From: Promethearchaeota archaeon
GTDB taxonomy: Archaea; Asgardarchaeota; Lokiarchaeia; Sigyniarchaeales; SOKP01
NCBI GenBank assembly: GCA_019058245.1
Contig: JAHPZJ010000015.1
Location: 1 to 64,000 of the forward strand
DNA: 64,000 nucleotides
Direction: 5' to 3'
Shown in pieces: positions 1-64,000 of the stretch (position 1 is its first letter; each line of letters begins with the position of its first letter). Under the pieces are notes generated by a model. That model had not been told where the DNA came from. It saw only the letters and a program-made list of their open reading frames with translations, and ran no database searches. The translations under genes and the position numbers were made by a program.

Positions 1-367
1 CTAATTCTGAAGCCATATTAGATACTTGAATTGAAGTATCTGTTGATTTTTGAATTACACTTTTTAGAGATTTATATACAATATCTATTGTTTTTACAGT
101 ATACATCACAATTAGAATTACTACAATAATGCCAATACTCATCAATATCATTCCTAAGATTAAAGAATTATTAACAAATGTTGTTTGTAATATTGAAAGA
201 ACAACCATTATCATAATGTCTGCAGATATAAGAACAGCTACTTTAAAATATAGCCTTTTTACATTTCTACCATATATTAGGTAAAAAATTAATACAAACA
301 GCAAAAAGACAAATGGAAGCCAAAAAATAAAGTATTGAATAGGTTCAATATACATTATATTTGCCAT
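1..367 (-). CDS. Membrane protein with chemoreceptor-like start (partial, cut by window edge)
   Basis: The reverse strand is open from an ATG at 367 to the window edge, giving 122 residues of the N-terminus. Three hydrophobic segments are visible at about residues 10-35, 42-62 and 72-92. They are followed by a polar helical stretch (VYKSLKSVIQKSTDTSIQVS) that looks like the start of a methyl-accepting chemotaxis or HAMP-type signalling helix. The rest of the protein lies outside the window, so a sensor or transducer role is only inferred from this helix. The gene is divergent from the HMG-CoA synthase gene. Confidence 0.6.
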   Translation of the reverse strand, partial: MANIMYIEPIQYFIFWLPFVFLLFVLIFYLIYGRNVKRLYFKVAVLISADIMIMVVLSILQTTFVNNSLILGMILMSIGIIVVILIVMYTVKTIDIVYKSLKSVIQKSTDTSIQVSNMASEL

Positions 368-527
368 GTAATCACATCTTTATTATTAATTGATTAGAAG
401 CATTAATGATTTTCTATTAAAAAAGTTAATAGTATTTTTTCTATTTAAATGTTTTATTAAAAAAAATACTCTTTTTTATTACTTTTCATATTCTTATACT
501 TCGAAAATATGATTCATATCAATAAGC

Positions 528-536
528 TTATATAGG
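528..536 (+). promoter_or_regulatory. TATA-box-like element upstream of the mevalonate locus
   Basis: TTATATAGG lies about 105 bases before the HMG-CoA synthase start, in the gap between divergent genes. It resembles an archaeal TATA box. No transcript evidence is available and AT-rich DNA gives many chance matches. Confidence 0.25.
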
Positions 537-640
537 TTTTTACAATAATTTGGTTTAATTAGATAAATAATTAAACAAATAAACATTTATTTTTTTTAAC
601 CGTTACCAAGGAAAAATAACATTACTGGGAAAAACATTTT

Positions 641-2275
641 ATGCTTTCAGACGACTACTTATTTTCTGACATCGGAATTGATTCAATTGGATTTTACGCA
701 CCTAGGCATTTTGTAGCTTTAAAAGACCTTGCTTTGAAAAGAAGTGTAGATCCTGCAAAGTATTCTCAAGGACTTTTATCTAAAGAAATGCGAGTTGCTG
801 AAGTTGATGAAGATATTATTTCTTTAGGATTAAAGGCAGGATATAATGCACTATTAAGAGGGCGTATTTCACCTAAGAGTATAGATGCGTTATTTGTAGG
901 TACAGAAACAGAGGTATATGCAGCAAAATCAATTTCAAACATTTTTGCACAGATGTTAGAAATATCGCCAAATGCATTAACCCAAGATGTCTATAATGCA
1001 TGTGCTGGAGGAACTTTAGCAATTTTAAATGCTATTGCGATGATTGAAAAGGAAATCATTAATAAAGCTCTTGTTATAAGTGCAGATATTTCTTCTTATC
1101 ATTTAGGATCTCCTGGAGAGCCTACTCAGGGCTCAGGAGCAGTAGGAATTGTTATTTCAAAAGATCCCCGTGTGGCTACATTTTCTAAACGATTTGGAAA
1201 AGTATCTGGTAATGTTAACGATTTCTTTAGACCTCCAAATGACAAAAACGCAAGCGCATTTGGAAAATATTCTCAAAACACTTATATAGATTTTCAATTA
1301 AAAGCATATGATGATTTACTTAATAATGCGGGTGATTTTCATGCTGATTTTTATACATTTCATGCGCCCTATTCAAAATTACCGTTAAAAATAATGCAAC
1401 AAATCATTTTAAAACGATGGACAAAACACATAAGCGATTTACCTAAATTTGAAAAAGATAAAATAAAAATATCAATTCTCAAGAAACTTGATTCATTCTT
1501 ACATGATGTTACTGTATTACCAGAATATTTATATCTAAAATTGAATGAAAGAGGTTATTCTTCTTCAACACTAGAACAACTTTCAAGTTGGATAAATACC
1601 AATATTAAAGCAAGAGTTCTTCCCCAATTAAGAGTACCAATACATTTTGGTAATATGTATAATGCCAGTATCTGGGCACAAATCATTTTTCTTCTTGAGA
1701 ATTATGCTCGTGTGAGTGATACGTTATATTTTGGTTCTTATGGTTCAGGAGCGACCTGTATTTCTGGACTTTTAAAAGTTCAAGAGACATTTAATGAAAT
1801 AGTCCAGAAGGGACCTTTTATAAATGATTTTATCCATTTAAAGAGAAAGCAATCAGTATTAGAATATGAGCTAATAAAAAATGGCGATGTAAAACCTATC
1901 GTTTTATTAGGGCGTATTAGGGAGCATGAACAAAACGATGATAGAGGCTTTACACTCCATTTTTGCGATGAAGGTTGTATTATACCAAGCATAAAGGGAT
2001 TAGATCATTGTCCTAAAGGTCATACTGGATATCATGAAAGATTTTTCCCGCTTTTTGCGAAATTGACATCTGACCCTATTGCTCATAATAATATAACAGA
2101 TTTAAGGTATCTAAATAAAGGATTAGTAAGAGTAGCAAGCAATGTAAATAAGGGGAATTCTTTAGAATATGAAATTAGGAGAGTTGAATCGGAATATGAG
2201 GAAAATGTCAATGCAAGAGGTCTTTTAACTTGGACACCTTTCTATATTAATCTCCCAAATCATCACGTTTATTGA
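641..2275 (+). CDS. Hydroxymethylglutaryl-CoA synthase with C-terminal extension
   Basis: Condenses acetyl-CoA with acetoacetyl-CoA to HMG-CoA, the entry step of the mevalonate pathway. The thiolase fold carries the catalytic triad in the usual order: Glu89 (VGTETEV), acyl-accepting Cys121 (YNACAGGT) and His241 (TFHAPYSKLPLK), plus FGSYGSGA near residue 364-371. At 544 residues it is longer than the roughly 350-residue archaeal or 390-residue bacterial enzymes. About 130 residues follow the core and contain Cys442, Cys446, Cys457 and His461 (HCPKGH), which could bind a metal. It is the first gene of a same-strand isoprenoid cluster that runs to 11142. Function is secure; the role of the tail is unknown. 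Confidence 0.93.
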   Translation: MLSDDYLFSDIGIDSIGFYAPRHFVALKDLALKRSVDPAKYSQGLLSKEMRVAEVDEDIISLGLKAGYNALLRGRISPKSIDALFVGTETEVYAAKSISNIFAQMLEISPNALTQDVYNACAGGTLAILNAIAMIEKEIINKALVISADISSYHLGSPGEPTQGSGAVGIVISKDPRVATFSKRFGKVSGNVNDFFRPPNDKNASAFGKYSQNTYIDFQLKAYDDLLNNAGDFHADFYTFHAPYSKLPLKIMQQIILKRWTKHISDLPKFEKDKIKISILKKLDSFLHDVTVLPEYLYLKLNERGYSSSTLEQLSSWINTNIKARVLPQLRVPIHFGNMYNASIWAQIIFLLENYARVSDTLYFGSYGSGATCISGLLKVQETFNEIVQKGPFINDFIHLKRKQSVLEYELIKNGDVKPIVLLGRIREHEQNDDRGFTLHFCDEGCIIPSIKGLDHCPKGHTGYHERFFPLFAKLTSDPIAHNNITDLRYLNKGLVRVASNVNKGNSLEYEIRRVESEYEENVNARGLLTWTPFYINLPNHHVY

Positions 2276-2457
2276 TTTTTTACTCTAAAAGTGGATTTTC
2301 ATTTAAAAACTTAAAATTCTCTTAGATATTATTTTATAAAAATCGCATATTAACTTCTATACTCAAAATAAATAGATACTAATAAAATAAAATAGGATGT
2401 AGATAAACTTTTTAATTTTTAGAAAAATGAATTAAATAATTCATACAATTATAAATC

Positions 2458-3669
2458 ATGATGGAGAAACCAATATCATATACTCTAAAGATCAAATTAA
2501 AAGAAGATTACAATGAAATTTTACAGTATTTGTTAGATAGAGATTATATTATACAAAATCTTCCTTCTGATTTATCTGCCAAGAAAAATCATGGTGAAAC
2601 CTATACTTTAGCATATCCAATTCAAGGTATATTAAAATATCATGGAATCGCAAATGAAGAACACCGAATTTCTTATTTTCCAAGTATTTCTTTAAATAAT
2701 GATTGTTCATATACAATTACATATTTAAAATTTGATAAAAATTTAAAAGAAGATCTAGCTTTTATAAATGGAAAACCAACTTTTGGGGAAGTTCTTGAAA
2801 GAATTAAATTCTCTTTAAATAAAATTCGTAGATATTCTAAAATAAAGACTAAAGCAATTCTAATATCTCGAAACTTTCTGAATACCAGTAAAGAAGGTCC
2901 AATGGGTAAAGGACTTGGAACTTCAGCTTCAGGTTCATCTGCTTTAGCTTTAGCAGCTATATCTATCTTATACAATAATGATCCCCTTTTTTTAGAAAAC
3001 AAACGATTATTAAGTATTTATTCTCGATATTTGTCAGGTTCTGGTTGTCGTAGTGCTTCGGGAGGATTTGCTTTATGGTTGAGTTATCCTGACATTAATT
3101 CACTCGATAGTTTCGCGATTAGATTAGATAGAAAAGAACATCGTGATTTTATTAAGAGTATTTCCCTTATTACGATCCCAATACCATCTGATTTAAGAAC
3201 TATTCAAGTTCATAAAATTGCACCAAAATCTCCTTTTTTTACAGCATGGTTAGAACAAAGAAAAAAATTAGTATTTGAATTTTTTGAAGCGCTAGATAAA
3301 CACGATTTAAATAGAATAGGAGAATTAGCAGAATATGATACTATGTGTTTACATTCAGTTACAATGACAGCACAAAATAAAGATAATATAATTGCTTGGG
3401 AGCCTGATACAGTAAAAATCATGCAGAAGATCCAAGAATTACGAATGAAGGATTCCTATAATGTGTATTATTCAATTGATACCGGTCCATCTTTAGTTTT
3501 ATTAACTCTAGAAAACGAAAAAAAAGAAATAATTAATGAATTAAAATCCTTTATTCCAAAATATGATTTCATTGAGGGAAAAATAGGAGGATCTCCTATG
3601 ATAGTTAGCCCAAATTCATTAGAAGCAAAAAAATTAAAATCAGATTTAGAAAAGTTTAATAGTTTTTAG
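2458..3669 (+). CDS. Diphosphomevalonate-decarboxylase family GHMP enzyme
   Basis: GHMP-fold protein of 403 residues in the mevalonate diphosphate decarboxylase family. The phosphate loop is at 148-165 (GPMGKGLGTSASGSSALA). The family lysine is Lys60 (LKYHG), the arginine Arg198 (GCRSASGGFALW) and the catalytic aspartate Asp341 (SIDTGPS), so the residues needed for decarboxylation appear intact. The family also includes phosphomevalonate decarboxylase, mevalonate 3-kinase and bisphosphomevalonate decarboxylase, and the substrate cannot be fixed from sequence alone. It sits 16 bases before HMG-CoA reductase, so it is probably co-transcribed. Its presence beside a complete aconitase-X/UbiD branch is unexpected because both would serve the same decarboxylation stage. 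Confidence 0.8.
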   Translation: MMEKPISYTLKIKLKEDYNEILQYLLDRDYIIQNLPSDLSAKKNHGETYTLAYPIQGILKYHGIANEEHRISYFPSISLNNDCSYTITYLKFDKNLKEDLAFINGKPTFGEVLERIKFSLNKIRRYSKIKTKAILISRNFLNTSKEGPMGKGLGTSASGSSALALAAISILYNNDPLFLENKRLLSIYSRYLSGSGCRSASGGFALWLSYPDINSLDSFAIRLDRKEHRDFIKSISLITIPIPSDLRTIQVHKIAPKSPFFTAWLEQRKKLVFEFFEALDKHDLNRIGELAEYDTMCLHSVTMTAQNKDNIIAWEPDTVKIMQKIQELRMKDSYNVYYSIDTGPSLVLLTLENEKKEIINELKSFIPKYDFIEGKIGGSPMIVSPNSLEAKKLKSDLEKFNSF

Positions 3670-3685
3670 AAGAGTGGTTTAAATT

Positions 3686-4966
3686 ATGGAAGAATTCCGT
3701 TCAGATATTTCCGGTTTTTATAAATTATCATTTGAAGAACGTCAGCAAACTATCTCAAAAATTGTAAATCTAACTCACGATGAAATTAAGATTTTACAAA
3801 ATTTAGGATATTTTACGTCTAGTCAAATTACTAATTTCATTGAAAATGTTGTTGGGAGTTACCAATTACCATTTGGTTTAGCTTTCAACTTTAAAATCAA
3901 TAATAAAGATTATATTATACCCATGGTTATTGAAGAACCTTCAGTTGTAGCTGCTGCATCAAATGCAGCGAAATTCGCTAGAAAGCATGGAGGATTTCAA
4001 TCAGAAGAAGTGAAATCTGTAATGATTTCACAAATTCAAATAACTAATTTGCATGAAATTAATATCGCAAAAAAAGAAATTATTGATAATAAAGATCAAA
4101 TTTTACAAATTGCCAATGAACAGGATCCGTTTCTGAATGAATTAGGTGGTGGTGCAATTGACCTTGAAATTAGAGAATTGGATACTCGTAAGGGAAAAAT
4201 GTTGATTTTACATCTATTAGTTGATGTCTTGGATGCTATGGGTGCTAATGTTGTAAATACAATGGCTGAGGCGGTTACTCCCTTTATTGAAGAACTTACT
4301 AATGGAAAAATCTATCTTCGGATAGTATCAAACCTAGCTTCACACAGAATTGCAAAAAGTAAGGCTACTTTCGATCAAGATTTATTAGGTGGAGAAAAAG
4401 TTGTTGAAGGCATAATGAATGCATTTGAGTTTGCGGTAGCAGATCCTTTCAGGGCAACAACTCATAATAAAGGTATTATGAATGGAGTTATAGCATTAAC
4501 ATTAGCCACGGGAAATGATACACGTGCTATTGAAGCGGGAGCTCATGCTTATGCATCATTGAAGGGAAATTATTCACCATTAACTACCTTTGGAGTTGAT
4601 TCAGAAGGTAATTTAGTTGGGGAGATAGAAATTCCACTTGCTCTTGGTATTATTGGAGGGATGACTAAAATTCACCCTATGGCCCAGTTAGCTTTAAAAA
4701 TTTTAAATGTTAAAAGTGCTAATGAACTCTCTCAGGTTGGTGCGGCTCTTGGATTAGCCCAGAATGTTGCCGCATTAAGAGCTTTAGCGTCAGAAGGTAT
4801 CCAAGAAGGACATATGAAACTTCATGCTCGTAATATAGCAAAAGCAGCAGGTGCTTCTGATAAGTTGATTGAAGAAGTTGCAAAAAAGATGATAAAAGAT
4901 AAAAAAATTAGAATTGATTATGCAAAAGAAATTTTAAAAAAAATAAGCGACAATAAAAACCTTTAG
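3686..4966 (+). CDS. mvaA: Hydroxymethylglutaryl-CoA reductase, class II type
   Basis: Reduces HMG-CoA to mevalonate with NAD(P)H. The 426-residue protein has the class II signature ENVVGSYQLPFGLAFNF (residues 53-69) followed by PMVIEEPSVVAAASNAA with the catalytic glutamate at 83/84, and the C-terminal catalytic histidine at 380 (HMKLHARNIA). Length matches the Pseudomonas mevalonii type (about 430). Many archaea use a class I enzyme, so this is a bacterial-like form seen in some archaeal lineages, suggesting past transfer. The gene follows the decarboxylase-like gene by 16 bases and is followed by the UbiD-family gene 81 bases later. Confidence 0.93.
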   Translation: MEEFRSDISGFYKLSFEERQQTISKIVNLTHDEIKILQNLGYFTSSQITNFIENVVGSYQLPFGLAFNFKINNKDYIIPMVIEEPSVVAAASNAAKFARKHGGFQSEEVKSVMISQIQITNLHEINIAKKEIIDNKDQILQIANEQDPFLNELGGGAIDLEIRELDTRKGKMLILHLLVDVLDAMGANVVNTMAEAVTPFIEELTNGKIYLRIVSNLASHRIAKSKATFDQDLLGGEKVVEGIMNAFEFAVADPFRATTHNKGIMNGVIALTLATGNDTRAIEAGAHAYASLKGNYSPLTTFGVDSEGNLVGEIEIPLALGIIGGMTKIHPMAQLALKILNVKSANELSQVGAALGLAQNVAALRALASEGIQEGHMKLHARNIAKAAGASDKLIEEVAKKMIKDKKIRIDYAKEILKKISDNKNL

Positions 4967-5047
4967 TTTTATAATAAGTGGTTCTGTAACTCCTCTAAGA
5001 AAAACAACAATTGAAATTTATGTTATCAAGATAAAAATTAATAAGAG

Positions 5048-6358
5048 ATGAAAATTATGACATTTAGAGAATATATAAATCAGATTGAAAAGGAAGGAAA
5101 ACTCCGAAAGGTAGATATGGCAGTTTCTAAAAAATTAGAGATTTCTGGAATTTTGAAAGAAATTGAACCGACCCCAATATTATTTAATAATGTGAAAGAA
5201 TCAGATTTTCGAGTTGCTGGTAATGTCTTTTGTACAAAAGATGCAATTGCTACTTATTTTGGTATTAACCCTGCAGAAATTATACCGCTGCTTTCAAAAG
5301 CCATTAAAAATCATTCTGAACCAGAAGTAATTTCTAAGGCACCTTGTCAAGAGATTATCGAATCTAACATAGATTTAGATAAAATTCCTATATTATATCA
5401 TTGTGAAAGAGATGGAGGAAACTATATTAGTTCTGCGATAGTAGTCACAAGAGATCCAGACTATGGTCAAAATTTAGATTTTCACAGAGCAATGCAATTT
5501 TCAAAAAATAAATTCTCCGTTCGTGTAGTAAAGGGACGTCATTTTGATAAATTTTTAGAAAAAAATGGAGAATTAGACGTAGCTTTTTGTATAGGAAATA
5601 CGCCTAATATCTTAATCGCTGGAGCAACATCAGTAGAGATTGGTCTTAATGAATTACATATTGCCAATGCATTAGAACAAATTAAAGTAGTAAAAGCTAA
5701 TTCAGTCGATCTTTTAATACCTGCTGATGCAGAGTTTGTTCTAGAAGGGCGTATATATTTGGAGGATAAACATTCAGAGGGTCCTTTTGTTGATCTCACT
5801 GAAACATATGATACAATACGAGAAGAACCTATTTTTGAAGTAAAAAGAATTACTCATAGAAAGGATGCAATTTGGCAGGCGCTCCTCCCAGGTGCTCTTG
5901 AACATAAGATTTTGATGGGTATGCCTAGAGAACCTACTATTTTTAACAAAGTGAATGAACAGGGAGTTAAATGTTTGGATGTAAACATTAGTCCTGGTGG
6001 ATCTTCTTGGTTACATGCAATAGTACAAATTGATAAAAAATCAGAAGAAGATGGAAGAAAAGCAATAGAAGGAACCTTAGCTGGACATACAAGTTGTAAA
6101 CATGTTTTTATTGTAGATAAAGATATTAATATATATAATCCATTATCTGTTGAGTGGGCAATGGCAACTCGTTTTCAAGGAGATTCAAGAATGATTATTA
6201 AGGATAAGGAACCTGGGAGTAGTTTAGATCCTAGTGCTGAACCTGGAACAAAAATGACAACGAAAATTGGGTTTGATTTAACCAAACCACTTGTAGTCAA
6301 GGGAAAAAGTTTTGAAATTGCTGAATTTCCCAAAGTTGATATCAATAAATACTTTTAA
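5048..6358 (+). CDS. UbiD-family decarboxylase, probable anhydromevalonate phosphate decarboxylase
   Basis: A UbiD-family prenylated-FMN-dependent decarboxylase of 436 residues, with the family stretch EGPFVDLTETYD (near residue 240) and the downstream WQALLPGALEHKILMGMPRE block. In the modified archaeal mevalonate pathway this family converts trans-anhydromevalonate 5-phosphate to isopentenyl phosphate. The genomic context strongly supports that role: both subunits of phosphomevalonate dehydratase follow immediately, and UbiX, which makes the cofactor, is at 11741-12289. A second start, ATG at codon 4, is equally possible. General UbiD membership is secure; the exact substrate is inferred from context. 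Confidence 0.9.
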   Translation: MKIMTFREYINQIEKEGKLRKVDMAVSKKLEISGILKEIEPTPILFNNVKESDFRVAGNVFCTKDAIATYFGINPAEIIPLLSKAIKNHSEPEVISKAPCQEIIESNIDLDKIPILYHCERDGGNYISSAIVVTRDPDYGQNLDFHRAMQFSKNKFSVRVVKGRHFDKFLEKNGELDVAFCIGNTPNILIAGATSVEIGLNELHIANALEQIKVVKANSVDLLIPADAEFVLEGRIYLEDKHSEGPFVDLTETYDTIREEPIFEVKRITHRKDAIWQALLPGALEHKILMGMPREPTIFNKVNEQGVKCLDVNISPGGSSWLHAIVQIDKKSEEDGRKAIEGTLAGHTSCKHVFIVDKDINIYNPLSVEWAMATRFQGDSRMIIKDKEPGSSLDPSAEPGTKMTTKIGFDLTKPLVVKGKSFEIAEFPKVDINKYF

Positions 6359-6374
6359 GTGGAGGAAAGAAAAA

Positions 6375-7568
6375 ATGAAATTGACATTAGAAGAACAAGA
6401 TATGTTAGATGGTAAGTATGGAAATGCTACTCAGAAATCAGTGGAAATATTAATCACATTAGGAGATATATTTGATGCTGATGGTATGGTTGACGTGCAT
6501 GGAGTTCAAATAGCTGGAGTTTCATATGCTAATTTAGGAGAAGCTGGTTTGGAATTCTTAAGTGAAATGGCAGAGGATGGTAAAGTTAGAGTCTTAACAA
6601 CTTTGAATCCTGCAGGAATGGATCGAGAAAATTGGCAAGCTTTAGGGATTGATGAAGAATTTGCTAAAAATCAGAATCGAGCTATTGATGCCTTTGCAAA
6701 AATGGGTATAATTACTACTTGCTCTTGTACCCCTTATTTAATTGGGAATTCTCCACATTATGGGCAACATATTGCTTGGGCAGAAAGTAGTGCTGTTTGT
6801 TATGCTAATTCTGTTATTGGAGCTCGAACCAATCGTGAAGGAGGACCAAGTGCTTTAGCATCAGCTATTACTGGAAAAACACCAAAATATGGATATCACC
6901 TGGATGAGAATCGTCATGGGGAAGTTTTGGTAAAAGTAAATGCTGCAGTTAATGGTACAGATGAATTTGGAGTTTTGGGGAAAATAATTGGTGATAAATT
7001 GGTAGAATTAGGAAAGAAAATACCATATATTGAGGGTATACCTGAAGCAACAATTGAAGAACTCAAATCATTTTGTGCGTCTGTTGCAACATATGGCGGA
7101 ACAGCATTATTCCATATGGAGGGAATCACACCAGAATATAATAAATATCCTAAACCAGTTGATATTTCATTTGAAATTAGTCAAAGCGACCTTAATAAAA
7201 CTCGTTCTGAACTTATTGATGACGATCTTGAGATAGACTTTGTAAGTATAGGTTGCCCGCATGCTTCAATTTATGAGATTGAAAGAATTGCTAGTCTTTT
7301 AAAAGGAAAGAAAGTAAAGAAAGAATTTTGGATTACTACTGCCCGTCCCACAAAAAGAATCGCTGACGAAGCTGGATATTCAAAAATAATTGAGGAAGCA
7401 GGAGCGAAATTTGCAGCAGATACGTGTTGCGTCGTTGCTCCAATTAAGGGTCGTTTTAAAGGCATAATGGTAGACTCAGCGAAAGCATGTTATTATGGAC
7501 GCGCAAAAAATCAATTTAAAGTAAAAATTGGTCCAATTAAGGAATGTGTGGAGGAGGCTATAAAATGA
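6375..7568 (+). CDS. Phosphomevalonate dehydratase large subunit (aconitase X catalytic)
   Basis: Aconitase X large subunit, 398 residues. With the small subunit it dehydrates mevalonate 5-phosphate to trans-anhydromevalonate 5-phosphate. Cysteine motifs that could ligate the iron-sulfur cluster are visible (TTCSCTPYL, VSIGCPHASIYE and DTCCVVAP). The open frame extends to 6312, but the ATG at 6375 is chosen because a GGAGG ribosome site lies at 6361-6365 and the protein then starts MKLTLEEQDMLDG, as is typical for the family. The UbiD-family gene ends 16 bases upstream, and the small subunit overlaps the stop by four bases (ATGA), indicating translational coupling. Confidence 0.92.
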   Translation: MKLTLEEQDMLDGKYGNATQKSVEILITLGDIFDADGMVDVHGVQIAGVSYANLGEAGLEFLSEMAEDGKVRVLTTLNPAGMDRENWQALGIDEEFAKNQNRAIDAFAKMGIITTCSCTPYLIGNSPHYGQHIAWAESSAVCYANSVIGARTNREGGPSALASAITGKTPKYGYHLDENRHGEVLVKVNAAVNGTDEFGVLGKIIGDKLVELGKKIPYIEGIPEATIEELKSFCASVATYGGTALFHMEGITPEYNKYPKPVDISFEISQSDLNKTRSELIDDDLEIDFVSIGCPHASIYEIERIASLLKGKKVKKEFWITTARPTKRIADEAGYSKIIEEAGAKFAADTCCVVAPIKGRFKGIMVDSAKACYYGRAKNQFKVKIGPIKECVEEAIK

Positions 7569-7957
7569 AGTTAGAAGGTAGAAAAATTTATAAAGGTACT
7601 GCTGAAGCAGAAGCCATAGTCACTAAAGATGGAATCTCTTTCTATGGTGGTGTTGATCCTGATACGGGAAAAGTAGTTGAAGTTGGACATGAACTTGAAG
7701 GTCAATCAATAGCAGGAAAAGTGTTTGTTTTTCCTACTGGCAAAGGATCAACAGTAGGATCATATACTATGTATAGGATGAAGAAGAATAATCTGGCTCC
7801 AGCAGCAATTGTTAATAAACAAATTGATACTATCATAGCCGTAGGTTGTATTATCAGCGAGATTCCTTGTGTGGATCAAATTAATACTAATGAAATAAAG
7901 ACTGGACAAAGACTTATTGTTAATGGTACAGAAGGAACAATAGAAATAATAGACTAG
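7565..7957 (+). CDS. Phosphomevalonate dehydratase small subunit (aconitase X swivel)
   Basis: Small, swivelling-domain subunit of aconitase X, 130 residues. It carries the family motifs GGVDPDTGKVVEVGH and FPTGKGSTVGSYTMYRM, which form part of the substrate site at the interface with the large subunit. The start is placed at the ATG overlapping the large-subunit stop (ATGA), preceded by a GGAGGAGG ribosome site; a longer reading from 7544 has no support. Two separate subunits are normal for archaea. It partners the large subunit in the modified mevalonate pathway. Confidence 0.92.
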   Translation: MKLEGRKIYKGTAEAEAIVTKDGISFYGGVDPDTGKVVEVGHELEGQSIAGKVFVFPTGKGSTVGSYTMYRMKKNNLAPAAIVNKQIDTIIAVGCIISEIPCVDQINTNEIKTGQRLIVNGTEGTIEIID

Positions 7958-7973
7958 TCTAATTTTGATATTA

Positions 7974-8105
7974 ATGAAAGGTTCAGCAATAACTCATTCA
8001 AAGATAACGTTAATAAAATATTGGGGTCATTGGAATGAGGTATCCCCTGAACTAAATATACCTTTAAATGATAGTGTAAGTATAATGAAATATTGGTTTT
8101 CATAA
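7974..8105 (+). pseudogene. Remnant of mevalonate diphosphate decarboxylase N-terminus
   Basis: A 43-codon reading frame starts ATG at 7974 and reads MKGSAITHSKITLIKYWG, continuing with ELNIPLNDSVSIM. This is the N-terminal signature of classical mevalonate diphosphate decarboxylase (ALIKYWGK...LNLPLNDSISVT), including the active-site lysine of KYWG. The family match ends at SIM and a stop follows at 8103-8105; the remaining 300 or so residues are absent. No continuation is seen in other frames up to 8260. It is best read as the stump of a deleted gene. It is distinct from the intact family member at 2458-3669. Confidence 0.72.
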
Positions 8106-8260
8106 AATTCTCAATTAAAATTCTATATTACAATTGAATTTTTTTTACTTCTTCTCCAACTTTTTAAATAAAGTAAAAAATTATCAAAATAAGTTATAGA
8201 ATAAGAAACTTAAAAAATTTGAATATTTACAAATTTTATTATATTACACGAGTATAATTG

Positions 8261-9236
8261 GTGAAAAATTTGGGTATTGGAAAAGGATACGGAAAGACCA
8301 TACTTTTTGGCGAAATTTAATTCTTAATTAAAGATTAAACGCAATCATTTTGTAGTTTATGGTCTTCCTGCAATAGCATCAGCATTAGGATCTTTTACGA
8401 CTGCGGAAGTTAACATAGTTGAGGGTAATGATTGGGATGTTAATGATAAAAGATTAGCAACACCCAGTTATAAAAAACAAAAATACAATGAGGCAATGGA
8501 ATCAATTAAAAATGTTATTAACTTTTTAAAAATTGATACAGACAAGCAAAAACTTGAGATAACGTTTGCAGGTGATTTAATTGCCGCTAGTGGTGTGGGT
8601 GCTTCAGCAGCTCAATGTACATCACTTTCTCGTGCATTAAATGATACATTTAATCTTAATTTAAATGATGAGAGAATTAATGAAGCTGCTTATGAAGGAG
8701 AGAAAGCTTATCATGGTACACCCTCAGGAATTGACAATACAGCTTCAACTTATGGGGGATTAATTTGGTTTGTTAAAAACCTATCTGGCGGTAAAAATAC
8801 TATGGAACTATTGCAATCACCAAAGAAGATGCCTTTAGTAATTTTAAACACAGGAATAACAGCGTCAACAACAGAAGTTGTAGCTGATGTTAGACGATTA
8901 AAAGAGGAATCTCCAGAAAAATTTGAAAAGATTTTCAACCAATATGAAAATTTAATAATAGAGGCAAAAAAAGCTTTACTTGAGGGAAATATAGTCAAGA
9001 CGGGTGAATTAATGAATCAAAATCATAAATTATTACAAGATATATCAGTTTCTGGAGAAATTAACGAAAAATTAGTCAAAATTGCCCTTCAAAATGGTGC
9101 CATAGGTGCTAAAATGACTGGAACGGGAAGAGGAGGATTAGTAATTGCTTTGGCTGAAACTAATAAAATACAAGATAAAATTGCCAAGGCTGCTGAAAAA
9201 GAAGGATATGATGCCTGGAAAACCATGATAGGATGA
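8261..9236 (+). CDS. mvk: Mevalonate kinase, reading frame interrupted by 31 nt
   Basis: Phosphorylates mevalonate at the 5-hydroxyl. Exon-like segment 8261-8314 (GTG start, TTG at 8258 also possible) encodes VKNLGIGKGYGKTILFGE; segment 8346-9236 resumes in a different frame with HFVVYGLPAIASALGSFTT. Joined they give 314 residues, the normal family length, and restore the invariant GEHxVVYG motif. Downstream the GHMP phosphate loop AASGVGASAAQCTSLSRAL and the GTPSGIDNT motif are intact. The ATG at 8496 would give only 246 residues and lose the N-terminal active site. The interruption at 8315-8345 could be an intron, an inactivating insertion or an error. It lies just upstream of the IPK-isomerase fusion. 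Confidence 0.85.
8315..8345 (+). other. 31-nt interruption of mevalonate kinase, candidate bulge-helix-bulge intron
   Basis: These 31 bases separate GGC GAA (Gly-Glu) from CAT (His) of the GEH motif and shift the frame. RNA pairing is possible: GCG at 8310-8312 with CGC at 8340-8342, and TTTAAT at 8316-8321 with ATTAAA at 8334-8339. On the 5' side AAA (8313-8315) is a three-base bulge. If G8309-A8343 is counted as a mismatched fourth pair, the 3' bulge is ATC (8344-8346). Cutting after the second base of each bulge, the canonical archaeal geometry, removes exactly 8315-8345 and restores the frame. The outer helix is weak (U8308-A8347 only). The tRNA at 33820-33959 shows that the genome uses such introns. 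Confidence 0.55.
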
Positions 9237-9249
9237 GTGCGAGGAAAAA

Positions 9250-11142
9250 TTGAAAAACAACAATGAAATAATTCTGCTTAAATTAGGTGGAAGTTTATTA
9301 ACTGACAAGAATAGACCATTTTCCCTAAGGGAAGAAATTTTAGAAAAATGTGTTAATCAAATAATAGATAGTAAAAAATCAATTATATTAATTCACGGTG
9401 GTGGTTCATTTGGTCATCCTCTTGCTAAAAAATATAAAATATCTCAAGGTTTGAATAATTCTATTGAAGATCAAATCATAGGACTTTCAAAGACGCATGA
9501 TGCTATGAATCAATTGAATTCTATTATCATAAAAAAATTTCTTGAAAAAGAATGTCCCGCAATTTCAATTCAACCTTCAAGTATTTTTATACAAGATTTT
9601 AATGAAATTAGTATTAAATCAATAGAACCTATTGAAAAATTACTTGATCTTGGAGTAATACCAGTCCTTTATGGAGATATTCTTCTCAGTAAAGATTACT
9701 CTTTTTCAATTCTATCTGGAGATTACATTATTTTAAAATTATGCGAGAATATTAAAAATTTTAAGATCTCAAAAGTAATATTTGCAATTGAAGAAGATGG
9801 TATCTTTATTGATGAGAATAGTAATAAAAAATTAGCTTCGAAATTAACACTTAACGATTTATCTACGATAAAATTAGCGAAATTAGATCAAAAAATAGAT
9901 GTTACTGGAGGAATAAAAGGAAAATTAAAAGAAATTGAAAAAATCTTAAAATTAAATATACCTGTTCAAATTATTAACGGTATTAAAAATAAAAATATAT
10001 TCAAAGCTTTAACGAACCAATATATAGAATGTACTAATATTGAAATACCATTAAATAAATCAGATGAAAGTCAAATATACAATAGAAAAATTGAACATAT
10101 TAAGATACCTTTAGAACACAACGTTCAACACACAATTAACTATTTTGATGATATTACGCTGATTCATCATCCACTTCCAGAAATAGAATTAGAGGAAACT
10201 AATATTTCTGTTGAATTCTTTAAAAAACATATATCTGCTCCAATTTGTATTTCAGCAATCACAGGGGGTCACCAAGTATCTAAAGCTATCAATAATATTT
10301 TAGCAAATGCTGCAAAATCGGAAAACATCATACTAGGGATTGGGAGTCAGAGAATAGGTTTAGAAGATCCCTCTACAATTGAATCTTTCAGTATAGTTCG
10401 AGATGTAGCACCAAAAATTCCTATCATAGGGAATTTAGGTATTGGACAGGTATGTGATCCCAATTTTGATATTGATAATTTCAAAAAATGCATTGATATG
10501 ATTAAAGCAGATGTTATGGCTATACACTTTAATGCTTTACATGAACTTGTTCAAAAAGAGGGTAGCATTTCCTATAATAACTTTGAAGAAAGATTTAAAG
10601 AAATAAGAAAAAAACTGAATATACCAATTATTGCTAAAGAAGTTGGGTCAGGATTTAATAAAGAATTAGCTTTAAAGCTTGATTTATTAGGTTTTGATGG
10701 GTTTGATGTTGGTGGAGCAGGTGGTACTAGTTTTGCCGCAATTGAGTCATTACGTGATGACTATAGTAATGAAGTATATACGCGAAAAATTGCGGATACA
10801 TTCAGGGAATGGGGAATCCCAACACCAATTGCAATAATCTATGTAAGACAAGCTACCGAAAAACCCATAATAGCTACAGGGGGATTGCGGTCTGGAGTTG
10901 ATATTGCCAAATCTATCGTTTTAGGGGCGGATATTGGAGGTTTTGCGTTCAAATTCTTAAAATCGGCTTGGCAGGATTATAAAAGTAATTCCATGAATAA
11001 CACGATCAAGGAAATTAAAACTCTAAAGCATGAATTAAGATCTTCGATGTGGTTGATGAATATAGAAAATATTAACAAGCTTAAATGTAATAGTGAGAAA
11101 AGAATCTTAGTTGGGAAATTATATCAATGGCTAAATCAATAA
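9250..11142 (+). CDS. Isopentenyl phosphate kinase fused to type 2 IPP isomerase
   Basis: A 630-residue two-enzyme fusion. Residues 1 to about 264 are isopentenyl phosphate kinase, an amino-acid-kinase fold with LLKLGGSLLTDK (9-20) and IHGGGSFGH (48-56) carrying the active-site histidine; it makes isopentenyl diphosphate. After a short linker, residues 277-630 are the FMN-dependent type 2 isopentenyl-diphosphate isomerase, with RKIEHIKIPLEHNVQ, AITGGH (336-341), the glycine-rich DVGGAGG and the C-terminal ATGGLRSG. Both domains look full length. The start is TTG at 9250, with GAGG five bases before it. It follows mevalonate kinase by 13 bases. Confidence 0.92.
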   Translation: MKNNNEIILLKLGGSLLTDKNRPFSLREEILEKCVNQIIDSKKSIILIHGGGSFGHPLAKKYKISQGLNNSIEDQIIGLSKTHDAMNQLNSIIIKKFLEKECPAISIQPSSIFIQDFNEISIKSIEPIEKLLDLGVIPVLYGDILLSKDYSFSILSGDYIILKLCENIKNFKISKVIFAIEEDGIFIDENSNKKLASKLTLNDLSTIKLAKLDQKIDVTGGIKGKLKEIEKILKLNIPVQIINGIKNKNIFKALTNQYIECTNIEIPLNKSDESQIYNRKIEHIKIPLEHNVQHTINYFDDITLIHHPLPEIELEETNISVEFFKKHISAPICISAITGGHQVSKAINNILANAAKSENIILGIGSQRIGLEDPSTIESFSIVRDVAPKIPIIGNLGIGQVCDPNFDIDNFKKCIDMIKADVMAIHFNALHELVQKEGSISYNNFEERFKEIRKKLNIPIIAKEVGSGFNKELALKLDLLGFDGFDVGGAGGTSFAAIESLRDDYSNEVYTRKIADTFREWGIPTPIAIIYVRQATEKPIIATGGLRSGVDIAKSIVLGADIGGFAFKFLKSAWQDYKSNSMNNTIKEIKTLKHELRSSMWLMNIENINKLKCNSEKRILVGKLYQWLNQ

Positions 11143-11175
11143 ATCTTAAATGTTAAATTTCTACTATGAATAATA

Positions 11176-11571
11176 TTACTTAGAATCTGATGGTTTTTCT
11201 TCTAAAAAATCTTCAATCTCATTTATGAAATCAGAAAAACTACCAATTTTCCTTGTAATGTTTTTTAGTTTTTCACCATAAAGTTTAATGAATTTATCAG
11301 AGAGTTTTTTTAATTCTTTATTTACTTTTTTCTGTTTGAATTTTTTAGAAGAATTTGCTATAAATATCAACTCGTATTGCTTTATAATGGTGAATCTAGA
11401 ATTTTCTAATTCGAAATTTGACATACCGCCTTCAGCTAATTGTTCAGAAAACATGTTTAAAGCGCTCATCATTGCTCCAAAAAGTTGAGGAGATACCGCC
11501 TTATCAAATTCTCTATGAAAAATTGCAATTCCTGATTGCTCAAGAATCCAAATATCCTGAAATATTTTCAT
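11176..11571 (-). CDS. Small longin/Roadblock-like protein
   Basis: About 131 residues. The N-terminal 80 residues (IWILEQSGIAIFHREFD, then a helix with ALNMFSEQLA, then FTIIKQYELIFIANSS) have the alternating strand-helix-strand pattern of profilin-like longin or Roadblock domains, which in Asgard archaea often attach to small GTPases. A charged, lysine-rich helical tail follows. The start at 11571 is preferred over the ATG at 11592 because GAGG lies seven bases before it. The gene faces the isoprenoid cluster convergently. The assignment is by pattern, not by a firm family match. Confidence 0.7.
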   Translation of the reverse strand: MKIFQDIWILEQSGIAIFHREFDKAVSPQLFGAMMSALNMFSEQLAEGGMSNFELENSRFTIIKQYELIFIANSSKKFKQKKVNKELKKLSDKFIKLYGEKLKNITRKIGSFSDFINEIEDFLEEKPSDSK

Positions 11572-11740
11572 TTGAATTCCTCTTTCTCTCACTTTTATGC
11601 AAATTTTTCTAAATTTTAATAAACCGCTTCTATAAAAAATTATAGATCTTTTTATTTATTTTATGAAATAAATTTATTCTTTTTTAGATTTATAGTTTTT
11701 AATTCGTTATTTTTTGTTCTAATAATTTAATTAAAAGAGA

Positions 11741-12289
11741 TCATGAATTGCCCCATCTTTTAATATTGCTCTCAATACCTATCTGATCCAAAATTCTCCC
11801 TATTGTAAACTCAGTAAGTTCTTCTAAATTTTTAGGTTTAATATAATAAGAAGGAATAGGTGGAAAAATTATAACACCCAGTTTTGCTAATTTGAGCATA
11901 TTTTCCAAATGAATTACGCTAAAAGGAGTTTCACGTACTATAAGTATAAGTTTTCTCTGCTCTTTTATCATTACATCAGCAGCTCTTGTAATGAGATTAT
12001 TTGCATAACCATTTGCGATAGCAGAAAGAGTTTTCATTGAACAGGGAATTATTATCATGGAATCAAGTTTATAGGATCCACTCGCGGGAGGTGCTAATAG
12101 ATCATGTACTTCATAATTTTTATCAGCCAGTTTACGTACTTCTGATATATTATGATTAGTCTCAATTGAAACAATCTTTTCAGCATTTTTTGAAATAATT
12201 AATTCCGTTTTAATACCTTTCTTTTTAAGTATTTCAAGAAACCTAATTGCTAAATGAATTCCAGAGGTGCCAGTAACTGCAACTAACAT
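11741..12289 (-). CDS. ubiX: Flavin prenyltransferase UbiX
   Basis: Transfers a dimethylallyl group to FMN, making the prenylated FMN needed by UbiD-type decarboxylases. The 182-residue flavoprotein shows the N-terminal MLVAVTGTSG nucleotide loop, the IIIPCSMKTLSAIANGYANNLITRAADV block, and the RETPFSVIHLENMLKLAKLGVIIFPPIPSYY block typical of UbiX. Placing it beside an anhydromevalonate phosphate decarboxylase candidate (5048-6358) makes the cofactor supply local. It also uses dimethylallyl phosphate, a neighbour metabolite of the kinase-isomerase fusion. It is transcribed on the opposite strand to the main cluster. Confidence 0.95.
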   Translation of the reverse strand: MLVAVTGTSGIHLAIRFLEILKKKGIKTELIISKNAEKIVSIETNHNISEVRKLADKNYEVHDLLAPPASGSYKLDSMIIIPCSMKTLSAIANGYANNLITRAADVMIKEQRKLILIVRETPFSVIHLENMLKLAKLGVIIFPPIPSYYIKPKNLEELTEFTIGRILDQIGIESNIKRWGNS

Positions 12290-12478
12290 TTACCTAATTC
12301 TTGGAGTTTTTGATGAAGAATCAATTTTGATTTTAATAATTCAATTATGATTTCTAGTTCTTATTCTTTTTTAATTTAAAAGATAATAAGAATATTCCTT
12401 CAATTAGAGGTTTTTATTTAATTAGTTTATGATTTGATGTGATAAACATTTTAAGGAATATATTACAGGGATAAACGA

Positions 12479-12865
12479 TTATGTAGTATTAACTTGTTCT
12501 ATGAGATCAAAAATTTCATTAAAGTCATTTAAATCAAAAAGTTTTTTTAAATAACCATCTGCTCTCGTTTCAAGTGTCTTTATAGCAATTTCTGCTTCGG
12601 AAAGTCCTGTAAAATAATAAACCAATACATTTCTATATTTCTTTTTTTTCTTAAGAAATTTGCAAAATTCAAATCCATTTGAATCAGGCAGATAGACATC
12701 TAAAAATATTAATTTTGGTTTTTGTTTGATTAACTCTTCTTTTGCCTGTGAGATACACATAACAGCTTTAGAAGTATACCCTTTTGATTTTATAATTTGT
12801 TTTAATAACTTTATTATAAGCCTACTATCATCTACAATTAAAATATCATAATCTGAAAGAATAAT
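12479..12865 (-). CDS. Single-domain response regulator receiver, start codon unclear
   Basis: A stand-alone receiver domain of about 128 residues. The reading SDYDILIVDDSRLIIKLL contains the acidic pair that binds magnesium, IFLDVYLPDSNGFEF the phospho-accepting aspartate, YYFTG the switch threonine, and ADGYLKKLFD the conserved lysine (with KK where KP is usual). The first ATG in frame (12760) would remove the first strand and the acidic pair, so the gene must start upstream. No ATG, GTG or TTG occurs between the in-frame stop at 12887-12889 and the domain; ATT at 12865 or 12862 with AGGT just before it is the best candidate. No kinase or output domain is adjacent. Confidence 0.72.
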   Translation of the reverse strand: MILSDYDILIVDDSRLIIKLLKQIIKSKGYTSKAVMCISQAKEELIKQKPKLIFLDVYLPDSNGFEFCKFLKKKKKYRNVLVYYFTGLSEAEIAIKTLETRADGYLKKLFDLNDFNEIFDLIEQVNTT

Positions 12866-12891
12866 TACCTGCCAACCCCGGATTTTTTACT

Positions 12892-12915
12892 TTACTAGTT
12901 GAGTTTTTCTAGTAA
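12892..12915. repeat. Inverted repeat upstream of the response regulator
   Basis: TTACTAG at 12892-12898 and CTAGTAA at 12909-12915 form a perfect seven-base inverted repeat with a ten-base centre. It lies about 27 bases upstream of the probable start of the receiver gene. It could be an operator or an RNA hairpin; no regulator can be named. Confidence 0.4.
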
Positions 12916-13032
12916 CTATTTGCAAATTTTTAAAAAAAGTAAGATTATTTAAAGGTGGGTTTAAAAAAGAAATTACGTAATACTATCAAGAAATATTAAA
13001 ATCAGAAAAAATGTATTCTATTTTTTTAATAA

Positions 13033-14100
13033 TTAAAATTTTCTCTCAAATACAAAATTTAAAAGGTTTTCAAAGAATTCTAATTCCGATTCATTGATTT
13101 TCTTACTCAAATTATCGAGAGATAACTTTGCTTCATTAAAGTATGAATTTGCTAGGCTTTTACACGAATTAATAACATCAGCTTTAATGAATAAGTCTTT
13201 AATTTCTTGAACATTATCACTTGTCATATCTTTTTTTTCTATTAATTCTACTAGTCTATTCTTCTTAATTTTATCTAATTTATTTAAAGCTTCGATTAAT
13301 AAACATGTCTTTTTACCTTCTCTGATGTCGCCATCTGTTGGTTTTCCAGTTAATTTTTCATCGCCAAATGTTCCTAAGATATCGTCTATTATTTGAAAAA
13401 TGATACCAAGATTAATACCATAAATTGAAAGGTCTTTTAAAGACTTCTCATTAACCTTTGCATAATTTGCACCAATTAAAATCGATTTTTCAATTAAAGC
13501 TCCAGTTTTTAATGATATCATTTTAATATAATCTGATATTGTTAGATTTTTCTGATTAACCATATCTGTTTCAATTAAAACCCCGTTTGCAATCTCAATA
13601 AAAGCTTGCTTATAATAATCGACAGCTTTTAAATTAAGGTCTTTTTCAAACTCATTATAGAGATATGATTCTAATCCTAAGAAGTATGCAGAATCACCGC
13701 CTATAATACCTATTGAATTACCAAAATCAACATCAATCATTCTTTTCAAATTATATTTTTGATGATAATTTCTGAATCTGAAGTGAAAAGCAGGTTTACC
13801 TCTTCTAAAATCATCTTTATCGATTATATCATCATGAATTAGTGAAGCATTATGAAGAAACTCGACCCCTACGCTTGGTAATACAATTTCTCCATTTCGG
13901 TTTTCAGTAAAAGCATTATAAGTAGCTATACATAGCAATGGTCTAATTCTTTTTCCACCCGAAAGGAAATAATCTTTTAATTCAGAATAGTAATCTTTTA
14001 AGAAAGGATTTTCCACACTATTTAATTTCCTCTCATAAATTGATTTTATAGCATTATTAATCTTAGGAATATATTGTTTTGAATACTCAGAAAATTTCAT
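13033..14100 (-). CDS. Geranylgeranyl (polyprenyl) diphosphate synthase
   Basis: Trans-prenyltransferase that lengthens dimethylallyl diphosphate with IPP, most likely to GGPP for archaeal lipids. It contains GGKRIRPLL, the first aspartate-rich motif in LIHDDIIDKDD, and the second motif in IFQIIDDILGTFGDE followed by KPTDGDIREGKKT. Chain length cannot be read with certainty. The frame is open to an ATG at 14181, but the 27 extra residues look unlike the family, whereas starting at 14100 (MKFSEYSKQYIPKINNAI) gives 355 residues, the usual size. It lies near the mevalonate cluster and supplies the next step of the pathway. Confidence 0.93.
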   Translation of the reverse strand: MKFSEYSKQYIPKINNAIKSIYERKLNSVENPFLKDYYSELKDYFLSGGKRIRPLLCIATYNAFTENRNGEIVLPSVGVEFLHNASLIHDDIIDKDDFRRGKPAFHFRFRNYHQKYNLKRMIDVDFGNSIGIIGGDSAYFLGLESYLYNEFEKDLNLKAVDYYKQAFIEIANGVLIETDMVNQKNLTISDYIKMISLKTGALIEKSILIGANYAKVNEKSLKDLSIYGINLGIIFQIIDDILGTFGDEKLTGKPTDGDIREGKKTCLLIEALNKLDKIKKNRLVELIEKKDMTSDNVQEIKDLFIKADVINSCKSLANSYFNEAKLSLDNLSKKINESELEFFENLLNFVFERKF

Positions 14101-14517
14101 AATATTACACATTCTCACTAAATTATGATATTTTATAATAGGTAAGTTATCTATTTTATTAAAATAATTAATGATTATCAAAAAATTATAATATTCCTTA
14201 TTTTCCTAATAAATAAAGCTGAAAATTTTATTTGCCTAGACTAAAATCAGTAAACCTATTTGATAAACTACTCACTTCATCCCTGAATACGATATTCTTT
14301 TGAAAAGATTCCATTTCCTGTAAGATATTATTTGATATTTAAATTGTTTATCAATATTTAAAGACTTAGTTTTACATTTTTATGGATTTTATAAAAGAAA
14401 GGATAAAACAAGACAAATAAATTTTAAGAATAATTTTTTAACTAAATTTTTAATTATAGAGTAAATAGATAAAAAAGTACTTTAAAAGAATTTTATTAAA
14501 AAAAATTATATAAAAAT
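14101..14517. other. Intergenic region between divergent genes
   Basis: About 417 bases between the prenyl diphosphate synthase and the membrane hydrolase. Apart from the optional upstream extension of the synthase frame (to 14181), I see only AT-rich sequence with no convincing small gene, RNA or repeat. It should hold both divergent promoters. Confidence 0.4.
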
Positions 14518-16185
14518 TTGAAAAAAATCAGAAAAAAATTAGGATTATTAATAGCTCTCTCAATTAGTATAATAGGCTTATTTCCTCTTTTAATTTTAAC
14601 ATTTAATCCTGATTTAAATCAATCATGCAATATTGAAACTTTATCACTTAAATCTGAAGATGGAACCCATATTAGTGCTTTTAAATATACACCTAAAGGA
14701 GAAAAAAGGCACGGCGGAATAGTAGTTGCTCATTCCTTATTAGGAAATAAAGTCCATATGAACGCTTTAAGTATAGAACTTGCGAAAAATGGTTTTACAG
14801 TTATTAATATAGATTTTAGGGGACACGGAGCTTCTGGTGGTTACTATTTACAAAGTGAATTAATAAATGATATTAAAGCTGCCGTTGAGTACTTAGAATC
14901 TGAAGTACCTTACATTACTGAAATTGGGCTTGTTGGGCATTCGTTAGGTGGCATAATAGCATTAGACTTTGTCCAAGAGTATCCAAATAGAATTAATGCA
15001 ACGGTATCAATTGGATATATCCCTTATAATGCTAAAAACATTTCAAATCTTCTAATAACAATAGGTTCATTTGAACAAGGATTTCCAGAAGAGAATCTTT
15101 ATAGAGTAATAAAGAGTAATTTGGGAATAGAAAATATAAGCATAGGAGTCACATATGGAGACTTTTCTAGCGGAAATGCTACAAAAGTATTCATAGGCTC
15201 ATTTTCAGAGCATTTATTTACTGTCAAAGACGCATCCATTATTTCCCAAATAATTCAATGGTTTGAGGGGGCTTTTAATGTGGAAATGGTTAATAAAATA
15301 TCTGTAACATCAGTAATTTTTGAAATATTTTCATATATTTTTCTATTTGGATTAGTTTCAATTAATTTTATTATAATAGTATATTTTGGCAATTATCTAT
15401 TTGATCGTAAAAACTTTTTTTCTGATAAAGAAGTTGTAAATGAAATAACAGATATATCTCTGAAAAAATTATTAGAATATTATACTTTTCCAATTGCTAT
15501 AATTCAGTTTGTTCTTTTTATTTTTATATGGAGTACTCTAAATGATATTATTCCACTCTCTACGGTTAACGTGACATTTATACTTCTTGGTACTTCAGCA
15601 TTTGGAACCATTTTTATATATTATTTTCTTGTATTTGTAAAGCAAAAAAATCGAGATAATAAGATTTTTTTTTTAAGAATAAGGAAATGGCTCTCATTTA
15701 AAATTGCTCGTTCAATACTATATGGAATTTTTTCAGCTTTATTAATAATATTTACCATATCGATAGTTTGGTATTGGAATGTTCAATATACTTTACCAAT
15801 AGATATAAATATAGCTGTAATAATCATATTAATTTTTACATCATTTCCCTTTTTCCTAATAAGAGAATTTTATTTCAGGAATGTCCAAGAAAAATTAAAA
15901 TATACGAATAAAATTAAAGAATATTTCATAATGGTGGGAATTGGAATTTTCATGGATAATTTGATTTTACTCATAATGAAGTTTGTTAGTTGGATGAATT
16001 TTGTTTATATGCCCTTAGGTGGAGATTATATTCTAGTTTGGATAATAATGTCAATTATTCTTCAGATTATGGTCACATGGATTTATATGTATTCAGGGAG
16101 AAATATTGTAGGTTCCGCAATATTCCTTGCTATCATCTATGCTTGGATATCTCTCATTTTTCTCCCTTCTTATGGTTTCCTATAA
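14518..16185 (+). CDS. Membrane-bound alpha/beta hydrolase with multi-helix C-terminal domain
   Basis: A 555-residue fusion. An N-terminal hydrophobic helix (about residues 8-28) anchors an alpha/beta hydrolase domain (about 40-250) with INIDFRGHGASGG and the nucleophile elbow GLVGHSLGG (serine between two glycine-rich turns). The C-terminal half has around seven or eight hydrophobic helices from about residue 270 onward. The start is TTG at 14518. The substrate is unknown; esterase, lipase or peptidase chemistry is possible. It sits between two lipid genes, GGPP synthase and geranylgeranyl reductase, so a lipid-related role is conceivable but only inferred. Confidence 0.8.
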   Translation: MKKIRKKLGLLIALSISIIGLFPLLILTFNPDLNQSCNIETLSLKSEDGTHISAFKYTPKGEKRHGGIVVAHSLLGNKVHMNALSIELAKNGFTVINIDFRGHGASGGYYLQSELINDIKAAVEYLESEVPYITEIGLVGHSLGGIIALDFVQEYPNRINATVSIGYIPYNAKNISNLLITIGSFEQGFPEENLYRVIKSNLGIENISIGVTYGDFSSGNATKVFIGSFSEHLFTVKDASIISQIIQWFEGAFNVEMVNKISVTSVIFEIFSYIFLFGLVSINFIIIVYFGNYLFDRKNFFSDKEVVNEITDISLKKLLEYYTFPIAIIQFVLFIFIWSTLNDIIPLSTVNVTFILLGTSAFGTIFIYYFLVFVKQKNRDNKIFFLRIRKWLSFKIARSILYGIFSALLIIFTISIVWYWNVQYTLPIDINIAVIIILIFTSFPFFLIREFYFRNVQEKLKYTNKIKEYFIMVGIGIFMDNLILLIMKFVSWMNFVYMPLGGDYILVWIIMSIILQIMVTWIYMYSGRNIVGSAIFLAIIYAWISLIFLPSYGFL

Positions 16186-16265
16186 ACTTATTATTTTAAT
16201 TTTACTTCTTGAAATAAAAGGAATGAAAATCTTATAATAAAGATAAAAAAAGTTAGCAAACTATT

Positions 16266-17384
16266 TCAAAGTAATCGTTTCATAACTATTTCAGAACTGC
16301 GATACTTTTCCCATAAAGAAAGAAATCTTTTTAAACTCTCATCATTTTTGAATATTTGGTCACGAGCGATTCTTTTAGCTTTTAGAACGCGGAGAAATCT
16401 CCTATCTAAATTCTTTTCATAAAGTGTTCCGAGTTTATCCAATTTATCCCTTTTCTCGCAATTTTTAATCGTTTCGATTGCTATTTGTCCGCTCATCATT
16501 GCATAAGGAATTCCTTTTCCGCTAATTGGATCTACAATTCCTCCCGCATCACCTACAGCAAATACGTTATTCTCATAAATTTTTGGTCTTAACCCCACTG
16601 GAATGAGATGGGCTTTATAAATATTCAATTTGGAGTCAATTAGAGAATTTTTAACAAAAGGAAGGTTTTCAAATTTTTTAAATTCCGACCTAGAATTCTT
16701 TACCAAATTTATTTGATTTCCCCATCCTACGGTAATTGTTTCTGCCTTTGGAAATAACCATGCATAACCAATAGGAATAAAACTTTCTATTCCAAAAAAT
16801 GCATGAATTGCATCATCACCTAACTTATTTTTAATATTTTCTTTTGAAGTTTTCATTTCTTTAGTAATTGTCAAAACTATATTCTCTTTTGTGAAATATG
16901 GCCACCCAAGTATTTTTAGTGTTGTAGAAGTGGCACCATCGGCTGCAATAATGTATTTAGCAGTATATTTTCCCTTGTTGGTATTAATTCTATAAAATCC
17001 ATTATTCTTTTCAATATGAATTAAAGGTTCATTTTCTTTCAGAGTTACTCCACTGTTTAGTGCCATATCGCTTAGAAATTTATCAAATACATTACGCCAA
17101 ATAGTTATACCTTTACCTTTCTTAGAACCTGTATCACCATCTACATGATGAAGTTCTAGAGACTCAAAACTACGGCTTATTTTATCCTCTGGATAATCTA
17201 TCTCTTCAACTAACTCCCAACCTATAGCTCCTCCGCATGCTTTATATCGACCTTTATCACCAATTACCTCCTTTTCAATAATGCAGGTTTTATAACCATT
17301 TTCAGCAGCTACCCGACCCGCTATAGAACCTCCTGGACCTGCTCCTATAATAAAAACATCAAAATCAAGGTTAGAATCTTCCAT
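16266..17384 (-). CDS. Geranylgeranyl reductase family flavoprotein
   Basis: FAD-dependent reductase of 372 residues that saturates geranylgeranyl chains, in archaea usually on digeranylgeranylglycerophospholipids. It has the N-terminal Rossmann motif IIGAGPGGSIAGR (residues 11-23), the family motif KACGGAIGWE, the YAWLFPK signature (GYAWLFPKAETITVGWG) and the second FAD motif VGDAGGIVDPISGKGIPYAM. It completes the isoprenoid route begun at 641 by making saturated lipid tails. It is separated from the downstream alpha-mannosidase by about 100 bases. Confidence 0.92.
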   Translation of the reverse strand: MEDSNLDFDVFIIGAGPGGSIAGRVAAENGYKTCIIEKEVIGDKGRYKACGGAIGWELVEEIDYPEDKISRSFESLELHHVDGDTGSKKGKGITIWRNVFDKFLSDMALNSGVTLKENEPLIHIEKNNGFYRINTNKGKYTAKYIIAADGATSTTLKILGWPYFTKENIVLTITKEMKTSKENIKNKLGDDAIHAFFGIESFIPIGYAWLFPKAETITVGWGNQINLVKNSRSEFKKFENLPFVKNSLIDSKLNIYKAHLIPVGLRPKIYENNVFAVGDAGGIVDPISGKGIPYAMMSGQIAIETIKNCEKRDKLDKLGTLYEKNLDRRFLRVLKAKRIARDQIFKNDESLKRFLSLWEKYRSSEIVMKRLL

Positions 17385-17481
17385 AAAAAATCATGCTTTA
17401 AATATTACTATTAAAATTATAAAATTTATAACTCCTTTTAAGACATTTCAAATGTCCAAGAATATTATTATATTTAATAAA

Positions 17482-20268
17482 TTAAAGTAATTCAAAATCA
17501 ATCCTAAAAGTAGTTATTACATGTGGATCCAATTTTATTTTAAGCTTATTATTTTTATAACTAATTAATTTTGCTTTAATATCATTTTTTGGCTTTTCCT
17601 CTAGTAAATTTACTATTTCAGCATTTTTAATAGAAAATTTTTTATAAAACACTATAACTGCTTTTTGAGTTAGGGAAGATATATTATATACTCTAATAAT
17701 TAGTGAATTTGTTTGTTCAGCTTTTTTTAATGCACTTAAAACCACACATTTATTATCAATTCCAAGAAATCTTAATGTAGATGGAAGATACGATTCAATA
17801 TCTTTCTGTTTTAGCTTAAAAAAATATGATAAAACCCCTGTTGGCTTTAATATAACTTTATCTGTAATTCTAAAAGGACTATGAGCCATTGTAGGAAAAA
17901 TTGGTCTAAGTGGATTATTAAATTCTTTTCCTTTAGTATGTATTTCTGAATCTAACCAGTTTGATTTTGATGAGGTAGTTATTGCTAATTCAAATGAATT
18001 TTTACCAAGACATTGCGCACCTGGAGTGTTAAAGCCAGGACCAGCATGAGACATTCTAGATGCACAATCATCTCGGGATAACCATTCAACACATCTCAAA
18101 AGAGTTATTGCAAAAGTTATTGTATTATCTTCATTTATTATTGCCTCATATTCTGGTAACCCTTTATTTAATACTGCAAAAGTTCTTGAATCATTACTTA
18201 CTGAAACAAAATCCTTTTGATGATTCATAGGTAAAGGTTTTTGAGCCCAATTTTCTGCATTTGGTAGCTTTACTTTTCTTGGAACCACATAAAACTGTCC
18301 ATCAGCGAACACTTCGTCCGCTTTTATCATTGTTGGAAATAAAACGCGAATTCTATGATCTTTACTATTATTTTCCAACTCAATCTTAAGATCAATACGT
18401 TTAATCCCTTTGTACAGTGAGATATACATAGTTATTTTGTTATCAACTAACCAATCTTCTCTATTGTATCGATCTTTTGTAAGGGAATAAGGAAGCTTCA
18501 AGTTTAGCCTTAATTTATATGTTTTCTGAGAAGGACCGTCTATATATACAGCTCTCTCAAATATAGCAGCATCTTCAGATGTAAAAACAAGATCTAATTG
18601 ATTATCTTTTGGACCTGAAAAATCATATTCATCACCCCAATCACCCAAATCTTCGAATTCACAAAAATTTTCATAAATAATTCCTGTCTCTTTATCAATA
18701 ACTTCAATAAAACCATCTGATTGTATATTAATTCGATAATATTCATTTTCTAAGAATTCTCTTGTAATTATAAAATCCATATTTTTAGTAATAGAATTTG
18801 TAATCGTATCTGCAGGAACGACATAATACGTTCTATAACCACATGCAGGAATATCTGCTAAGAAGGTAAATTCATGACTGATACTTTCCTTTTGAATATA
18901 TCTAGGTTGTTCATCAATATAATGATGCTGATTCTCAATTGCATTATCATTGGAGTCAATTATAGTTATATTATATGGAAATTTATCACCAGTACTTTTT
19001 TGAGCAATACAATTAAATTTAACTATATCTATTCTTTGCCATGGAAGTGGGTTATATACAATTAATACGTTAGAAGATGTATATTTAAGATTAAAATTTA
19101 TAAGCTCACTTAAATAAATAAAAGCATTATTAAAGAGTTCTCTTCCAATTTGTTCTGCCCAGTCAAACCGAACCTTCATCTCATCATGGACTTCATCAAT
19201 ACTACAACCACAAATACTATCATGGGGGGCATTTTTTTGAAGCCATTTTAGTCCTGTTAATATATATTCTCTGGGGTATGAGAATTTATTATATTTGTCA
19301 AGAATCCAAGTAATTGTAGATATTGGTTCGGAATACTTTTCGTATAAGTATTCTATCTTGGTATTTCTTTGTTTTATCCACATTCGTGCTGAAAAAACTC
19401 CTGAAAGTAAATGAGCAAATCTGCCTCCCCTGAGTTCGCCTTGGAATTGTTTTAATTTTGGATTAAATTCTAATACTTTTTTAGTATAATATTCAAAATC
19501 AGCTTGCTCAATATGAATATCTGGATTTGTTTCATTCCACTGTTTAATTATCTCTGGAATTTCTGGTAATGCCTCATGATGATCCGAACCATTATTAAGC
19601 AAAATAAAAGGAGTATTGATATAATTTTCAAATTTCTTTATTGCATTTTTAATAGCTCTATGAGCTTTTCTATATTCTCCTTGAGTTTTTTTTGGATTTA
19701 ATCCTTCTAATGACATATAACCAAATCGTAAAAAAATTGCTAATATAGATGCTGCATTTCCAGGAGCATTCCATAAAAATTCTATGTTAAGATTATTTTC
19801 TTCAAATTCATTACCAAATCCCCTCCAAAATAATAGAGAAGGAATTTCAAAACCTTTTATAATTTGAGGTAATTGAGCTATATGTCCAAAAGGATCTGGA
19901 ATATATCCTGCTTTCATTACTTTTCCAAATTTTCTGCCAATCTGATACCCTATCATTAGGTTTCTAATTAATGATTCACCACTAACTAAAAATTCATCAG
20001 GAAGTATATACATAGGGCCAATAGACAGTCTTCCTTGTATTATATATTCTCTGATTTCTTCTTCTTTCTCTGGTCTAACTTCCAAATAATCCTCAATGGG
20101 AATAACTTGCCCATCTAATGTAAAATTTCTATAGTTAGGGTCAGTTTCCAAGATATGTAACAATTTATCCATCATAATTACCAATCTGGCCCGAAACTCT
20201 TGAAAAGGTAGGTACCATTCCCTGTCCCAATGAGTTTCTGGAACAATTATTATACTATTAGCTTTCAT
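17482..20268 (-). CDS. Alpha-mannosidase, glycoside hydrolase family 38
   Basis: A 928-residue cytosolic-type GH38 enzyme without signal peptide. The N-terminal catalytic domain begins with THWDREWY, where His13 and Asp15 bind zinc, and has the nucleophile Asp125 in YIPDPFGH. The middle CGCSIDEVHDEM region supplies further family motifs, and the large beta-sandwich C-terminal half is present, so the protein looks complete. It would release mannose from oligosaccharides or turn over glycoprotein glycans; mannosylglycerate-type substrates are also possible. A phosphodiesterase gene lies upstream on the same strand, about 157 bases away. Confidence 0.93.
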   Translation of the reverse strand: MKANSIIIVPETHWDREWYLPFQEFRARLVIMMDKLLHILETDPNYRNFTLDGQVIPIEDYLEVRPEKEEEIREYIIQGRLSIGPMYILPDEFLVSGESLIRNLMIGYQIGRKFGKVMKAGYIPDPFGHIAQLPQIIKGFEIPSLLFWRGFGNEFEENNLNIEFLWNAPGNAASILAIFLRFGYMSLEGLNPKKTQGEYRKAHRAIKNAIKKFENYINTPFILLNNGSDHHEALPEIPEIIKQWNETNPDIHIEQADFEYYTKKVLEFNPKLKQFQGELRGGRFAHLLSGVFSARMWIKQRNTKIEYLYEKYSEPISTITWILDKYNKFSYPREYILTGLKWLQKNAPHDSICGCSIDEVHDEMKVRFDWAEQIGRELFNNAFIYLSELINFNLKYTSSNVLIVYNPLPWQRIDIVKFNCIAQKSTGDKFPYNITIIDSNDNAIENQHHYIDEQPRYIQKESISHEFTFLADIPACGYRTYYVVPADTITNSITKNMDFIITREFLENEYYRINIQSDGFIEVIDKETGIIYENFCEFEDLGDWGDEYDFSGPKDNQLDLVFTSEDAAIFERAVYIDGPSQKTYKLRLNLKLPYSLTKDRYNREDWLVDNKITMYISLYKGIKRIDLKIELENNSKDHRIRVLFPTMIKADEVFADGQFYVVPRKVKLPNAENWAQKPLPMNHQKDFVSVSNDSRTFAVLNKGLPEYEAIINEDNTITFAITLLRCVEWLSRDDCASRMSHAGPGFNTPGAQCLGKNSFELAITTSSKSNWLDSEIHTKGKEFNNPLRPIFPTMAHSPFRITDKVILKPTGVLSYFFKLKQKDIESYLPSTLRFLGIDNKCVVLSALKKAEQTNSLIIRVYNISSLTQKAVIVFYKKFSIKNAEIVNLLEEKPKNDIKAKLISYKNNKLKIKLDPHVITTFRIDFELL

Positions 20269-20425
20269 ACCTATTATACTCGAAAATTATTTGTTCTCCA
20301 ATCCATTCTATTTATTTTAACTCTAAATAAAAATTAATTTTCAAAAGAACTTGGATATAAATGTTTAATTGTTAATATCCAAAATATATAATCAAAAATA
20401 GACTTATATAAAAAATATTTCACCA

Positions 20426-21955
20426 TCATTTCAATATAGATCTTCCGATTACACTTAAATGCGGTTTAATTCCTAACAAATCTAAGAGAGTGGGGACCAT
20501 ATCTGTTGTTTTACAATATGCTAATTCCATTTGTGGAATTTCTAAAGAGCCACCAATAATGAAGGGAACAATCATTGACTCTCTAAGCCCGTTATCGTGA
20601 GAATATAGTGAATTGCCTTTAGTTATTCCATGTTCATAATTAAAATTGTATTCACCTAACGTAGAGACAATGATGTCACATGATCTAGGATTTTTAAAAT
20701 AGCGAGGGATTTGATCTATAATCATTGGAAATTCAATACTATGTGTAGCTTCTAACCATTCTTCTAAGCTATGAAATTTGTTATCTAAAATTTTTGCTGA
20801 ATTATCATTTTTACAATATCCGTAAGGATCCTTTTCATTGTAAATAATTCTGGTCTTTTGCTGTTTGCCAAAACCCTCATATTCAATTAGACCTTTGATT
20901 CTTTTTCCAAGTGTTTTTTCTTGATATTCAATGATAATTGTTCCCTTCTCAGGCTTATTATCATCCTTTCTGTAGTACATATGCTCAACTCCTGGAATTT
21001 CCCATAATGTATCTATAAGATTTAAATTTTGTATCCCACTTCCACTCACCTTGAAATGCTGTAGTTGTTGAAGTGAGGGATGACAATGCCAATTATCTCC
21101 TGGAAAATTAAAAAATCCAACTGATCCAAAATTACAATCAAATTCTCCTGTTCCTTTTTTAGGATTAAACGGTTTCAATCCTTTTTGTTGAAAAAAAGAT
21201 TCAAGATCAAAATGCTTTTTTGCTTTAAAATTACCATGATCTGAAATTATACCAATCGCTGTAGAATCATAATATCCCGTATTTTTTAATATATCCATTA
21301 ATGAACCAAGAAATTTATCACAATCAACTAGTAGTTTGATATACTCGGGATTATCAAATCCTTTTTCATGTACAATATTATCTGTTTGGAAAACGTACCC
21401 TACAGTTATTAGAGGGATTTCATTATTTGGAAAGAACTTCTTTGGTTGTTCAAATGCATCTGATATATTCCTAAAGATGCCTTCTATATCAAATACACTT
21501 TTTCCAGCCACAAAATAAGCTCCACGATATAAAAAACAACTAGAACTTAAATTATTTTGTTGAGGTGCTTGTTCAAAAATAGTCTTCACATTTTTTCCAA
21601 TATCTTTATTAATTTTTAGTAATTGAGACCTATCACCATAATTACGAATAAAAGGTGGTTTTTTACTCTCTGATGGGGGATCATTCCTGTTTATCCAATG
21701 ATACAACGGAACAGCGCTTCCTTCTTTAGGAAAATATCCTGAATATGCACCAGTAACTATATTACCATAGCAAGGAAAAGTAATAGAAGGATAGGATGTA
21801 ATACAATTTGAACATTTTACTCCATTATTAGCTATTTGAGCTATATTTGGCAACTTATCTTTACTTATCAAATCAAATAAATGTTCAGCACGAACATCAT
21901 CTAGAATAATTAAAATAATTTGATTAACTTTGGATTTTCTTACCATTATAATCAA
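20426..21955 (-). CDS. Alkaline-phosphatase superfamily phosphodiesterase
   Basis: A 509-residue enzyme of the type I phosphodiesterase/nucleotide pyrophosphatase branch. The N-terminus reads IILIILDDVRAE with the metal-binding aspartates 19-20, followed by the nucleophile block PSITFPCYGNIVTG (threonine near 59). A later IGIISDHGNFKAKKHFD provides the second metal set and a C-terminal SHDNGLRESMIVPFIIGG resembles the final histidine region. No signal peptide is seen. Substrate unknown; it shares strand and neighbourhood with the alpha-mannosidase, so a glycan phosphate or nucleotide-sugar substrate is possible. Confidence 0.85.
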   Translation of the reverse strand: MIIMVRKSKVNQIILIILDDVRAEHLFDLISKDKLPNIAQIANNGVKCSNCITSYPSITFPCYGNIVTGAYSGYFPKEGSAVPLYHWINRNDPPSESKKPPFIRNYGDRSQLLKINKDIGKNVKTIFEQAPQQNNLSSSCFLYRGAYFVAGKSVFDIEGIFRNISDAFEQPKKFFPNNEIPLITVGYVFQTDNIVHEKGFDNPEYIKLLVDCDKFLGSLMDILKNTGYYDSTAIGIISDHGNFKAKKHFDLESFFQQKGLKPFNPKKGTGEFDCNFGSVGFFNFPGDNWHCHPSLQQLQHFKVSGSGIQNLNLIDTLWEIPGVEHMYYRKDDNKPEKGTIIIEYQEKTLGKRIKGLIEYEGFGKQQKTRIIYNEKDPYGYCKNDNSAKILDNKFHSLEEWLEATHSIEFPMIIDQIPRYFKNPRSCDIIVSTLGEYNFNYEHGITKGNSLYSHDNGLRESMIVPFIIGGSLEIPQMELAYCKTTDMVPTLLDLLGIKPHLSVIGRSILK

Positions 21956-22086
21956 AAAAATCTGATTGAATATTTTAAATTTTGATAATTTAGATAAAAT
22001 ATTAAAAATCAGAGGTTATATTTGAAATTTAAATTTTTCCTTTTTGAAGATAAAATTTTTGTTTAATTAAATATTTAAAAGATTTA

Positions 22087-23187
22087 ATGAGTGAATCTGT
22101 TGAACATAATTTTCTTGTAGGAATTTTTGGGGAAAATTTAGATAATAATAAACTTGTAGGACAAGCATTAGGGGCTCCCGGTACTTCATCAGACATTCAA
22201 TTTTATAATCGGCTTGATGCTGAATTAAATCAAGTATTTTGTGCATTAACTCCATTGAAATATCCTGATAAAATTAAGCCTTTTTTGCAAACATTAGTTT
22301 TAACTAATATACATGTATTAAATGTTGATCTTAACATTGACTTAAACTCTATTATAGGAGAAATAATAGTAGGAATAGACTTATTCCACAAATTATTTGA
22401 TACTAGAGTTTTAATAGTTATTTCTGGAATTACTTCAAATAATGAATGGAAATTGTCAGATTTTAGGATTAAAATTAAAAATATTCTTGATACAACAAGT
22501 TTAAAAGATACAGAAATTTTCAATTTAAGAATTAAAGAAGATTATAATAATCTAAAAAAAAAAATTGTTGAAATCGGATTAGCAAGTCAAAAATCAAATA
22601 ACGATATAAATGTAATCACCAAAATATTAATAGATCATGCATTCTCTGTAAAAGGTATTGGTACAGTTATTTTAGGAATTATCAAGGAAGGTAGAGTTGA
22701 TACAGGTCAAATGTTAGAATTAATAGGATATAGTGGCTCTAATAAAAAAGTGATTATTCGAAGTATTCAGAAACATGATAGAGATTTTAAAACTGCTATA
22801 AAGGGGGATCGTGTTGGACTTGCATTAAAAGGAAATATTTCGGCAAATGAAGTTAGTAGAGATAATATATTAACTAATCAAGGAATATATAAGTCGGAAA
22901 TTTCTATTAAAGCAAAGGTTTTTATCAATCAATTTTTTAAACCTAAAAATAATACAATTAAACCTGGAGATGGTATTCAATATAGTGTTATGGTAGATTT
23001 AAGGACTACGCCATGTAAATTTATTGCTGGAGAAGAAATATCTCCTGGAAATAGTGGAATAGTAAATCTAAACTTTTTAAAACCTCTTTATCATAATGGT
23101 TCTGGATTAAAAGGTATTATTGCAGATTTCTCTCGTTTTGATAATAAATTAAGAATAATTGGATATTTTATTCAAATTTTGGACTAA
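22087..23187 (+). CDS. EF-Tu/SelB-like protein with degenerate GTPase domain
   Basis: The 366-residue protein follows the layout of translational GTPases. Residues around 195-270 (FSVKGIGTVILGIIKEGRVDTGQMLELIG, then KAIKGDRVGLALKG-like sequence) match EF-Tu domain 2, and the rest resembles domain 3. The N-terminal region begins LVGIFGENLDNNKLVGQALG, where a P-loop would be, but there is no GxxxxGKS/T, no DxxG and no NKxD. It is therefore probably unable to hydrolyse GTP. Archaea are known to carry SelB-related paralogs, but I cannot name an ortholog. It stands alone between divergent neighbours. Confidence 0.7.
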   Translation: MSESVEHNFLVGIFGENLDNNKLVGQALGAPGTSSDIQFYNRLDAELNQVFCALTPLKYPDKIKPFLQTLVLTNIHVLNVDLNIDLNSIIGEIIVGIDLFHKLFDTRVLIVISGITSNNEWKLSDFRIKIKNILDTTSLKDTEIFNLRIKEDYNNLKKKIVEIGLASQKSNNDINVITKILIDHAFSVKGIGTVILGIIKEGRVDTGQMLELIGYSGSNKKVIIRSIQKHDRDFKTAIKGDRVGLALKGNISANEVSRDNILTNQGIYKSEISIKAKVFINQFFKPKNNTIKPGDGIQYSVMVDLRTTPCKFIAGEEISPGNSGIVNLNFLKPLYHNGSGLKGIIADFSRFDNKLRIIGYFIQILD

Positions 23188-23291
23188 AAATTTAAATTTC
23201 CTTATTCGCCAAACTATATATTATCATATTGAATTTGAAATTTAAATTATTAAAAATTAAAACAAATAATAGATTAAATTAAAAAGTAATA

Positions 23292-24359
23292 ATGGAAACA
23301 GAGCACAAGGTTTATTTCAAAAATTCAACTGATATGGGAGAGATTGAGGCAAATTCTATTGATTTAATAATAACTTCTCCACCTTATCCTATGATTGAAA
23401 TGTGGGATCAATTATTTTCTTCTTTAAACAAAGAGATTAAGCAAACGCTCCAAGAGGAAAATTCTAAACAAGCATTTAATTTGATGCACCAAGAATTAAG
23501 AAAAGTATGGAGAGAAGTTGTCCGTGTATTAAAACCTGGAGGAATTGTTTGTATAAATATTGGGGATGCCACTAGAAAAATTGGAGAATGTTTCCAACTA
23601 TTTCCTAATCATATTAAAGTTTCTAGCTATTTTCATGAAAATGATTTTGTAGAATTACCATGTATATTATGGAGAAAACCAACAAATAGTCCTAATAAAT
23701 TCTTAGGTTCAGGAATGATACCACCGAATGCGTATGTTTCACTTGAGCATGAATATATTTTAATTTTTAGAAAAGGAATTGAAAAACGAAAATTTACTCC
23801 AAAATCAGAAAAAAGATATAACAGCGCTTTTTTCTGGGAGGAACGGAATAAATGGTTTTCTGATATTTGGCAGGATATTAAAGGAACGTCTCAAATTATA
23901 AATAAAACAAATTATAATCAAAATCAAATAAGGGAACGATCTGGAGCCTATCCATTAGAACTAGCCTATCGTTTAATAAATATGTTTTCTTTATATGAAG
24001 ATTTGATTTTAGATCCATTCTGGGGAACTGGTACAACGTCATTAGCCTCTATGATTACAGCTCGAAATTCAATTGGATATGAAATTAACCCTGAATTCAT
24101 GGAAATATTTAAGAAAAATTTGAAGAATATTATACAATTAAATGATGAGTTTAACAAAGATAGACTTAATCAGCATGTTAGCAATATGAAAAATTATAAA
24201 AAACTTAATAAAGAGATTAAATATAGATCTGTGTATTATAAATTTCCTGTAATCACAAATCAAGAACGTAAGATTTTACTGTATAAAATTACAAAATGTA
24301 GAGCTGTAAAAAATAAATTTATTCTAAACCATCAAATATATGATTTTAATATTAAATAA
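23292..24359 (+). CDS. DNA methyltransferase, beta-class (N4-cytosine or N6-adenine)
   Basis: A 355-residue methyltransferase with permuted motif order: the catalytic motif IV TSPPYP comes first (near residue 28-33), followed by the target-recognition part and then the AdoMet-binding motif DPFWGTGTTSLAS (near 241). SPPY favours N4-cytosine methylation. No restriction endonuclease is recognisable on either side, so it may be solitary. The C-terminal 80 residues are lysine-rich. It starts about 100 bases after the EF-Tu-like gene. Confidence 0.85.
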   Translation: METEHKVYFKNSTDMGEIEANSIDLIITSPPYPMIEMWDQLFSSLNKEIKQTLQEENSKQAFNLMHQELRKVWREVVRVLKPGGIVCINIGDATRKIGECFQLFPNHIKVSSYFHENDFVELPCILWRKPTNSPNKFLGSGMIPPNAYVSLEHEYILIFRKGIEKRKFTPKSEKRYNSAFFWEERNKWFSDIWQDIKGTSQIINKTNYNQNQIRERSGAYPLELAYRLINMFSLYEDLILDPFWGTGTTSLASMITARNSIGYEINPEFMEIFKKNLKNIIQLNDEFNKDRLNQHVSNMKNYKKLNKEIKYRSVYYKFPVITNQERKILLYKITKCRAVKNKFILNHQIYDFNIK

Positions 24360-24449
24360 TATTTTTATAAATCCAAACTCGAGCAGAGTTTTCATCAAAT
24401 AACTTTCCTCTAACGGGTTTTTTATTTGAATCCTTATTTTGGATTTATA

Positions 24450-25310
24450 TTAATTACAATCTTCGGCTTGCTGGAGATTTATTTTTCTAAATGCTTCTTC
24501 CTGAGTATTCCGTGGTGTTGATTTCACAGATCGATTTACTTGATGTAAATGTTTCATTGCATTATTTTTTCCTTCTTTGATATTTTCAATGAATTCTTCC
24601 TTACTAAATCCCCCAGATATAACTAAAGCTGTCTGAAAAGTATGATTAGGTTCTAATGTCATAAATTCTATTTGTAAAGCTGATAGAATTTCTCCTGGTC
24701 CTTTATACAAAGTATTTGAAAGATTCATATGATCTCGATCAATTTTAAAATCTTTTGTTAAACATGATTCGTAGTTAGTTGATTTTGATATTGGTGAGAA
24801 TCCTCCGTATAATCCCGTATTATCATATTGATAAATAATGTCATTTTCTTGATCATATCCAGATAGATCATTATCGTAACCCGCAAGTCCATTTAAGTCA
24901 AAATCAAAGACAAAATACATCGAAAAATCTTTTAGGGCAAAATTCGAAATATTTTTGATTGTGAAAAACGTATTAATATAAGATATGTGAGGAGGATTAA
25001 AGATATCTTTATAAACTCTGATGAATTCCTTCTTTTCTAATGGCTTCAGTTGTAAATTTTGTTCTCGAGATATTTTTTTAAGATATTCCGTGATATTAAA
25101 GTCTAAAGTAATTCTACTTATTGAAGTTCCTTTGCGAGTATTTACCATATTGTATATAGGTGTGGGTTCTATGTTTTTGAGAACGACGGGGATATTACCA
25201 ATCTCCTTTCCCTCCAATGTAAAGCTAAACCAAGGACCAGTTAATTCTTGTTCACTAAGATATATAAGATATTTTCCCTTATATGTGAGTTCTTTAATTG
25301 AAAATCCCAT
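24450..25310 (-). CDS. Uncharacterised protein, N-terminus uncertain
   Basis: 286 residues with no family I recognise. The composition is rich in beta-strand-like segments and aromatic residues (for example FALKDFSMYFVFDFDLNGLAGYDNDLSGYD), suggesting a soluble beta-sandwich. No signal peptide or membrane helix is seen. The frame also reads plausibly upstream of the ATG (KVSWHDIMST, then NAAGYVMGFS), but a TGA at 25329-25331 interrupts it, and an AGGAGG ribosome-site sequence lies at 25381-25386. The gene may therefore be an N-terminally damaged version of a longer one. Confidence 0.6.
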   Translation of the reverse strand: MGFSIKELTYKGKYLIYLSEQELTGPWFSFTLEGKEIGNIPVVLKNIEPTPIYNMVNTRKGTSISRITLDFNITEYLKKISREQNLQLKPLEKKEFIRVYKDIFNPPHISYINTFFTIKNISNFALKDFSMYFVFDFDLNGLAGYDNDLSGYDQENDIIYQYDNTGLYGGFSPISKSTNYESCLTKDFKIDRDHMNLSNTLYKGPGEILSALQIEFMTLEPNHTFQTALVISGGFSKEEFIENIKEGKNNAMKHLHQVNRSVKSTPRNTQEEAFRKINLQQAEDCN

Positions 25311-25476
25311 AACATATCCAGCAGCGTTTCAAGTTGACATAATATCATGCCAACTAACCTTTAGAACTATTCTTTCATAACCTCCTTTAATTAATTTTGA
25401 ATTTTATATTCTATCTATTTTAATTTATCAATTATTTAAAAAATTAGGAATCATAAAAACATTTGTGATAAAAAAC

Positions 25477-26463
25477 CTAAAGATCTTCAATAACTCTATA
25501 AGCAATGTATAGAAAAGCATCGTTTACATTTTCGCCAGTGAGAGCAGATGTAACAAGATAATGAAATCTGAATTGCTTAGCAACTTCTTCTATTTGTTCT
25601 TCAGTTATTACAATGTTATCTACTAAATCAGATTTATTTCCAACTATTACAATAGGAATATTTCTTTTTATGGATTTCTTAATATCATTATACCATCTTT
25701 CTATACTATTCAAAGCATCTGATCGAGTTCTATCCAGTACAATGAAAGCAGCATTAGCACCATTATAGAAATTTGCTCTATAAGGTGCCATCTGTTGAAC
25801 TTGACCTCCAATATCCCAAATTATAAAATTGAATTTAGTTTTTTCACTAAGGTTCACTGTTTTTTTACTGATTTGGACGCCTATGGTAGAAATATAATCT
25901 TGGTCAAACTTATTTTCTACATAACGTCTAATTAATGATGTTTTACCTACTTGATTCTCTCCACATAATATTAATTTATTTGAATATTCTTCCGCTATAT
26001 TAGGAAGTTGTCCACCGCGTGTTTTTGCCAATGCCTTAATAATTTCGGGAATTTTTGGAGAAACCTCCTCATTTGTTGAAAGTACTAATTCTATTTTTGA
26101 TGCGACATGTTCAGAATATACCTTTAATTCAATATCAGTGGTTGTTTGTTCTGCTACTGTGGTTAAAATTGAATTTGGACCCATTGAACTAAACACAAAT
26201 TTTTTATCTCCTGTTGAAGTAATATTAAAAAAGCTGTCCGAATTTCCAAATTCTGATTTAATTCTATCAATAATATATGAATCAAGCATAGCTGAAAGAG
26301 CACCAATAATTTCATCAGATTCATCTGACTTTTCTTGTTTCGATTTTGAAGCTATAATAAAACCATTTCGATCGCAAATCGCACAAGCTAAAATTCCTTC
26401 AATTTCTTTGAAATAATGTTCCAATATCTCTTTCAGTAAGCTAGAACTTGGAAGCCGTTCCAT
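25477..26463 (-). CDS. Roadblock/LC7 domain fused to a Ras-like small GTPase
   Basis: A 328-residue two-domain protein. Residues 8-130 form a Roadblock/LC7 domain (EGILACAICDRNGFIIASK). Residues 162-328 form a complete small GTPase: P-loop GENQVGKT (168-175), switch threonine near 193 (ISTIG), DIGGQ (217-221), NKSD (276-279) and TSALTG near 309. In most systems Roadblock proteins are separate regulators of small GTPases, so here regulator and switch are covalently joined. No C-terminal prenylation cysteine is present. Such expanded GTPases are a hallmark of Asgard archaea. It is divergent from a small ORF. Confidence 0.93.
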   Translation of the reverse strand: MERLPSSSLLKEILEHYFKEIEGILACAICDRNGFIIASKSKQEKSDESDEIIGALSAMLDSYIIDRIKSEFGNSDSFFNITSTGDKKFVFSSMGPNSILTTVAEQTTTDIELKVYSEHVASKIELVLSTNEEVSPKIPEIIKALAKTRGGQLPNIAEEYSNKLILCGENQVGKTSLIRRYVENKFDQDYISTIGVQISKKTVNLSEKTKFNFIIWDIGGQVQQMAPYRANFYNGANAAFIVLDRTRSDALNSIERWYNDIKKSIKRNIPIVIVGNKSDLVDNIVITEEQIEEVAKQFRFHYLVTSALTGENVNDAFLYIAYRVIEDL

Positions 26464-26609
26464 TAGTATTCAATCCTCAACTTTAATATATTAAGAATAT
26501 AAGATCTCTAAATAATAAATATATGTATTTAGATAATATTATAATCATATTTCTGGAGATATCACCATAGCATACTATTTTTTATTTGAAATTTAAGATA
26601 TTTTTAAAT

Positions 26610-26777
26610 ATGATAGAAAATGTATCTAAAGATTCAGAAATTGTGAAATATGAAGAAAGTATTGCTGAAATCTTAGACCGAGCTGTTAATCTATTTAGAA
26701 GAACAAATCTCACCGAATTGGCAGATAAATGGGATCGAATCTTAAAGACATATAATTCGAAAAGGAGAATTCAATAA
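26610..26777 (+). CDS. Small protein of 55 residues
   Basis: Starts MIENVSKDSEIVKYEESIAEI and reads as two amphipathic helices with many charged residues; no known family. The frame is open from a TTG at 26586, but the ATG at 26610 is preferred. It is divergent from the Roadblock-GTPase gene, with about 146 bases between them, and convergent with the methyltransferase downstream. It might be a small partner of the GTPase, but only position suggests it. Confidence 0.5.
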   Translation: MIENVSKDSEIVKYEESIAEILDRAVNLFRRTNLTELADKWDRILKTYNSKRRIQ

Positions 26778-26791
26778 ATTTTTATTCGATC

Positions 26792-28705
26792 TTAATTATT
26801 TAGAGAGTCCATATAATCCAGAATATATTTTTGGTTAGTTTCAGAAATCTCATATAGATCAAAAACTAAATCATTAACTTTCTTCTGAAGAGATTCCATC
26901 TCATCAAAATTGTTAAGGATTCTTTTTATTAATTCTATTATTTTTTTTGCTTTTTGCTTCGTTTTATCAGTATCTGGAATTTTAATAGGAAATACCTCAA
27001 TTTTTTCAATCAATATTCTGGGGAATAACTTTTTATAAGATCCAAATGATTTTATGAAGAAATATGATAGAAGCATTGAATTTATTATTCCTAATAAATA
27101 AAAATGATTAAATTCAGAAATAGGTGAATTTTTGATTTTTAAATTATAAAATGATTGGGATGTTAAAGATAAGTTCTGATCGTATGTAGCACATATCATA
27201 TTATCTTGATTTATCTGTCTAATAATTATTCTTTCTTGATAATTACTCAAGTCTTTATAATTTATTCCTACTTTGGATGTATCAATATATTTATATTTCA
27301 TTTTTTGATATCGTTTAATTGAGTATAAATATAGTTTATATTTATCGTTTAATGAATCATTTGGATGATTACTATAAATAATAGTTTCAATTCTCCGCTT
27401 ATTCAATGGTAAATTGCATTGGTGGCATTTTAGCAAATCTTTTGGAATTGGAAAGTATTTTTTGCATTTTTCACAATATATTACTTCCCCTGCTTTTGTC
27501 AATTCAACTCCTCGGCTTAATGAATATTTAAATTCATCCATTGTGTTTAAATCCTTTAATTCCAAGAAATTCATAGTTAAGTGCTCTATAATTGAGAAAT
27601 CTATCTTATTCAAATGTATTAGAAATTTATAGCTCCATTTTTCAATCATTACTTGTGGAATTATTTTTTCATACTCACCAGTCGTCTTTATAATAATTTG
27701 GTTCTTATTCCTTTCTATTACATTAGGTTCCTTCTCTAAAATGATAATGATATTAGAAACAATAGGATCATTGAATTTAGGCCCTGTATGATAAATTTCC
27801 TTTATTTTAGTATTATTATATATATATTTACGAATGATAGATCGATTTGATAATGCTAAAAGAGAGTCGGGAACAATATAACCTAGTACCCCTTGTGGTT
27901 TAAGAAATCTTATTCCAAGTTCTAGAAAAATTTGATAATAATCATATTGACCTTCATTTGTTATAAAATCAAGATTTTCAATAATTTGTCTTTGATCAAG
28001 TGGAATATCTCTAATGAATAAGTAAGGAGGATTTCCTATAACAAAGTCATACTTTTCAGCGTGATCCATTATTAAAGCATTACCATTTTTAATATTAAAT
28101 TTGGGAAAATGATAAGCTGAATCAGATTTTTTAACTATTTCAAATAATTCATATAATTCAAATTGGATATTAATTTGACACAAAATACAGGCAATTTGAT
28201 TAATATCAATTCCAAAAATGTTTTTCTTAACAACTTTTATTATAATTTTGGCTTCCTCAGGAGTTAATTCAGAAATTTTTCCTCTCCCTAGAATTTTAAG
28301 ATATTTTCTTACTAATTTTCTTATCGCATATATGATAAAACTTCCACAACCACAGCTAATATCTATGATTTTTTTATCTTCTATATCATTTAGATGATTA
28401 TATCCAGTTGCCTCTAGTATGTAATTTACTACTGAAATTGGAGTATAAAATTCTCCCAATTTTTTCTTTTTTTTATTATTTAAAATATATTCATATAAGG
28501 CACTAATAGTATCAATCTCTAAATCTTTTATATTTCCCAATTTTCTTTTTTTTTTTCCTTCTTTATTGTTTTTTAATAAATCAAGATTCTCATATAATTT
28601 TTCAAAAATAAAGTGGTCAGATTTCTCGATAAGACTATTCTTATAATAGTGTTTTATCTTCTCTATGATTCTTTCCTTCTTCAGATAATCAACAAAGTCT
28701 AACAT
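26792..28705 (-). CDS. Type II-like N6-adenine DNA methyltransferase (Eco57I/TaqI-like)
   Basis: A 637-residue gamma-class methyltransferase. The N-terminal part has GEFYTPISVVNYIL and the AdoMet loop DISCGCGSF, and the catalytic motif is FVIGNPPY. A zinc ribbon follows (CEKCKKYFPIPKDLLKCHQC), then a TaqI-like target-recognition region ending in a coiled-coil tail. The extra N-terminal helical part lacks a clear PD-(D/E)xK nuclease motif, so restriction activity is doubtful. No separate endonuclease gene is seen. Its end lies 15 bases from the convergent small ORF. Confidence 0.85.
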   Translation of the reverse strand: MLDFVDYLKKERIIEKIKHYYKNSLIEKSDHFIFEKLYENLDLLKNNKEGKKKRKLGNIKDLEIDTISALYEYILNNKKKKKLGEFYTPISVVNYILEATGYNHLNDIEDKKIIDISCGCGSFIIYAIRKLVRKYLKILGRGKISELTPEEAKIIIKVVKKNIFGIDINQIACILCQINIQFELYELFEIVKKSDSAYHFPKFNIKNGNALIMDHAEKYDFVIGNPPYLFIRDIPLDQRQIIENLDFITNEGQYDYYQIFLELGIRFLKPQGVLGYIVPDSLLALSNRSIIRKYIYNNTKIKEIYHTGPKFNDPIVSNIIIILEKEPNVIERNKNQIIIKTTGEYEKIIPQVMIEKWSYKFLIHLNKIDFSIIEHLTMNFLELKDLNTMDEFKYSLSRGVELTKAGEVIYCEKCKKYFPIPKDLLKCHQCNLPLNKRRIETIIYSNHPNDSLNDKYKLYLYSIKRYQKMKYKYIDTSKVGINYKDLSNYQERIIIRQINQDNMICATYDQNLSLTSQSFYNLKIKNSPISEFNHFYLLGIINSMLLSYFFIKSFGSYKKLFPRILIEKIEVFPIKIPDTDKTKQKAKKIIELIKRILNNFDEMESLQKKVNDLVFDLYEISETNQKYILDYMDSLNN

Positions 28706-28919
28706 TCGAATTTAAAGTATAATTCCATTTCTTTAAAATTAAATCATAAGAATTTATCTTTTTTTTTATTGGTAAATTAATATAATAAGATTATAAAGGT
28801 CTAAATTAAATATAATAGAAGAATTGAGAAATTTTGAATTAAAAACTAAAATATGACAAATTTAAATAAATATAATTTATATTTCTTTTGTTAGATAATA
28901 AGGAATTCATGAAGAACCT

Positions 28920-30017
28920 ATGATGATAAATATACTTATAATTATTATGTCAAGTATAATTTCATTGGTTGCCATGTTTTTTGTTTTTTTTAATCGAGTG
29001 AGTTTCGGCAACACTTTTACTTACTTTTTAACAAACATTATATTTCTATTGATGGGAATATTTTTTTTGGGATCCTTTCTCTTATCTACTGAAATTCATC
29101 TGAATGAGAATATTGCCTTAAATTTATGGTATTTTTCAATTGTTTTTTGGGTATTATCTATTGGTTTATTAAGTATTTTACAGAAAATAATTATCAAATT
29201 TGAAGAAAAAATAATTCTATATACACTCTTTTATTCATTTATTATTGGTATAATTGTGGGTTTGACATTTCTTTCCAATTCAATTATGATTATTTCTGAT
29301 AATGGACATTATAAATTTAGATTTGATAACTTATTGTTATTTAGTCTTCTTTTAATTTATAATCTAATCATAATCCTGGTAATAAGTTATAATTTCATTA
29401 AGTATTTATCTAATATTCGCAATAACAAATCTCAAATAATATTAAGTATGATTACCTTCCAATTTACTTTTATTATCTTCGTATATTCAATGAATATTAT
29501 TACTCAAAATATTATATTCATTTATATTTTTGTAATTCTTTTTCTTGTAGATGAAATTTTTATTGTGTTTTATATAATTAAAATACCTTTTCCATTCATT
29601 GAATTTACTAATAAGATCTATGATTTCATTATATTCCACCGAAGTGGAATTCTCTTATATTCCTATAATTTTGAGACGGGAAAAGAAACTGATGAGGCTC
29701 TCATAAAAGGGTCAATACTTATTGGGATTAACCATATACTCTCTAATTTTATAGATAGAAAAGACCAACTTAATCTTATTAAAATGAAAAATAGAGATAT
29801 TGTTTTTGAATATGATAATATTCATGGTTATGCTCTTCTATTAACTACTAATCATAAAAATGCTTTTATTGATAAAGCGGTTAATAGTTTTATGACAAAA
29901 TTTTCTTCAATTAATGGGAATATCTTGAAAAATTTAACTGGATTAATTGATGTCTCAGAATTTCGGAATGCAAAAGAAATTATATTAGAAAATTTTGAAC
30001 CCTTTTTAATAAAATAA
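28920..30017 (+). CDS. Multi-helix membrane protein with C-terminal longin-like domain (copy 1)
   Basis: 365 residues. About seven hydrophobic helices occupy residues 1-225. The cytosolic C-terminal part (about 235-365) begins IYDFIIFHRSGILLYSYNF, continues with LIGINHILSNF and ends TGLIDVSEFRNAKEIILENFEPFL, a pattern resembling longin/Roadblock-type profilin folds. The following gene is a paralog with the same layout, so the pair arose by duplication. A signalling or membrane-trafficking role is suggested by analogy with GTPase-binding longin domains, but no family is named. The start uses the first of two adjacent ATGs. Confidence 0.75.
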   Translation: MMINILIIIMSSIISLVAMFFVFFNRVSFGNTFTYFLTNIIFLLMGIFFLGSFLLSTEIHLNENIALNLWYFSIVFWVLSIGLLSILQKIIIKFEEKIILYTLFYSFIIGIIVGLTFLSNSIMIISDNGHYKFRFDNLLLFSLLLIYNLIIILVISYNFIKYLSNIRNNKSQIILSMITFQFTFIIFVYSMNIITQNIIFIYIFVILFLVDEIFIVFYIIKIPFPFIEFTNKIYDFIIFHRSGILLYSYNFETGKETDEALIKGSILIGINHILSNFIDRKDQLNLIKMKNRDIVFEYDNIHGYALLLTTNHKNAFIDKAVNSFMTKFSSINGNILKNLTGLIDVSEFRNAKEIILENFEPFLIK

Positions 30018-30218
30018 TCATTTAATTAAAATTGTAAATCTATGTATAACTATCCTTAAGAATATTAATGTAATTCTATTTTTCTAGTATTTAACTGATA
30101 AGAAAAAAATAGTTTTTAAAAGCATATGTTTTTATTCTATAAGATTACATTATTTTTAATGGAATTCATATCAATTATACTATAAATTAATAGAAAAGAT
30201 TCTTAATTGAATAAAAAT

Positions 30219-31364
30219 ATGTCTGAAATTTTATTTATATTACCTTTAATCATAAGTTATATCTTCCTTCAAGGTGTTAGTTTTTATACAATATTTTTTA
30301 TTTTTACTCATCCTGAAAAATTTGGTACAAAAATTAATGCCGTATTAAATTCAATTTCTATTTTTCATGGAGGTATAATTTTTTCAGGATTATATTTTAT
30401 TTCTGTAATCTTCTTTTTTTCTGAAATGATTAATATAATTCTATGGAAAATTTCTCTTATTTTTGGTTTTATTAGCTTAATGTGGATGGCTTTGATGTAT
30501 TCTTTCCTGAAGGAATTTAAAAAAATTCCATATTTTCCCTTTTTATATTTTATGATAATTTTTGGGCTTTTGCTAAGTTCCCTAATGATGCCAAATTCCA
30601 TTCAAGTTTCTGTAAATTATTCCGATTCAACTCCGTTTTTAATTTCAAATGTTTCAAAAATAAATTATAAATTCAATTTTATAACTGGAATACTCACTGA
30701 AATTTTTCAATTATCATTTGTTCTATATTTTATTTATTTAACTTATACAATTTCTACAGAAGCAAGGAATAAAGCAGCTCTAAAAGGATTGACCCTTATC
30801 GCATATACTTTTTTCTTCCCAATTCTAATGTTTATTTTTTATATCATATTCCAATCATGGATCTTTAGAGAAATCTTCATTTTTTCATTATGGATTGAAT
30901 TAATATCGTTATGTTTAGTAATCATAAAGAAACCTGAAGTCTTTTCAGAATTAACAAATAAAATATATTATATCAATATTTATCATAAATCTGGTATCTT
31001 ACTCTTTTCTTATAAATTTAAAAACATAAAAAATGAAGTTGATTCATCCATATGGGGTAATATTTTAATAGGGATTAATCATATACTTTCAGAATTTGTA
31101 TATACTAACGATCAAATAGATGTACTTCAAACTAAGAATTCAGATATAATTGTTAATTATGATGACTTAGGATTTGCCGTAGTACTAATAACTAACCATA
31201 AAAATGATATAATAAAAGAATTAATGGATAACTTCTCAAAAGAATTTCATAATAAATTTAAAAGCGAGTTAACAGAAATTCAAGATCTTAATAAATTAAT
31301 AAATGTCTCAGAATTTAAAGAAACTAAGGAGATCATAGAGAAAAATTTTCAAATATTTCTATGA
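30219..31364 (+). CDS. Multi-helix membrane protein with C-terminal longin-like domain (copy 2)
   Basis: About 381 residues, a paralog of the upstream gene. It has around seven membrane helices (residues 1-245) and a C-terminal domain beginning YYINIYHKSGILLFSYKF, with LIGINHILSEF and LINVSEFKETKEIIEKNF matching copy 1 almost segment for segment. The TTG at 30207 is another possible start; the ATG at 30219 is preferred. The gap of about 200 bases from copy 1 suggests its own promoter. Confidence 0.75.
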   Translation: MSEILFILPLIISYIFLQGVSFYTIFFIFTHPEKFGTKINAVLNSISIFHGGIIFSGLYFISVIFFFSEMINIILWKISLIFGFISLMWMALMYSFLKEFKKIPYFPFLYFMIIFGLLLSSLMMPNSIQVSVNYSDSTPFLISNVSKINYKFNFITGILTEIFQLSFVLYFIYLTYTISTEARNKAALKGLTLIAYTFFFPILMFIFYIIFQSWIFREIFIFSLWIELISLCLVIIKKPEVFSELTNKIYYINIYHKSGILLFSYKFKNIKNEVDSSIWGNILIGINHILSEFVYTNDQIDVLQTKNSDIIVNYDDLGFAVVLITNHKNDIIKELMDNFSKEFHNKFKSELTEIQDLNKLINVSEFKETKEIIEKNFQIFL

Positions 31365-31573
31365 GAAAATACATTTTTTTAAATTAGCGTATATTACGAA
31401 TTTAATAAAGAATTTATATGATAAAAAAAAAAATAATATTTTTTTCATTTTGATTCTTTTAATTCATCAGAAAATTATTGCTATCTAAACATTTAAAAAG
31501 TTAAATTTTTATGGATAAGCTCAGAGAATATAATAATAATCTTTAATAATAATTTAAGGAGTGTTTTTTTAAA

Positions 31574-31774
31574 ATGGAAATAATACAGGATCTTGAATGG
31601 TCAAATGATTGGAAAGTTATTGTTGAAATTTTTGAAACTATTGATCTACTTAATTCTTTGTTTAAAAAATTAGATGTGCCATATTTAAGAGAATTACAGC
31701 AAAAAATGCTTATTTTAAATCTTGAAAAATACGCTTGGTCTTTACAAAATTATATTATTGAGAAGTATTCTTAA
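31574..31774 (+). CDS. Small acidic protein of 66 residues
   Basis: Reads MEIIQDLEWSNDWKVIVEIF with two predicted helices and several leucines; no recognised family. A clear ribosome site (AAGGAG at 31556-31561) precedes the ATG, which supports a real gene despite its size. It follows the pair of longin-tailed membrane proteins on the same strand and could be part of that unit. Confidence 0.55.
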   Translation: MEIIQDLEWSNDWKVIVEIFETIDLLNSLFKKLDVPYLRELQQKMLILNLEKYAWSLQNYIIEKYS

Positions 31775-31930
31775 CTAGATATATATTTATAATTCTTTCA
31801 ATAGAAAATATATAAAATAATTAATTCTATTTTTAACTCTGGCTAAAATAATAATTATTAAACTATAGATAGATTTAATACCAATCTAATAAAATAATAA
31901 AAATCTGAAAGAAAAAGTATTATTTTAAAA

Positions 31931-32044
31931 ATGAGTGAAGAACAATGCTTTGGTAAACGCCAAAAATGGAGTTTTGGAATTGGGTCTTTTGCTCAGTGGT
32001 TTATAAATACAGAAGTTAATACCAGAACATTAGAGCTGATATAG
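31931..32044 (+). pseudogene. Remnant of an MFS/GPH-type transporter N-terminus
   Basis: A 37-codon frame contains KWSFGIGSFAQWFINTEVN, which resembles the first-helix signature of sugar:cation symporters of the major facilitator/GPH family (KxSYGIGSFAxWFIN). It then loses similarity and stops at 32042-32044. No transporter continuation is present because a convergent membrane-protein gene ends four bases later. It is interpreted as the stump left after deletion of a transporter gene. Confidence 0.5.
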
Positions 32045-32047
32045 AAG

Positions 32048-32782
32048 TTAGAGATGGGTATTATCTTCAGATTTTTTCTTAAAATTTTTAAAAAGTTCGA
32101 CAAAATTTATTTTTAACATCAAATATACACTTATAATAATGAAATATAGAGTAAGTATACTGATTAACCAATCTTCTCCTCCCAAAAAAATGCAAATATC
32201 AAATAAATTATAAGCAAATATTAGCATTAATCCAAGTTTTCCAAACCATATCCAGAATATTGTCTTTTTTATATCATACTTTATTAAACCTAAAGGTACA
32301 GTTATCATATCATCATTTAAGGGAGTAATTCCAAAAAGATATATAAGAAGTGGGGCTATTTTTGGGTGATCTACTAAAAATTGTTGATACTGTTTCAATG
32401 TTTCATTTCTTTCAGCTGAAGTAAATTCAGAAGCACCCCTCCCAACTAAATACCCTCCCATCTCTCCAACTAAACAGCCTAATGAAGCTATAAATCCAAC
32501 TAATAGTGGAATTAATATATTCATTTCTCGAAATGGTTGAGCGCTAAAACAAACTACGAAAGTATATGGAGTAGGAACGGGAATTAGAGTTCCTATCATA
32601 CATACCAAAAAAGTAATAAGAAGTCCAGAACCTAAATCTTGAAATTGAGGATAACTTGAAATATTTTCAATTATTTCTCTATGGGACGCATTTATCAAAA
32701 GATCTAATGAAAAAATTGTTAAAATTGTTAATAAAATTATAAAAATTAAGTCAATCCTTTTTAGCTTAATTTTAGGTTTCAC
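32048..32782 (-). CDS. DedA/VTT-type membrane protein
   Basis: 244 residues with about five or six hydrophobic segments. The region TLIPVPTPYTFVVCFSAQP...VGFIASLGCLVGEMGGYLVGRG and the later IYLFGITPLNDDMITVPLGL matches the VTT (SNARE-associated/DedA) domain layout, with the re-entrant proline and glycine segments and the GEMGGYLVGR-type motif. Such proteins act as lipid scramblases or transporters in other organisms. Its 3' end nearly touches a transporter remnant. Confidence 0.78.
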   Translation of the reverse strand: MKPKIKLKRIDLIFIILLTILTIFSLDLLINASHREIIENISSYPQFQDLGSGLLITFLVCMIGTLIPVPTPYTFVVCFSAQPFREMNILIPLLVGFIASLGCLVGEMGGYLVGRGASEFTSAERNETLKQYQQFLVDHPKIAPLLIYLFGITPLNDDMITVPLGLIKYDIKKTIFWIWFGKLGLMLIFAYNLFDICIFLGGEDWLISILTLYFIIISVYLMLKINFVELFKNFKKKSEDNTHL

Positions 32783-32843
32783 TTTTTGTATAGTAATTTA
32801 GGTAAAGGATTTAAAGTTAAATAATTAATGCTTCTATTATGTT

Positions 32844-32996
32844 TTAGAACATTGGAGTTAAAATTAGAATGAAACTTATTAGTATACTAACAAAAAAAAT
32901 TAAAGTAAGAAAAATACCAAGAATTCTTTTTTTTCTCTGTCCCTTTTTTCTAACAGTTTTTTGCTCTTGAGATGGCTTACGTCTTACATGAGACAT
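32844..32996 (-). CDS. Small basic single-helix membrane protein of 50 residues
   Basis: Starts ATG at 32996 and reads MSHVRRKPSQEQKTVRKKGQ, followed by a basic turn and one hydrophobic helix (about residues 28-47). The positive-inside N-terminus and single C-terminal helix suggest a tail-anchored protein. No family is recognised; it is loosely reminiscent of small Sec-complex subunits but lacks their motifs. It lies between the gelsolin-like gene (28 bases upstream) and the VTT gene on the same strand. Confidence 0.5.
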   Translation of the reverse strand: MSHVRRKPSQEQKTVRKKGQRKKRILGIFLTLIFFVSILISFILILTPMF

Positions 32997-33023
32997 GAGT
33001 TTTTATGTAGAGTAATTTTTAGA

Positions 33024-33707
33024 TTAATTGTTTTTATTATCAACTTTTTTTAAGAGTTCAGTCAAAACTACATTATTGAATGAAAAAAGCATCCTTGGGG
33101 TATAATTTTCCGCTAAATATGGACCATCTTCAACCTCTTCCTTTAATGGAAAAAGCTGTTTCTCTTTTATAACTGTTCCTAAATAATTTCTATCATACTC
33201 TTTATAACCAAAAATTTGATTTTTAACAATAACCATTTTTCTTTCATATCCTTCAGGAACACCCGCTTTTTCTAATAGTAAAAGTATCTTTTCTCTGGAA
33301 AGTGATTCAAGTAATTCTAAATCTTCTTGAGTTCCCTCATAAGCAGGTCCAACTTGTGCTTCAGTATAATCAATTTCCTTTTCAACACCTGTTGCAATTT
33401 TAAATCCCAAAGTCTCATTGCCTTCATCAACCGCAGCAATTTTAAACCCAAAACCATATCTATCTCTAATACTGGGTGCTAATTTAGCTGCTATAAACTT
33501 CATTCTTGTAGTAGTATTACTTCCATGCCATATCCATACTCTATACCTGTTAGGATCAATAAAAAGTAAGATGAAATCAGGATCGAGTAACTCATGTATT
33601 TCAATATCATCTGCAAACTCTAGTTCTTGAAAATCATTTAATTGATCATTATATTGAAATACAATAATTTTTTCTTTATCCAATTCAGGTAAAGTATCAT
33701 CTGACAT
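33024..33707 (-). CDS. Gelsolin-like domain protein
   Basis: 227 residues. The N-terminal part, especially FILLFIDPNRYRVWIWHGSN followed by TRMKFIAAKLAPSIRDRYGFGFKIAAVDEGNE, has the layout of a gelsolin/villin repeat: a strand with VWIWxG, then a helix with regularly spaced alanines and lysines, then a strand leading to an acidic end. The C-terminal 90 residues are helical with KMVIVKNQIFGYKEYDR and no known motif. Gelsolin-like proteins occur in Asgard archaea and modulate actin; this assignment is by pattern and is moderately sure. Confidence 0.65.
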   Translation of the reverse strand: MSDDTLPELDKEKIIVFQYNDQLNDFQELEFADDIEIHELLDPDFILLFIDPNRYRVWIWHGSNTTTRMKFIAAKLAPSIRDRYGFGFKIAAVDEGNETLGFKIATGVEKEIDYTEAQVGPAYEGTQEDLELLESLSREKILLLLEKAGVPEGYERKMVIVKNQIFGYKEYDRNYLGTVIKEKQLFPLKEEVEDGPYLAENYTPRMLFSFNNVVLTELLKKVDNKNN

Positions 33708-33819
33708 AATGGTGGTTAAAATATGTTCAATATATATTACTAAATAATTTTACTAATTTATTATTATTTGTAATTTACATATAAAAGATTCTACTATGAT
33801 TAAAATTCTAGCGGATTAA

Positions 33820-33959
33820 TGCGGGAAGGGAGATTTGAACTCCCGAACTCCTACGAGAATGGGTTCCAGGTTATCAAATAAAACTTTCTGAGCCCATCGC
33901 CTATAATCGGCTTTTGAATACAAATATTTCCACCTTTGACCAAACTTGGCAATTCCCGC
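33820..33959 (-). tRNA. tRNA-Leu (CAG) with two introns
   Basis: Acceptor strands GCGGGAA (33959-33953) and TTCCCGC (33827-33821) pair fully, with discriminator A at 33820 and no encoded CCA. The T arm is GGGAG-TTCAAAT-CTCCC and a long variable arm (CTC-GTAG-GAG) marks a class II tRNA. The anticodon stem ATGGG/CCCAT closes a loop with anticodon CAG at 33890-33888. An intron of 22 nt (about 33885-33864) sits at position 37/38, where intron bases pair with the anticodon. A second insertion of 33 nt (about 33934-33902) interrupts the D arm, flanked by GGTG and GGCG; its exact edges are ambiguous. Removing both leaves 85 nt. Confidence 0.88.
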
Positions 33960-34093
33960 AAAGTTATTGTATTTTTTCTTAATTCTTTATATATTTAACT
34001 ATTGATTATTCAAAATTGTTAATAATTTTAACGATTTTTACTTATATTCGTAAGGAATTTGATATAAAAACTATCCTACATTCTGATGAAAAA

Positions 34094-34720
34094 ATGGAGT
34101 CATTATTATCTGCTATTAGAGACCTTCAAAGCAGTGAAGTAAGAGAGATAGTAACCAATAGGATTAATGAATTTAAAGAACAGGGGAAAAAATCTATTGA
34201 AAATATATTTAAAGAACTATGTTTCTGTATAACGACCGCTAATTGTAGTGCTGAACGATGTATCGAGTTACAGCAAAATATAGGGGATGGTTTTCTCACT
34301 CTTTCAGAAACAGAGTTACCAGAAAAAATGAAAGTGGAAAAATATAGATTCCCTAATGTCCGCTCCAAATTTATTATTGAAGCCAGAGAAAAAATGAATC
34401 AAATAGAAGATATCATGAAGTCTGAGAGCAATGGAAGAAAACTAAGAGAATGGATTGTAAAAAATATAAAAGGTATTGGATATAAGGAAGCAAGTCATTT
34501 CTTAAGAAATATAGGATATAAGGAGTTTGCAATAGTAGATTTTCACATTGCTGACCTTTTAGCAAAATATAACATTGCAGAAAAACCAAAAAGGATGACA
34601 AAAACCAAGTATCTAGAAATTGAAGAAATCTTGAAAATTATAGGTAATAAAGCAAATTTAAATATGGCTGAATTGGATCTTTATTTATGGTATTTAGAAA
34701 CAGGAAAAATACTTAAATAA
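34094..34720 (+). CDS. ogg: 8-oxoguanine DNA glycosylase/AP lyase, Ogg2 type
   Basis: A 208-residue helix-hairpin-helix glycosylase that removes 8-oxoguanine and nicks the DNA. The core reads IKGIGYKEASHFLRNIGYKEFAIVDFHI, with the catalytic lysine in GIGYKEAS and the aspartate in IVDFHI. Size and motif spacing fit the archaeal Ogg2 family (about 205-210 residues). The frame is open from 34016 (TTG), but the ATG at 34094 (MESLLSAIRDL) gives the family length and is preferred. It is divergent from the tRNA-Leu gene. Confidence 0.88.
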   Translation: MESLLSAIRDLQSSEVREIVTNRINEFKEQGKKSIENIFKELCFCITTANCSAERCIELQQNIGDGFLTLSETELPEKMKVEKYRFPNVRSKFIIEAREKMNQIEDIMKSESNGRKLREWIVKNIKGIGYKEASHFLRNIGYKEFAIVDFHIADLLAKYNIAEKPKRMTKTKYLEIEEILKIIGNKANLNMAELDLYLWYLETGKILK

Positions 34721-34822
34721 GAAAATTAACGCTTTAAGGGAGTGAGGAATTATCTTAAGGTTATTCTCCTTAAGAAACTTTTTTGTTAAAAATTAAAATA
34801 ATGGTAAAAAAAAAGGGTATTT

Positions 34823-35506
34823 TTAGCTTTTTAAATCATATCCACAGCCAGGACAAAATTGAGCTGCAGCATGAGGTATTTTTTCACCACAAGCAGGACA
34901 AAATTTAACTGTGTGAGTTTCCTCAATTGAAATAGGTTGAGAGATTGGTTCACTTACCAGAGGTTCCTCTTTACTAATGGGTTTAATTTCCACTCCTTCT
35001 GTTCCAGTAATTTTATCAATAACAAAAGCTAAGATTGAAATTCCGCCTGTAATGAATGGTGCTATAGTTGCGAAGCTAGGAGTGAAGGTTCCCCAAAATG
35101 TTTGGGGAGATAAATCATGTATTATTCCATAGAACATATATGCCATTTGAGATCCTGCAATATAATAAATTGCAACTCCTATAAGTATAATGCCTAAGGC
35201 TAACCAAGAACCAGGTATTTCTTTCTTTCTATGGGTGAGAGAGGAGATAAACATAACAATTATGCATATTATTATTAGACTTAAAGATATAATTCCAATA
35301 ATCAATAAGATTGGAATTTCAATAAATCCAAATGAGGGTCCCATCATTCCTCCAAAATTTATATACAAACCATCCATATATAGAAATTCAGTTCCCGGTC
35401 CAGAAAGATGAGCAGCTGCAGGGGTAAAAAGACTAATAAATGTAAGTATACTACCAATTAAAGGCAATACCCAGAGATAATTTCTAACTTTTTGCATTTC
35501 ATTCAA
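34823..35506 (-). CDS. Membrane protein with C-terminal zinc ribbon
   Basis: 227 residues with four hydrophobic helices at about 12-30, 58-82, 92-115 and 140-162. After a flexible linker the C-terminus carries a zinc ribbon, FCPACGEKIPHAAAQFCPGCG (two CxxC pairs 12-14 residues apart). Such zinc-ribbon-tailed membrane proteins are common in archaea with no assigned function. It is convergent with the Ogg2 gene. Confidence 0.7.
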   Translation of the reverse strand: MNEMQKVRNYLWVLPLIGSILTFISLFTPAAAHLSGPGTEFLYMDGLYINFGGMMGPSFGFIEIPILLIIGIISLSLIIICIIVMFISSLTHRKKEIPGSWLALGIILIGVAIYYIAGSQMAYMFYGIIHDLSPQTFWGTFTPSFATIAPFITGGISILAFVIDKITGTEGVEIKPISKEEPLVSEPISQPISIEETHTVKFCPACGEKIPHAAAQFCPGCGYDLKS

Positions 35507-35747
35507 CTCATTAATTTAATTATTATATATTGGAATAAGATATTATATAAAATTTATGTGCTGATTTATGTTTATCTTGTTTCTTATTTAATATTTTACC
35601 TTCTAATTTAAGATAAGAAATGGATTTATCCTAAGAGATTTCAATTCAACTTGAAGTTTTTAAACACGAGAAAACTTATTAAATGAATATGCAATTTAGA
35701 ATTCCATTGGACAATGTATATTTAAAAATATTAATAGAAAATTGAAA

Positions 35748-36419
35748 ATGAAACCTACGTGCCATAAGTGTAATAGTATTAATTTTTGTACTATAGGAAA
35801 GCCAAATCATAATATAAAAAACTGTCCTATGATAGTATGCTCTGAAATTGAGGAAAAAGCATTTAATCTTTATAAGTCTGATGAGCTAATAAAAAAGACT
35901 ACAAAAGAGGCGTCTATAGTTGAAGCAACAGGGTATATTTTGTGGTCTCGATTAAAAGATACTATAGAATTTGCTAAAAGAATGAATTTTAGAAAAATAG
36001 GTTTAGCTTTTTGTGTTGGATTACAACGAGAGGCAAAAAAAACGGCAGAAATCCTAGAGAAATATGATTTTGAGGTATTTTCAGTGTGCTGCAAAACAGG
36101 GTCAATGAAAAAAATAGAGTTAGGTGTTCCAGAAGAATATACAAACATTTCAAAAACAGGGTATCCTATTGGGGTTGTATCATGCAACCCCGTTGCCCAA
36201 GCACTCCTTTTGAATAATGCCCAGACAGATTTAAACTTAATAATTGGATTGTGTGTTGGACATGATATTACTTTTACACAACTTTCAAATGCTCCAGTCT
36301 CTACTTTAATTGCAAAAGATAGATCAAATCAGCATAATCCAGCATCAGTTTTGTATACACACTATGGAAATTCCTTTTTTACTAAAGATTTATTAATTAA
36401 AAAAAAAGAAGTAAAATGA
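35748..36419 (+). CDS. DUF1847 family metal-binding protein
   Basis: About 223 residues. The cysteine-rich N-terminus (PTCHKCNSINFC and NCPMIVCS) and the block FAKRMNFRKIGLAFCVGLQREAKKTAEIL are typical of DUF1847. Later cysteines in VFSVCCKTGS, VSCNPVAQA and GLCVGHD are also conserved-looking. The family is thought to bind metal but its function is unknown. A TTG at 35742 also opens the frame; the ATG at 35748 is preferred. T-rich sequence follows the stop. Confidence 0.82.
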   Translation: MKPTCHKCNSINFCTIGKPNHNIKNCPMIVCSEIEEKAFNLYKSDELIKKTTKEASIVEATGYILWSRLKDTIEFAKRMNFRKIGLAFCVGLQREAKKTAEILEKYDFEVFSVCCKTGSMKKIELGVPEEYTNISKTGYPIGVVSCNPVAQALLLNNAQTDLNLIIGLCVGHDITFTQLSNAPVSTLIAKDRSNQHNPASVLYTHYGNSFFTKDLLIKKKEVK

Positions 36420-36528
36420 GGTTTTTTTAAGATATTGAATGACAAATCTGGCAACTTATATAATGTATCAAAAATTATACTCTAAACTAAATTTATTTTA
36501 CAAACAAAGTAAATTTAAATAATTAATT

Positions 36529-36738
36529 GTGAAATTCATCATTAATGCTCAGAAAATAACAAAGTGATTTAAAATAAGATACCCAAATATTGTAGTAGAA
36601 TTTATTAAACAACTCCCTCAAGACCATTATGGTTTAAAAAAGCTAATTAAAAAAAATTATAAAAGAATAGATTTTGGTAAAATTAAATCTCCTAAGGTAA
36701 ATACTGGAAAAAAAAAAATAGAAAATCTTTATAACCTA
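36529..36738 (+). pseudogene. In-frame remnant upstream of the TPR gene
   Basis: Upstream of the TTG at 36739 the same frame stays open back to a TGA at 36565-36567 and reads FKIRYPNIVVEFIKQLPQDH, then KSPKVNTGKKKIENL. Beyond the TGA, GTG at 36529 reads VKFIINAQKITK in the same frame. This resembles coding sequence, possibly the helical end of an NTPase module that often precedes TPR repeats, broken by a nonsense codon. The NTPase itself is not present. Confidence 0.4.
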
Positions 36739-38430
36739 TTGGTTAGTGAAATTCTCTCTACAAATCCAAAAGCATTAGAAATGCTTAAATATTTGTCTGT
36801 TATAAATACAAAAGTTGAGACCAATATTGATAGAATAGCAGTAGAACAGTCATATGATTCACAGAATTTTAATAATAACTTTAAAATACTATTAGAGACA
36901 GGATTAATAAAAGAGAAAGAGGGAAAAACAGGAATATATGAATTCGCATTTCCATATCTTCAAGAAATGTTAGAACTACAAACTGATAAAAAATCACATG
37001 AGTATGCACTTCGATACTACGAAGTAAAAACTAAAAAATTAAAGATTGATATTCTAGATGATATTGAAATTCTGTTTCATAAAGTTAAAGTAAATCCTAC
37101 CGAGATATTGATAAATGAATTTCTTTCTATAGCAAGTAGTATAGATCAATTTGATCAACGTCATAATAAATTAATTGATATTGGCATAGAATTACTTATA
37201 TTTGAAGATAAATATAAAGCACCCATTTTATTCGTGCTTGGTAATATTCTATCTATTATTGGAAATCCGGAGGACGCTGAGAAGACCTATCTTAATGCTA
37301 TAAAGATTTTCAAAAAGTTAGCAAAAAAGTACTACAGAATTTATTTACCTTATATTGCGACAATTCAAAAAAATCTTGGAACCCTTTATACAGACTTAAA
37401 ACGGTTTGAAGAAGCAGAAAAAATATATAGTAATGCCCTAAATTCATATAAAGAAATAGAAAAGAACTACTATGATGTGTATACCCCTGATTTTGATTCA
37501 AAAGAATATTCTAAAACGGAAGAATCCTATATTGATGATTTAAAGGCATACACTAAGTTATTAGAAAAAAATTACGATATCTATTTACCTGAAGAACCTT
37601 CTCCTACAAGTAATTTAGGAAATGTTTGTATTGATTTAGATTTACTAGAGGATCTTCAAGATGGGTCAATTGATTCTTTTGATAATTATAAAAAATTAGC
37701 ACATATGTGCTATCATATGTATTTAATTGATATTGCGAAAACCCAGAGCAATTTAGGACTTATTTATACTAATTTAGGAAGATATGAAGAAGCCGAAAAG
37801 ATGCATCTAGAAGCGTTAAAAATTAAAAGAAAAATAGCTGAGACTTATCCTGATCAAGTGTTGCCTGAATTAGCGTTCAGTTTTTTAGATCTCGGTGATC
37901 TCTATGCTAGTCTAAATAGATTTGAGGAGGCTGAATCTATGTTTAAGGATGCATTAAAGACTTCAAAAGAGTTAGTAAAAGAAAATCCAGAAGTATATAT
38001 GTATAATACAGCTCTTATACAAAATTCCCTTGGAATTATATATACAAGATTAAAAAATTATGATTTAGCAGAACAGATGTATCTTGATGCCCTTAAAACA
38101 TTTAAAATTTATGCAAAAGAAAATCCTGAACCTTACATTTATAATGTTGCTGATGTCCAGAACAATCTTGGTAATTTATACCTCATTTTAAGAAATCTTG
38201 AAAGAGCCCAATATTATCTTAGTAAGGCTATTAAGAAAGATCCTAATAATACTATAATATTATATAATATTGCGTGTCTTGAAGCACTAAGCAATAATCC
38301 AACTAAAGCATTAGAATTATTATCCAAATTAATTGAAATAGATAATAGTTATATTGAAAGAGCAAAATCAGATCAAAATTTCAATAATATCAGAGATTTA
38401 AAGGAATTTAAAGAAATAATTGGTAATTAA
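36739..38430 (+). CDS. Tetratricopeptide repeat protein, probably N-terminally truncated
   Basis: 563 residues. An N-terminal helical part (1-150) with a winged-helix-like look (NTKVETNIDRIAVEQSYDS...LLETGLIKEKEGKTGIYEF) is followed by repeated TPR units, such as SNLGLIYTNLGRYEEAEKMHLEALK, LGDLYASLNRFEEAESMFKDALK, LGIIYTRLKNYDLAEQMYLDAL and the C-terminal NNTIILYNIACLEAL. TPR arrays bind partner proteins. The TTG start with no good ribosome site, and coding-like sequence upstream, suggest that it is the C-terminal part of a formerly longer protein. Confidence 0.75.
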   Translation: MVSEILSTNPKALEMLKYLSVINTKVETNIDRIAVEQSYDSQNFNNNFKILLETGLIKEKEGKTGIYEFAFPYLQEMLELQTDKKSHEYALRYYEVKTKKLKIDILDDIEILFHKVKVNPTEILINEFLSIASSIDQFDQRHNKLIDIGIELLIFEDKYKAPILFVLGNILSIIGNPEDAEKTYLNAIKIFKKLAKKYYRIYLPYIATIQKNLGTLYTDLKRFEEAEKIYSNALNSYKEIEKNYYDVYTPDFDSKEYSKTEESYIDDLKAYTKLLEKNYDIYLPEEPSPTSNLGNVCIDLDLLEDLQDGSIDSFDNYKKLAHMCYHMYLIDIAKTQSNLGLIYTNLGRYEEAEKMHLEALKIKRKIAETYPDQVLPELAFSFLDLGDLYASLNRFEEAESMFKDALKTSKELVKENPEVYMYNTALIQNSLGIIYTRLKNYDLAEQMYLDALKTFKIYAKENPEPYIYNVADVQNNLGNLYLILRNLERAQYYLSKAIKKDPNNTIILYNIACLEALSNNPTKALELLSKLIEIDNSYIERAKSDQNFNNIRDLKEFKEIIGN

Positions 38431-38629
38431 TATATAAATTACTTATTTAAGTTCTGCTCTTTAGCTCAAATGTGAATAAAAATAATCTATATGATTCCTT
38501 ATAATAGGAAATCTATTTATTCTTACAATAATAAATTTAAATGAATAGTATTTATTCTATCAATCATTAGGATTTAGATATATAATAAATTAAAAAAGTA
38601 ACTTATAAAAATAGAAAAGAGGAGTTTAA

Positions 38630-40234
38630 ATGGGAAATTTAAAAGTTCTCGTTCTTGATAACCTTGATAATGTAGGTATTGAAATCTTTAATCAAGAGGG
38701 AATTCAAACTGACATTAAGGGAAAGCTAACACCAGATGAATTAGCAGCTATTATTGATAATTATGATGGTATCGCTCTCCGAGGAGCTACAAAAGTTACT
38801 GCTGAAGTATTTAAAAATATTTCTCGTTTGAAAGTGATTGGTCGTGCTGGTTCTGGAACCGACAATATTGATACAAAAATTGCCACAAAAAACGGTGTAG
38901 TAGTAATGAATGCTCCAGGGGGTAATACGATAACCACAGCAGAACATGCAATCGCTTTAATGTTTGCTCTAGCACGTCGAGTACCTCAAGCTTCTGCTTC
39001 TATGAAAGAGGGAAAATGGGAGAAGAATAGTTTTATAGGAACCGAACTCACTGATAAAACGCTGGGGATAATAGGAATTGGGAACATCGGAAAAATTGTG
39101 GCTGAGCGTGCTTTAGGTCTCAAAATGATTGTTTTAGGATATGACCCCTTTGTTAATAAAGAAGATATGTTGAAACTAGGCATTGAACCAGTTAAACTCG
39201 ATGAAATTTATGCTCGATCTGACTTTATTAGTTATCATACACCCCTTACTCCAGAAACAAAAGGAATGATCAATGCTCAGACAATTGCTAAGATGAAAAA
39301 GGGAGTTTTTCTTATAAATTGTGCACGGGGAGCTTTAATCAATGAAATTGATCTTCTGAACGCTCTTGAATCTGATCACGTTAAAGGAGTTGCTCTTGAT
39401 GTATTCCCTGTAGAGCCACCCTCCTCAAATACAGGACTATATAAACATCCTAATGTAATTCTAACTCCTCACTTAGGTGCTTCTACGAACGAAGCTCAAA
39501 AAAAAGTTGCGGTTATGATAGCAGAACAAATCTGTGATTTTCTTAAAAATGGTATAATTCGAAATTCAATTAATTTTCCTTCTGTGGCAGCGGAGCTGCT
39601 CCCAATTTTACAACCCTACTTTTCCCTATGTGAAAGATTAGGATCATTTTTAGGACAAATCCTTGAAGATCCCCTAAATGAACTTCGAGTTGAATATTTA
39701 GGAAACGCATCAAATCTTAAGGTTGCTTCACTCACGCTTTTTGTTCTAAAGGGAATTCTTCAACACCAAATTGAAGATGTCAATTTAGTTAATTCACGTA
39801 TGATTGCTGAAGAGCGCGGAATAAAAATTACAGAAGCTAAATCAAATAAAGCAGATAATTATATGAGTTTAATTCGTGTGATTACTATTACTGAAAAGGG
39901 TGAAAAATCAGTATCAGGAACTATCTTCGGGAATGGCCCTAAAATTATACAAATTAATAATTTTCCAATTGAAGCTGAATTATCAGGAGGAATGTTAATG
40001 CTTGAAAATCAAGATGTTCCTGGCGTTGTTGGCAGAGTAGGAACTTTCCTTGGAGAAAAAGCTATCAACATAGCAGGGCTTCAACTTGGTCGAAAAGAGG
40101 CAGGGGGTATTGCTATATCTCTTATAAATGTAGATAATGTTGTACCTGATGATGTACTTGCTCAACTTGCAAAATTACCTCATATAACATCAGCCAGATA
40201 TCTAAGATTCTCTAAAAATTCTCTGCAACAATGA
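38630..40234 (+). CDS. serA: D-3-phosphoglycerate dehydrogenase
   Basis: First enzyme of serine synthesis, 534 residues, the long form. Domains in order: substrate and NAD-binding domains with RAGSGTDNID, the NAD loop LGIIGIGNIGKIVAERA, the catalytic arginine in NCARGALINE, glutamate in DVFPVEPP and histidine in LTPHLGAST; then an intervening (ASB) domain from about residue 310; and a C-terminal ACT domain (LMLENQDVPGVVGRVGTFLG). The ACT domain usually gives serine feedback inhibition. A GAGGAG ribosome site precedes the ATG. Free-standing gene. Confidence 0.96.
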   Translation: MGNLKVLVLDNLDNVGIEIFNQEGIQTDIKGKLTPDELAAIIDNYDGIALRGATKVTAEVFKNISRLKVIGRAGSGTDNIDTKIATKNGVVVMNAPGGNTITTAEHAIALMFALARRVPQASASMKEGKWEKNSFIGTELTDKTLGIIGIGNIGKIVAERALGLKMIVLGYDPFVNKEDMLKLGIEPVKLDEIYARSDFISYHTPLTPETKGMINAQTIAKMKKGVFLINCARGALINEIDLLNALESDHVKGVALDVFPVEPPSSNTGLYKHPNVILTPHLGASTNEAQKKVAVMIAEQICDFLKNGIIRNSINFPSVAAELLPILQPYFSLCERLGSFLGQILEDPLNELRVEYLGNASNLKVASLTLFVLKGILQHQIEDVNLVNSRMIAEERGIKITEAKSNKADNYMSLIRVITITEKGEKSVSGTIFGNGPKIIQINNFPIEAELSGGMLMLENQDVPGVVGRVGTFLGEKAINIAGLQLGRKEAGGIAISLINVDNVVPDDVLAQLAKLPHITSARYLRFSKNSLQQ

Positions 40235-40292
40235 TAAATGAATTTCAATATCCAAAATTTCAGTAAAAAAATTAATTAATAAATTAAAAAAA

Positions 40293-41999
40293 TTAAATCC
40301 TTCTTACTATTTTTCTTACTGAATTCCGTTTCACATAGAGTATAATTATTATTATAACTCCAAGCAATGACCCTGTAAACAAAAAAGTAATTTGAAAGCC
40401 TGGTATTCTATCTTCTTCAAATGTAACTAGTATTGTGGTTTCTTGATCATTACCAGTGGTATCTACAGCTCGAGCTGTGATATTATGAAGTCCCTTACTA
40501 TAATCTGCTGTATTTAAACTATGAATTACTACAGGGTATGGGTAATAATTTGGCATATCTTCTTCTTTCAATAACACTTCATCAAAGTAAATTTGTATTT
40601 TATCAAGTGCTTGGTCATCATCGCCCTCTACTGTAATATTTACGATCCCACTTAAACCTGCCCCCGATTCGGGATTTGTAATTATTATCGTAGGATCAAC
40701 ATTATCTGCTGGAGCAATTCCATCTCCATTAATACTTACTTCAGTGGAAATAATTTGACTACCTCTTCCGTTCACATCTTCAGCAAAAAATGACATTTTA
40801 TAGTTAGAACCAAGTGTTGGAGAATTGATCGATACTCTTCCAGAAAAATTTCCATTCCCATCAGGTGTTAATTTCCATTGATATGCAGGTTCATTCTCAT
40901 CCCAAAGTCCCATTGATTCATTATCATTCGGGTCTGGGGGTGTCCAATCATCAGGTATTACTCTACAAGTCACATTCGCAATAGCCGTTGAACTATCAAC
41001 TCCTATGGTAATTGGAAAAGTTATTCTTTCGGGATTAAATACTACCCAAAATTTTAAAGGAACAAACAGAACTTGCGGATACGGAATCAAAAAAAGAGGA
41101 CATCCCTGACATATATAAGTATTTTTTGCATCGTTTCCATCTCCCGAACTTGGAAGTTGTCCCCAAGCATTTACTATATGTCCAACACCATCATGATTAT
41201 CCTCAATACATGGGTTTTGCACCTCATAACCTAAAGCTTTAATCTCATGATGAGCATCTACGAAAGCATCTCCAATGGAATTTCCTGCCAGAATAGAATT
41301 TAAAAGCCCTTCTCCAAACAACGAAATATGAGGTGGGATCGGACTCCACCATGCGCTATAACCAGGTTCCGTTGAAGTCATAATTATCCTATTGGATTTA
41401 CTTAAATCATCTAACCAAGATCCAGAAGCACATGCCTCATATATAACAATAATCCGATCACATCCAGAAGCTGCCTCAAAATCATCCAGATATTGATCAA
41501 CTTCCCAAGCAGCTAATGAAGTAAAAGGAGCCATTGACATTGCATCGGTTCCTCCATGATCATGTATATAGACCGCTAACACACCATTTGGACCAACCTT
41601 ACTTGGTGCCCATTCAGTAAATGCATATTCTAAATTTGGACGATAAGAAGCCGCATATTCCCGTGTAGTATATGTAACAGAATATAATGGAACTAACATT
41701 AAAATTTCATCAGCAGTATTGCCACATGCTAATGCTTGATCATAGACCCATTCACATGTCAATAATACTAATTCCCATGCTTCATGATCTGATCTATCTC
41801 CTCCAATAATGATCCAAGCATCTATACACTCGTATTGAGCAGTACTAGCTTTAACCGAATTATTGGAATTAGTTATAAATTGATTATCACTTAGATTTCC
41901 ACTAGAATTATTTATAAGTATCATTTGTGTACTTGGTAGAAAAATTACGAGAATTGTTAAAATCATTAAAAACATTATTTTTAAATTGAATTTCTTCAT
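40293..41999 (-). CDS. Secreted C13 (legumain-like) peptidase, copy 1, with C-terminal anchor
   Basis: 568 residues from ATG 41999 (the frame opens at 42032, but 41999 gives a clean signal peptide MKKFNLKIMFLMILTILVIF). The caspase-fold domain shows DAWIIIGGDR, the catalytic histidine in YIHDHGGTD (His148) and cysteine in YEACASGSW (Cys190), as in legumain-type peptidases. An Ig-like beta domain follows (NPESGAGLSGIVNITVEG to TTILVTFEE). The C-terminus is IPGFQITFLF plus a hydrophobic helix and basic residues, resembling an archaeosortase-type sorting signal. Target proteins are unknown. Tandem paralog of the next gene. Confidence 0.85.
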   Translation of the reverse strand: MKKFNLKIMFLMILTILVIFLPSTQMILINNSSGNLSDNQFITNSNNSVKASTAQYECIDAWIIIGGDRSDHEAWELVLLTCEWVYDQALACGNTADEILMLVPLYSVTYTTREYAASYRPNLEYAFTEWAPSKVGPNGVLAVYIHDHGGTDAMSMAPFTSLAAWEVDQYLDDFEAASGCDRIIVIYEACASGSWLDDLSKSNRIIMTSTEPGYSAWWSPIPPHISLFGEGLLNSILAGNSIGDAFVDAHHEIKALGYEVQNPCIEDNHDGVGHIVNAWGQLPSSGDGNDAKNTYICQGCPLFLIPYPQVLFVPLKFWVVFNPERITFPITIGVDSSTAIANVTCRVIPDDWTPPDPNDNESMGLWDENEPAYQWKLTPDGNGNFSGRVSINSPTLGSNYKMSFFAEDVNGRGSQIISTEVSINGDGIAPADNVDPTIIITNPESGAGLSGIVNITVEGDDDQALDKIQIYFDEVLLKEEDMPNYYPYPVVIHSLNTADYSKGLHNITARAVDTTGNDQETTILVTFEEDRIPGFQITFLFTGSLLGVIIIIILYVKRNSVRKIVRRI

Positions 42000-42175
42000 A
42001 ATTATTAAATCACTTATGAATAAATGATGCATAGTAAATGATTATAAGGGACTATTTAAATCTATGGAAGAGTGCTGGAATTCAATATCATATTTTTTAT
42101 TCTTCTCTACTTATAATATTTTTAAAATTTAATGAAAAAAAGAAAATAAAAAGTATAAAAAAAAAGATTTAAATC

Positions 42176-43882
42176 TCATTTATTTTTCCTTACTAAGTTC
42201 CGTTTACTTAAGAGAATGAATATAATAATCACTCCAATCAATGTCCCGCTAAATAGAAAAGAAATTTGAAAGCCTGGAATTCCTTCTTCTTCAAATGTAA
42301 CTAGTATTGTAGTCTCTTGATAATTGCTTGAGTTATCTACTGCTCTAGCTGTTATGTTATGAAGTCCCTTACTGTAATCTGCGGTATTTATACTATGAAT
42401 TACTTCAGGATATGGGTAATAATCTGGCATAGCTTCACTTTTTAATAATAATCCATCAAGATAAAGTTCTATTCTATCAAGTGCTTGATCATCATCTCCT
42501 TCTGCTGTTATGTTAACTATACCACTTAGCCCCGCGTTCGATTCTGGGTTTGTAATTGTTATTGAAGGATCTGTAGTATCTGGGGGTGCTGTTCCATCAT
42601 CATTAACTGTAATTAGAGTTGATTCAGCCTTAGCTACAGTACCATCCAGGTTTTGTACATGGAACACAACTTTATAATCCCCTAAAGAAGCACCTTGTGC
42701 AGATAAACGTCCTAAATAAAGATTGTTTCCATATATTCCATCATTGGCCTTTCCATCTCCATGGTTCCCGTCGTCATATACATAGGTTTGTTTAATATTG
42801 TCTTGAATCATTGGTACAATTCCGTCTCCATCTGGATCTGGAGGTGTTGGAGGTACCCATCCTGGGGGAAGTACTCTCACATACACCTTTTCAATAGGTG
42901 TATGATTGCTTACAACGACCCAAATAGGAGTAGTAGGGGCTTGGACAGATATATATGCTCTTAAAGGGAACTGAAATATAAAGGTTTCTGGAGGACAATT
43001 AGTTCCAGTGCCTATCCAATAATTTAATGCATCTGAGCCGTCTCCTCCGTTTGGTAAATCACCCCATGTATCTACTTCATGACCCAAATCGTCATGATTA
43101 TCATCAATCAAAGGTTTTTCTACACCTCCATACCCACTAGCTATTACATGATCTACAGCATCTTCAAAACATTCTCCGATAGTATTACATGCTACTAGTG
43201 ACGAAAAAAATTCTTCAGAAAAATATGCCCATTCAGAACTTGCAAATGCATTATGAGTAGTGTCCGTTGAGGTAATTACAATTCGATTACTTTTGCTAAT
43301 ATCGTCAATAAATGAACCTGCATGACAAGCTTCGTATATTATAACCATACGATTACAGTCAGTAGCAGTCTCTAATTCATCTAACCAACTACTTAAAGAA
43401 CTAGCTGCTAAGTTTGGACCTGTAATAGACATTGAATTAGTACCTCCATGATCAAACATATATATCCCCAGAGCCTGACTTGGACCTACTCTACTAGCAG
43501 CCCAATTAGTAATCGCATCCTCAATATTTGCAAGATTAGCAACATCATCTTGAAAAAGAGAAATATGATATGCATCAGTAACAGTTGGATCTGGTCCTAA
43601 ATACTTTATGTTACTTGCTGAAACATCTCGACTGACTAATATAAAATAAGCAACATCACATCCCTTTTTTATTTGTGTAACACATGCATGATCGGATTCT
43701 CTATCACCTCCAATTATAATCCATGCTCCAATATTTAAGCGCGCAGCTGCTGATTTTGGATTTGGGACCTCTGAATTAATAGATTGATGATTATTCATAG
43801 TTATTATCTGTGCATTTGGAATAATAGTTGTGAAAATCGCAAAGATCAATAAAAAATATATTTTTTTTTTAAATTTCCTCAT
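42176..43882 (-). CDS. Secreted C13 (legumain-like) peptidase, copy 2, with C-terminal anchor
   Basis: 568 residues, paralogous to copy 1 and in the same orientation 143 bases upstream of it. A signal peptide occupies residues 1-26. Catalytic residues are His145 (MFDHGGTNS) and Cys186 (YEACHAGSF). The C-terminal Ig-like domain and tail (IPGFQISFLFSGTLIGVI) are nearly identical to copy 1, whereas the segment just after the protease domain differs more. The pair would act at the cell surface, possibly in processing envelope proteins. Each copy has its own upstream gap, so separate promoters are likely. Confidence 0.85.
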   Translation of the reverse strand: MRKFKKKIYFLLIFAIFTTIIPNAQIITMNNHQSINSEVPNPKSAAARLNIGAWIIIGGDRESDHACVTQIKKGCDVAYFILVSRDVSASNIKYLGPDPTVTDAYHISLFQDDVANLANIEDAITNWAASRVGPSQALGIYMFDHGGTNSMSITGPNLAASSLSSWLDELETATDCNRMVIIYEACHAGSFIDDISKSNRIVITSTDTTHNAFASSEWAYFSEEFFSSLVACNTIGECFEDAVDHVIASGYGGVEKPLIDDNHDDLGHEVDTWGDLPNGGDGSDALNYWIGTGTNCPPETFIFQFPLRAYISVQAPTTPIWVVVSNHTPIEKVYVRVLPPGWVPPTPPDPDGDGIVPMIQDNIKQTYVYDDGNHGDGKANDGIYGNNLYLGRLSAQGASLGDYKVVFHVQNLDGTVAKAESTLITVNDDGTAPPDTTDPSITITNPESNAGLSGIVNITAEGDDDQALDRIELYLDGLLLKSEAMPDYYPYPEVIHSINTADYSKGLHNITARAVDNSSNYQETTILVTFEEEGIPGFQISFLFSGTLIGVIIIFILLSKRNLVRKNK

Positions 43883-44114
43883 AATTATAAAATCTCTTTT
43901 AATTAAATGAATTATAGAGATAGATTATAATCCAGTATTTAAATCTATTGCAGAGTAGTGGAGATCAAAGCTGGCTTAAATTAGATAGAAAATCTGTAAT
44001 TAACAGCCTTGATCTTAAAATTAGTGATAATAACAGATACAAATGTATAAACCCTAAATTTTTATTCAATTGAAAAATTATTCTTCACAAAATTTTCATC
44101 GAAATTAGCCTCTT

Positions 44115-44855
44115 TTAATTGTAGAAAGGAAGAGTGCTAAGTCTCTTTTGGATTTCAATAAATGGGTGTATAACCATTTTTTTGGTAAGTTCATATACAT
44201 CTTTTGTACCTGAATAGATATCATGCCATTTTACGGCTTTTCCAAATACATTTTTTAATGTCACCTTCTTGTTAAGTAGAGCGTCTTTTGTAATATCTTT
44301 TGGTATATTCACCATTGTTTCTTTATAGACCTTCTCAATGGCAGTTTTTACATTCATTTTAGGTTTACTCTGTAGTTTAACAACTACTTTATCCATAAAG
44401 TCTTTATATTCACTTAAATAATCAAATGTCTTTTCAGCATATTTAACAACTTTTTGAGCATCAATTCTACCCGCATCAAAACTTTGAATTGTGTCTCTCA
44501 TCCTATCTTTCGCTTTATCTATAAGGCGATCCTTAATTTCTTTAATTAGAACATCTATTGAGCCTTCACCGGATAAGACATCATTAGCTTTCTGATCTAA
44601 ACTTGAAAGTAGACTTTTTTCCACCTCTAATGGTGAAGACTTAGTGTTTTCAAGAATCTCACGCATATTTTCGGTGTATTCTGTTTCATTTTTATTAGTT
44701 ATATACTCTTTTACAATTTCTTGCTGTTTTTGCTGTTCTTGTTGTTCTCCTTCAGCGCAAGAAACACATAGTCCAGTATAAGAATGTATCTCACCTATCC
44801 AGGCTTCAGTACCATATACCTTTTTACACTTCTCACAATGTTTGTATTTTACCAT
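44115..44855 (-). CDS. Zinc-finger and coiled-coil protein of unknown function
   Basis: 246 residues from ATG 44855 (44876 is also possible). The N-terminus carries a four-cysteine ribbon, HCEKCKKVYG and LCVSCAEG. A glutamine/glutamate-rich linker leads into long charged helices (about 80-190) and a helical C-terminal part with IPKDITKDALLNKKVTLKNVFGKAVKWHDI. No known family. Free-standing gene; nothing in the context suggests a role. Confidence 0.65.
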   Translation of the reverse strand: MVKYKHCEKCKKVYGTEAWIGEIHSYTGLCVSCAEGEQQEQQKQQEIVKEYITNKNETEYTENMREILENTKSSPLEVEKSLLSSLDQKANDVLSGEGSIDVLIKEIKDRLIDKAKDRMRDTIQSFDAGRIDAQKVVKYAEKTFDYLSEYKDFMDKVVVKLQSKPKMNVKTAIEKVYKETMVNIPKDITKDALLNKKVTLKNVFGKAVKWHDIYSGTKDVYELTKKMVIHPFIEIQKRLSTLPFYN

Positions 44856-45045
44856 AGACACCACATACCTAATCATTATGTAAATTAATTTATTATTTTA
44901 ATTTTTCACTTAAGTTCATATTATTCCTCATTATTCTATGAGAATAAAATTTGTCAGTGACCTATAATTAGGTTAAGTTTCATTATATATATTTATCATT
45001 GAGTTTATTGGTTTGGATTAGATTATTCAATGAAAATTTCGTAGA

Positions 45046-45078
45046 ATTCAGACTCTGAATTTACTTTTCCATTCCAAT
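45046..45078 (+). repeat. 33-nt direct repeat, copy A, upstream of the kinase-like gene
   Basis: This copy starts ATTCAGACTCTGAATTTAC and ends CATTCCAAT. It matches copy B at 46338-46370 in 29 of 33 positions, in the same orientation. The first half contains the palindrome TTCAGA-C-TCTGAA. It lies in a gene-free stretch of about 340 bases (44856-45195) that otherwise holds nothing I recognise. The two copies bracket the kinase-like gene. Confidence 0.6.
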
Positions 45079-45195
45079 TTCAAAAAAAATTAGGACAAAA
45101 TTTAAAAAGGCTCGAACCGTGTGTTTCTTAAAAAGGTGGATAATACAAATAAGAGAAAAATGCATTAGAAGAAATAAATCATCTATTATAGAAAA

Positions 45196-46302
45196 ATGAG
45201 AGAGAATAAAATAATTACTGATATAGAGCAGTTAACACCAGAATGGTTGACGAGGATCCTCAAAGATAAAGGATACTTTAACCAAGGAAAAGTAATAAAA
45301 ATAATTAAGAAAAGATCGCAAGAGACTGTAACTTCTAATGTACATTTCTTAGAGCTTAACTTTTCAATTGATACTCAAACGGAACCAGCTTCTTCTGAAA
45401 TAGTTGTAAAAATCCCTAAACCTAATGAAGTAGCTAGATCTGTCGGGAAACATGAAGCAAAATTTTATCGTATTCTAGCTGAAATGATGAGCGAGATGCC
45501 AATTCCAATCTGTTATGAGGCAGCGTTTTCTGAAGAAACTGGATTGTCACATATTATCCTTGAAAATTTATCAAAAACACACATAGAAAATTTCGAATAT
45601 CCTCCTTCAAAAATAAATAATGAAAGAGCAGTTGACTGTTTAGCAGAATTACATGCTTTTTGGTGGGATCACCCCAAGCTTAAGGAACTATCGAAAAGTT
45701 CTTACGTTCTTTACACATTTAAAGAAAATTCTTTTAATAAAGAAGAAATTTTTAAATGGTTTAATAGCCAAAAAATGACACTCAAGCCATTTTTAGAATT
45801 CTTAGGAGAAAGAATAGGGAGTAAAAGTAAGGAGTTATTTAAAACCATATTCTCATTATATCCTCAAGTGGTATATGAACGAATCTCAAAAGAGAATATA
45901 ACTGTAATCCATTGTGATGCTCATTTCTGGAATTTTTTCTATCCAAAAGACATAATAGATCAAAAATATAAAACAATATTACCTGATTGGCAAACTTGGA
46001 GTATCGGTGTAGGAGCTCAAGATCTTGCATTTATGATAGGACTCTTTTTCTTTCCTGACTATCGGCATTTGGTAGAAAAAGATCTTATCAAACGTTATCT
46101 TAATAAGCTTTTAAAATCAGGTGTGAAAAATTATAGCTGGGATGAGTGTTGGTATGATTACAAGTTATTTACTATATTAAATATTTACAGAATTGTCTGG
46201 TGGTGGAGTGTTGGTATGCCTTCTATAGTTTGGTTGCCTAAATTAGAAGCTTCCATTAGTACTATAAAAGATCTAAATTGTATGGAGCTTTTAGAAAGCT
46301 AA
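45196..46302 (+). CDS. Phosphotransferase-like protein (APH/ecdysteroid-kinase-like fold)
   Basis: 368 residues. The kinase-like fold is indicated by the lysine strand SEIVVKIPKP, the catalytic-loop block VIHCDAHFWNFFYP (a variant of HGDxHxxN) and the metal-binding aspartate in LPDWQTWSIGVGAQDLA. This arrangement is that of aminoglycoside phosphotransferase relatives, particularly the ecdysteroid-kinase/DUF1679 branch with WQ after the aspartate. Natural substrate unknown. Both ends of the gene are flanked by a 33-nt direct repeat, which may mean that it moved or was duplicated as a unit. Confidence 0.75.
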   Translation: MRENKIITDIEQLTPEWLTRILKDKGYFNQGKVIKIIKKRSQETVTSNVHFLELNFSIDTQTEPASSEIVVKIPKPNEVARSVGKHEAKFYRILAEMMSEMPIPICYEAAFSEETGLSHIILENLSKTHIENFEYPPSKINNERAVDCLAELHAFWWDHPKLKELSKSSYVLYTFKENSFNKEEIFKWFNSQKMTLKPFLEFLGERIGSKSKELFKTIFSLYPQVVYERISKENITVIHCDAHFWNFFYPKDIIDQKYKTILPDWQTWSIGVGAQDLAFMIGLFFFPDYRHLVEKDLIKRYLNKLLKSGVKNYSWDECWYDYKLFTILNIYRIVWWWSVGMPSIVWLPKLEASISTIKDLNCMELLES

Positions 46303-46337
46303 AATACTAATAATTTTTTCAAAGGAATTTTTATTGA

Positions 46338-46370
46338 ACTCAGACTCTGAATTTACCATTTCATTCCAAT
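46338..46370 (+). repeat. 33-nt direct repeat, copy B, downstream of the kinase-like gene
   Basis: Second copy of the element at 45046-45078, 29 of 33 bases identical and in the same orientation. It begins ACTCAGACTCTGAATTTACC and ends CATTCCAAT. It lies between the ends of two convergent genes, where a promoter element would not be expected, so an insertion footprint or a terminator-like role is possible. Confidence 0.6.
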
Positions 46371-46448
46371 CTTAAATTCATCAAATGACCAAAACTCAAA
46401 AAACAGGACTGTTTAAAGATAAATTAGAATGATTAAGGAATAAATACA

Positions 46449-48596
46449 CTATTTTAATTCCAGTTTATTTTGGCAATAAGGACAATGAAGAGGTAATTCT
46501 TCATCACAATTCTCTAATTCTTCACTACTTATAATATTCTTCCAACATATTAATTTATCTCCCTTTTGAACCATATCTCTGCCATGGTGCTGTGGTATAA
46601 TATCTTTTGTTTGGCAATTCTCACATATAATAAGTTTAGCTTTACTCTCTAACTTTTCAGTGGAAATTTCTTTGTATAAAAACTTGTACTGGAAAATAGT
46701 TAAACTATTAAGCAGAACTAACAATGACACTCCCATATCACCAATTCCAACCGCTAACCAGAGAGTCATGAAGCCAATAACAGTTAAAATTGCGAATGAG
46801 ACTTTTACGATTATGGAAGTCCATATATTTTGTTTTATTTTTTTATTTGTCTTTTTCGCGATGTCAACATAGGTAAGAATTTTTTTTAGATCATCTCCAA
46901 TTACAATAATGTCTGCAGTTTCTAATGTGATATCGGTGGCAGAAGCACCTATTGCGATTCCTAAATCTGCCAATGCTAAGGCGGGTGCATCATTTATTCC
47001 ATCACCAACCATTGCCACTCCTTTATATTGCTGCTGTAAATTTTGTATTTCTTGAAGTTTTTGGTCAGGTAAATGTTCACCATAAGCTCTATCAATATCC
47101 AGACACGATCCAATTGAATTACATACTCTCTGATTATCCCCAGAAATTAATACTGTCTCATAACCACGTTCTTTTAAACCATTTATTAGAATTGGAGCAG
47201 AAACCCTTAAAACATCTCGAATTGAAATGATGCCTAATAATTGTTTGTGATTTCCTAATAAGATTGGAATTGTTCCTGATGATTCAATACTTTCAATATC
47301 ATTGATTGGAAGCTCATAATTTAATTCTTTCATAAATTTTGGACTCCCTACATAGAACATCTCTCCATTAATCTTACCTTTTATTCCTTTTCCTTTTATC
47401 ACCTCAAAGTCATTAATAGGTTGAAAATCTAACTTCATTTCTTTTGCTTGATTCACTATCGCTTTTCCAATTGGATGTTCTGAAAGAGATTCTAAACTCG
47501 CTGCAATACTAATTATATTTTGTTTGGTAACACCATTGTAAGAAATAATCTCAAAGATTCTCAATCTTCCTTCAGTGAGAGTACCAGTTTTATCAAAAGC
47601 AAAAGTTTCTATATCCTTTAGTTTTTCAATAAATTTATTCCCTTTAACTAATATTCCCTCTCTTGCTTGCTTCGTTAGAGATGCTATATTCGCTAAAGGA
47701 GTAGACAATGTTAAAGCACATGGACAAGAAACTACTAATAAAATTAAACCACGATAAAACCAATCAATAAAATTCAACCCAAATAGAGGTGGAATAACCA
47801 TTACTACAATCGAAGAACATAAGATAATAGGGGTGTAGTACTTTGCAAATTTTTCAATGAATTTTTCATGGTTACTCTTATTTTCTTGCGCAATTTTCAC
47901 ACTTTCAGCAATTTGAGCAACAATAGTGTTAGTACTTTCTCTTGTAACTTCAATATCTATAAAACCATCAGAATTTAAGCTAGCAGCAAATACTTCATCT
48001 CCTTTGTTTTTAAAAATCGGAACTGATTCACCGGTGATCGCACTTTCATCTAAATATGAATTTCCTTTTACAATTATACCATCTAAAGGTACTTTCATTC
48101 CAGGTTTTATTCCAACAATATCCCCAATTTTAATTTCCCTCGATGCTACACTTTTATAACCATTTTCTGTCTTTAAAAGAGCCTCATCAGGAGCAAGTTC
48201 AAGTAATTCTTTAATAGCATTTCTAGACTTATCTGTTGTCATTTCTTCTAGTCTTTCTGCTATAGCATATAATAATAATGCAGTTGCTCCCTCTTGTCCA
48301 TGAAAAATGAAAAATGAAGCAATACCAGCTATCAACATTAAAAGATTTGCTGTAATTTTTTTAGCTTTTATATCTTCTATTGCTTCTTTTACAATTCCAG
48401 GACTCGAAAGAAGAATTGAAGTCACAGCTAAAATCTGAGCAATTAATAGATTTTTAAATCCAAAATCAAAAAATATTGATATTCCGAGTAGAACCCCAGC
48501 CGGAATAATAAAATACCAAAATTTTTTTTCAAAAAAGGATTCTTCCTCAATTTCTTCGACTTCACATATAGATGATGAACATGCAATTGTAGTAAT
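46449..48596 (-). CDS. Heavy-metal-exporting P1B-type ATPase
   Basis: Exports soft-metal ions (Zn/Cd/Pb or Co type) at the cost of ATP. From the GTG at 48425 it has the TGES actuator motif (AITGESVPI), the metal-binding SCPCALTLSTP helix, the phosphorylation site FDKTGTLTEG, the HP motif SEHPIGKAI and VGDGINDAPALA. The C-terminus has a cysteine-rich zinc-ribbon-like tail (ICENCQTKD...HCPYCQNK). The frame continues upstream of that GTG through two more membrane helices and a short cysteine-rich start (ACSSSICEVEE), so the true start lies upstream; no ATG/GTG/TTG is available and ATT at 48596 or 48599 is the best candidate, giving about 715 residues. Confidence 0.9.
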   Translation of the reverse strand: MTTIACSSSICEVEEIEEESFFEKKFWYFIIPAGVLLGISIFFDFGFKNLLIAQILAVTSILLSSPGIVKEAIEDIKAKKITANLLMLIAGIASFFIFHGQEGATALLLYAIAERLEEMTTDKSRNAIKELLELAPDEALLKTENGYKSVASREIKIGDIVGIKPGMKVPLDGIIVKGNSYLDESAITGESVPIFKNKGDEVFAASLNSDGFIDIEVTRESTNTIVAQIAESVKIAQENKSNHEKFIEKFAKYYTPIILCSSIVVMVIPPLFGLNFIDWFYRGLILLVVSCPCALTLSTPLANIASLTKQAREGILVKGNKFIEKLKDIETFAFDKTGTLTEGRLRIFEIISYNGVTKQNIISIAASLESLSEHPIGKAIVNQAKEMKLDFQPINDFEVIKGKGIKGKINGEMFYVGSPKFMKELNYELPINDIESIESSGTIPILLGNHKQLLGIISIRDVLRVSAPILINGLKERGYETVLISGDNQRVCNSIGSCLDIDRAYGEHLPDQKLQEIQNLQQQYKGVAMVGDGINDAPALALADLGIAIGASATDITLETADIIVIGDDLKKILTYVDIAKKTNKKIKQNIWTSIIVKVSFAILTVIGFMTLWLAVGIGDMGVSLLVLLNSLTIFQYKFLYKEISTEKLESKAKLIICENCQTKDIIPQHHGRDMVQKGDKLICWKNIISSEELENCDEELPLHCPYCQNKLELK

Positions 48597-48601
48597 AATT
48601 T

Positions 48602-48608
48602 ATCACCT
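48602..48608 (-). promoter_or_regulatory. Ribosome binding site preceding a probable AUU start
   Basis: On the reverse strand AGGTGAT reads exactly complementary to the 3' end of 16S rRNA, and the next codons are AA-ATT-ATT in the frame of the P-type ATPase. Its distance to the second ATT (seven bases from GGTG) is normal for initiation. It decides the start of this gene in the absence of ATG, GTG or TTG. Confidence 0.45.
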
Positions 48609-48916
48609 ATGTAATAATGAGATATAATATAATTAGAATTTTCCATTTATAGATAATAAAATTAAGAGATTGTTAATACACTATGTTAATACCATTTCCA
48701 GATTTTTTTTATTAAATATAAAATGTGGGATGTAATCAATTAATAACTAAAAATTAGAGTTGCTAAAGAAAAAAGATAGGGATAACAAAAATAAAGACTA
48801 TCATATTTACTTTTTTAAAGAAAATAAATCTTTTTCATAAAATCTCTTAGAATTTAGTTGATTTTTATGTTTAAATTAAAATTAGAAAATAAAAAAAGAA
48901 AAAAATTTAAAAATTT
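48609..48916. other. Intergenic region upstream of the P-type ATPase
   Basis: About 308 bases of AT-rich sequence between the P-type ATPase and the end of the ABC permease. A reverse-strand frame starting at 48646 overlaps the ATPase in another frame and is not considered a gene. I see no other gene, RNA or repeat; a poly-A stretch near 48886-48905 would act as a T-rich terminator for upstream reverse-strand transcription. Confidence 0.35.
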
Positions 48917-49723
48917 TTAAAGTGTAGTCTTTTTCTGAAAGATTCTAATGCCTAAAATGATAAATATAGCCGCAAATGCTAATATCATTAAGATTCCACT
49001 CCATATAGGAAAGAAAGTAGCTACAGAGGTGGGAGTAATAATAGTACCACTATACAATAGATCAGAGAATGAATCTCCTACAACAGTTAATTGAAGATAA
49101 ACCTGTTTAACCCAATATTGTGGAGTGAAAAACACGCTCACATTATCTAAAGGAAAAAATGAACCCGAAACAAACATTAAGCACATGTGACTTAACATTG
49201 CAATCCCATTCGCACCTTCAGGAGAATTAAGAAAACTCGCAATAATAAGACCTAATCCAATTGATGCGATACCATAAATTAACGCAATTAAGTATCCTAT
49301 TGGCATCATTGCAAGTTCGAAATGAGCCCCTAAAATCCCATATCCAAATAAGTATATTAAAATAATCTGTAGATTCATAAAAACTCCTTCAGATATAACA
49401 GCTCCTAAAAATACATTTCCACGACTTACAGGCATAGCATCTATACGTTCTAATGTTCCATCCTTTTTACTCATTGAAAACATAACTGCACTTGTCACGC
49501 AGGATATCCCAATTGTATATACAACTATTCCAGGAAACTCCACGTCAAAAGTGGTCAATCCATTTATCAAATAACTACCATCATCCGCACTGAAGGCTAG
49601 TTTATAGACAATTAACATCATAATTGGAAATGCAATAGTCCAGAACATCGAACTATAGTTCTTAAGTTTTTCCTTTATATTCTTCTTAGCTATATACCAT
49701 GCTTTTAAATCAATTGTACTCAT
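48917..49723 (-). CDS. ABC-2 type transporter permease
   Basis: 268 residues with six hydrophobic segments, in the layout of ABC-2 (drug/polysaccharide/bacteriocin exporter) permeases. The block MLSHMCLMFVSGSFFPLDNVS before the fifth helix is a family signature. The start ATG overlaps the stop of the ATPase gene (TAATG), so the two are translationally coupled and form one transporter. The export substrate is unknown. Confidence 0.88.
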   Translation of the reverse strand: MSTIDLKAWYIAKKNIKEKLKNYSSMFWTIAFPIMMLIVYKLAFSADDGSYLINGLTTFDVEFPGIVVYTIGISCVTSAVMFSMSKKDGTLERIDAMPVSRGNVFLGAVISEGVFMNLQIILIYLFGYGILGAHFELAMMPIGYLIALIYGIASIGLGLIIASFLNSPEGANGIAMLSHMCLMFVSGSFFPLDNVSVFFTPQYWVKQVYLQLTVVGDSFSDLLYSGTIITPTSVATFFPIWSGILMILAFAAIFIILGIRIFQKKTTL

Positions 49724-50733
49724 TAGTCGCGAAGCCCCCTTCCAGTTAATTTTAAAAATATATCTTCTAGAGAATCTTCTCTAAAGTGTAAAGTTTTAAA
49801 CGATTCTATCTTTCCTAAAATTTCATTCTTAAGTGTCTTAACGCCTCCAGTAAATGAGATAATTAACTTATTATTCTCCATTTCTGTAATATTTTTCACG
49901 TCAGTTATTTGTTCTAACCTGTTTTTTGCTTGAATGAGCTCTTTTCTTGAAGAAAAACTAAACTCAAGAATATTCCCATTATTTGAATTACTTTTTAGTT
50001 CATTTACCGTTCCGAAAGCAATAATTTTACCATGATCCATAATTGCGATATGATCACTTAAAACATCAGCCTCTATCATATCATGAGTAGTAAGGATGAT
50101 TGTCATTCCTGTCTTTTTAAGATCCTTGATAAAATCCCAAACAAGGCGTCTAGCTTGGGGATCTAATCCTGCACTTGGTTCATCAAGAAAAAGAATTTGT
50201 GGTTGATTAATAAGGCTCATTACAATATTTAATCGTCGTTTCATTCCCCCAGAAAAGGATTTTGCAGACTTTTTTCGTCCAGCAATATTCATTTTCTCCA
50301 ATAAGATTTTCGTACGTTCTTTTATATCATCAGTATTCATACCATGCATACGACCAACAAATTCTACATTATCCTCTGCTGTTAAGGCTTCAAAAACAAC
50401 ATTTTCTTGAGGACATACACCAATAAATGGTTTAATTTTATCTTTTTCTTTTATTAGGCTATATTCCGCAATTCTAGCGTCTCCGTTTGAGGGTTTTAAT
50501 ACGGTGGTAAGCATTCTAATTGTTGTAGATTTTCCTGCTCCATTTGGACCTAAAAGAGAGAAAAGTTCACCCTTTCGAACTTTAAGACTAATACCATCAA
50601 CTGCTTTAACACTATTGAATGATTTTTCTAGATTTTGAACTATAATAATATATTCAGTTGAAAGTTTATTCTCATTGAATTGATTATGATCTGAAGATAA
50701 TATTATTGCTTCTTTTTTTGTTGATACATTCAT
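49723..50733 (-). CDS. ABC transporter ATP-binding protein
   Basis: About 336 residues from ATG 50733 (the ATG at 50778 overlaps a direct repeat and is less likely). Motifs: Walker A LGPNGAGKSTT, Q-loop GVCPQENVVFEALT, signature SFSGGMKRRLN, Walker B ILFLDEPSAGLD and switch histidine LTTHDM. A C-terminal DUF4162-type domain follows (about residues 230-330). This is the drug/lipid-exporter class of ATPase that works with the overlapping ABC-2 permease. Confidence 0.92.
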   Translation of the reverse strand: MNVSTKKEAIILSSDHNQFNENKLSTEYIIIVQNLEKSFNSVKAVDGISLKVRKGELFSLLGPNGAGKSTTIRMLTTVLKPSNGDARIAEYSLIKEKDKIKPFIGVCPQENVVFEALTAEDNVEFVGRMHGMNTDDIKERTKILLEKMNIAGRKKSAKSFSGGMKRRLNIVMSLINQPQILFLDEPSAGLDPQARRLVWDFIKDLKKTGMTIILTTHDMIEADVLSDHIAIMDHGKIIAFGTVNELKSNSNNGNILEFSFSSRKELIQAKNRLEQITDVKNITEMENNKLIISFTGGVKTLKNEILGKIESFKTLHFREDSLEDIFLKLTGRGLRD

Positions 50734-50769
50734 AATTTTAATTATAATTAATTTGAATAAGTTTCTTCC

Positions 50770-50805
50770 ATAGACCAATTTTTAATGTATAGACCAATTT
50801 TTAAT
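50770..50805. repeat. Tandem 17-bp direct repeat upstream of the ABC exporter
   Basis: ATAGACCAATTTTTAAT occurs at 50770-50786 and again at 50789-50805, identical and spaced 19 bases, close to two helical turns. It lies just upstream of the probable ATPase start, which suggests a binding site for a transcription regulator. The rest of the gap to 51087 holds nothing else that I recognise. Confidence 0.5.
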
Positions 50806-51087
50806 ATAATTATAAGAAATTAATTTTTTTAAAACGTGAATATAATATATCCTAGTTTTAATTGACTAGAATTAAAATCTTCAATTAGAAGATGTTGTTT
50901 TTAAATGAAAATAATAGATTTCTGGGAAATTAATATTTCTTTATTAAGGAATTTTAGAGTTTTTTCATATATATAACATTCTTTGTATAGATTAAGTCTG
51001 CTGTGTAATGATCTTCCCGAAAAATTAATAAATGAGTACTCTTGAATACTCAAGATTTCTAACAAAAATCTAAAATAAAAAATGATT

Positions 51088-51981
51088 TCACTTTATAATG
51101 TAAACAAGTTTTTGACCTTCTTGTTCTTCGAGGTCTAGTTCTCGTCTAATTGCATTTCTGATTAAATATCCTCCAACATGCAATATTGAATCTTTAAGAA
51201 TAGAATCTTGATCCATTGAAGCATTACAAGGATAAGCATGATGTGCTTTACTTATTCTTTCATTCAATGAGATATTATTACTTTTACCATTCTTAAAATA
51301 TTTGGATTTTAATTGTTGGCAGATATAATAAGTGCTACCACAAGGAGCGCTTTGAATTACGCAAGTATCTTCAATTGAAGTACCATCCTTGCTTAGTAAG
51401 AATGAAACAATAGGTACTCCAATTTTAAAGTAATTTATAAATTCATGAATAAAATTATATTTTTTTGTTAAATTAAAGCCAACTTTATTATATTCATTTA
51501 GTTCTTTACTTAGCGCACAAAAAGGTTTAGGAAATGCTGCTTGAATCCCATATTTTTCGAATTCTTCTAAAATCATTACTTGCAGTCCTGATGGTACCCA
51601 TTTTGGGTCTTCAATTGGCACTATAACTGCTTTAATCCCTTTATCCTTGAGATAATTAGGAAGATCTAAAAGTAAATCTTGATGAATACCAATAACCAAT
51701 AGAAAGTCAACAGGTGGCAAATTCTTTGGTAGATATTCTGTTGAGTCTTCAATAAATTCAGGAATGTTTTCACCTAGTTTCTCATAAAAATATAATGAAT
51801 TGGCAAAACTCTTTAAATGTTCCCTACATTTATCACATTTCACATTTTGTTCTAAATCCTCGCAAGCTTTACAGAATTCTTCATTATTTATAAGATTGCC
51901 AGCAAATTTTTGAGCAAGCATTTCTGTATCTGGACTAGTCCCATAAAAAATACCTAATTTATAATTATTGTTCCTCAACAT
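51088..51981 (-). CDS. DUF166 family protein
   Basis: 297 residues. Recognised by PPVDFLLVIGIHQDLLLDLP, SAPCGSTYYICQQL and the C-terminal AHHAYPCNASM, the conserved blocks of DUF166. The N-terminal part carries four cysteines (CKACEDLEQNVKCDKC) that may bind a metal. The family is common in methanogens and other archaea and has been linked to thymidylate synthase-like activity only by annotation. It lies upstream of QueD on the same strand. Confidence 0.78.
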   Translation of the reverse strand: MLRNNNYKLGIFYGTSPDTEMLAQKFAGNLINNEEFCKACEDLEQNVKCDKCREHLKSFANSLYFYEKLGENIPEFIEDSTEYLPKNLPPVDFLLVIGIHQDLLLDLPNYLKDKGIKAVIVPIEDPKWVPSGLQVMILEEFEKYGIQAAFPKPFCALSKELNEYNKVGFNLTKKYNFIHEFINYFKIGVPIVSFLLSKDGTSIEDTCVIQSAPCGSTYYICQQLKSKYFKNGKSNNISLNERISKAHHAYPCNASMDQDSILKDSILHVGGYLIRNAIRRELDLEEQEGQKLVYIIK

Positions 51982-52106
51982 TGCAATGGAATAAATCCTA
52001 TTTTTTATTTATATTTTTAATAAATTATAAAAGATTTAATTATTGAGCTGAACATGTTCAATTCTGGGTAATTCCAGGCTAGAATTAAATATCGATTAAC
52101 TTTTTC

Positions 52107-52562
52107 TTATTCCTCAAAAAAAGCCATAGTACTTTTACTTTCTTCTACTTTTACTGATATTTTTTTATTTCTATATATTTCTTTTAATTTTTCATGGATA
52201 TATTTTGCAAGAAGCTCGCTTGTTGTGGCAGGTAAAGGTAAAAAGAAAACATCCTCTCGAGGAAAAACATATCTTTTGTTTGATCCAATAATTTCTATGG
52301 AATCTTTCTCCTCCCGTATTTCTAATTCATCGGATTTTGTCGGTATTAAAACATAATGATCCATAGGTTTAATTATAGAGATTAAATTTTCCTTTAAATC
52401 AATAAAATCTACAACAAAATTATTTTCATTAAGCTTATCACTTATTTCAACAGATACATAATAGTTATGGCCATGCAACCTTGTACATTGAAGTGGTTCT
52501 TTTAAAAAATGACAAGCACTAAATTTAATTTCTGATGATTCGACAAATACTTTGAATCCCAT
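52107..52562 (-). CDS. queD: 6-carboxytetrahydropterin synthase-like protein (QueD family)
   Basis: 151-residue T-fold enzyme of the 6-pyruvoyltetrahydropterin synthase family. Zinc ligands are visible in FSACHFL and RLHGHNYY, and the PATTSELLAKYIHEKL block is typical. QueD makes 6-carboxy-tetrahydropterin in the pathway to preQ0, the precursor of archaeosine and queuosine in tRNA. The next gene, transcribed divergently, contains QueC, which uses the same pathway and strengthens the assignment. The start is preceded by a GGTGGGGG-containing ribosome site. Confidence 0.9.
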   Translation of the reverse strand: MGFKVFVESSEIKFSACHFLKEPLQCTRLHGHNYYVSVEISDKLNENNFVVDFIDLKENLISIIKPMDHYVLIPTKSDELEIREEKDSIEIIGSNKRYVFPREDVFFLPLPATTSELLAKYIHEKLKEIYRNKKISVKVEESKSTMAFFEE

Positions 52563-52782
52563 AAAAAAATGCCCCCACCGTATTTTTTTTGTTTTTACTA
52601 TTTTTGTATTGTAGAAGCGCTTTGGTATTTTTATATTTTATGCTTAGATACAATAAATATAAAAGAAGATTTCATAAAAATAAGTCATACAAAATAAACT
52701 ATAAAATGTAAAAAAATAAATTATTCTAAGATTCAAATCTAGATGAGTATCATCTTATGAAAAAAATAAAAATGTACTTATA

Positions 52783-54351
52783 ATGAAAAACAAGAAATTA
52801 GCAATTACCGGTGCCAATGGATATTTAGGAAAACATACAATAAAAGCAGCAATTCAAAAAGGATGGGAAGTTGTTGGAATTGTGAGACGAGATGATGCCG
52901 CTAAAGAAGTGGAAAACCTAGGTGCTAAACCAGTGATAATCAAGGATTTTTTAATAGAACCTTTGAAAAATGCGATAACAGGGTGTAAAGCAGTCTTGCA
53001 TTTTAGAGGAGTTGTGTGTGGTTCTAAAGAAACTTTTGAAAGAGTTAATATTCAAGGTATGCGTGTTTTAGTTCAAGCAGCTTTAGAAGCAAAAGTATCT
53101 AGAATAATCTTTCCTTCAGGTTTGGGCGTTGATAAGTATGGAATAGAAGAATGGGCTAATAACGCATATTTCCATTCTAAGAACATGGCTGAACAAGTTC
53201 TTAGAAATGGAAGTGTTCCTTATATAATTTTTAGACCTTCCTATATTTTAGGTCCTGAAGACGAATTAATTCCAGAATTAATTGAACAACTAAGAACAGG
53301 TATAGTTCAAATTGCTGGAAATGGCCAAACACCTATGCAACCGATTTTTGTCAAAGATGCAGTTGAAGCATTTTTAGCAGCTGCAGATGGTATTGGGGAA
53401 AATAATCAAATATTCGATCTTATTGGCTCGAAAATAATAAATATGTTAGAATTAATCGAAATGGTATTAAAGAATATGATTGAATTAGGATTTAATATCC
53501 CTCAACCACGTATCTATAATATAAGATTTGAAAATGCTCCAGAACAATTAGGAATATGCAAAGAAATGATTGATGTAATGAGATGTGATATTACTTCAAA
53601 TGAAAATATTGTTTCTAAAGCTTTAAATTTTAAATTATCAGACCTAGAAAAAGCAATAAAAGCTGCTATAGTCGCAAAAATGTTTCCAAAAGTAAAAGAA
53701 AACAATAAAAGGGGAATTTTATTGTTATCGGGAGGTATTGATTCTGTTGTTGCACTTTATTGGGCACTTCATAATGGTTATGAAATAATAGCACTTTCAT
53801 TCAATTATAATCTCCGACCAGAACAAGAAAAAAAAGCAGTTAAAAAGATAACTGATAACCTGAATATTAAATTAATCGAAGTTCCATTACAGTATATTAA
53901 GGAAGCAATAGATTTACGAATAGAAGGATTTCCCATTCCCTCAGTGATTCAAGCTCCTGAAGGATATATACCATCCCGAAATCTTGTCTATTATTCTATT
54001 GCATCATACTTTGCTGAAATCTATGGTTGTAATTTTATAATCGGTGGACATATCTCAATAGATCCGATTAAATTTCCTGATGCTGATCCAATCTTTTTTA
54101 AATCATTAGAGCAATTAGTCAATAAAGGAAAACATAACAAAGATAAAAGTATCATAAAAATTGTATTACCTCTTTCAAAAATGAATAAAATTGAAGTCAT
54201 TAGCTTAGGGAATGATTTGAATGTTCCTTTCAATTGGACTTGGAGCTGCTATAGTGATGGGGATCAACCATGCGGTAAATGTTCTTCTTGTCGAAATCGA
54301 GACGAGGCTTTTAATAATTTAAATTATTCTCAACCAAAATTTTCTTTATAA
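52783..54351 (+). CDS. NAD-dependent epimerase fused to QueC (7-cyano-7-deazaguanine synthase)
   Basis: 522 residues in two domains. Residues 1 to about 300 form an extended short-chain dehydrogenase/epimerase with the NAD motif ITGANGYLGKH (8-18), FPSGLGVDKYG and a YFHSKNMAE variant of the catalytic YxxxK. Residues 310-522 form QueC: the PP-loop SGGIDS (316-321) and four zinc cysteines at 489, 497, 500 and 503 (SCYSDGDQPCGKCSSC). QueC converts 7-carboxy-7-deazaguanine to preQ0. I know of no reason for fusing an epimerase to it, so the first domain may act on a modified product or be a bystander. Divergent from queD. Confidence 0.88.
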   Translation: MKNKKLAITGANGYLGKHTIKAAIQKGWEVVGIVRRDDAAKEVENLGAKPVIIKDFLIEPLKNAITGCKAVLHFRGVVCGSKETFERVNIQGMRVLVQAALEAKVSRIIFPSGLGVDKYGIEEWANNAYFHSKNMAEQVLRNGSVPYIIFRPSYILGPEDELIPELIEQLRTGIVQIAGNGQTPMQPIFVKDAVEAFLAAADGIGENNQIFDLIGSKIINMLELIEMVLKNMIELGFNIPQPRIYNIRFENAPEQLGICKEMIDVMRCDITSNENIVSKALNFKLSDLEKAIKAAIVAKMFPKVKENNKRGILLLSGGIDSVVALYWALHNGYEIIALSFNYNLRPEQEKKAVKKITDNLNIKLIEVPLQYIKEAIDLRIEGFPIPSVIQAPEGYIPSRNLVYYSIASYFAEIYGCNFIIGGHISIDPIKFPDADPIFFKSLEQLVNKGKHNKDKSIIKIVLPLSKMNKIEVISLGNDLNVPFNWTWSCYSDGDQPCGKCSSCRNRDEAFNNLNYSQPKFSL

Positions 54352-54462
54352 GAATTTTAATGCAAATTATAAATTCTTTTTTCCAATTGATGAAAGATAT
54401 TAAAATCAAGATTAATATCTTATAAATAGAAAATCTAAATAATTCAAAAATATTAATTCTAT

Positions 54463-55119
54463 ATGACTGAAACTGAAGATTTGCCTGATGTAGAGGATTA
54501 TCAAGACATTATTGTAATATGTCCAAAATGTAAAACTAAAAAAGAATTAAAAATCCCTACCAAGATTATTAATCAAGCAAAGCAATTAACAACAGTTTCT
54601 ATCCCTTCAGGAACAGTTTGTGAGCATAGTTTTCAATCTTTCGTAGATAAGAACTTTAAAGTAAGAGGATATCAGACGGTAGATTTTGAATTCTCTCATA
54701 TGGAATTTTATGAAAGTAGAGATATTCAATCATCGGAATCAGATGATGTAATTGCTCAATTAAGTTCTCAGCAATTATTTCAAGATATTATTAAATTATT
54801 GAGAAGTTTTGTGGATGATAAAGAAATTCTCGGAAGTGGTATATTTACGGTGGATGGTCATATTCTCTTTTCATCACTTCCAAGTAATACACTCTTTTCA
54901 ATAATGAAAGAATTCGAAGTGAGGAGCAAGAAGAAATTAAGCAGCTTAAAGAAAATGTACCTTGAGCTTGAGAACGATCAGAAAATTTGTTCTAATTATA
55001 TTGAAATACAAGATATTCAATTAGCAATTGTCTTATTTTTTTCTCAATCTGTAAAACTTGGTATGGGAAATTTGTATCTTAATGACCTAGTAAAGAAAAT
55101 TAGAAAATTGGAAAATTAA
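54463..55119 (+). CDS. Zinc-ribbon and longin/Roadblock-like protein
   Basis: 218 residues. An N-terminal half ribbon has ICPKCKTKKELKIP and later SGTVCEHSFQSFVDKNFKVR, giving three cysteines and a histidine that could bind zinc. After an acidic linker, residues 95-215 (ELGSG-like SGIFTVDGHILFSSLPSN, a helix, then IQDIQLAIVLFFSQSVKLGMGNLYL) follow a profilin/Roadblock-like pattern. Probably a small GTPase-associated protein, inferred only from pattern and organism type. Confidence 0.65.
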   Translation: MTETEDLPDVEDYQDIIVICPKCKTKKELKIPTKIINQAKQLTTVSIPSGTVCEHSFQSFVDKNFKVRGYQTVDFEFSHMEFYESRDIQSSESDDVIAQLSSQQLFQDIIKLLRSFVDDKEILGSGIFTVDGHILFSSLPSNTLFSIMKEFEVRSKKKLSSLKKMYLELENDQKICSNYIEIQDIQLAIVLFFSQSVKLGMGNLYLNDLVKKIRKLEN

Positions 55120-55249
55120 ATGGTTAATCTAATTTCTTAAGGTTATTACTTCTTATATTAAATATATTAAAGTTTGCATAAATAGGTATAAATATAGCTA
55201 TAATTATGTGCTTTATAAGAGCAAAAAGTTAAAGACTATTTACTTAAAA

Positions 55250-56089
55250 ATGGATCTTCAGAAAATCAAAGATAAAATGATTCAGGACTTACACGAGCAG
55301 ATCCCTGAAATAAACGATGAAAATATAAAAAGTTTTTCTGAATTACCAAGTAAAAAAAATTCTGTAATTAGTCTAGCTTTTAATAAAAAACCTTCAACAT
55401 TGCCACAAGAAGTAGTGGTTAAAATATTTAATAATAAGAATTTTGCTAATGAAATAAATATATTAACTAGATTAAAAAATCAAAAATTTCAAGTGCCAAG
55501 TATTTTATTTTTTCAAAAACCCTATTTAATCCTTGAAAAAGTTAAGGGCACTAATTTATGTGATTTTATTAATGATAAATTAAAGGGTGCTCAACAATTG
55601 GAAGATTTGGATCTTGCTGTAAGAAACCAGATTATTAACAGTATAGAAAAACTAGCTGAATTTCTTGCTCAATTCCACGAAAAGAATTTTGTAAGAAAAG
55701 TAATAAAATCAAAAATGAAATTCGTTCTATGTAAAGGAGATACAAGATTGAGAGATTTTATTTATGATTTTACTAATGATGTTATTTATGCTCTTGATTT
55801 TGAAGATGCTTATGAAGGAAATCATATGGACGATTTAGCATGGATTTGTACTGCTCTTCTCGATACTAACCCTGGAATTTTTGAAATGGAAGAACCTAAA
55901 CATAAAGTTGACCTAATCAATAAATTCTTGAGAAAATATTACCGTATAAATCATAACTTTCCTTTTGATTTTAACTACCTAGCAGAAAAAATTATAGAGT
56001 ATTTGAATATTGTCATTGAAAGACGAGATTTACATTATGGCATAATAAGTAAAGAGAAATTAATAAACAATATTTCAAAAGAGATTTAG
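55250..56089 (+). CDS. Kinase-like fold protein, RIO/APH relative
   Basis: 279 residues from ATG 55250 (a GTG at 55208 is also in frame). Kinase-fold elements: VVVKIFNN (lysine strand), PYLILEKVKGTNLCDFI (hinge), FLAQFHEKNFVRK, a degenerate catalytic loop VLCKGDTRLRDFIYD with aspartate, and the metal-binding aspartate block YALDFEDAYEGNHMDDLAWI. The HGD motif is replaced by KGD, as in some divergent small-molecule kinases. The substrate is unknown. Confidence 0.7.
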   Translation: MDLQKIKDKMIQDLHEQIPEINDENIKSFSELPSKKNSVISLAFNKKPSTLPQEVVVKIFNNKNFANEINILTRLKNQKFQVPSILFFQKPYLILEKVKGTNLCDFINDKLKGAQQLEDLDLAVRNQIINSIEKLAEFLAQFHEKNFVRKVIKSKMKFVLCKGDTRLRDFIYDFTNDVIYALDFEDAYEGNHMDDLAWICTALLDTNPGIFEMEEPKHKVDLINKFLRKYYRINHNFPFDFNYLAEKIIEYLNIVIERRDLHYGIISKEKLINNISKEI

Positions 56090-56098
56090 TTTTTTTTT
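56090..56098 (+). terminator. Poly-T terminator after the kinase-like gene
   Basis: Nine consecutive T residues directly after the stop codon of the kinase-like gene. T-runs of this kind end transcription in archaea. The next gene starts about 90 bases later. Confidence 0.45.
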
Positions 56099-56185
56099 CA
56101 TACTTTCTAAAAATCAAAATTTAATAATGCACACACTATTATTTTATAAAAATTTAATAAAACTTTTTTTAAAGGTGTAATAAAT

Positions 56186-56935
56186 TTGAGCACTTTAACA
56201 GATGCTAAATCTAGTCTGAAAAAAATTATGTCAATTATTGAAGAATTAAATGGATTAAATTCCGATTCAATTCCTAAACTTCAAACTCAACCAACTAATC
56301 TGCTCGAACAGATAGGAAACCTTGAAGAAGCTAAAGCTAGTGACCAAAATTCTATTGAAGCTAATGATGATGAAACTAATTCATTAAAAAATAAAATTTC
56401 TCAAAATCAACGAGATATTGCTTCTTTGGAAGAAAATAATACTGAATTGACAACTCAACGTCAAGCACTCCTTGATAAAATTCAAGATACTCAAAATGAA
56501 CTAAATGAAACTCAAACAAAAATTACAGCACGAAGAGAAGAATTAGCAGCTCGTAGCAGCCGATTGGCTGAGTTAGAAAATAGACTTTTAGAATTAAAAG
56601 ATCTTCAAGATAAATTTGATAATAAAATGAAAGAACAAGAAACTCAATTGCAAGAAGAATATAATAAAAAAGAAAACTTCAGTAATTCATATGCTATGCG
56701 AGCAGCTGCAATGAAATCTTTAATTAAGGCAGGATATATTCAATCACCACAACTAAAGGTGATTAACTCATTAGTGCCTCAAACAACTTTAGAAATAAAG
56801 GGTTTAGTTTCAGCTAGTGGTTTAAGAGAAGATGTATTTAGAAATATAATTGTTAAAATGATTCAAAAGAATGGACCACTCGAATTTGATGAGGGAACTG
56901 GGACAGTTACATTAAAGGAGGAGGTAGATTTCTAA
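56186..56935 (+). CDS. Coiled-coil protein with C-terminal winged helix (subunit A of a pair)
   Basis: 249 residues. Residues 1 to about 175 are almost entirely long heptad-like helices rich in E, K, Q and L. The C-terminal 65 residues (SLIKAGYIQ..., TLEIKGLVSASGLREDVFRNIIVKMIQKNGPLEFDE) look like a winged-helix domain. The start is TTG with AGGTG upstream. Its stop overlaps the next start (TAATG), and the next protein has the same layout, so they are probably partners in one rod-shaped complex. No known family; the layout recalls kinetochore, ESCRT-II or SMC-accessory proteins only in general form. Confidence 0.7.
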   Translation: MSTLTDAKSSLKKIMSIIEELNGLNSDSIPKLQTQPTNLLEQIGNLEEAKASDQNSIEANDDETNSLKNKISQNQRDIASLEENNTELTTQRQALLDKIQDTQNELNETQTKITARREELAARSSRLAELENRLLELKDLQDKFDNKMKEQETQLQEEYNKKENFSNSYAMRAAAMKSLIKAGYIQSPQLKVINSLVPQTTLEIKGLVSASGLREDVFRNIIVKMIQKNGPLEFDEGTGTVTLKEEVDF

Positions 56936-57663
56936 TGGGCTCACAAGAAATTCTAGCGTTAATAGAACAATTTGAAACTGCTTATGATACCTATTGGCAA
57001 GTTCTGCAAAAACGTAATGAAGAAGTTCTCTCTCAATTAAAGGAAGCATGGCGATATATGCAAGCAGAACAAAAAGAAGAAGAGATAACAAAAGAAAAAT
57101 TATCTGCACAAAATTCGGAACTAACAGAATTAAGAACAAAATCAGAAGAATTGGATAAATCAATTGAAGGATTAAAGGCAAAAAAAGATGAATTAAATTC
57201 AAAAATATCTGAATTAACTAATACCTTGGAAACCAGCGTTAACGATTTAAAAAAACCCTCTTTTGAACTTACACAACTTGAGGAAAAACTTGCAGCCGTA
57301 AATGAAAAAATTACCGTGAAAGAAGAAGAAAAAACTGTAATGGATCAAAAGACAGTTGAAAATGAAAACCGAGAAGTAGAATTAAAAAACACCTATCAGA
57401 AAAAGATGGACGAATTAGAAGCAAAAATTGATCAATTGAGGCAAGAAAACTTTTTTACTTCCTTTTTAATCGAAAATTCGGACGAGGAAATTCATGAAGT
57501 TGATATTCTCGCTACAATTATGGAAAAGGGGGAAGCTAAATTAGATGATTTAAAGAAACTTCTTGATGTTCCACCAATAATGGCTGTTCGCACTATAAAA
57601 CAGTTAGCTGTTAAGGGAATTCTCAATCTCGACGAAAATAGTGGGAAAGTAACATTACCTTAA
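56935..57663 (+). CDS. Coiled-coil protein with C-terminal winged helix (subunit B of a pair)
   Basis: 242 residues. Long coiled-coil from about 45 to 175, then a 60-residue winged-helix-like end (VDILATIMEKGEAKLDDLKK, then VPPIMAVRTIKQLAVKGILNL). It overlaps the upstream gene by one base. The two proteins share architecture but little sequence, suggesting an ancient duplication and a heterodimer. DNA or protein binding by the winged helix is inferred. T-rich DNA follows the stop. Confidence 0.7.
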   Translation: MGSQEILALIEQFETAYDTYWQVLQKRNEEVLSQLKEAWRYMQAEQKEEEITKEKLSAQNSELTELRTKSEELDKSIEGLKAKKDELNSKISELTNTLETSVNDLKKPSFELTQLEEKLAAVNEKITVKEEEKTVMDQKTVENENREVELKNTYQKKMDELEAKIDQLRQENFFTSFLIENSDEEIHEVDILATIMEKGEAKLDDLKKLLDVPPIMAVRTIKQLAVKGILNLDENSGKVTLP

Positions 57664-57667
57664 ACAG

Positions 57668-57699
57668 TTTTTTTTTATTTGTTTATTTTTATTTTTTTA
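57668..57699 (+). terminator. T-rich terminator after the coiled-coil pair
   Basis: About 32 bases that are nearly all T, directly after the stop codon at 57663 of the two-gene coiled-coil unit. This is the usual form of archaeal transcription termination. Confidence 0.5.
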
Positions 57700-57877
57700 A
57701 TTTCCTAGTATTTACCAGAATTTTAGAAAAAAATATCTATTAAATATTCTAATTTTTACTTTTGATTATAGTTTCAGAAGGCTTAAAGGAAAATATCAAT
57801 TATTTATTTTAAATTTCAAACTTTTATATAAAATTTTTATGAATCACCACTTAGAAAAACACTACCTGTAATAGCTT

Positions 57878-58972
57878 ATGAAGAGATTAAAAAGTATTGA
57901 TATTTTTCGGGGTTTAGGAATGGTTTATATTATGGTTGGACATATGATAGATTGGTGGGCCATAGAAGATTGGTTATTTTATATATTCGTATCCCTGTTT
58001 TCAGCTTTAGGGGCGGCAGGTTTCGTTTTTATTTCGGGAGTAAGTACAATGATTTCTTATAAAAAAAGAATTGATAGAGTTAAAACAGATGTAAATTATG
58101 GTTATAAAACGGTCAAAAAAGAGTATATTATTAGAGGTTTTTTAATTATGGGCCTTGGATTAATTTATAACTGTGTTGTCGCTATTGAATTTCTTGATCC
58201 TTTGTTAATATGGAAATGGTTTATTATTTTAACAATGGCGGTATCCATTCTCTTAGCCTGGCCATTACTCAGAACTTCAAAAACTATTAGAATTATTTTT
58301 GCTGCTATAATCTGGATTGTTAATCAAGTAGTATTGGCATTTTTAGTGAAATTCGAAGGAGAATTTGATTTTTTTGGGATTATTTTTTATATATTATATA
58401 ATTCTCTTGACCAAAATCCTATCTTAGCCTTCTTTACTTTTTTTATCATAGGTACAGTTATAGGAGATATAATTTATGATTATTCAAATATAGAGATCGA
58501 AGCTGAAAGAAAAAAATTTTTTAAAATGAAAATTATTACCCCTCTTTTAGTATGTGGTGTAATTCTGATTGCAATAAGCTTTTGTTTTTTACTTCCTAAT
58601 TTATTTACTGAAAAAATCCTCACAATTAATACTAATATCTGGTGGTTAATTTATACTTTGGGATTAGATCTAATTATATTTTTAATATTTTTAATCCTTG
58701 AAGACAAAAATATTTTTGACACTAATAAAGACTACAAATTCTTATTTTATTTCTCTTATTACTCTCTGACTTTGTTTCTATTGCAAAATGTGAATTATTT
58801 TTTATTTTTAGGTTTATTAAATAGATTCAATATCTGGTTTTTCATCATAATAACAATAATAATTTATGGTTTTTTTTTAAGATTAATGTACAAAAGATTC
58901 GAAGGTAAATTTTCATTGAAAGTACAAATTGGGAAATTAACCTTATCAATAATGAGAAGATTTAATAATTAA
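57878..58972 (+). CDS. Membrane acyltransferase of the HGSNAT/DUF1624 family
   Basis: 364 residues, around ten hydrophobic helices. The N-terminus KRLKSIDIFRGLGMVYIMVGH is the diagnostic start of heparan-alpha-glucosaminide acetyltransferase-like proteins and their DUF1624 relatives, with the histidine in the first helix presumed catalytic. Members move acetyl groups across the membrane onto sugars. The substrate here is unknown. Possible role in decorating surface glycans. Confidence 0.82.
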   Translation: MKRLKSIDIFRGLGMVYIMVGHMIDWWAIEDWLFYIFVSLFSALGAAGFVFISGVSTMISYKKRIDRVKTDVNYGYKTVKKEYIIRGFLIMGLGLIYNCVVAIEFLDPLLIWKWFIILTMAVSILLAWPLLRTSKTIRIIFAAIIWIVNQVVLAFLVKFEGEFDFFGIIFYILYNSLDQNPILAFFTFFIIGTVIGDIIYDYSNIEIEAERKKFFKMKIITPLLVCGVILIAISFCFLLPNLFTEKILTINTNIWWLIYTLGLDLIIFLIFLILEDKNIFDTNKDYKFLFYFSYYSLTLFLLQNVNYFLFLGLLNRFNIWFFIIITIIIYGFFLRLMYKRFEGKFSLKVQIGKLTLSIMRRFNN

Positions 58973-58989
58973 AAATCATCACAATAAAT

Positions 58990-59031
58990 CTGATTGATAA
59001 AGAATATTACTTATTTAACTAATCAGGTTTT
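58990..59031 (+). terminator. Stem-loop plus T-run after the acyltransferase gene
   Basis: CTGATT at 58990-58995 pairs with AATCAG at 59021-59026, with T residues just after. A weak terminator-like structure with a long loop. The rest of the gap to 59391 (about 360 bases) is AT-rich and holds no gene that I can support. Confidence 0.3.
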
Positions 59032-59391
59032 TAATTAAACTAATTCTTTATACTTTTTTCTAAATATTAGCTTCATAGTAGCAACATTTATTTGTCAAGA
59101 AGAACCAAAAAATAATTCAAGGGCCATATTAGAAAAGACATATATATTGATATTTAATTTGTGTTCAGTTAAATAATATATAGTTTAAATAAATTCCGCT
59201 TCAAATTCTACACTTTTAAAGAATTTACATCTTAAATATTCATTATATTCTTTTTAATTGTAATTGTTTAATAATCAAGCTGATGATCTGGTATTTTCTA
59301 TAAGTTTAAAATAATATCTGAATTTAAAGAAATACCATAAAAATTGAAAATATAAATTATTTTCTGAGAAAAAGCTATAAAAAAAGGATTA

Positions 59392-59398
59392 GAGGTGG
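59392..59398 (+). promoter_or_regulatory. Ribosome binding site for the CoA-transferase operon
   Basis: GAGGTGG is a strong match to the anti-Shine-Dalgarno. It lies 21 bases before the first ATG (59420), which is too far, but only six bases before an in-frame ATC at 59405. This is the site that makes an ATC start worth testing. Confidence 0.45.
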
Positions 59399-59419
59399 AA
59401 TAAAATCTCTGATAAGAAA

Positions 59420-60331
59420 ATGACTATGAAAGATGCGATAAGAAAATTTGTTAATGATGGAGAGATGGTTTTTTTGGGTGGTTTTGCGCATGGTATTCCG
59501 TTTTCTGCGGCTCATGAAATGATTAGATTAAAAAAGCGAAAACTCAAACTTTGTAAAGCCAGTGGAGGGATCCTATTTGATCAACTAATTGGCGCAGGAG
59601 TTACAAATCATATAATTACATCACATTGTTGGAATGGATTCGGTCCACAGCCTACTTGGAATTATAAGCGAGCTATAGAAAAGGGAATACCACATAAAAT
59701 AATCTATAATGAACAGTCATTATTTATGATTAATATGTCTTTTTTTGCGGGTTATATGGGTATTCCATTTGTTCCTATTAGATCATTAGTAGGTACAAGC
59801 ATCATTGAACATCCAAAAGAAGTTGGACTAAAAGCTACTATGGTAAAATGCCCATTTACGGGAGAGAATACTTGTGTTGTTCCTGCTATCAATCCTGATG
59901 TTGGAATAATACATGTACAAAGAGCCGATAGTGAAGGAAATGCTCAAATGTGGGGTTTTATTGGTGAAAATAAATATGGGATTAACGCTTGTAAAAAAAT
60001 TATTGTATCTGCAGAAGAAATAGTAGATAGAAAGGTTATTATGGAATCTCCTGAACGTACAATAGTAAACTCATATAAAGTTGATGCTGTTATTCATGAA
60101 CCATGGGGTGGACATCCTTATAGCATGCAGGGATTTTATTATACCGATTTGAAATATAATTTTAATTATACGAAAGAAACAAAAACAATTGAAGACTGGG
60201 AGGATTGGCTTGAAAAATGGGTTACTGGAGTAAATGATAGACAAGAATATTTAAAAGTTTTAGGTGAGAAAAGGATTAAGAAATTGAAAGCGAAGAATAT
60301 GATACAAGGAGCTGTTGATTATGGGTTCTGA
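59420..60331 (+). CDS. CoA-transferase subunit A (glutaconate CoA-transferase-like)
   Basis: 303 residues. The family I CoA-transferase alpha-subunit fold begins MTMKDAIRKFVNDGEMVFLGGF and has AHEMIRLKKRKLKL and the later KKIIVSAEEIVDR. Together with subunit B it moves CoA between acids. The ATG at 59420 is standard, but the ribosome site and the typical SDKKMTMKDAI start suggest that translation begins at ATC 59405. The partner gene overlaps the end. Substrates might be glutaconate, 3-oxoacids or other short acids; none is proven. Confidence 0.9.
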   Translation: MTMKDAIRKFVNDGEMVFLGGFAHGIPFSAAHEMIRLKKRKLKLCKASGGILFDQLIGAGVTNHIITSHCWNGFGPQPTWNYKRAIEKGIPHKIIYNEQSLFMINMSFFAGYMGIPFVPIRSLVGTSIIEHPKEVGLKATMVKCPFTGENTCVVPAINPDVGIIHVQRADSEGNAQMWGFIGENKYGINACKKIIVSAEEIVDRKVIMESPERTIVNSYKVDAVIHEPWGGHPYSMQGFYYTDLKYNFNYTKETKTIEDWEDWLEKWVTGVNDRQEYLKVLGEKRIKKLKAKNMIQGAVDYGF

Positions 60332-61160
60332 AGAAGAGAAAAAGTATTGTACTGAATACACTGGCTACGAAATGATGCTAATATCAGCGAGTAGGCAAAT
60401 TAAAGCAAATGACATAATATTTAATGCTTTTCATTGGCCATACCTAGCCGTTCACATAGCAAGATTATTACACTTTCCCAATCTCTATACTGTTATTGAA
60501 ATAGGAAACATACAAGACCAACTTATTAAACCAACTAGGATGCCCTATTCTATAAGTGATCCAGTTATTGTTCCAAACTCCCTATTTATAGGAGATTCAG
60601 TGGATGTTTTATCAGTTCTACAGCGAGGAGAAATAACATTAGCCTTTCTAAGTACTTCAATGATAGATAAGTATGGTAATTGCAATACTACTGTAATAGG
60701 ATCATATGATAAACCTATTTATCGATTACCAGGTGGTGGTGGCGCTACAGAGATTGCTGCATTATCAAAAAAGGTGATCTGGCTTTTAGATGAACATACT
60801 AAACGCAAGTTTCAAGATAGATTACAATATATTACCGATCCAGGATATCTAGATGGATATGATAGTAGAATAAAGGCGGGATATCCTCCTGATAGTGGTC
60901 CTGAAGCTATTATTTCTCCTCTATGTATTATGCGGTTTGATTCCAAAACTAAAGAAGCATATCTGGACGCTTTGCACCCAAATATATCCATTGAAGAAGT
61001 AAAAGAAAATACCGGTTGGGATCTAAAGGTTGCGAAAGAATTAAAACAAATTGAACCCCCAACAATTAGAGAAATCGAAGTATGCAGAAAAACTATGAAA
61101 GACGCTATTGAACAGTGTTATATATTAAAACCAGAGTGGATTACCTATTTAGAGAAGTAA
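60321..61160 (+). CDS. CoA-transferase subunit B (glutaconate CoA-transferase-like)
   Basis: About 279 residues. The beta-subunit fold shows CTEYTGYEMMLISASRQIK, the glycine-rich RLPGGGGATEIAALSKKVIWL (the GGGGA oxyanion turn) and a C-terminal TGWDLKVAKEL. The catalytic glutamate of the family should lie near YTVIEIGNIQ, in a normal position for subunit B. It overlaps subunit A by 11 bases, with GGAG before the ATG, so the two are translated together as one enzyme. Confidence 0.9.
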   Translation: MGSEEEKKYCTEYTGYEMMLISASRQIKANDIIFNAFHWPYLAVHIARLLHFPNLYTVIEIGNIQDQLIKPTRMPYSISDPVIVPNSLFIGDSVDVLSVLQRGEITLAFLSTSMIDKYGNCNTTVIGSYDKPIYRLPGGGGATEIAALSKKVIWLLDEHTKRKFQDRLQYITDPGYLDGYDSRIKAGYPPDSGPEAIISPLCIMRFDSKTKEAYLDALHPNISIEEVKENTGWDLKVAKELKQIEPPTIREIEVCRKTMKDAIEQCYILKPEWITYLEK

Positions 61161-61278
61161 TTTTACATCCTCTATATAACTTTATAATCTGTTTTGTTAA
61201 AACATCTTTATAATTTTCTTTTAATTTTAATTCTTTAAGGGTTTTAGAGAATAAAATTAATATTGCATTTATTCATTG

Positions 61279-61352
61279 ATGACTAATAGTCAATTAGTGA
61301 CCAAAAGTTTAAATATGATTATACTCATTATATAAATAATGACCCTTGGTCA
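61279..61352. promoter_or_regulatory. Palindromic operators upstream of the TetR regulator
   Basis: Two dyad elements precede the regulator gene: ACTAAT-AGTCA-ATTAGT (61282-61298) and TGACC-CTT-GGTCA (61340-61352). A further GTGACCA half-site overlaps the end of the first. Symmetric sites about 60 bases apart upstream of a TetR gene are typical autoregulatory operators. The ATG at 61394 follows the second by about 40 bases. Confidence 0.55.
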
Positions 61353-61393
61353 AAATATGAATTATAGTCAGTATCATAAATAGTGAATTTATT

Positions 61394-62080
61394 ATGAATT
61401 CATCAAATCAAGAAAAATTAAGTCCAGCAAGAATCAGAAGAGAAAGAGAAAAAAAACAACGACGCTCAACCATTATTCAGGCAGCAGAAAAACTATTTAT
61501 CTCTCGAGGATTTGAAACAACTACTATGGAACAAATTGCTAATGAATCAGAATATAGCAAGGGAACATTATATAATTATTATAAGTCTAAAGATGAATTA
61601 TTTCTAGCTATTGGGATAAAAGCTTATTCTCTAATAATCAATTATTCCACTGAATTTATAGAAAAAGAAAAGCCCGGATTAAAACAACTAATGGCAGTAG
61701 GATATGCTTATTATGAATTTACAAAAGATAATCCAAATTATGCTTCGATCTTTCATGATATAGGATTGAAATTTCCTGATATTGCATCTAAATCTAAAAA
61801 TGAGCTCTCAAAGATTGAAAAAGAGTATCTTGATTTAAGTAATAAATATAGAGATATTTTTGTTAAAGTAATGAATGATGCTGTAAAAAACAAATCAATT
61901 CGTGCTGATAAAACTCCTTTTATGATAGGTTATGTACTCTCAACTCTCACAAGAGGTTTAGTTGAAGATTTAATGCATTCAAAGGAAATTGCTAAGAAAA
62001 GATTTAATTTAAAACCGGATGAAGTTATAGATTTTGCATTCGATATTATTGGTGAAGGTTTAAAACCAAAGGAAAAATAA
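61394..62080 (+). CDS. TetR family transcriptional regulator
   Basis: 228 residues. The N-terminal helix-turn-helix reads STIIQAAEKLFISRGFETTTMEQIANESEYSKGTLYNYYKSKDELF (about 28-73), which is the canonical TetR DNA-binding domain. The C-terminal helical part binds an unknown ligand. Palindromic sites upstream suggest autoregulation. The next two genes (flavodoxin and ferredoxin-like membrane protein) follow closely, so it probably controls this redox operon. Confidence 0.92.
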   Translation: MNSSNQEKLSPARIRREREKKQRRSTIIQAAEKLFISRGFETTTMEQIANESEYSKGTLYNYYKSKDELFLAIGIKAYSLIINYSTEFIEKEKPGLKQLMAVGYAYYEFTKDNPNYASIFHDIGLKFPDIASKSKNELSKIEKEYLDLSNKYRDIFVKVMNDAVKNKSIRADKTPFMIGYVLSTLTRGLVEDLMHSKEIAKKRFNLKPDEVIDFAFDIIGEGLKPKEK

Positions 62081-62101
62081 AAATAAGGAGGAATAAAAAA
62101 A

Positions 62102-62590
62102 ATGTCGAAAGTATTAATTGTATATTATTCTCTCACAGGTAATACTAAATTAATTGCAGAAGCAATAACAGAGTCAATAAATGCAGATGTTCTTGAATTA
62201 AAACCTGTGAAAGAACTCAATGCTGAAAGTGGGATGAAATACTTTTGGGGCGGTTTCCAAGCAACAATGAAAAGAAAACCCAAATTAAAAGATTTTGATA
62301 TCGATCCACTAATCTATGATTTAATTATTATTGGAACACCCGTATGGGCGTGGACATATTCTCCACCAATTCGTTCTTTCTTGTCAAAATTTGATCTATC
62401 AAGTAAGAAAGTGGCACTCTGGACAAGTAGTGATGGAGATGGTGTAAAAGCAATGAGTAGATTTAAAAATACTCTAAGGAATAGTAATATCATTGGTGAA
62501 ATCAGTTTTATATCTCCAAAAAAGCATGGAGTAGACGAAGCCAAAGAAAAAGCAATAGCTTGGGCAAATGAGATTATTCAGAATATATAA
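62102..62590 (+). CDS. Flavodoxin family protein
   Basis: 162 residues. The FMN phosphate loop is YYSLTGNTKLIAEAI (9-23), followed by LIIIGTPVWAWTYSPPIRSFLS and WTSSDGDG, as in the flavodoxin-like electron carriers. A strong ribosome site (AAGGAGG) precedes the ATG, 21 bases after TetR. It probably passes electrons to or from the iron-sulfur membrane protein encoded next. Confidence 0.9.
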   Translation: MSKVLIVYYSLTGNTKLIAEAITESINADVLELKPVKELNAESGMKYFWGGFQATMKRKPKLKDFDIDPLIYDLIIIGTPVWAWTYSPPIRSFLSKFDLSSKKVALWTSSDGDGVKAMSRFKNTLRNSNIIGEISFISPKKHGVDEAKEKAIAWANEIIQNI

Positions 62591-62609
62591 ATTATGAGAG
62601 TGTTATAGA

Positions 62610-63386
62610 ATGGGACAACGCAAGAAATCATTTAAATTCAGAAAACTTTTGATGTTCTTATGGCTAATTGCTTTACCCATCACGTTTAATTGGATGTCGC
62701 CTGTTCTCATTATAATGGGAGGCTTTGAAGGTTATATTACAATAAGCTTCATTGTCTTTGCTACTTGGTTCATTTCATCATTATTTTTCGGTAGAGCTTT
62801 TTGTGCATATGGGTGTCAATGGGGAGCAGTTCAAGAAGTTCTAGGGGATACAATACCAAAGAAATTAGATCCCACTAAAAAAAAGAAAAGAAGGAAGATT
62901 AAATATATTGTCTTTATTGTTTGGATTGCTTTTATTGCTTTAGGACCAATATTAAATTTAGGATATCAATATGGATTTAGTCCATTTTATCCAACTCCCG
63001 AAGATCCTACAGCAATAATTTCATGGAATGAATTTGCAATTGGAATGTTGATTTTCTATTTTGGAATTATTGGATCGGTAGCGATTCTATTTACAATAGT
63101 AGGAGGAAAACGATCTTTTTGTAATTATGCGTGTCCTATGGGAGTTTTAGGAGTTATAGGGACAAAAATCAAAAATGCCTTTAAATACCCTTCCCTCCAC
63201 TTAGAAGTAAATAATGAAAAATGCACTCAGTGTAAGCAATGTTCAAAAACATGTGAGATGGGGCTTGATGTCAATGAATTAGTACAAAAAGGAGATATGT
63301 ATGATCCAGATTGTATTCTATGCGGCAGTTGTATTTCTAATTGCCCTCAGGATGTTATAAATTATGCATTGAAATGGAGAAAGTAA
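62610..63386 (+). CDS. NapH/YccM-like membrane iron-sulfur protein
   Basis: 258 residues with about four hydrophobic helices. Two cytoplasmic CxxxCP-type motifs (AFCAYGCQWGAVQE and FCNYACPMGVLG) and a C-terminal pair of [4Fe-4S] ferredoxin clusters (CTQCKQCSKTCE and CILCGSCISNCP) are the layout of NapH-type quinol or electron-transfer membrane proteins. It is co-transcribed with the flavodoxin (19-base gap) under the TetR regulator, suggesting a regulated electron-transfer module. Confidence 0.9.
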   Translation: MGQRKKSFKFRKLLMFLWLIALPITFNWMSPVLIIMGGFEGYITISFIVFATWFISSLFFGRAFCAYGCQWGAVQEVLGDTIPKKLDPTKKKKRRKIKYIVFIVWIAFIALGPILNLGYQYGFSPFYPTPEDPTAIISWNEFAIGMLIFYFGIIGSVAILFTIVGGKRSFCNYACPMGVLGVIGTKIKNAFKYPSLHLEVNNEKCTQCKQCSKTCEMGLDVNELVQKGDMYDPDCILCGSCISNCPQDVINYALKWRK

Positions 63387-63819
63387 AAATCTTTAATAAA
63401 TATCTTTCATTTTTTATTTAAAATTTTTTTTATACAAATGTCAAGAGATAGAGAATATATAGTGCTCTATATTGTATTTTAATTTACATTTTTCACATAG
63501 AATAAAGCAATTACATTGAAAAGCTGTTTTTAGTTATTTTTTATTAAGGGTATATAAAAAATAATAAGATAATGCAAGTACAAGCAGAAATAATTCAACT
63601 CACATGGGTACCTTGCACTAAATGCAAGTGGATTTTTAATGCAAAAATTACAACAGACATCCTTCATCATCCAAGTTTTTATTTTAGATAGATTAAAAAT
63701 ACTTCTTCTTCATAACCTTTTTATTTGAATTTTAATTATCTTTATCGATATGTACAGTCATACATATCATTAATCTTTAATTTATAAAATAACTAAAACA
63801 AAAAATAGGAAATTATAAA
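63387..63819. other. Intergenic region upstream of the tungstate-binding protein gene
   Basis: 433 bases with a perfect stem-loop (CTTGCA/TGCAAG, 63612-63628), three AATGCAA repeats around it, and a palindrome at 63747-63768. A 39-codon frame starting at 63572 (MQVQAEIIQLTWVPCTKCKW) spans this area but lacks any family match, so I do not call it a gene. Confidence 0.4.
63747..63768. promoter_or_regulatory. Palindrome upstream of the tungstate ABC transporter gene
   Basis: GATATGTA (63747-63754) and TACATATC (63761-63768) form a perfect eight-base dyad with six bases between. It ends 51 bases before the ATG of the binding-protein gene, a good place for an operator. Regulators of molybdate/tungstate uptake bind dyads of this kind, but the motif itself is not one I can identify. 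Confidence 0.5.
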
Positions 63820-64000
63820 ATGTCATCAAGAAGACCATTAAAAGAATTTGTAGGTGATCATAAAACAGCTATTATATTAGCAATTATAATCATTGTGGGA
63901 GGTTCAGTTGGAACATATTTTGTTATTGATTATTTGAATGCTCAAAATCCAGAAAAAATAACATTAGCAACAACAACATCTACATATGATTCAGGACTAT
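63820..64000 (+). CDS. Tungstate/molybdate ABC transporter substrate-binding protein (partial, cut by window edge)
   Basis: The 60 visible residues start MSSRRPLKEFVGDHKTAIIL, contain one signal-anchor helix (about 16-40) and then read ITLATTTSTYDSGL. That last block is the N-terminal signature of tungstate-binding TupA-type proteins (LATTTSTYDSGLLD). It would capture tungstate or molybdate outside the cell for an ABC importer; the rest of the operon is beyond the edge. Tungsten-dependent ferredoxin oxidoreductases are common in Asgard archaea. Confidence 0.8.
   Translation, partial: MSSRRPLKEFVGDHKTAIILAIIIIVGGSVGTYFVIDYLNAQNPEKITLATTTSTYDSGL

What the first reader, a model, noticed from the sequence alone, without database searches (positions are those of the whole stretch)
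8261..8400. Mevalonate kinase split between Glu and His of GEH by 31 nt with bulge-helix-bulge geometry
Seen: removing 8315-8345 joins GGC GAA to CAT and restores LFGEHFVVYG and the full 314-residue length. The insert and its flanks can form two three-base bulges (8313-8315 and 8344-8346) separated by a short helix, and the canonical cut positions give exactly this in-frame junction. Known: archaeal splicing endonuclease cuts such motifs, mostly in tRNA and rarely in mRNA (for example cbf5). Weak point: one G-A mismatch in the central helix and a poor outer helix. If real, it is an mRNA intron in a core lipid gene.
Basis: partly seen in the sequence, partly recalled or inferred. Interest (0 to 1): 0.9.

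Follow-up and report, generated by a model that had tools for sequence, protein, structure and literature searches.

The report
Conserved mRNA intron in Lokiarchaeal lipid gene
In 25 Lokiarchaeota-type genomes the mevalonate kinase gene, needed to make membrane lipids, is interrupted at one and the same point by a short insert (31 bases in 24, 28 in one) that is predicted to be spliced out of the messenger RNA by the tRNA-intron enzymes, something apparently described in archaea for only one other protein gene.

Summary
The 31-nt insert at 8315-8345 is not a fault of this genome. Among 79 genomes of the order a covariance model finds the site in 44: 25 carry the insert at exactly the GE|H junction (31 nt in 24, 28 nt in one) and 19 are uninterrupted. 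The 25 belong to one family; 20 match named Candidatus Lokiarchaeota/Lokiarchaeia records. The relaxed bulge-helix-bulge motif covaries (7 pairs with compensatory change, 0 of 500 shuffles), and exon codons that form it are pinned only where the insert is present (GGC 24/25 versus 2/22). The genome has two splicing-endonuclease genes, RtcB and many tRNA introns. A ribosomal hop finds no matching codons in any of 25; in 8 of 25, the window among them, no alternative start could give the enzyme. Best explanation: a pre-mRNA intron removed by the splicing endonuclease, probably with RtcB; a second protein-coding gene after cbf5, and the first I found in Asgard archaea. One gain with about ten exact losses, or exchange, fits the gene tree. 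No RNA evidence was available.

The parts
8260..8264 (+). Shine-Dalgarno-like GGTGA before the likely TTG start
   Evidence: sequence; role inferred
8270..8314 (+). Exon 1 of mevalonate kinase (15 codons, MGIGKGYGKTILFGE), likely TTG start
   Evidence: spliced protein colinear with solved mevalonate kinase 2hfs across the junction
8315..8345 (+). 31-nt intron (insert)
   Evidence: same site in 25 of 79 genomes of the order; lengths
8346..9236 (+). Exon 2 of mevalonate kinase (296 codons plus stop)
   Evidence: 296 codons in 24 of 24 intron-bearing species whose exon 2 is complete
8309..8312 (+). Central helix of the BHB, 5' strand (exon 1, GGCG)
8340..8343 (+). Central helix of the BHB, 3' strand (intron, CGCA); G8309.A8343 mismatched here
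   Evidence: compensatory GGTG/CACT in L012
8313..8315 (+). 5' bulge AA|A, predicted cut 8314/8315
   Evidence: cut position inferred from the rule given for cbf5
8344..8346 (+). 3' bulge AT|C, predicted cut 8345/8346
   Evidence: inferred cut
8316..8339 (+). Inner hairpin of the intron
   Evidence: 86.9% of cells paired, 5 of 8 pairs with change on both sides
8291..8302 (+). Distal exon-exon helix, exon 1 strand
   Evidence: 92.4% paired in 25 intron-bearing genes, 69% in 22 uninterrupted ones
8358..8368 (+). Distal exon-exon helix, exon 2 strand

Best explanation
A conserved insert (31 nt in 24 species, 28 nt in one) splits the mevalonate kinase gene between the Glu and His codons of GEH in 25 Lokiarchaeota-type genomes, and it is most likely a pre-mRNA intron that would be cut out by the tRNA-splicing endonuclease at a relaxed bulge-helix-bulge motif and the exons rejoined, probably by RtcB. 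Shown by sequence: exact site, near-constant length, covarying structure, pinned exon codons, uninterrupted sister genes, and genes for two endonuclease subunits and RtcB. Inferred: cleavage after the second base of each bulge, ligation, and translation of the spliced 311-aa enzyme. Also inferred: the intron entered the mevalonate kinase gene once, near the ancestor of this family, and was then lost exactly about ten times, or was passed around by gene exchange.
For: Conserved site: 25 interrupted and 19 uninterrupted genes among 79 genomes of the order. In 227 genomes of the phylum the same 25 interrupted genes are found, all in the window's family (code f1), and 38 matches have the uninterrupted length. 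Covariation: 25 sequences, 88.9% of cells paired, 7 pairs with a change on both sides, 0 of 500 shuffles as high; slid controls 40-49% paired. On the first 15 sequences, before the model was built: 91.0%, 5 such pairs, 1 of 500. Pinned codons: at 12 residue-invariant codons within 9 codons of the junction, codon identity is 0.75 with the intron (24 genes) and 0.46 without (22); at 80 distant ones 0.52 and 0.50; none of 20,000 permutations as extreme. Gly codon GGC, part of the central helix: 24/25 with, 2/22 without. Reading: every intron has a stop in the frame of exon 1 (25/25) while exon 2 stays open; no landing codon equals the take-off codon (0/25). Machinery: two PF01974 genes in the own genome. 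One aligns over most of its length with chain 3p1z_B; the other lacks the His of 1a79. RtcB in the own genome and in 20 of 21 searched. In the own genome 11 of 17 tRNA matches are 101-138 nt long. Phylogeny: introns on the deepest branches of the 47-row clade; one clade rejected, p-AU 3.9e-7; a single gain implies 10 losses.
Against: No transcript, cDNA or peptide was seen. Among the 120 listed database proteins, no full-length one came above 93% identity to the exon 2 of an intron-bearing species as its best match. With the three core central pairs and open bulges enforced, the fold equals the minimum-energy fold in only 2 of 24 sequences; it lies a median 1.65 and at most 3.4 kcal/mol above it, and the core helix has a median probability of 0.32. 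The fourth central pair is non-standard in 17 of 25, and 6 of 11 outer pairs never vary and so say nothing. Part of the outer pairing comes from coding: uninterrupted genes still pair at 69%, and the longest unbroken run overlaps (6-10 with, 5-10 without the intron). In 17 of 25 the exon 2 frame is open upstream through the insert and holds a start codon (ATG in 13), so a protein with another N-terminus cannot be excluded there. Only this one site was found in the own genome, though only 150 of 4738 candidates were scored. I named the structure after seeing 15 of the sequences, the larger alignment was fitted to it, and the species are related, so the shuffle counts are not probabilities. One two-subunit archaeal enzyme, that of M. 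kandleri, has constrained specificity (PMC6379350); the specificity of this one is untested.
Confidence: 0.9

Rival explanations
1. The insert stays in the mRNA: exon 1 is a leader peptide and the hairpin a regulatory element, and the enzyme is translated from an alternative start in the frame of exon 2.
For: In 17 of 25 species the exon 2 frame is open upstream through the insert and holds a start codon. Databases list such proteins, e.g. P0010 and P0117, which match exon 2 of L005 and L012 at 100%.
Against: In 8 of 25, the window included, the exon 2 frame has a stop inside the insert and no start after it before His; the first ATG/GTG/TTG inside exon 2 then lies 13 to 161 codons in. Exon 1 encodes the same G(Y/F)GKTILFGE stretch in 25 of 25 as in uninterrupted Lokiarchaeal sisters, and the spliced protein aligns with a solved kinase through GEH. 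The cut geometry gives the exact frame.
Confidence: 0.05
2. Programmed ribosomal hop or frameshift over an unspliced insert.
For: Small near-constant size, a hairpin, and a stop soon after the junction resemble translational bypass elements (recalled).
Against: Take-off and landing codons never match (0 of 25); for 7 of 25 no single shift can pass both stops. The exon 1 bases of the 5' bulge and the outer bases of the central helix are among the invariant columns, as a splice motif would need.
Confidence: 0.02
3. Assembly error, or a dead pseudogene in this one genome.
For: The genome is a draft assembly (76% complete, 31 contigs), and a neighbouring decarboxylase gene at 7974-8138 is truly decayed.
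Against: Same insert in 25 species (20 matched to named records), including the record CP070831.1 labelled chromosome. Exon 2 is open over 296 codons in all 24 complete cases.
Confidence: 0.01
4. It is an intron, but its patchy spread reflects several gains or transfer between species rather than one gain and many losses.
For: Intron-bearing rows are not one clade (p-AU 3.9e-7); ten gains (10 changes) are one change fewer than one gain and ten losses (11); uninterrupted copies of the gene sit in records labelled Bathyarchaeota.
Against: All 25 introns match one model, 10 of them not used to build it, so they share one origin; the deepest branches of the clade carry the intron.
Confidence: 0.3

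Closest known systems
cbf5 pre-mRNA intron of Desulfurococcales and Sulfolobales (PMC2738675; abstract and Results part 1 of 2 read)
   [quoted passage not shown] unconventional BHB; predicted cuts between second and third bulge bases; hetero-oligomeric splicing endonuclease; old insertion with lineage-specific losses.
   Different: Other gene and other phylum; here only 28-31 nt; spliced cDNA was reported there and not tested here; probably at least two losses there against about ten here if gained once; a distal exon-exon helix with pinned codons here. cbf5 itself is read in one frame without stops in 17 near-full-length matches (and one cut by a contig end) from 19 genomes here.
Archaeal tRNA introns (BHB and relaxed HBh' motifs; review PMC6379350, passages read)
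   Same: Same motif and, by inference, the same enzymes; 11 of 17 tRNA matches in the own genome are 101-138 nt long and ARAGORN's intron mode gives introns of 8-41 nt.
   Different: Host RNA is an mRNA; no tRNA body to position the endonuclease.
HVO_1309 5' UTR cleavage by EndA in Haloferax (PMC7714728, passages read)
   Same: An mRNA as substrate of the splicing endonuclease.
   Different: There the sites lie in an untranslated leader; here the insert splits the reading frame.

Membership tests
Archaeal BHB pre-mRNA intron | Insert interrupts a conserved reading frame and exact removal restores it | tested here: met
Archaeal BHB pre-mRNA intron | Two 3-nt bulges with a central helix, cuts after bulge base 2 giving the exon join | tested here: met
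   geometry; fourth central pair standard in only 8 of 25; cutting itself not tested
Archaeal BHB pre-mRNA intron | Structure conserved by compensatory changes | tested here: met
Archaeal BHB pre-mRNA intron | Uninterrupted orthologues at the same site | tested here: met
Archaeal BHB pre-mRNA intron | Hetero-oligomeric splicing endonuclease in the genome | tested here: met
   two PF01974 genes in the own genome (22 of 26 genomes searched have two, 4 have one), one with Tyr/His/Lys, one without His; catalytic residues recalled, assembly and breadth of specificity inferred
Archaeal BHB pre-mRNA intron | Spliced mRNA observed | not testable with these tools
   no RNA data held; no spliced-like protein among the 120 listed
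Canonical strict hBHBh' motif | Outer helix directly adjoining the bulges | tested here: not met
   weak next to the bulges by reading A1; exon-exon pairing from 8302/8358 outward, so relaxed type
Translational bypass element | Matching take-off and landing codons | tested here: not met
   0 of 25
Group I or II intron, intein | Catalytic RNA core or open in-frame insert | tested here: not met
   28-31 nt only; a stop in frame in 25 of 25; no Rfam match at gathering score in the window

The most novel reading that the evidence does not exclude
Lokiarchaea, kin of the archaeal ancestor of eukaryotes, carry an old, compact, inherited mRNA intron in a core lipid gene. It is spliced by the tRNA enzymes, it constrains the codons of both exons into a splicing scaffold, and it has been erased exactly about ten times, as if spliced mRNA had been copied back into the genome.
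Probability: 0.4. Interest if true: 0.92.

Novelty: new member of a known kind. Interest (0 to 1): 0.82.

Why it matters
A 2020 paper names cbf5 as the one further BHB intron reported in archaea, in an mRNA (PMC7714728, passages read). Ten searches of the open library, judged by listed titles and abstract beginnings and a few passages, showed no report of one in mevalonate kinase or in an Asgard mRNA; preprints and most subscription journals are not held. This case adds a second gene, in a lineage central to the origin of eukaryotes, with 25 species, covariation and many with/without comparisons, so gain, loss and mechanism of mRNA introns in archaea become testable. It also shows that automatic annotation truncates such genes: P0010 and P0117 lack the conserved N-terminus.

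Tried and rejected
Paralogous introns: the model found no second site in the own genome at E up to 10 (150 of 4738 candidates scored) and one site per matching genome in 79 and 227 genomes (stricter filters, 53 and 18 candidates scored per genome). It is trained on this intron and would miss unrelated ones, so other mRNA introns remain possible. Rfam: no match at gathering score in the window. cbf5: no interruption in 17 near-full-length matches; one further match is cut by a contig end and one genome of 19 gave only a weak partial match. Spliced product in protein databases: none among 120 listed rows. ARAGORN without intron mode found no tRNA in the window. I considered assembly error, pseudogene, bypass, frameshift, leader peptide, group I/II intron and intein; reasons are given above. 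My first automatic labels wrongly flagged L013, L023 and L031 as interrupted because of a narrow pattern; reading the sequences corrected this, and measures the insert directly. Its pattern left 23 rows without a label; labels 22 of these as uninterrupted and drops the other, L107.

Rows dropped: L107 (truncated at the contig end) and L158 (no hit); L159 and L160 (paralogues without the site) from all counts; L056 and L130 (incomplete exon 2), L159 and L160 from the tree of 71 rows. The codon test used 24 intron-bearing genes (L056 left out) and 22 uninterrupted ones with a 296-codon exon 2 (20 Lokiarchaeal, 2 Bathyarchaeotal: L089, L096); L105 and other genes of different length, and L112, were left out. 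The fold test left out the 28-nt case.

Full report
WHAT WAS CHECKED. The window lies in a 3.09 Mb draft archaeal genome (G000, 31 contigs, 76% complete). At 8270-9236 a mevalonate kinase gene is interrupted by 31 nt at 8315-8345. Removing exactly these bases, and none of the shifted sets of 31 tried, joins GGC GAA to CAT. The spliced protein aligns without a gap through GYGK.ILFGEHFVV with the solved mevalonate kinase 2hfs (E 2.6e-73). That GEH belongs to the catalytic motif of these kinases is recalled, not tested.

IT IS CONSERVED. A protein search of 58 related genomes matched 57, and the best 30 places became loci. Reading the DNA before the His codon showed the same insert in many of them. 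A covariance model built from 15 found the site in 44 of 79 genomes of the order: 24 matches of 94 nt, one of 91 nt, and 19 of 63 nt, the uninterrupted length. The 25 interrupted genes fall in one family and five genera: g1 9, g2 11, g4 2, g5 2, g7 1 (counted). In 227 genomes of the phylum the same 25 were found and 38 matches had the uninterrupted length; I read 13 of these 38. The insert is 31 nt in 24 species and 28 nt in one. Twenty of the 25 match records named Candidatus Lokiarchaeota or Lokiarchaeia, including CP070831.1, labelled chromosome. Exon 2 is exactly 296 codons in all 24 complete cases.

IT FOLDS AS A RELAXED BHB, AND THE FOLD LOOKS SELECTED. With alignment column c equal to window position 8284+c, the central helix pairs exon 1 8309-8312 with intron 8340-8343, bulges are 8313-8315 and 8344-8346, the intron forms an inner hairpin, and exon 1 8291-8302 pairs with exon 2 8358-8368. 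On the first 15 sequences 91.0% of cells pair and 5 pairs show changes on both sides. On 25 it is 88.9% and 7, reached by 0 of 500 shuffles; slid partners give 40-49%. One telling case is L012, where GGCG/CGC becomes GGTG/CAC. The second alignment was fitted to the model, I chose the structure after seeing the first set, and the species are related, so I rest more on the codon test. At 12 residue-invariant degenerate codons within 9 codons of the junction, codon identity is 0.75 in 24 interrupted and 0.46 in 22 uninterrupted genes; at 80 distant ones it is 0.52 and 0.50 (0 of 20,000 permutations as extreme). The Gly codon of the central helix is GGC in 24 of 25 interrupted and 2 of 22 uninterrupted genes. 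The exon-exon helix is 92% paired against 69%, though the longest unbroken run overlaps between the two groups (6-10 and 5-10), so part of it comes from coding. Shuffled inserts reach the core geometry in 3.2% of trials against 23 of 25. Against this, the enforced BHB core equals the minimum-energy fold in only 2 of 24 sequences (median 1.65 kcal/mol above).

HOW IT LIKELY WORKS. The endonuclease would cut after the second base of each bulge, the rule stated for cbf5, and RtcB would join the exons. Own-genome proteins fit: two PF01974 genes. One aligns with chain 3p1z_B (Aeropyrum pernix, recalled) and keeps the Tyr, His and Lys expected of the catalytic subunit (residue roles recalled); in the other the His is replaced. 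That makes a hetero-oligomeric enzyme likely. A review says that this kind and the epsilon-2 kind handle relaxed motifs efficiently, but also that the two-subunit M. kandleri enzyme is constrained (PMC6379350, passages); whether this enzyme has the specificity loop was not examined. RtcB is in 20 of 21 genomes, the own one included. Eleven of 17 tRNA matches in the own genome are 101-138 nt long, and ARAGORN's intron mode placed an intron in 10 of the 11. Three other Asgard genomes have introns in 92-95% of tRNA genes (PMC11291895, passages). That the spliced protein is the working enzyme is inferred.

WHY NOT SOMETHING ELSE. Reading straight on from exon 1 meets a stop inside the insert in 25 of 25. 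In 8 of 25, the window included, the exon 2 frame also has a stop inside the insert and no start codon between it and His; the next start inside exon 2 is 13 to 161 codons in. In 7 of these 8 no single frameshift can pass. Landing and take-off codons never match (all). In the other 17 species an alternative N-terminus is possible on paper (an ATG in 13), and databases list such proteins (P0010, P0117). Exon 1 still encodes G(Y/F)GKTILFGE in 25 of 25, so I read these as annotation errors.

HISTORY. In a tree of 71 rows the intron-bearing genes are scattered over a 47-row clade, including its deepest branches. A single clade is rejected (p-AU 3.9e-7). The fewest changes are 10 (7 forced by starred branches), as ten gains; a single gain implies 10 losses, 11 changes. 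All 25 introns match one model, 10 of them not used to build it, which favours one origin; losses and exchange between species cannot be told apart here. The uninterrupted sites are exact, as copying of spliced RNA would leave them; this is inference. Three genes from records labelled Bathyarchaeota nest inside the clade and are uninterrupted.

NOVELTY. The closest known case is the cbf5 intron (PMC2738675; abstract and Results part 1 read). A 2020 paper calls it the one additional BHB intron reported in archaea, and itself adds one 5' UTR substrate (PMC7714728, passages). Ten library searches showed no mevalonate kinase or Asgard mRNA intron in what was listed (one search listed 20 of 40 papers); preprints and most subscription journals are not held. 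Cbf5 itself is uninterrupted in 17 near-full-length matches, one more being cut by a contig end, from 19 genomes. A paper on archaeal mevalonate pathways including Lokiarchaeia (PMC11052028, 12 passages) showed no mention of a split gene in the passages seen.

LIMITS. No RNA data. One gene only. Relatedness inflates counts.

Noticed in passing
window 7974-8138: Stump of a phosphomevalonate-decarboxylase-like gene (stop after 43 residues) next to the mevalonate kinase; relatives L101, L070, L081 and L108 have a full 336-aa ORF at this place. Name recalled from the IxLIKYWG motif, with PMC11052028 (passages) reporting such decarboxylases in Lokiarchaeia.
   Followed up: partly
window 2713-3549 (ORF 2458-3669): A second ORF, 28% identical to residues 50-312 of that decarboxylase, so the genome may keep a distant homologue.
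   Followed up: no
L089, L096, L105: Mevalonate kinases in records labelled Bathyarchaeota, nested in the Lokiarchaeal clade: gene transfer or misbinning; all uninterrupted.
   Followed up: partly
L137-L147 (own genome tRNA matches): Eleven of 17 tRNA matches look intron-bearing, some apparently outside the anticodon loop (for example L147); ARAGORN in standard mode misses most of them.
   Followed up: partly
L022/L065/L097 (G031): Uninterrupted gene that still has several intron-type exon codons (ACC, CTT, TTT, GGT, CTT), perhaps a recent exact loss.
   Followed up: no
L019/L049/L092 (G024): No ATG/GTG/TTG where the start is expected; ACG stands there.
   Followed up: no
G007 and G013 (same genus, 97-98% complete): No close orthologue of this mevalonate kinase; best matches are distant.
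   Followed up: no
window 5048-12289: Mevalonate-pathway cluster: UbiD-like, aconitase-X-like large and small subunits, mevalonate kinase, isopentenyl phosphate kinase fused to a type-2 isomerase-like domain, UbiX-like (names by recall from the translations).
   Followed up: no
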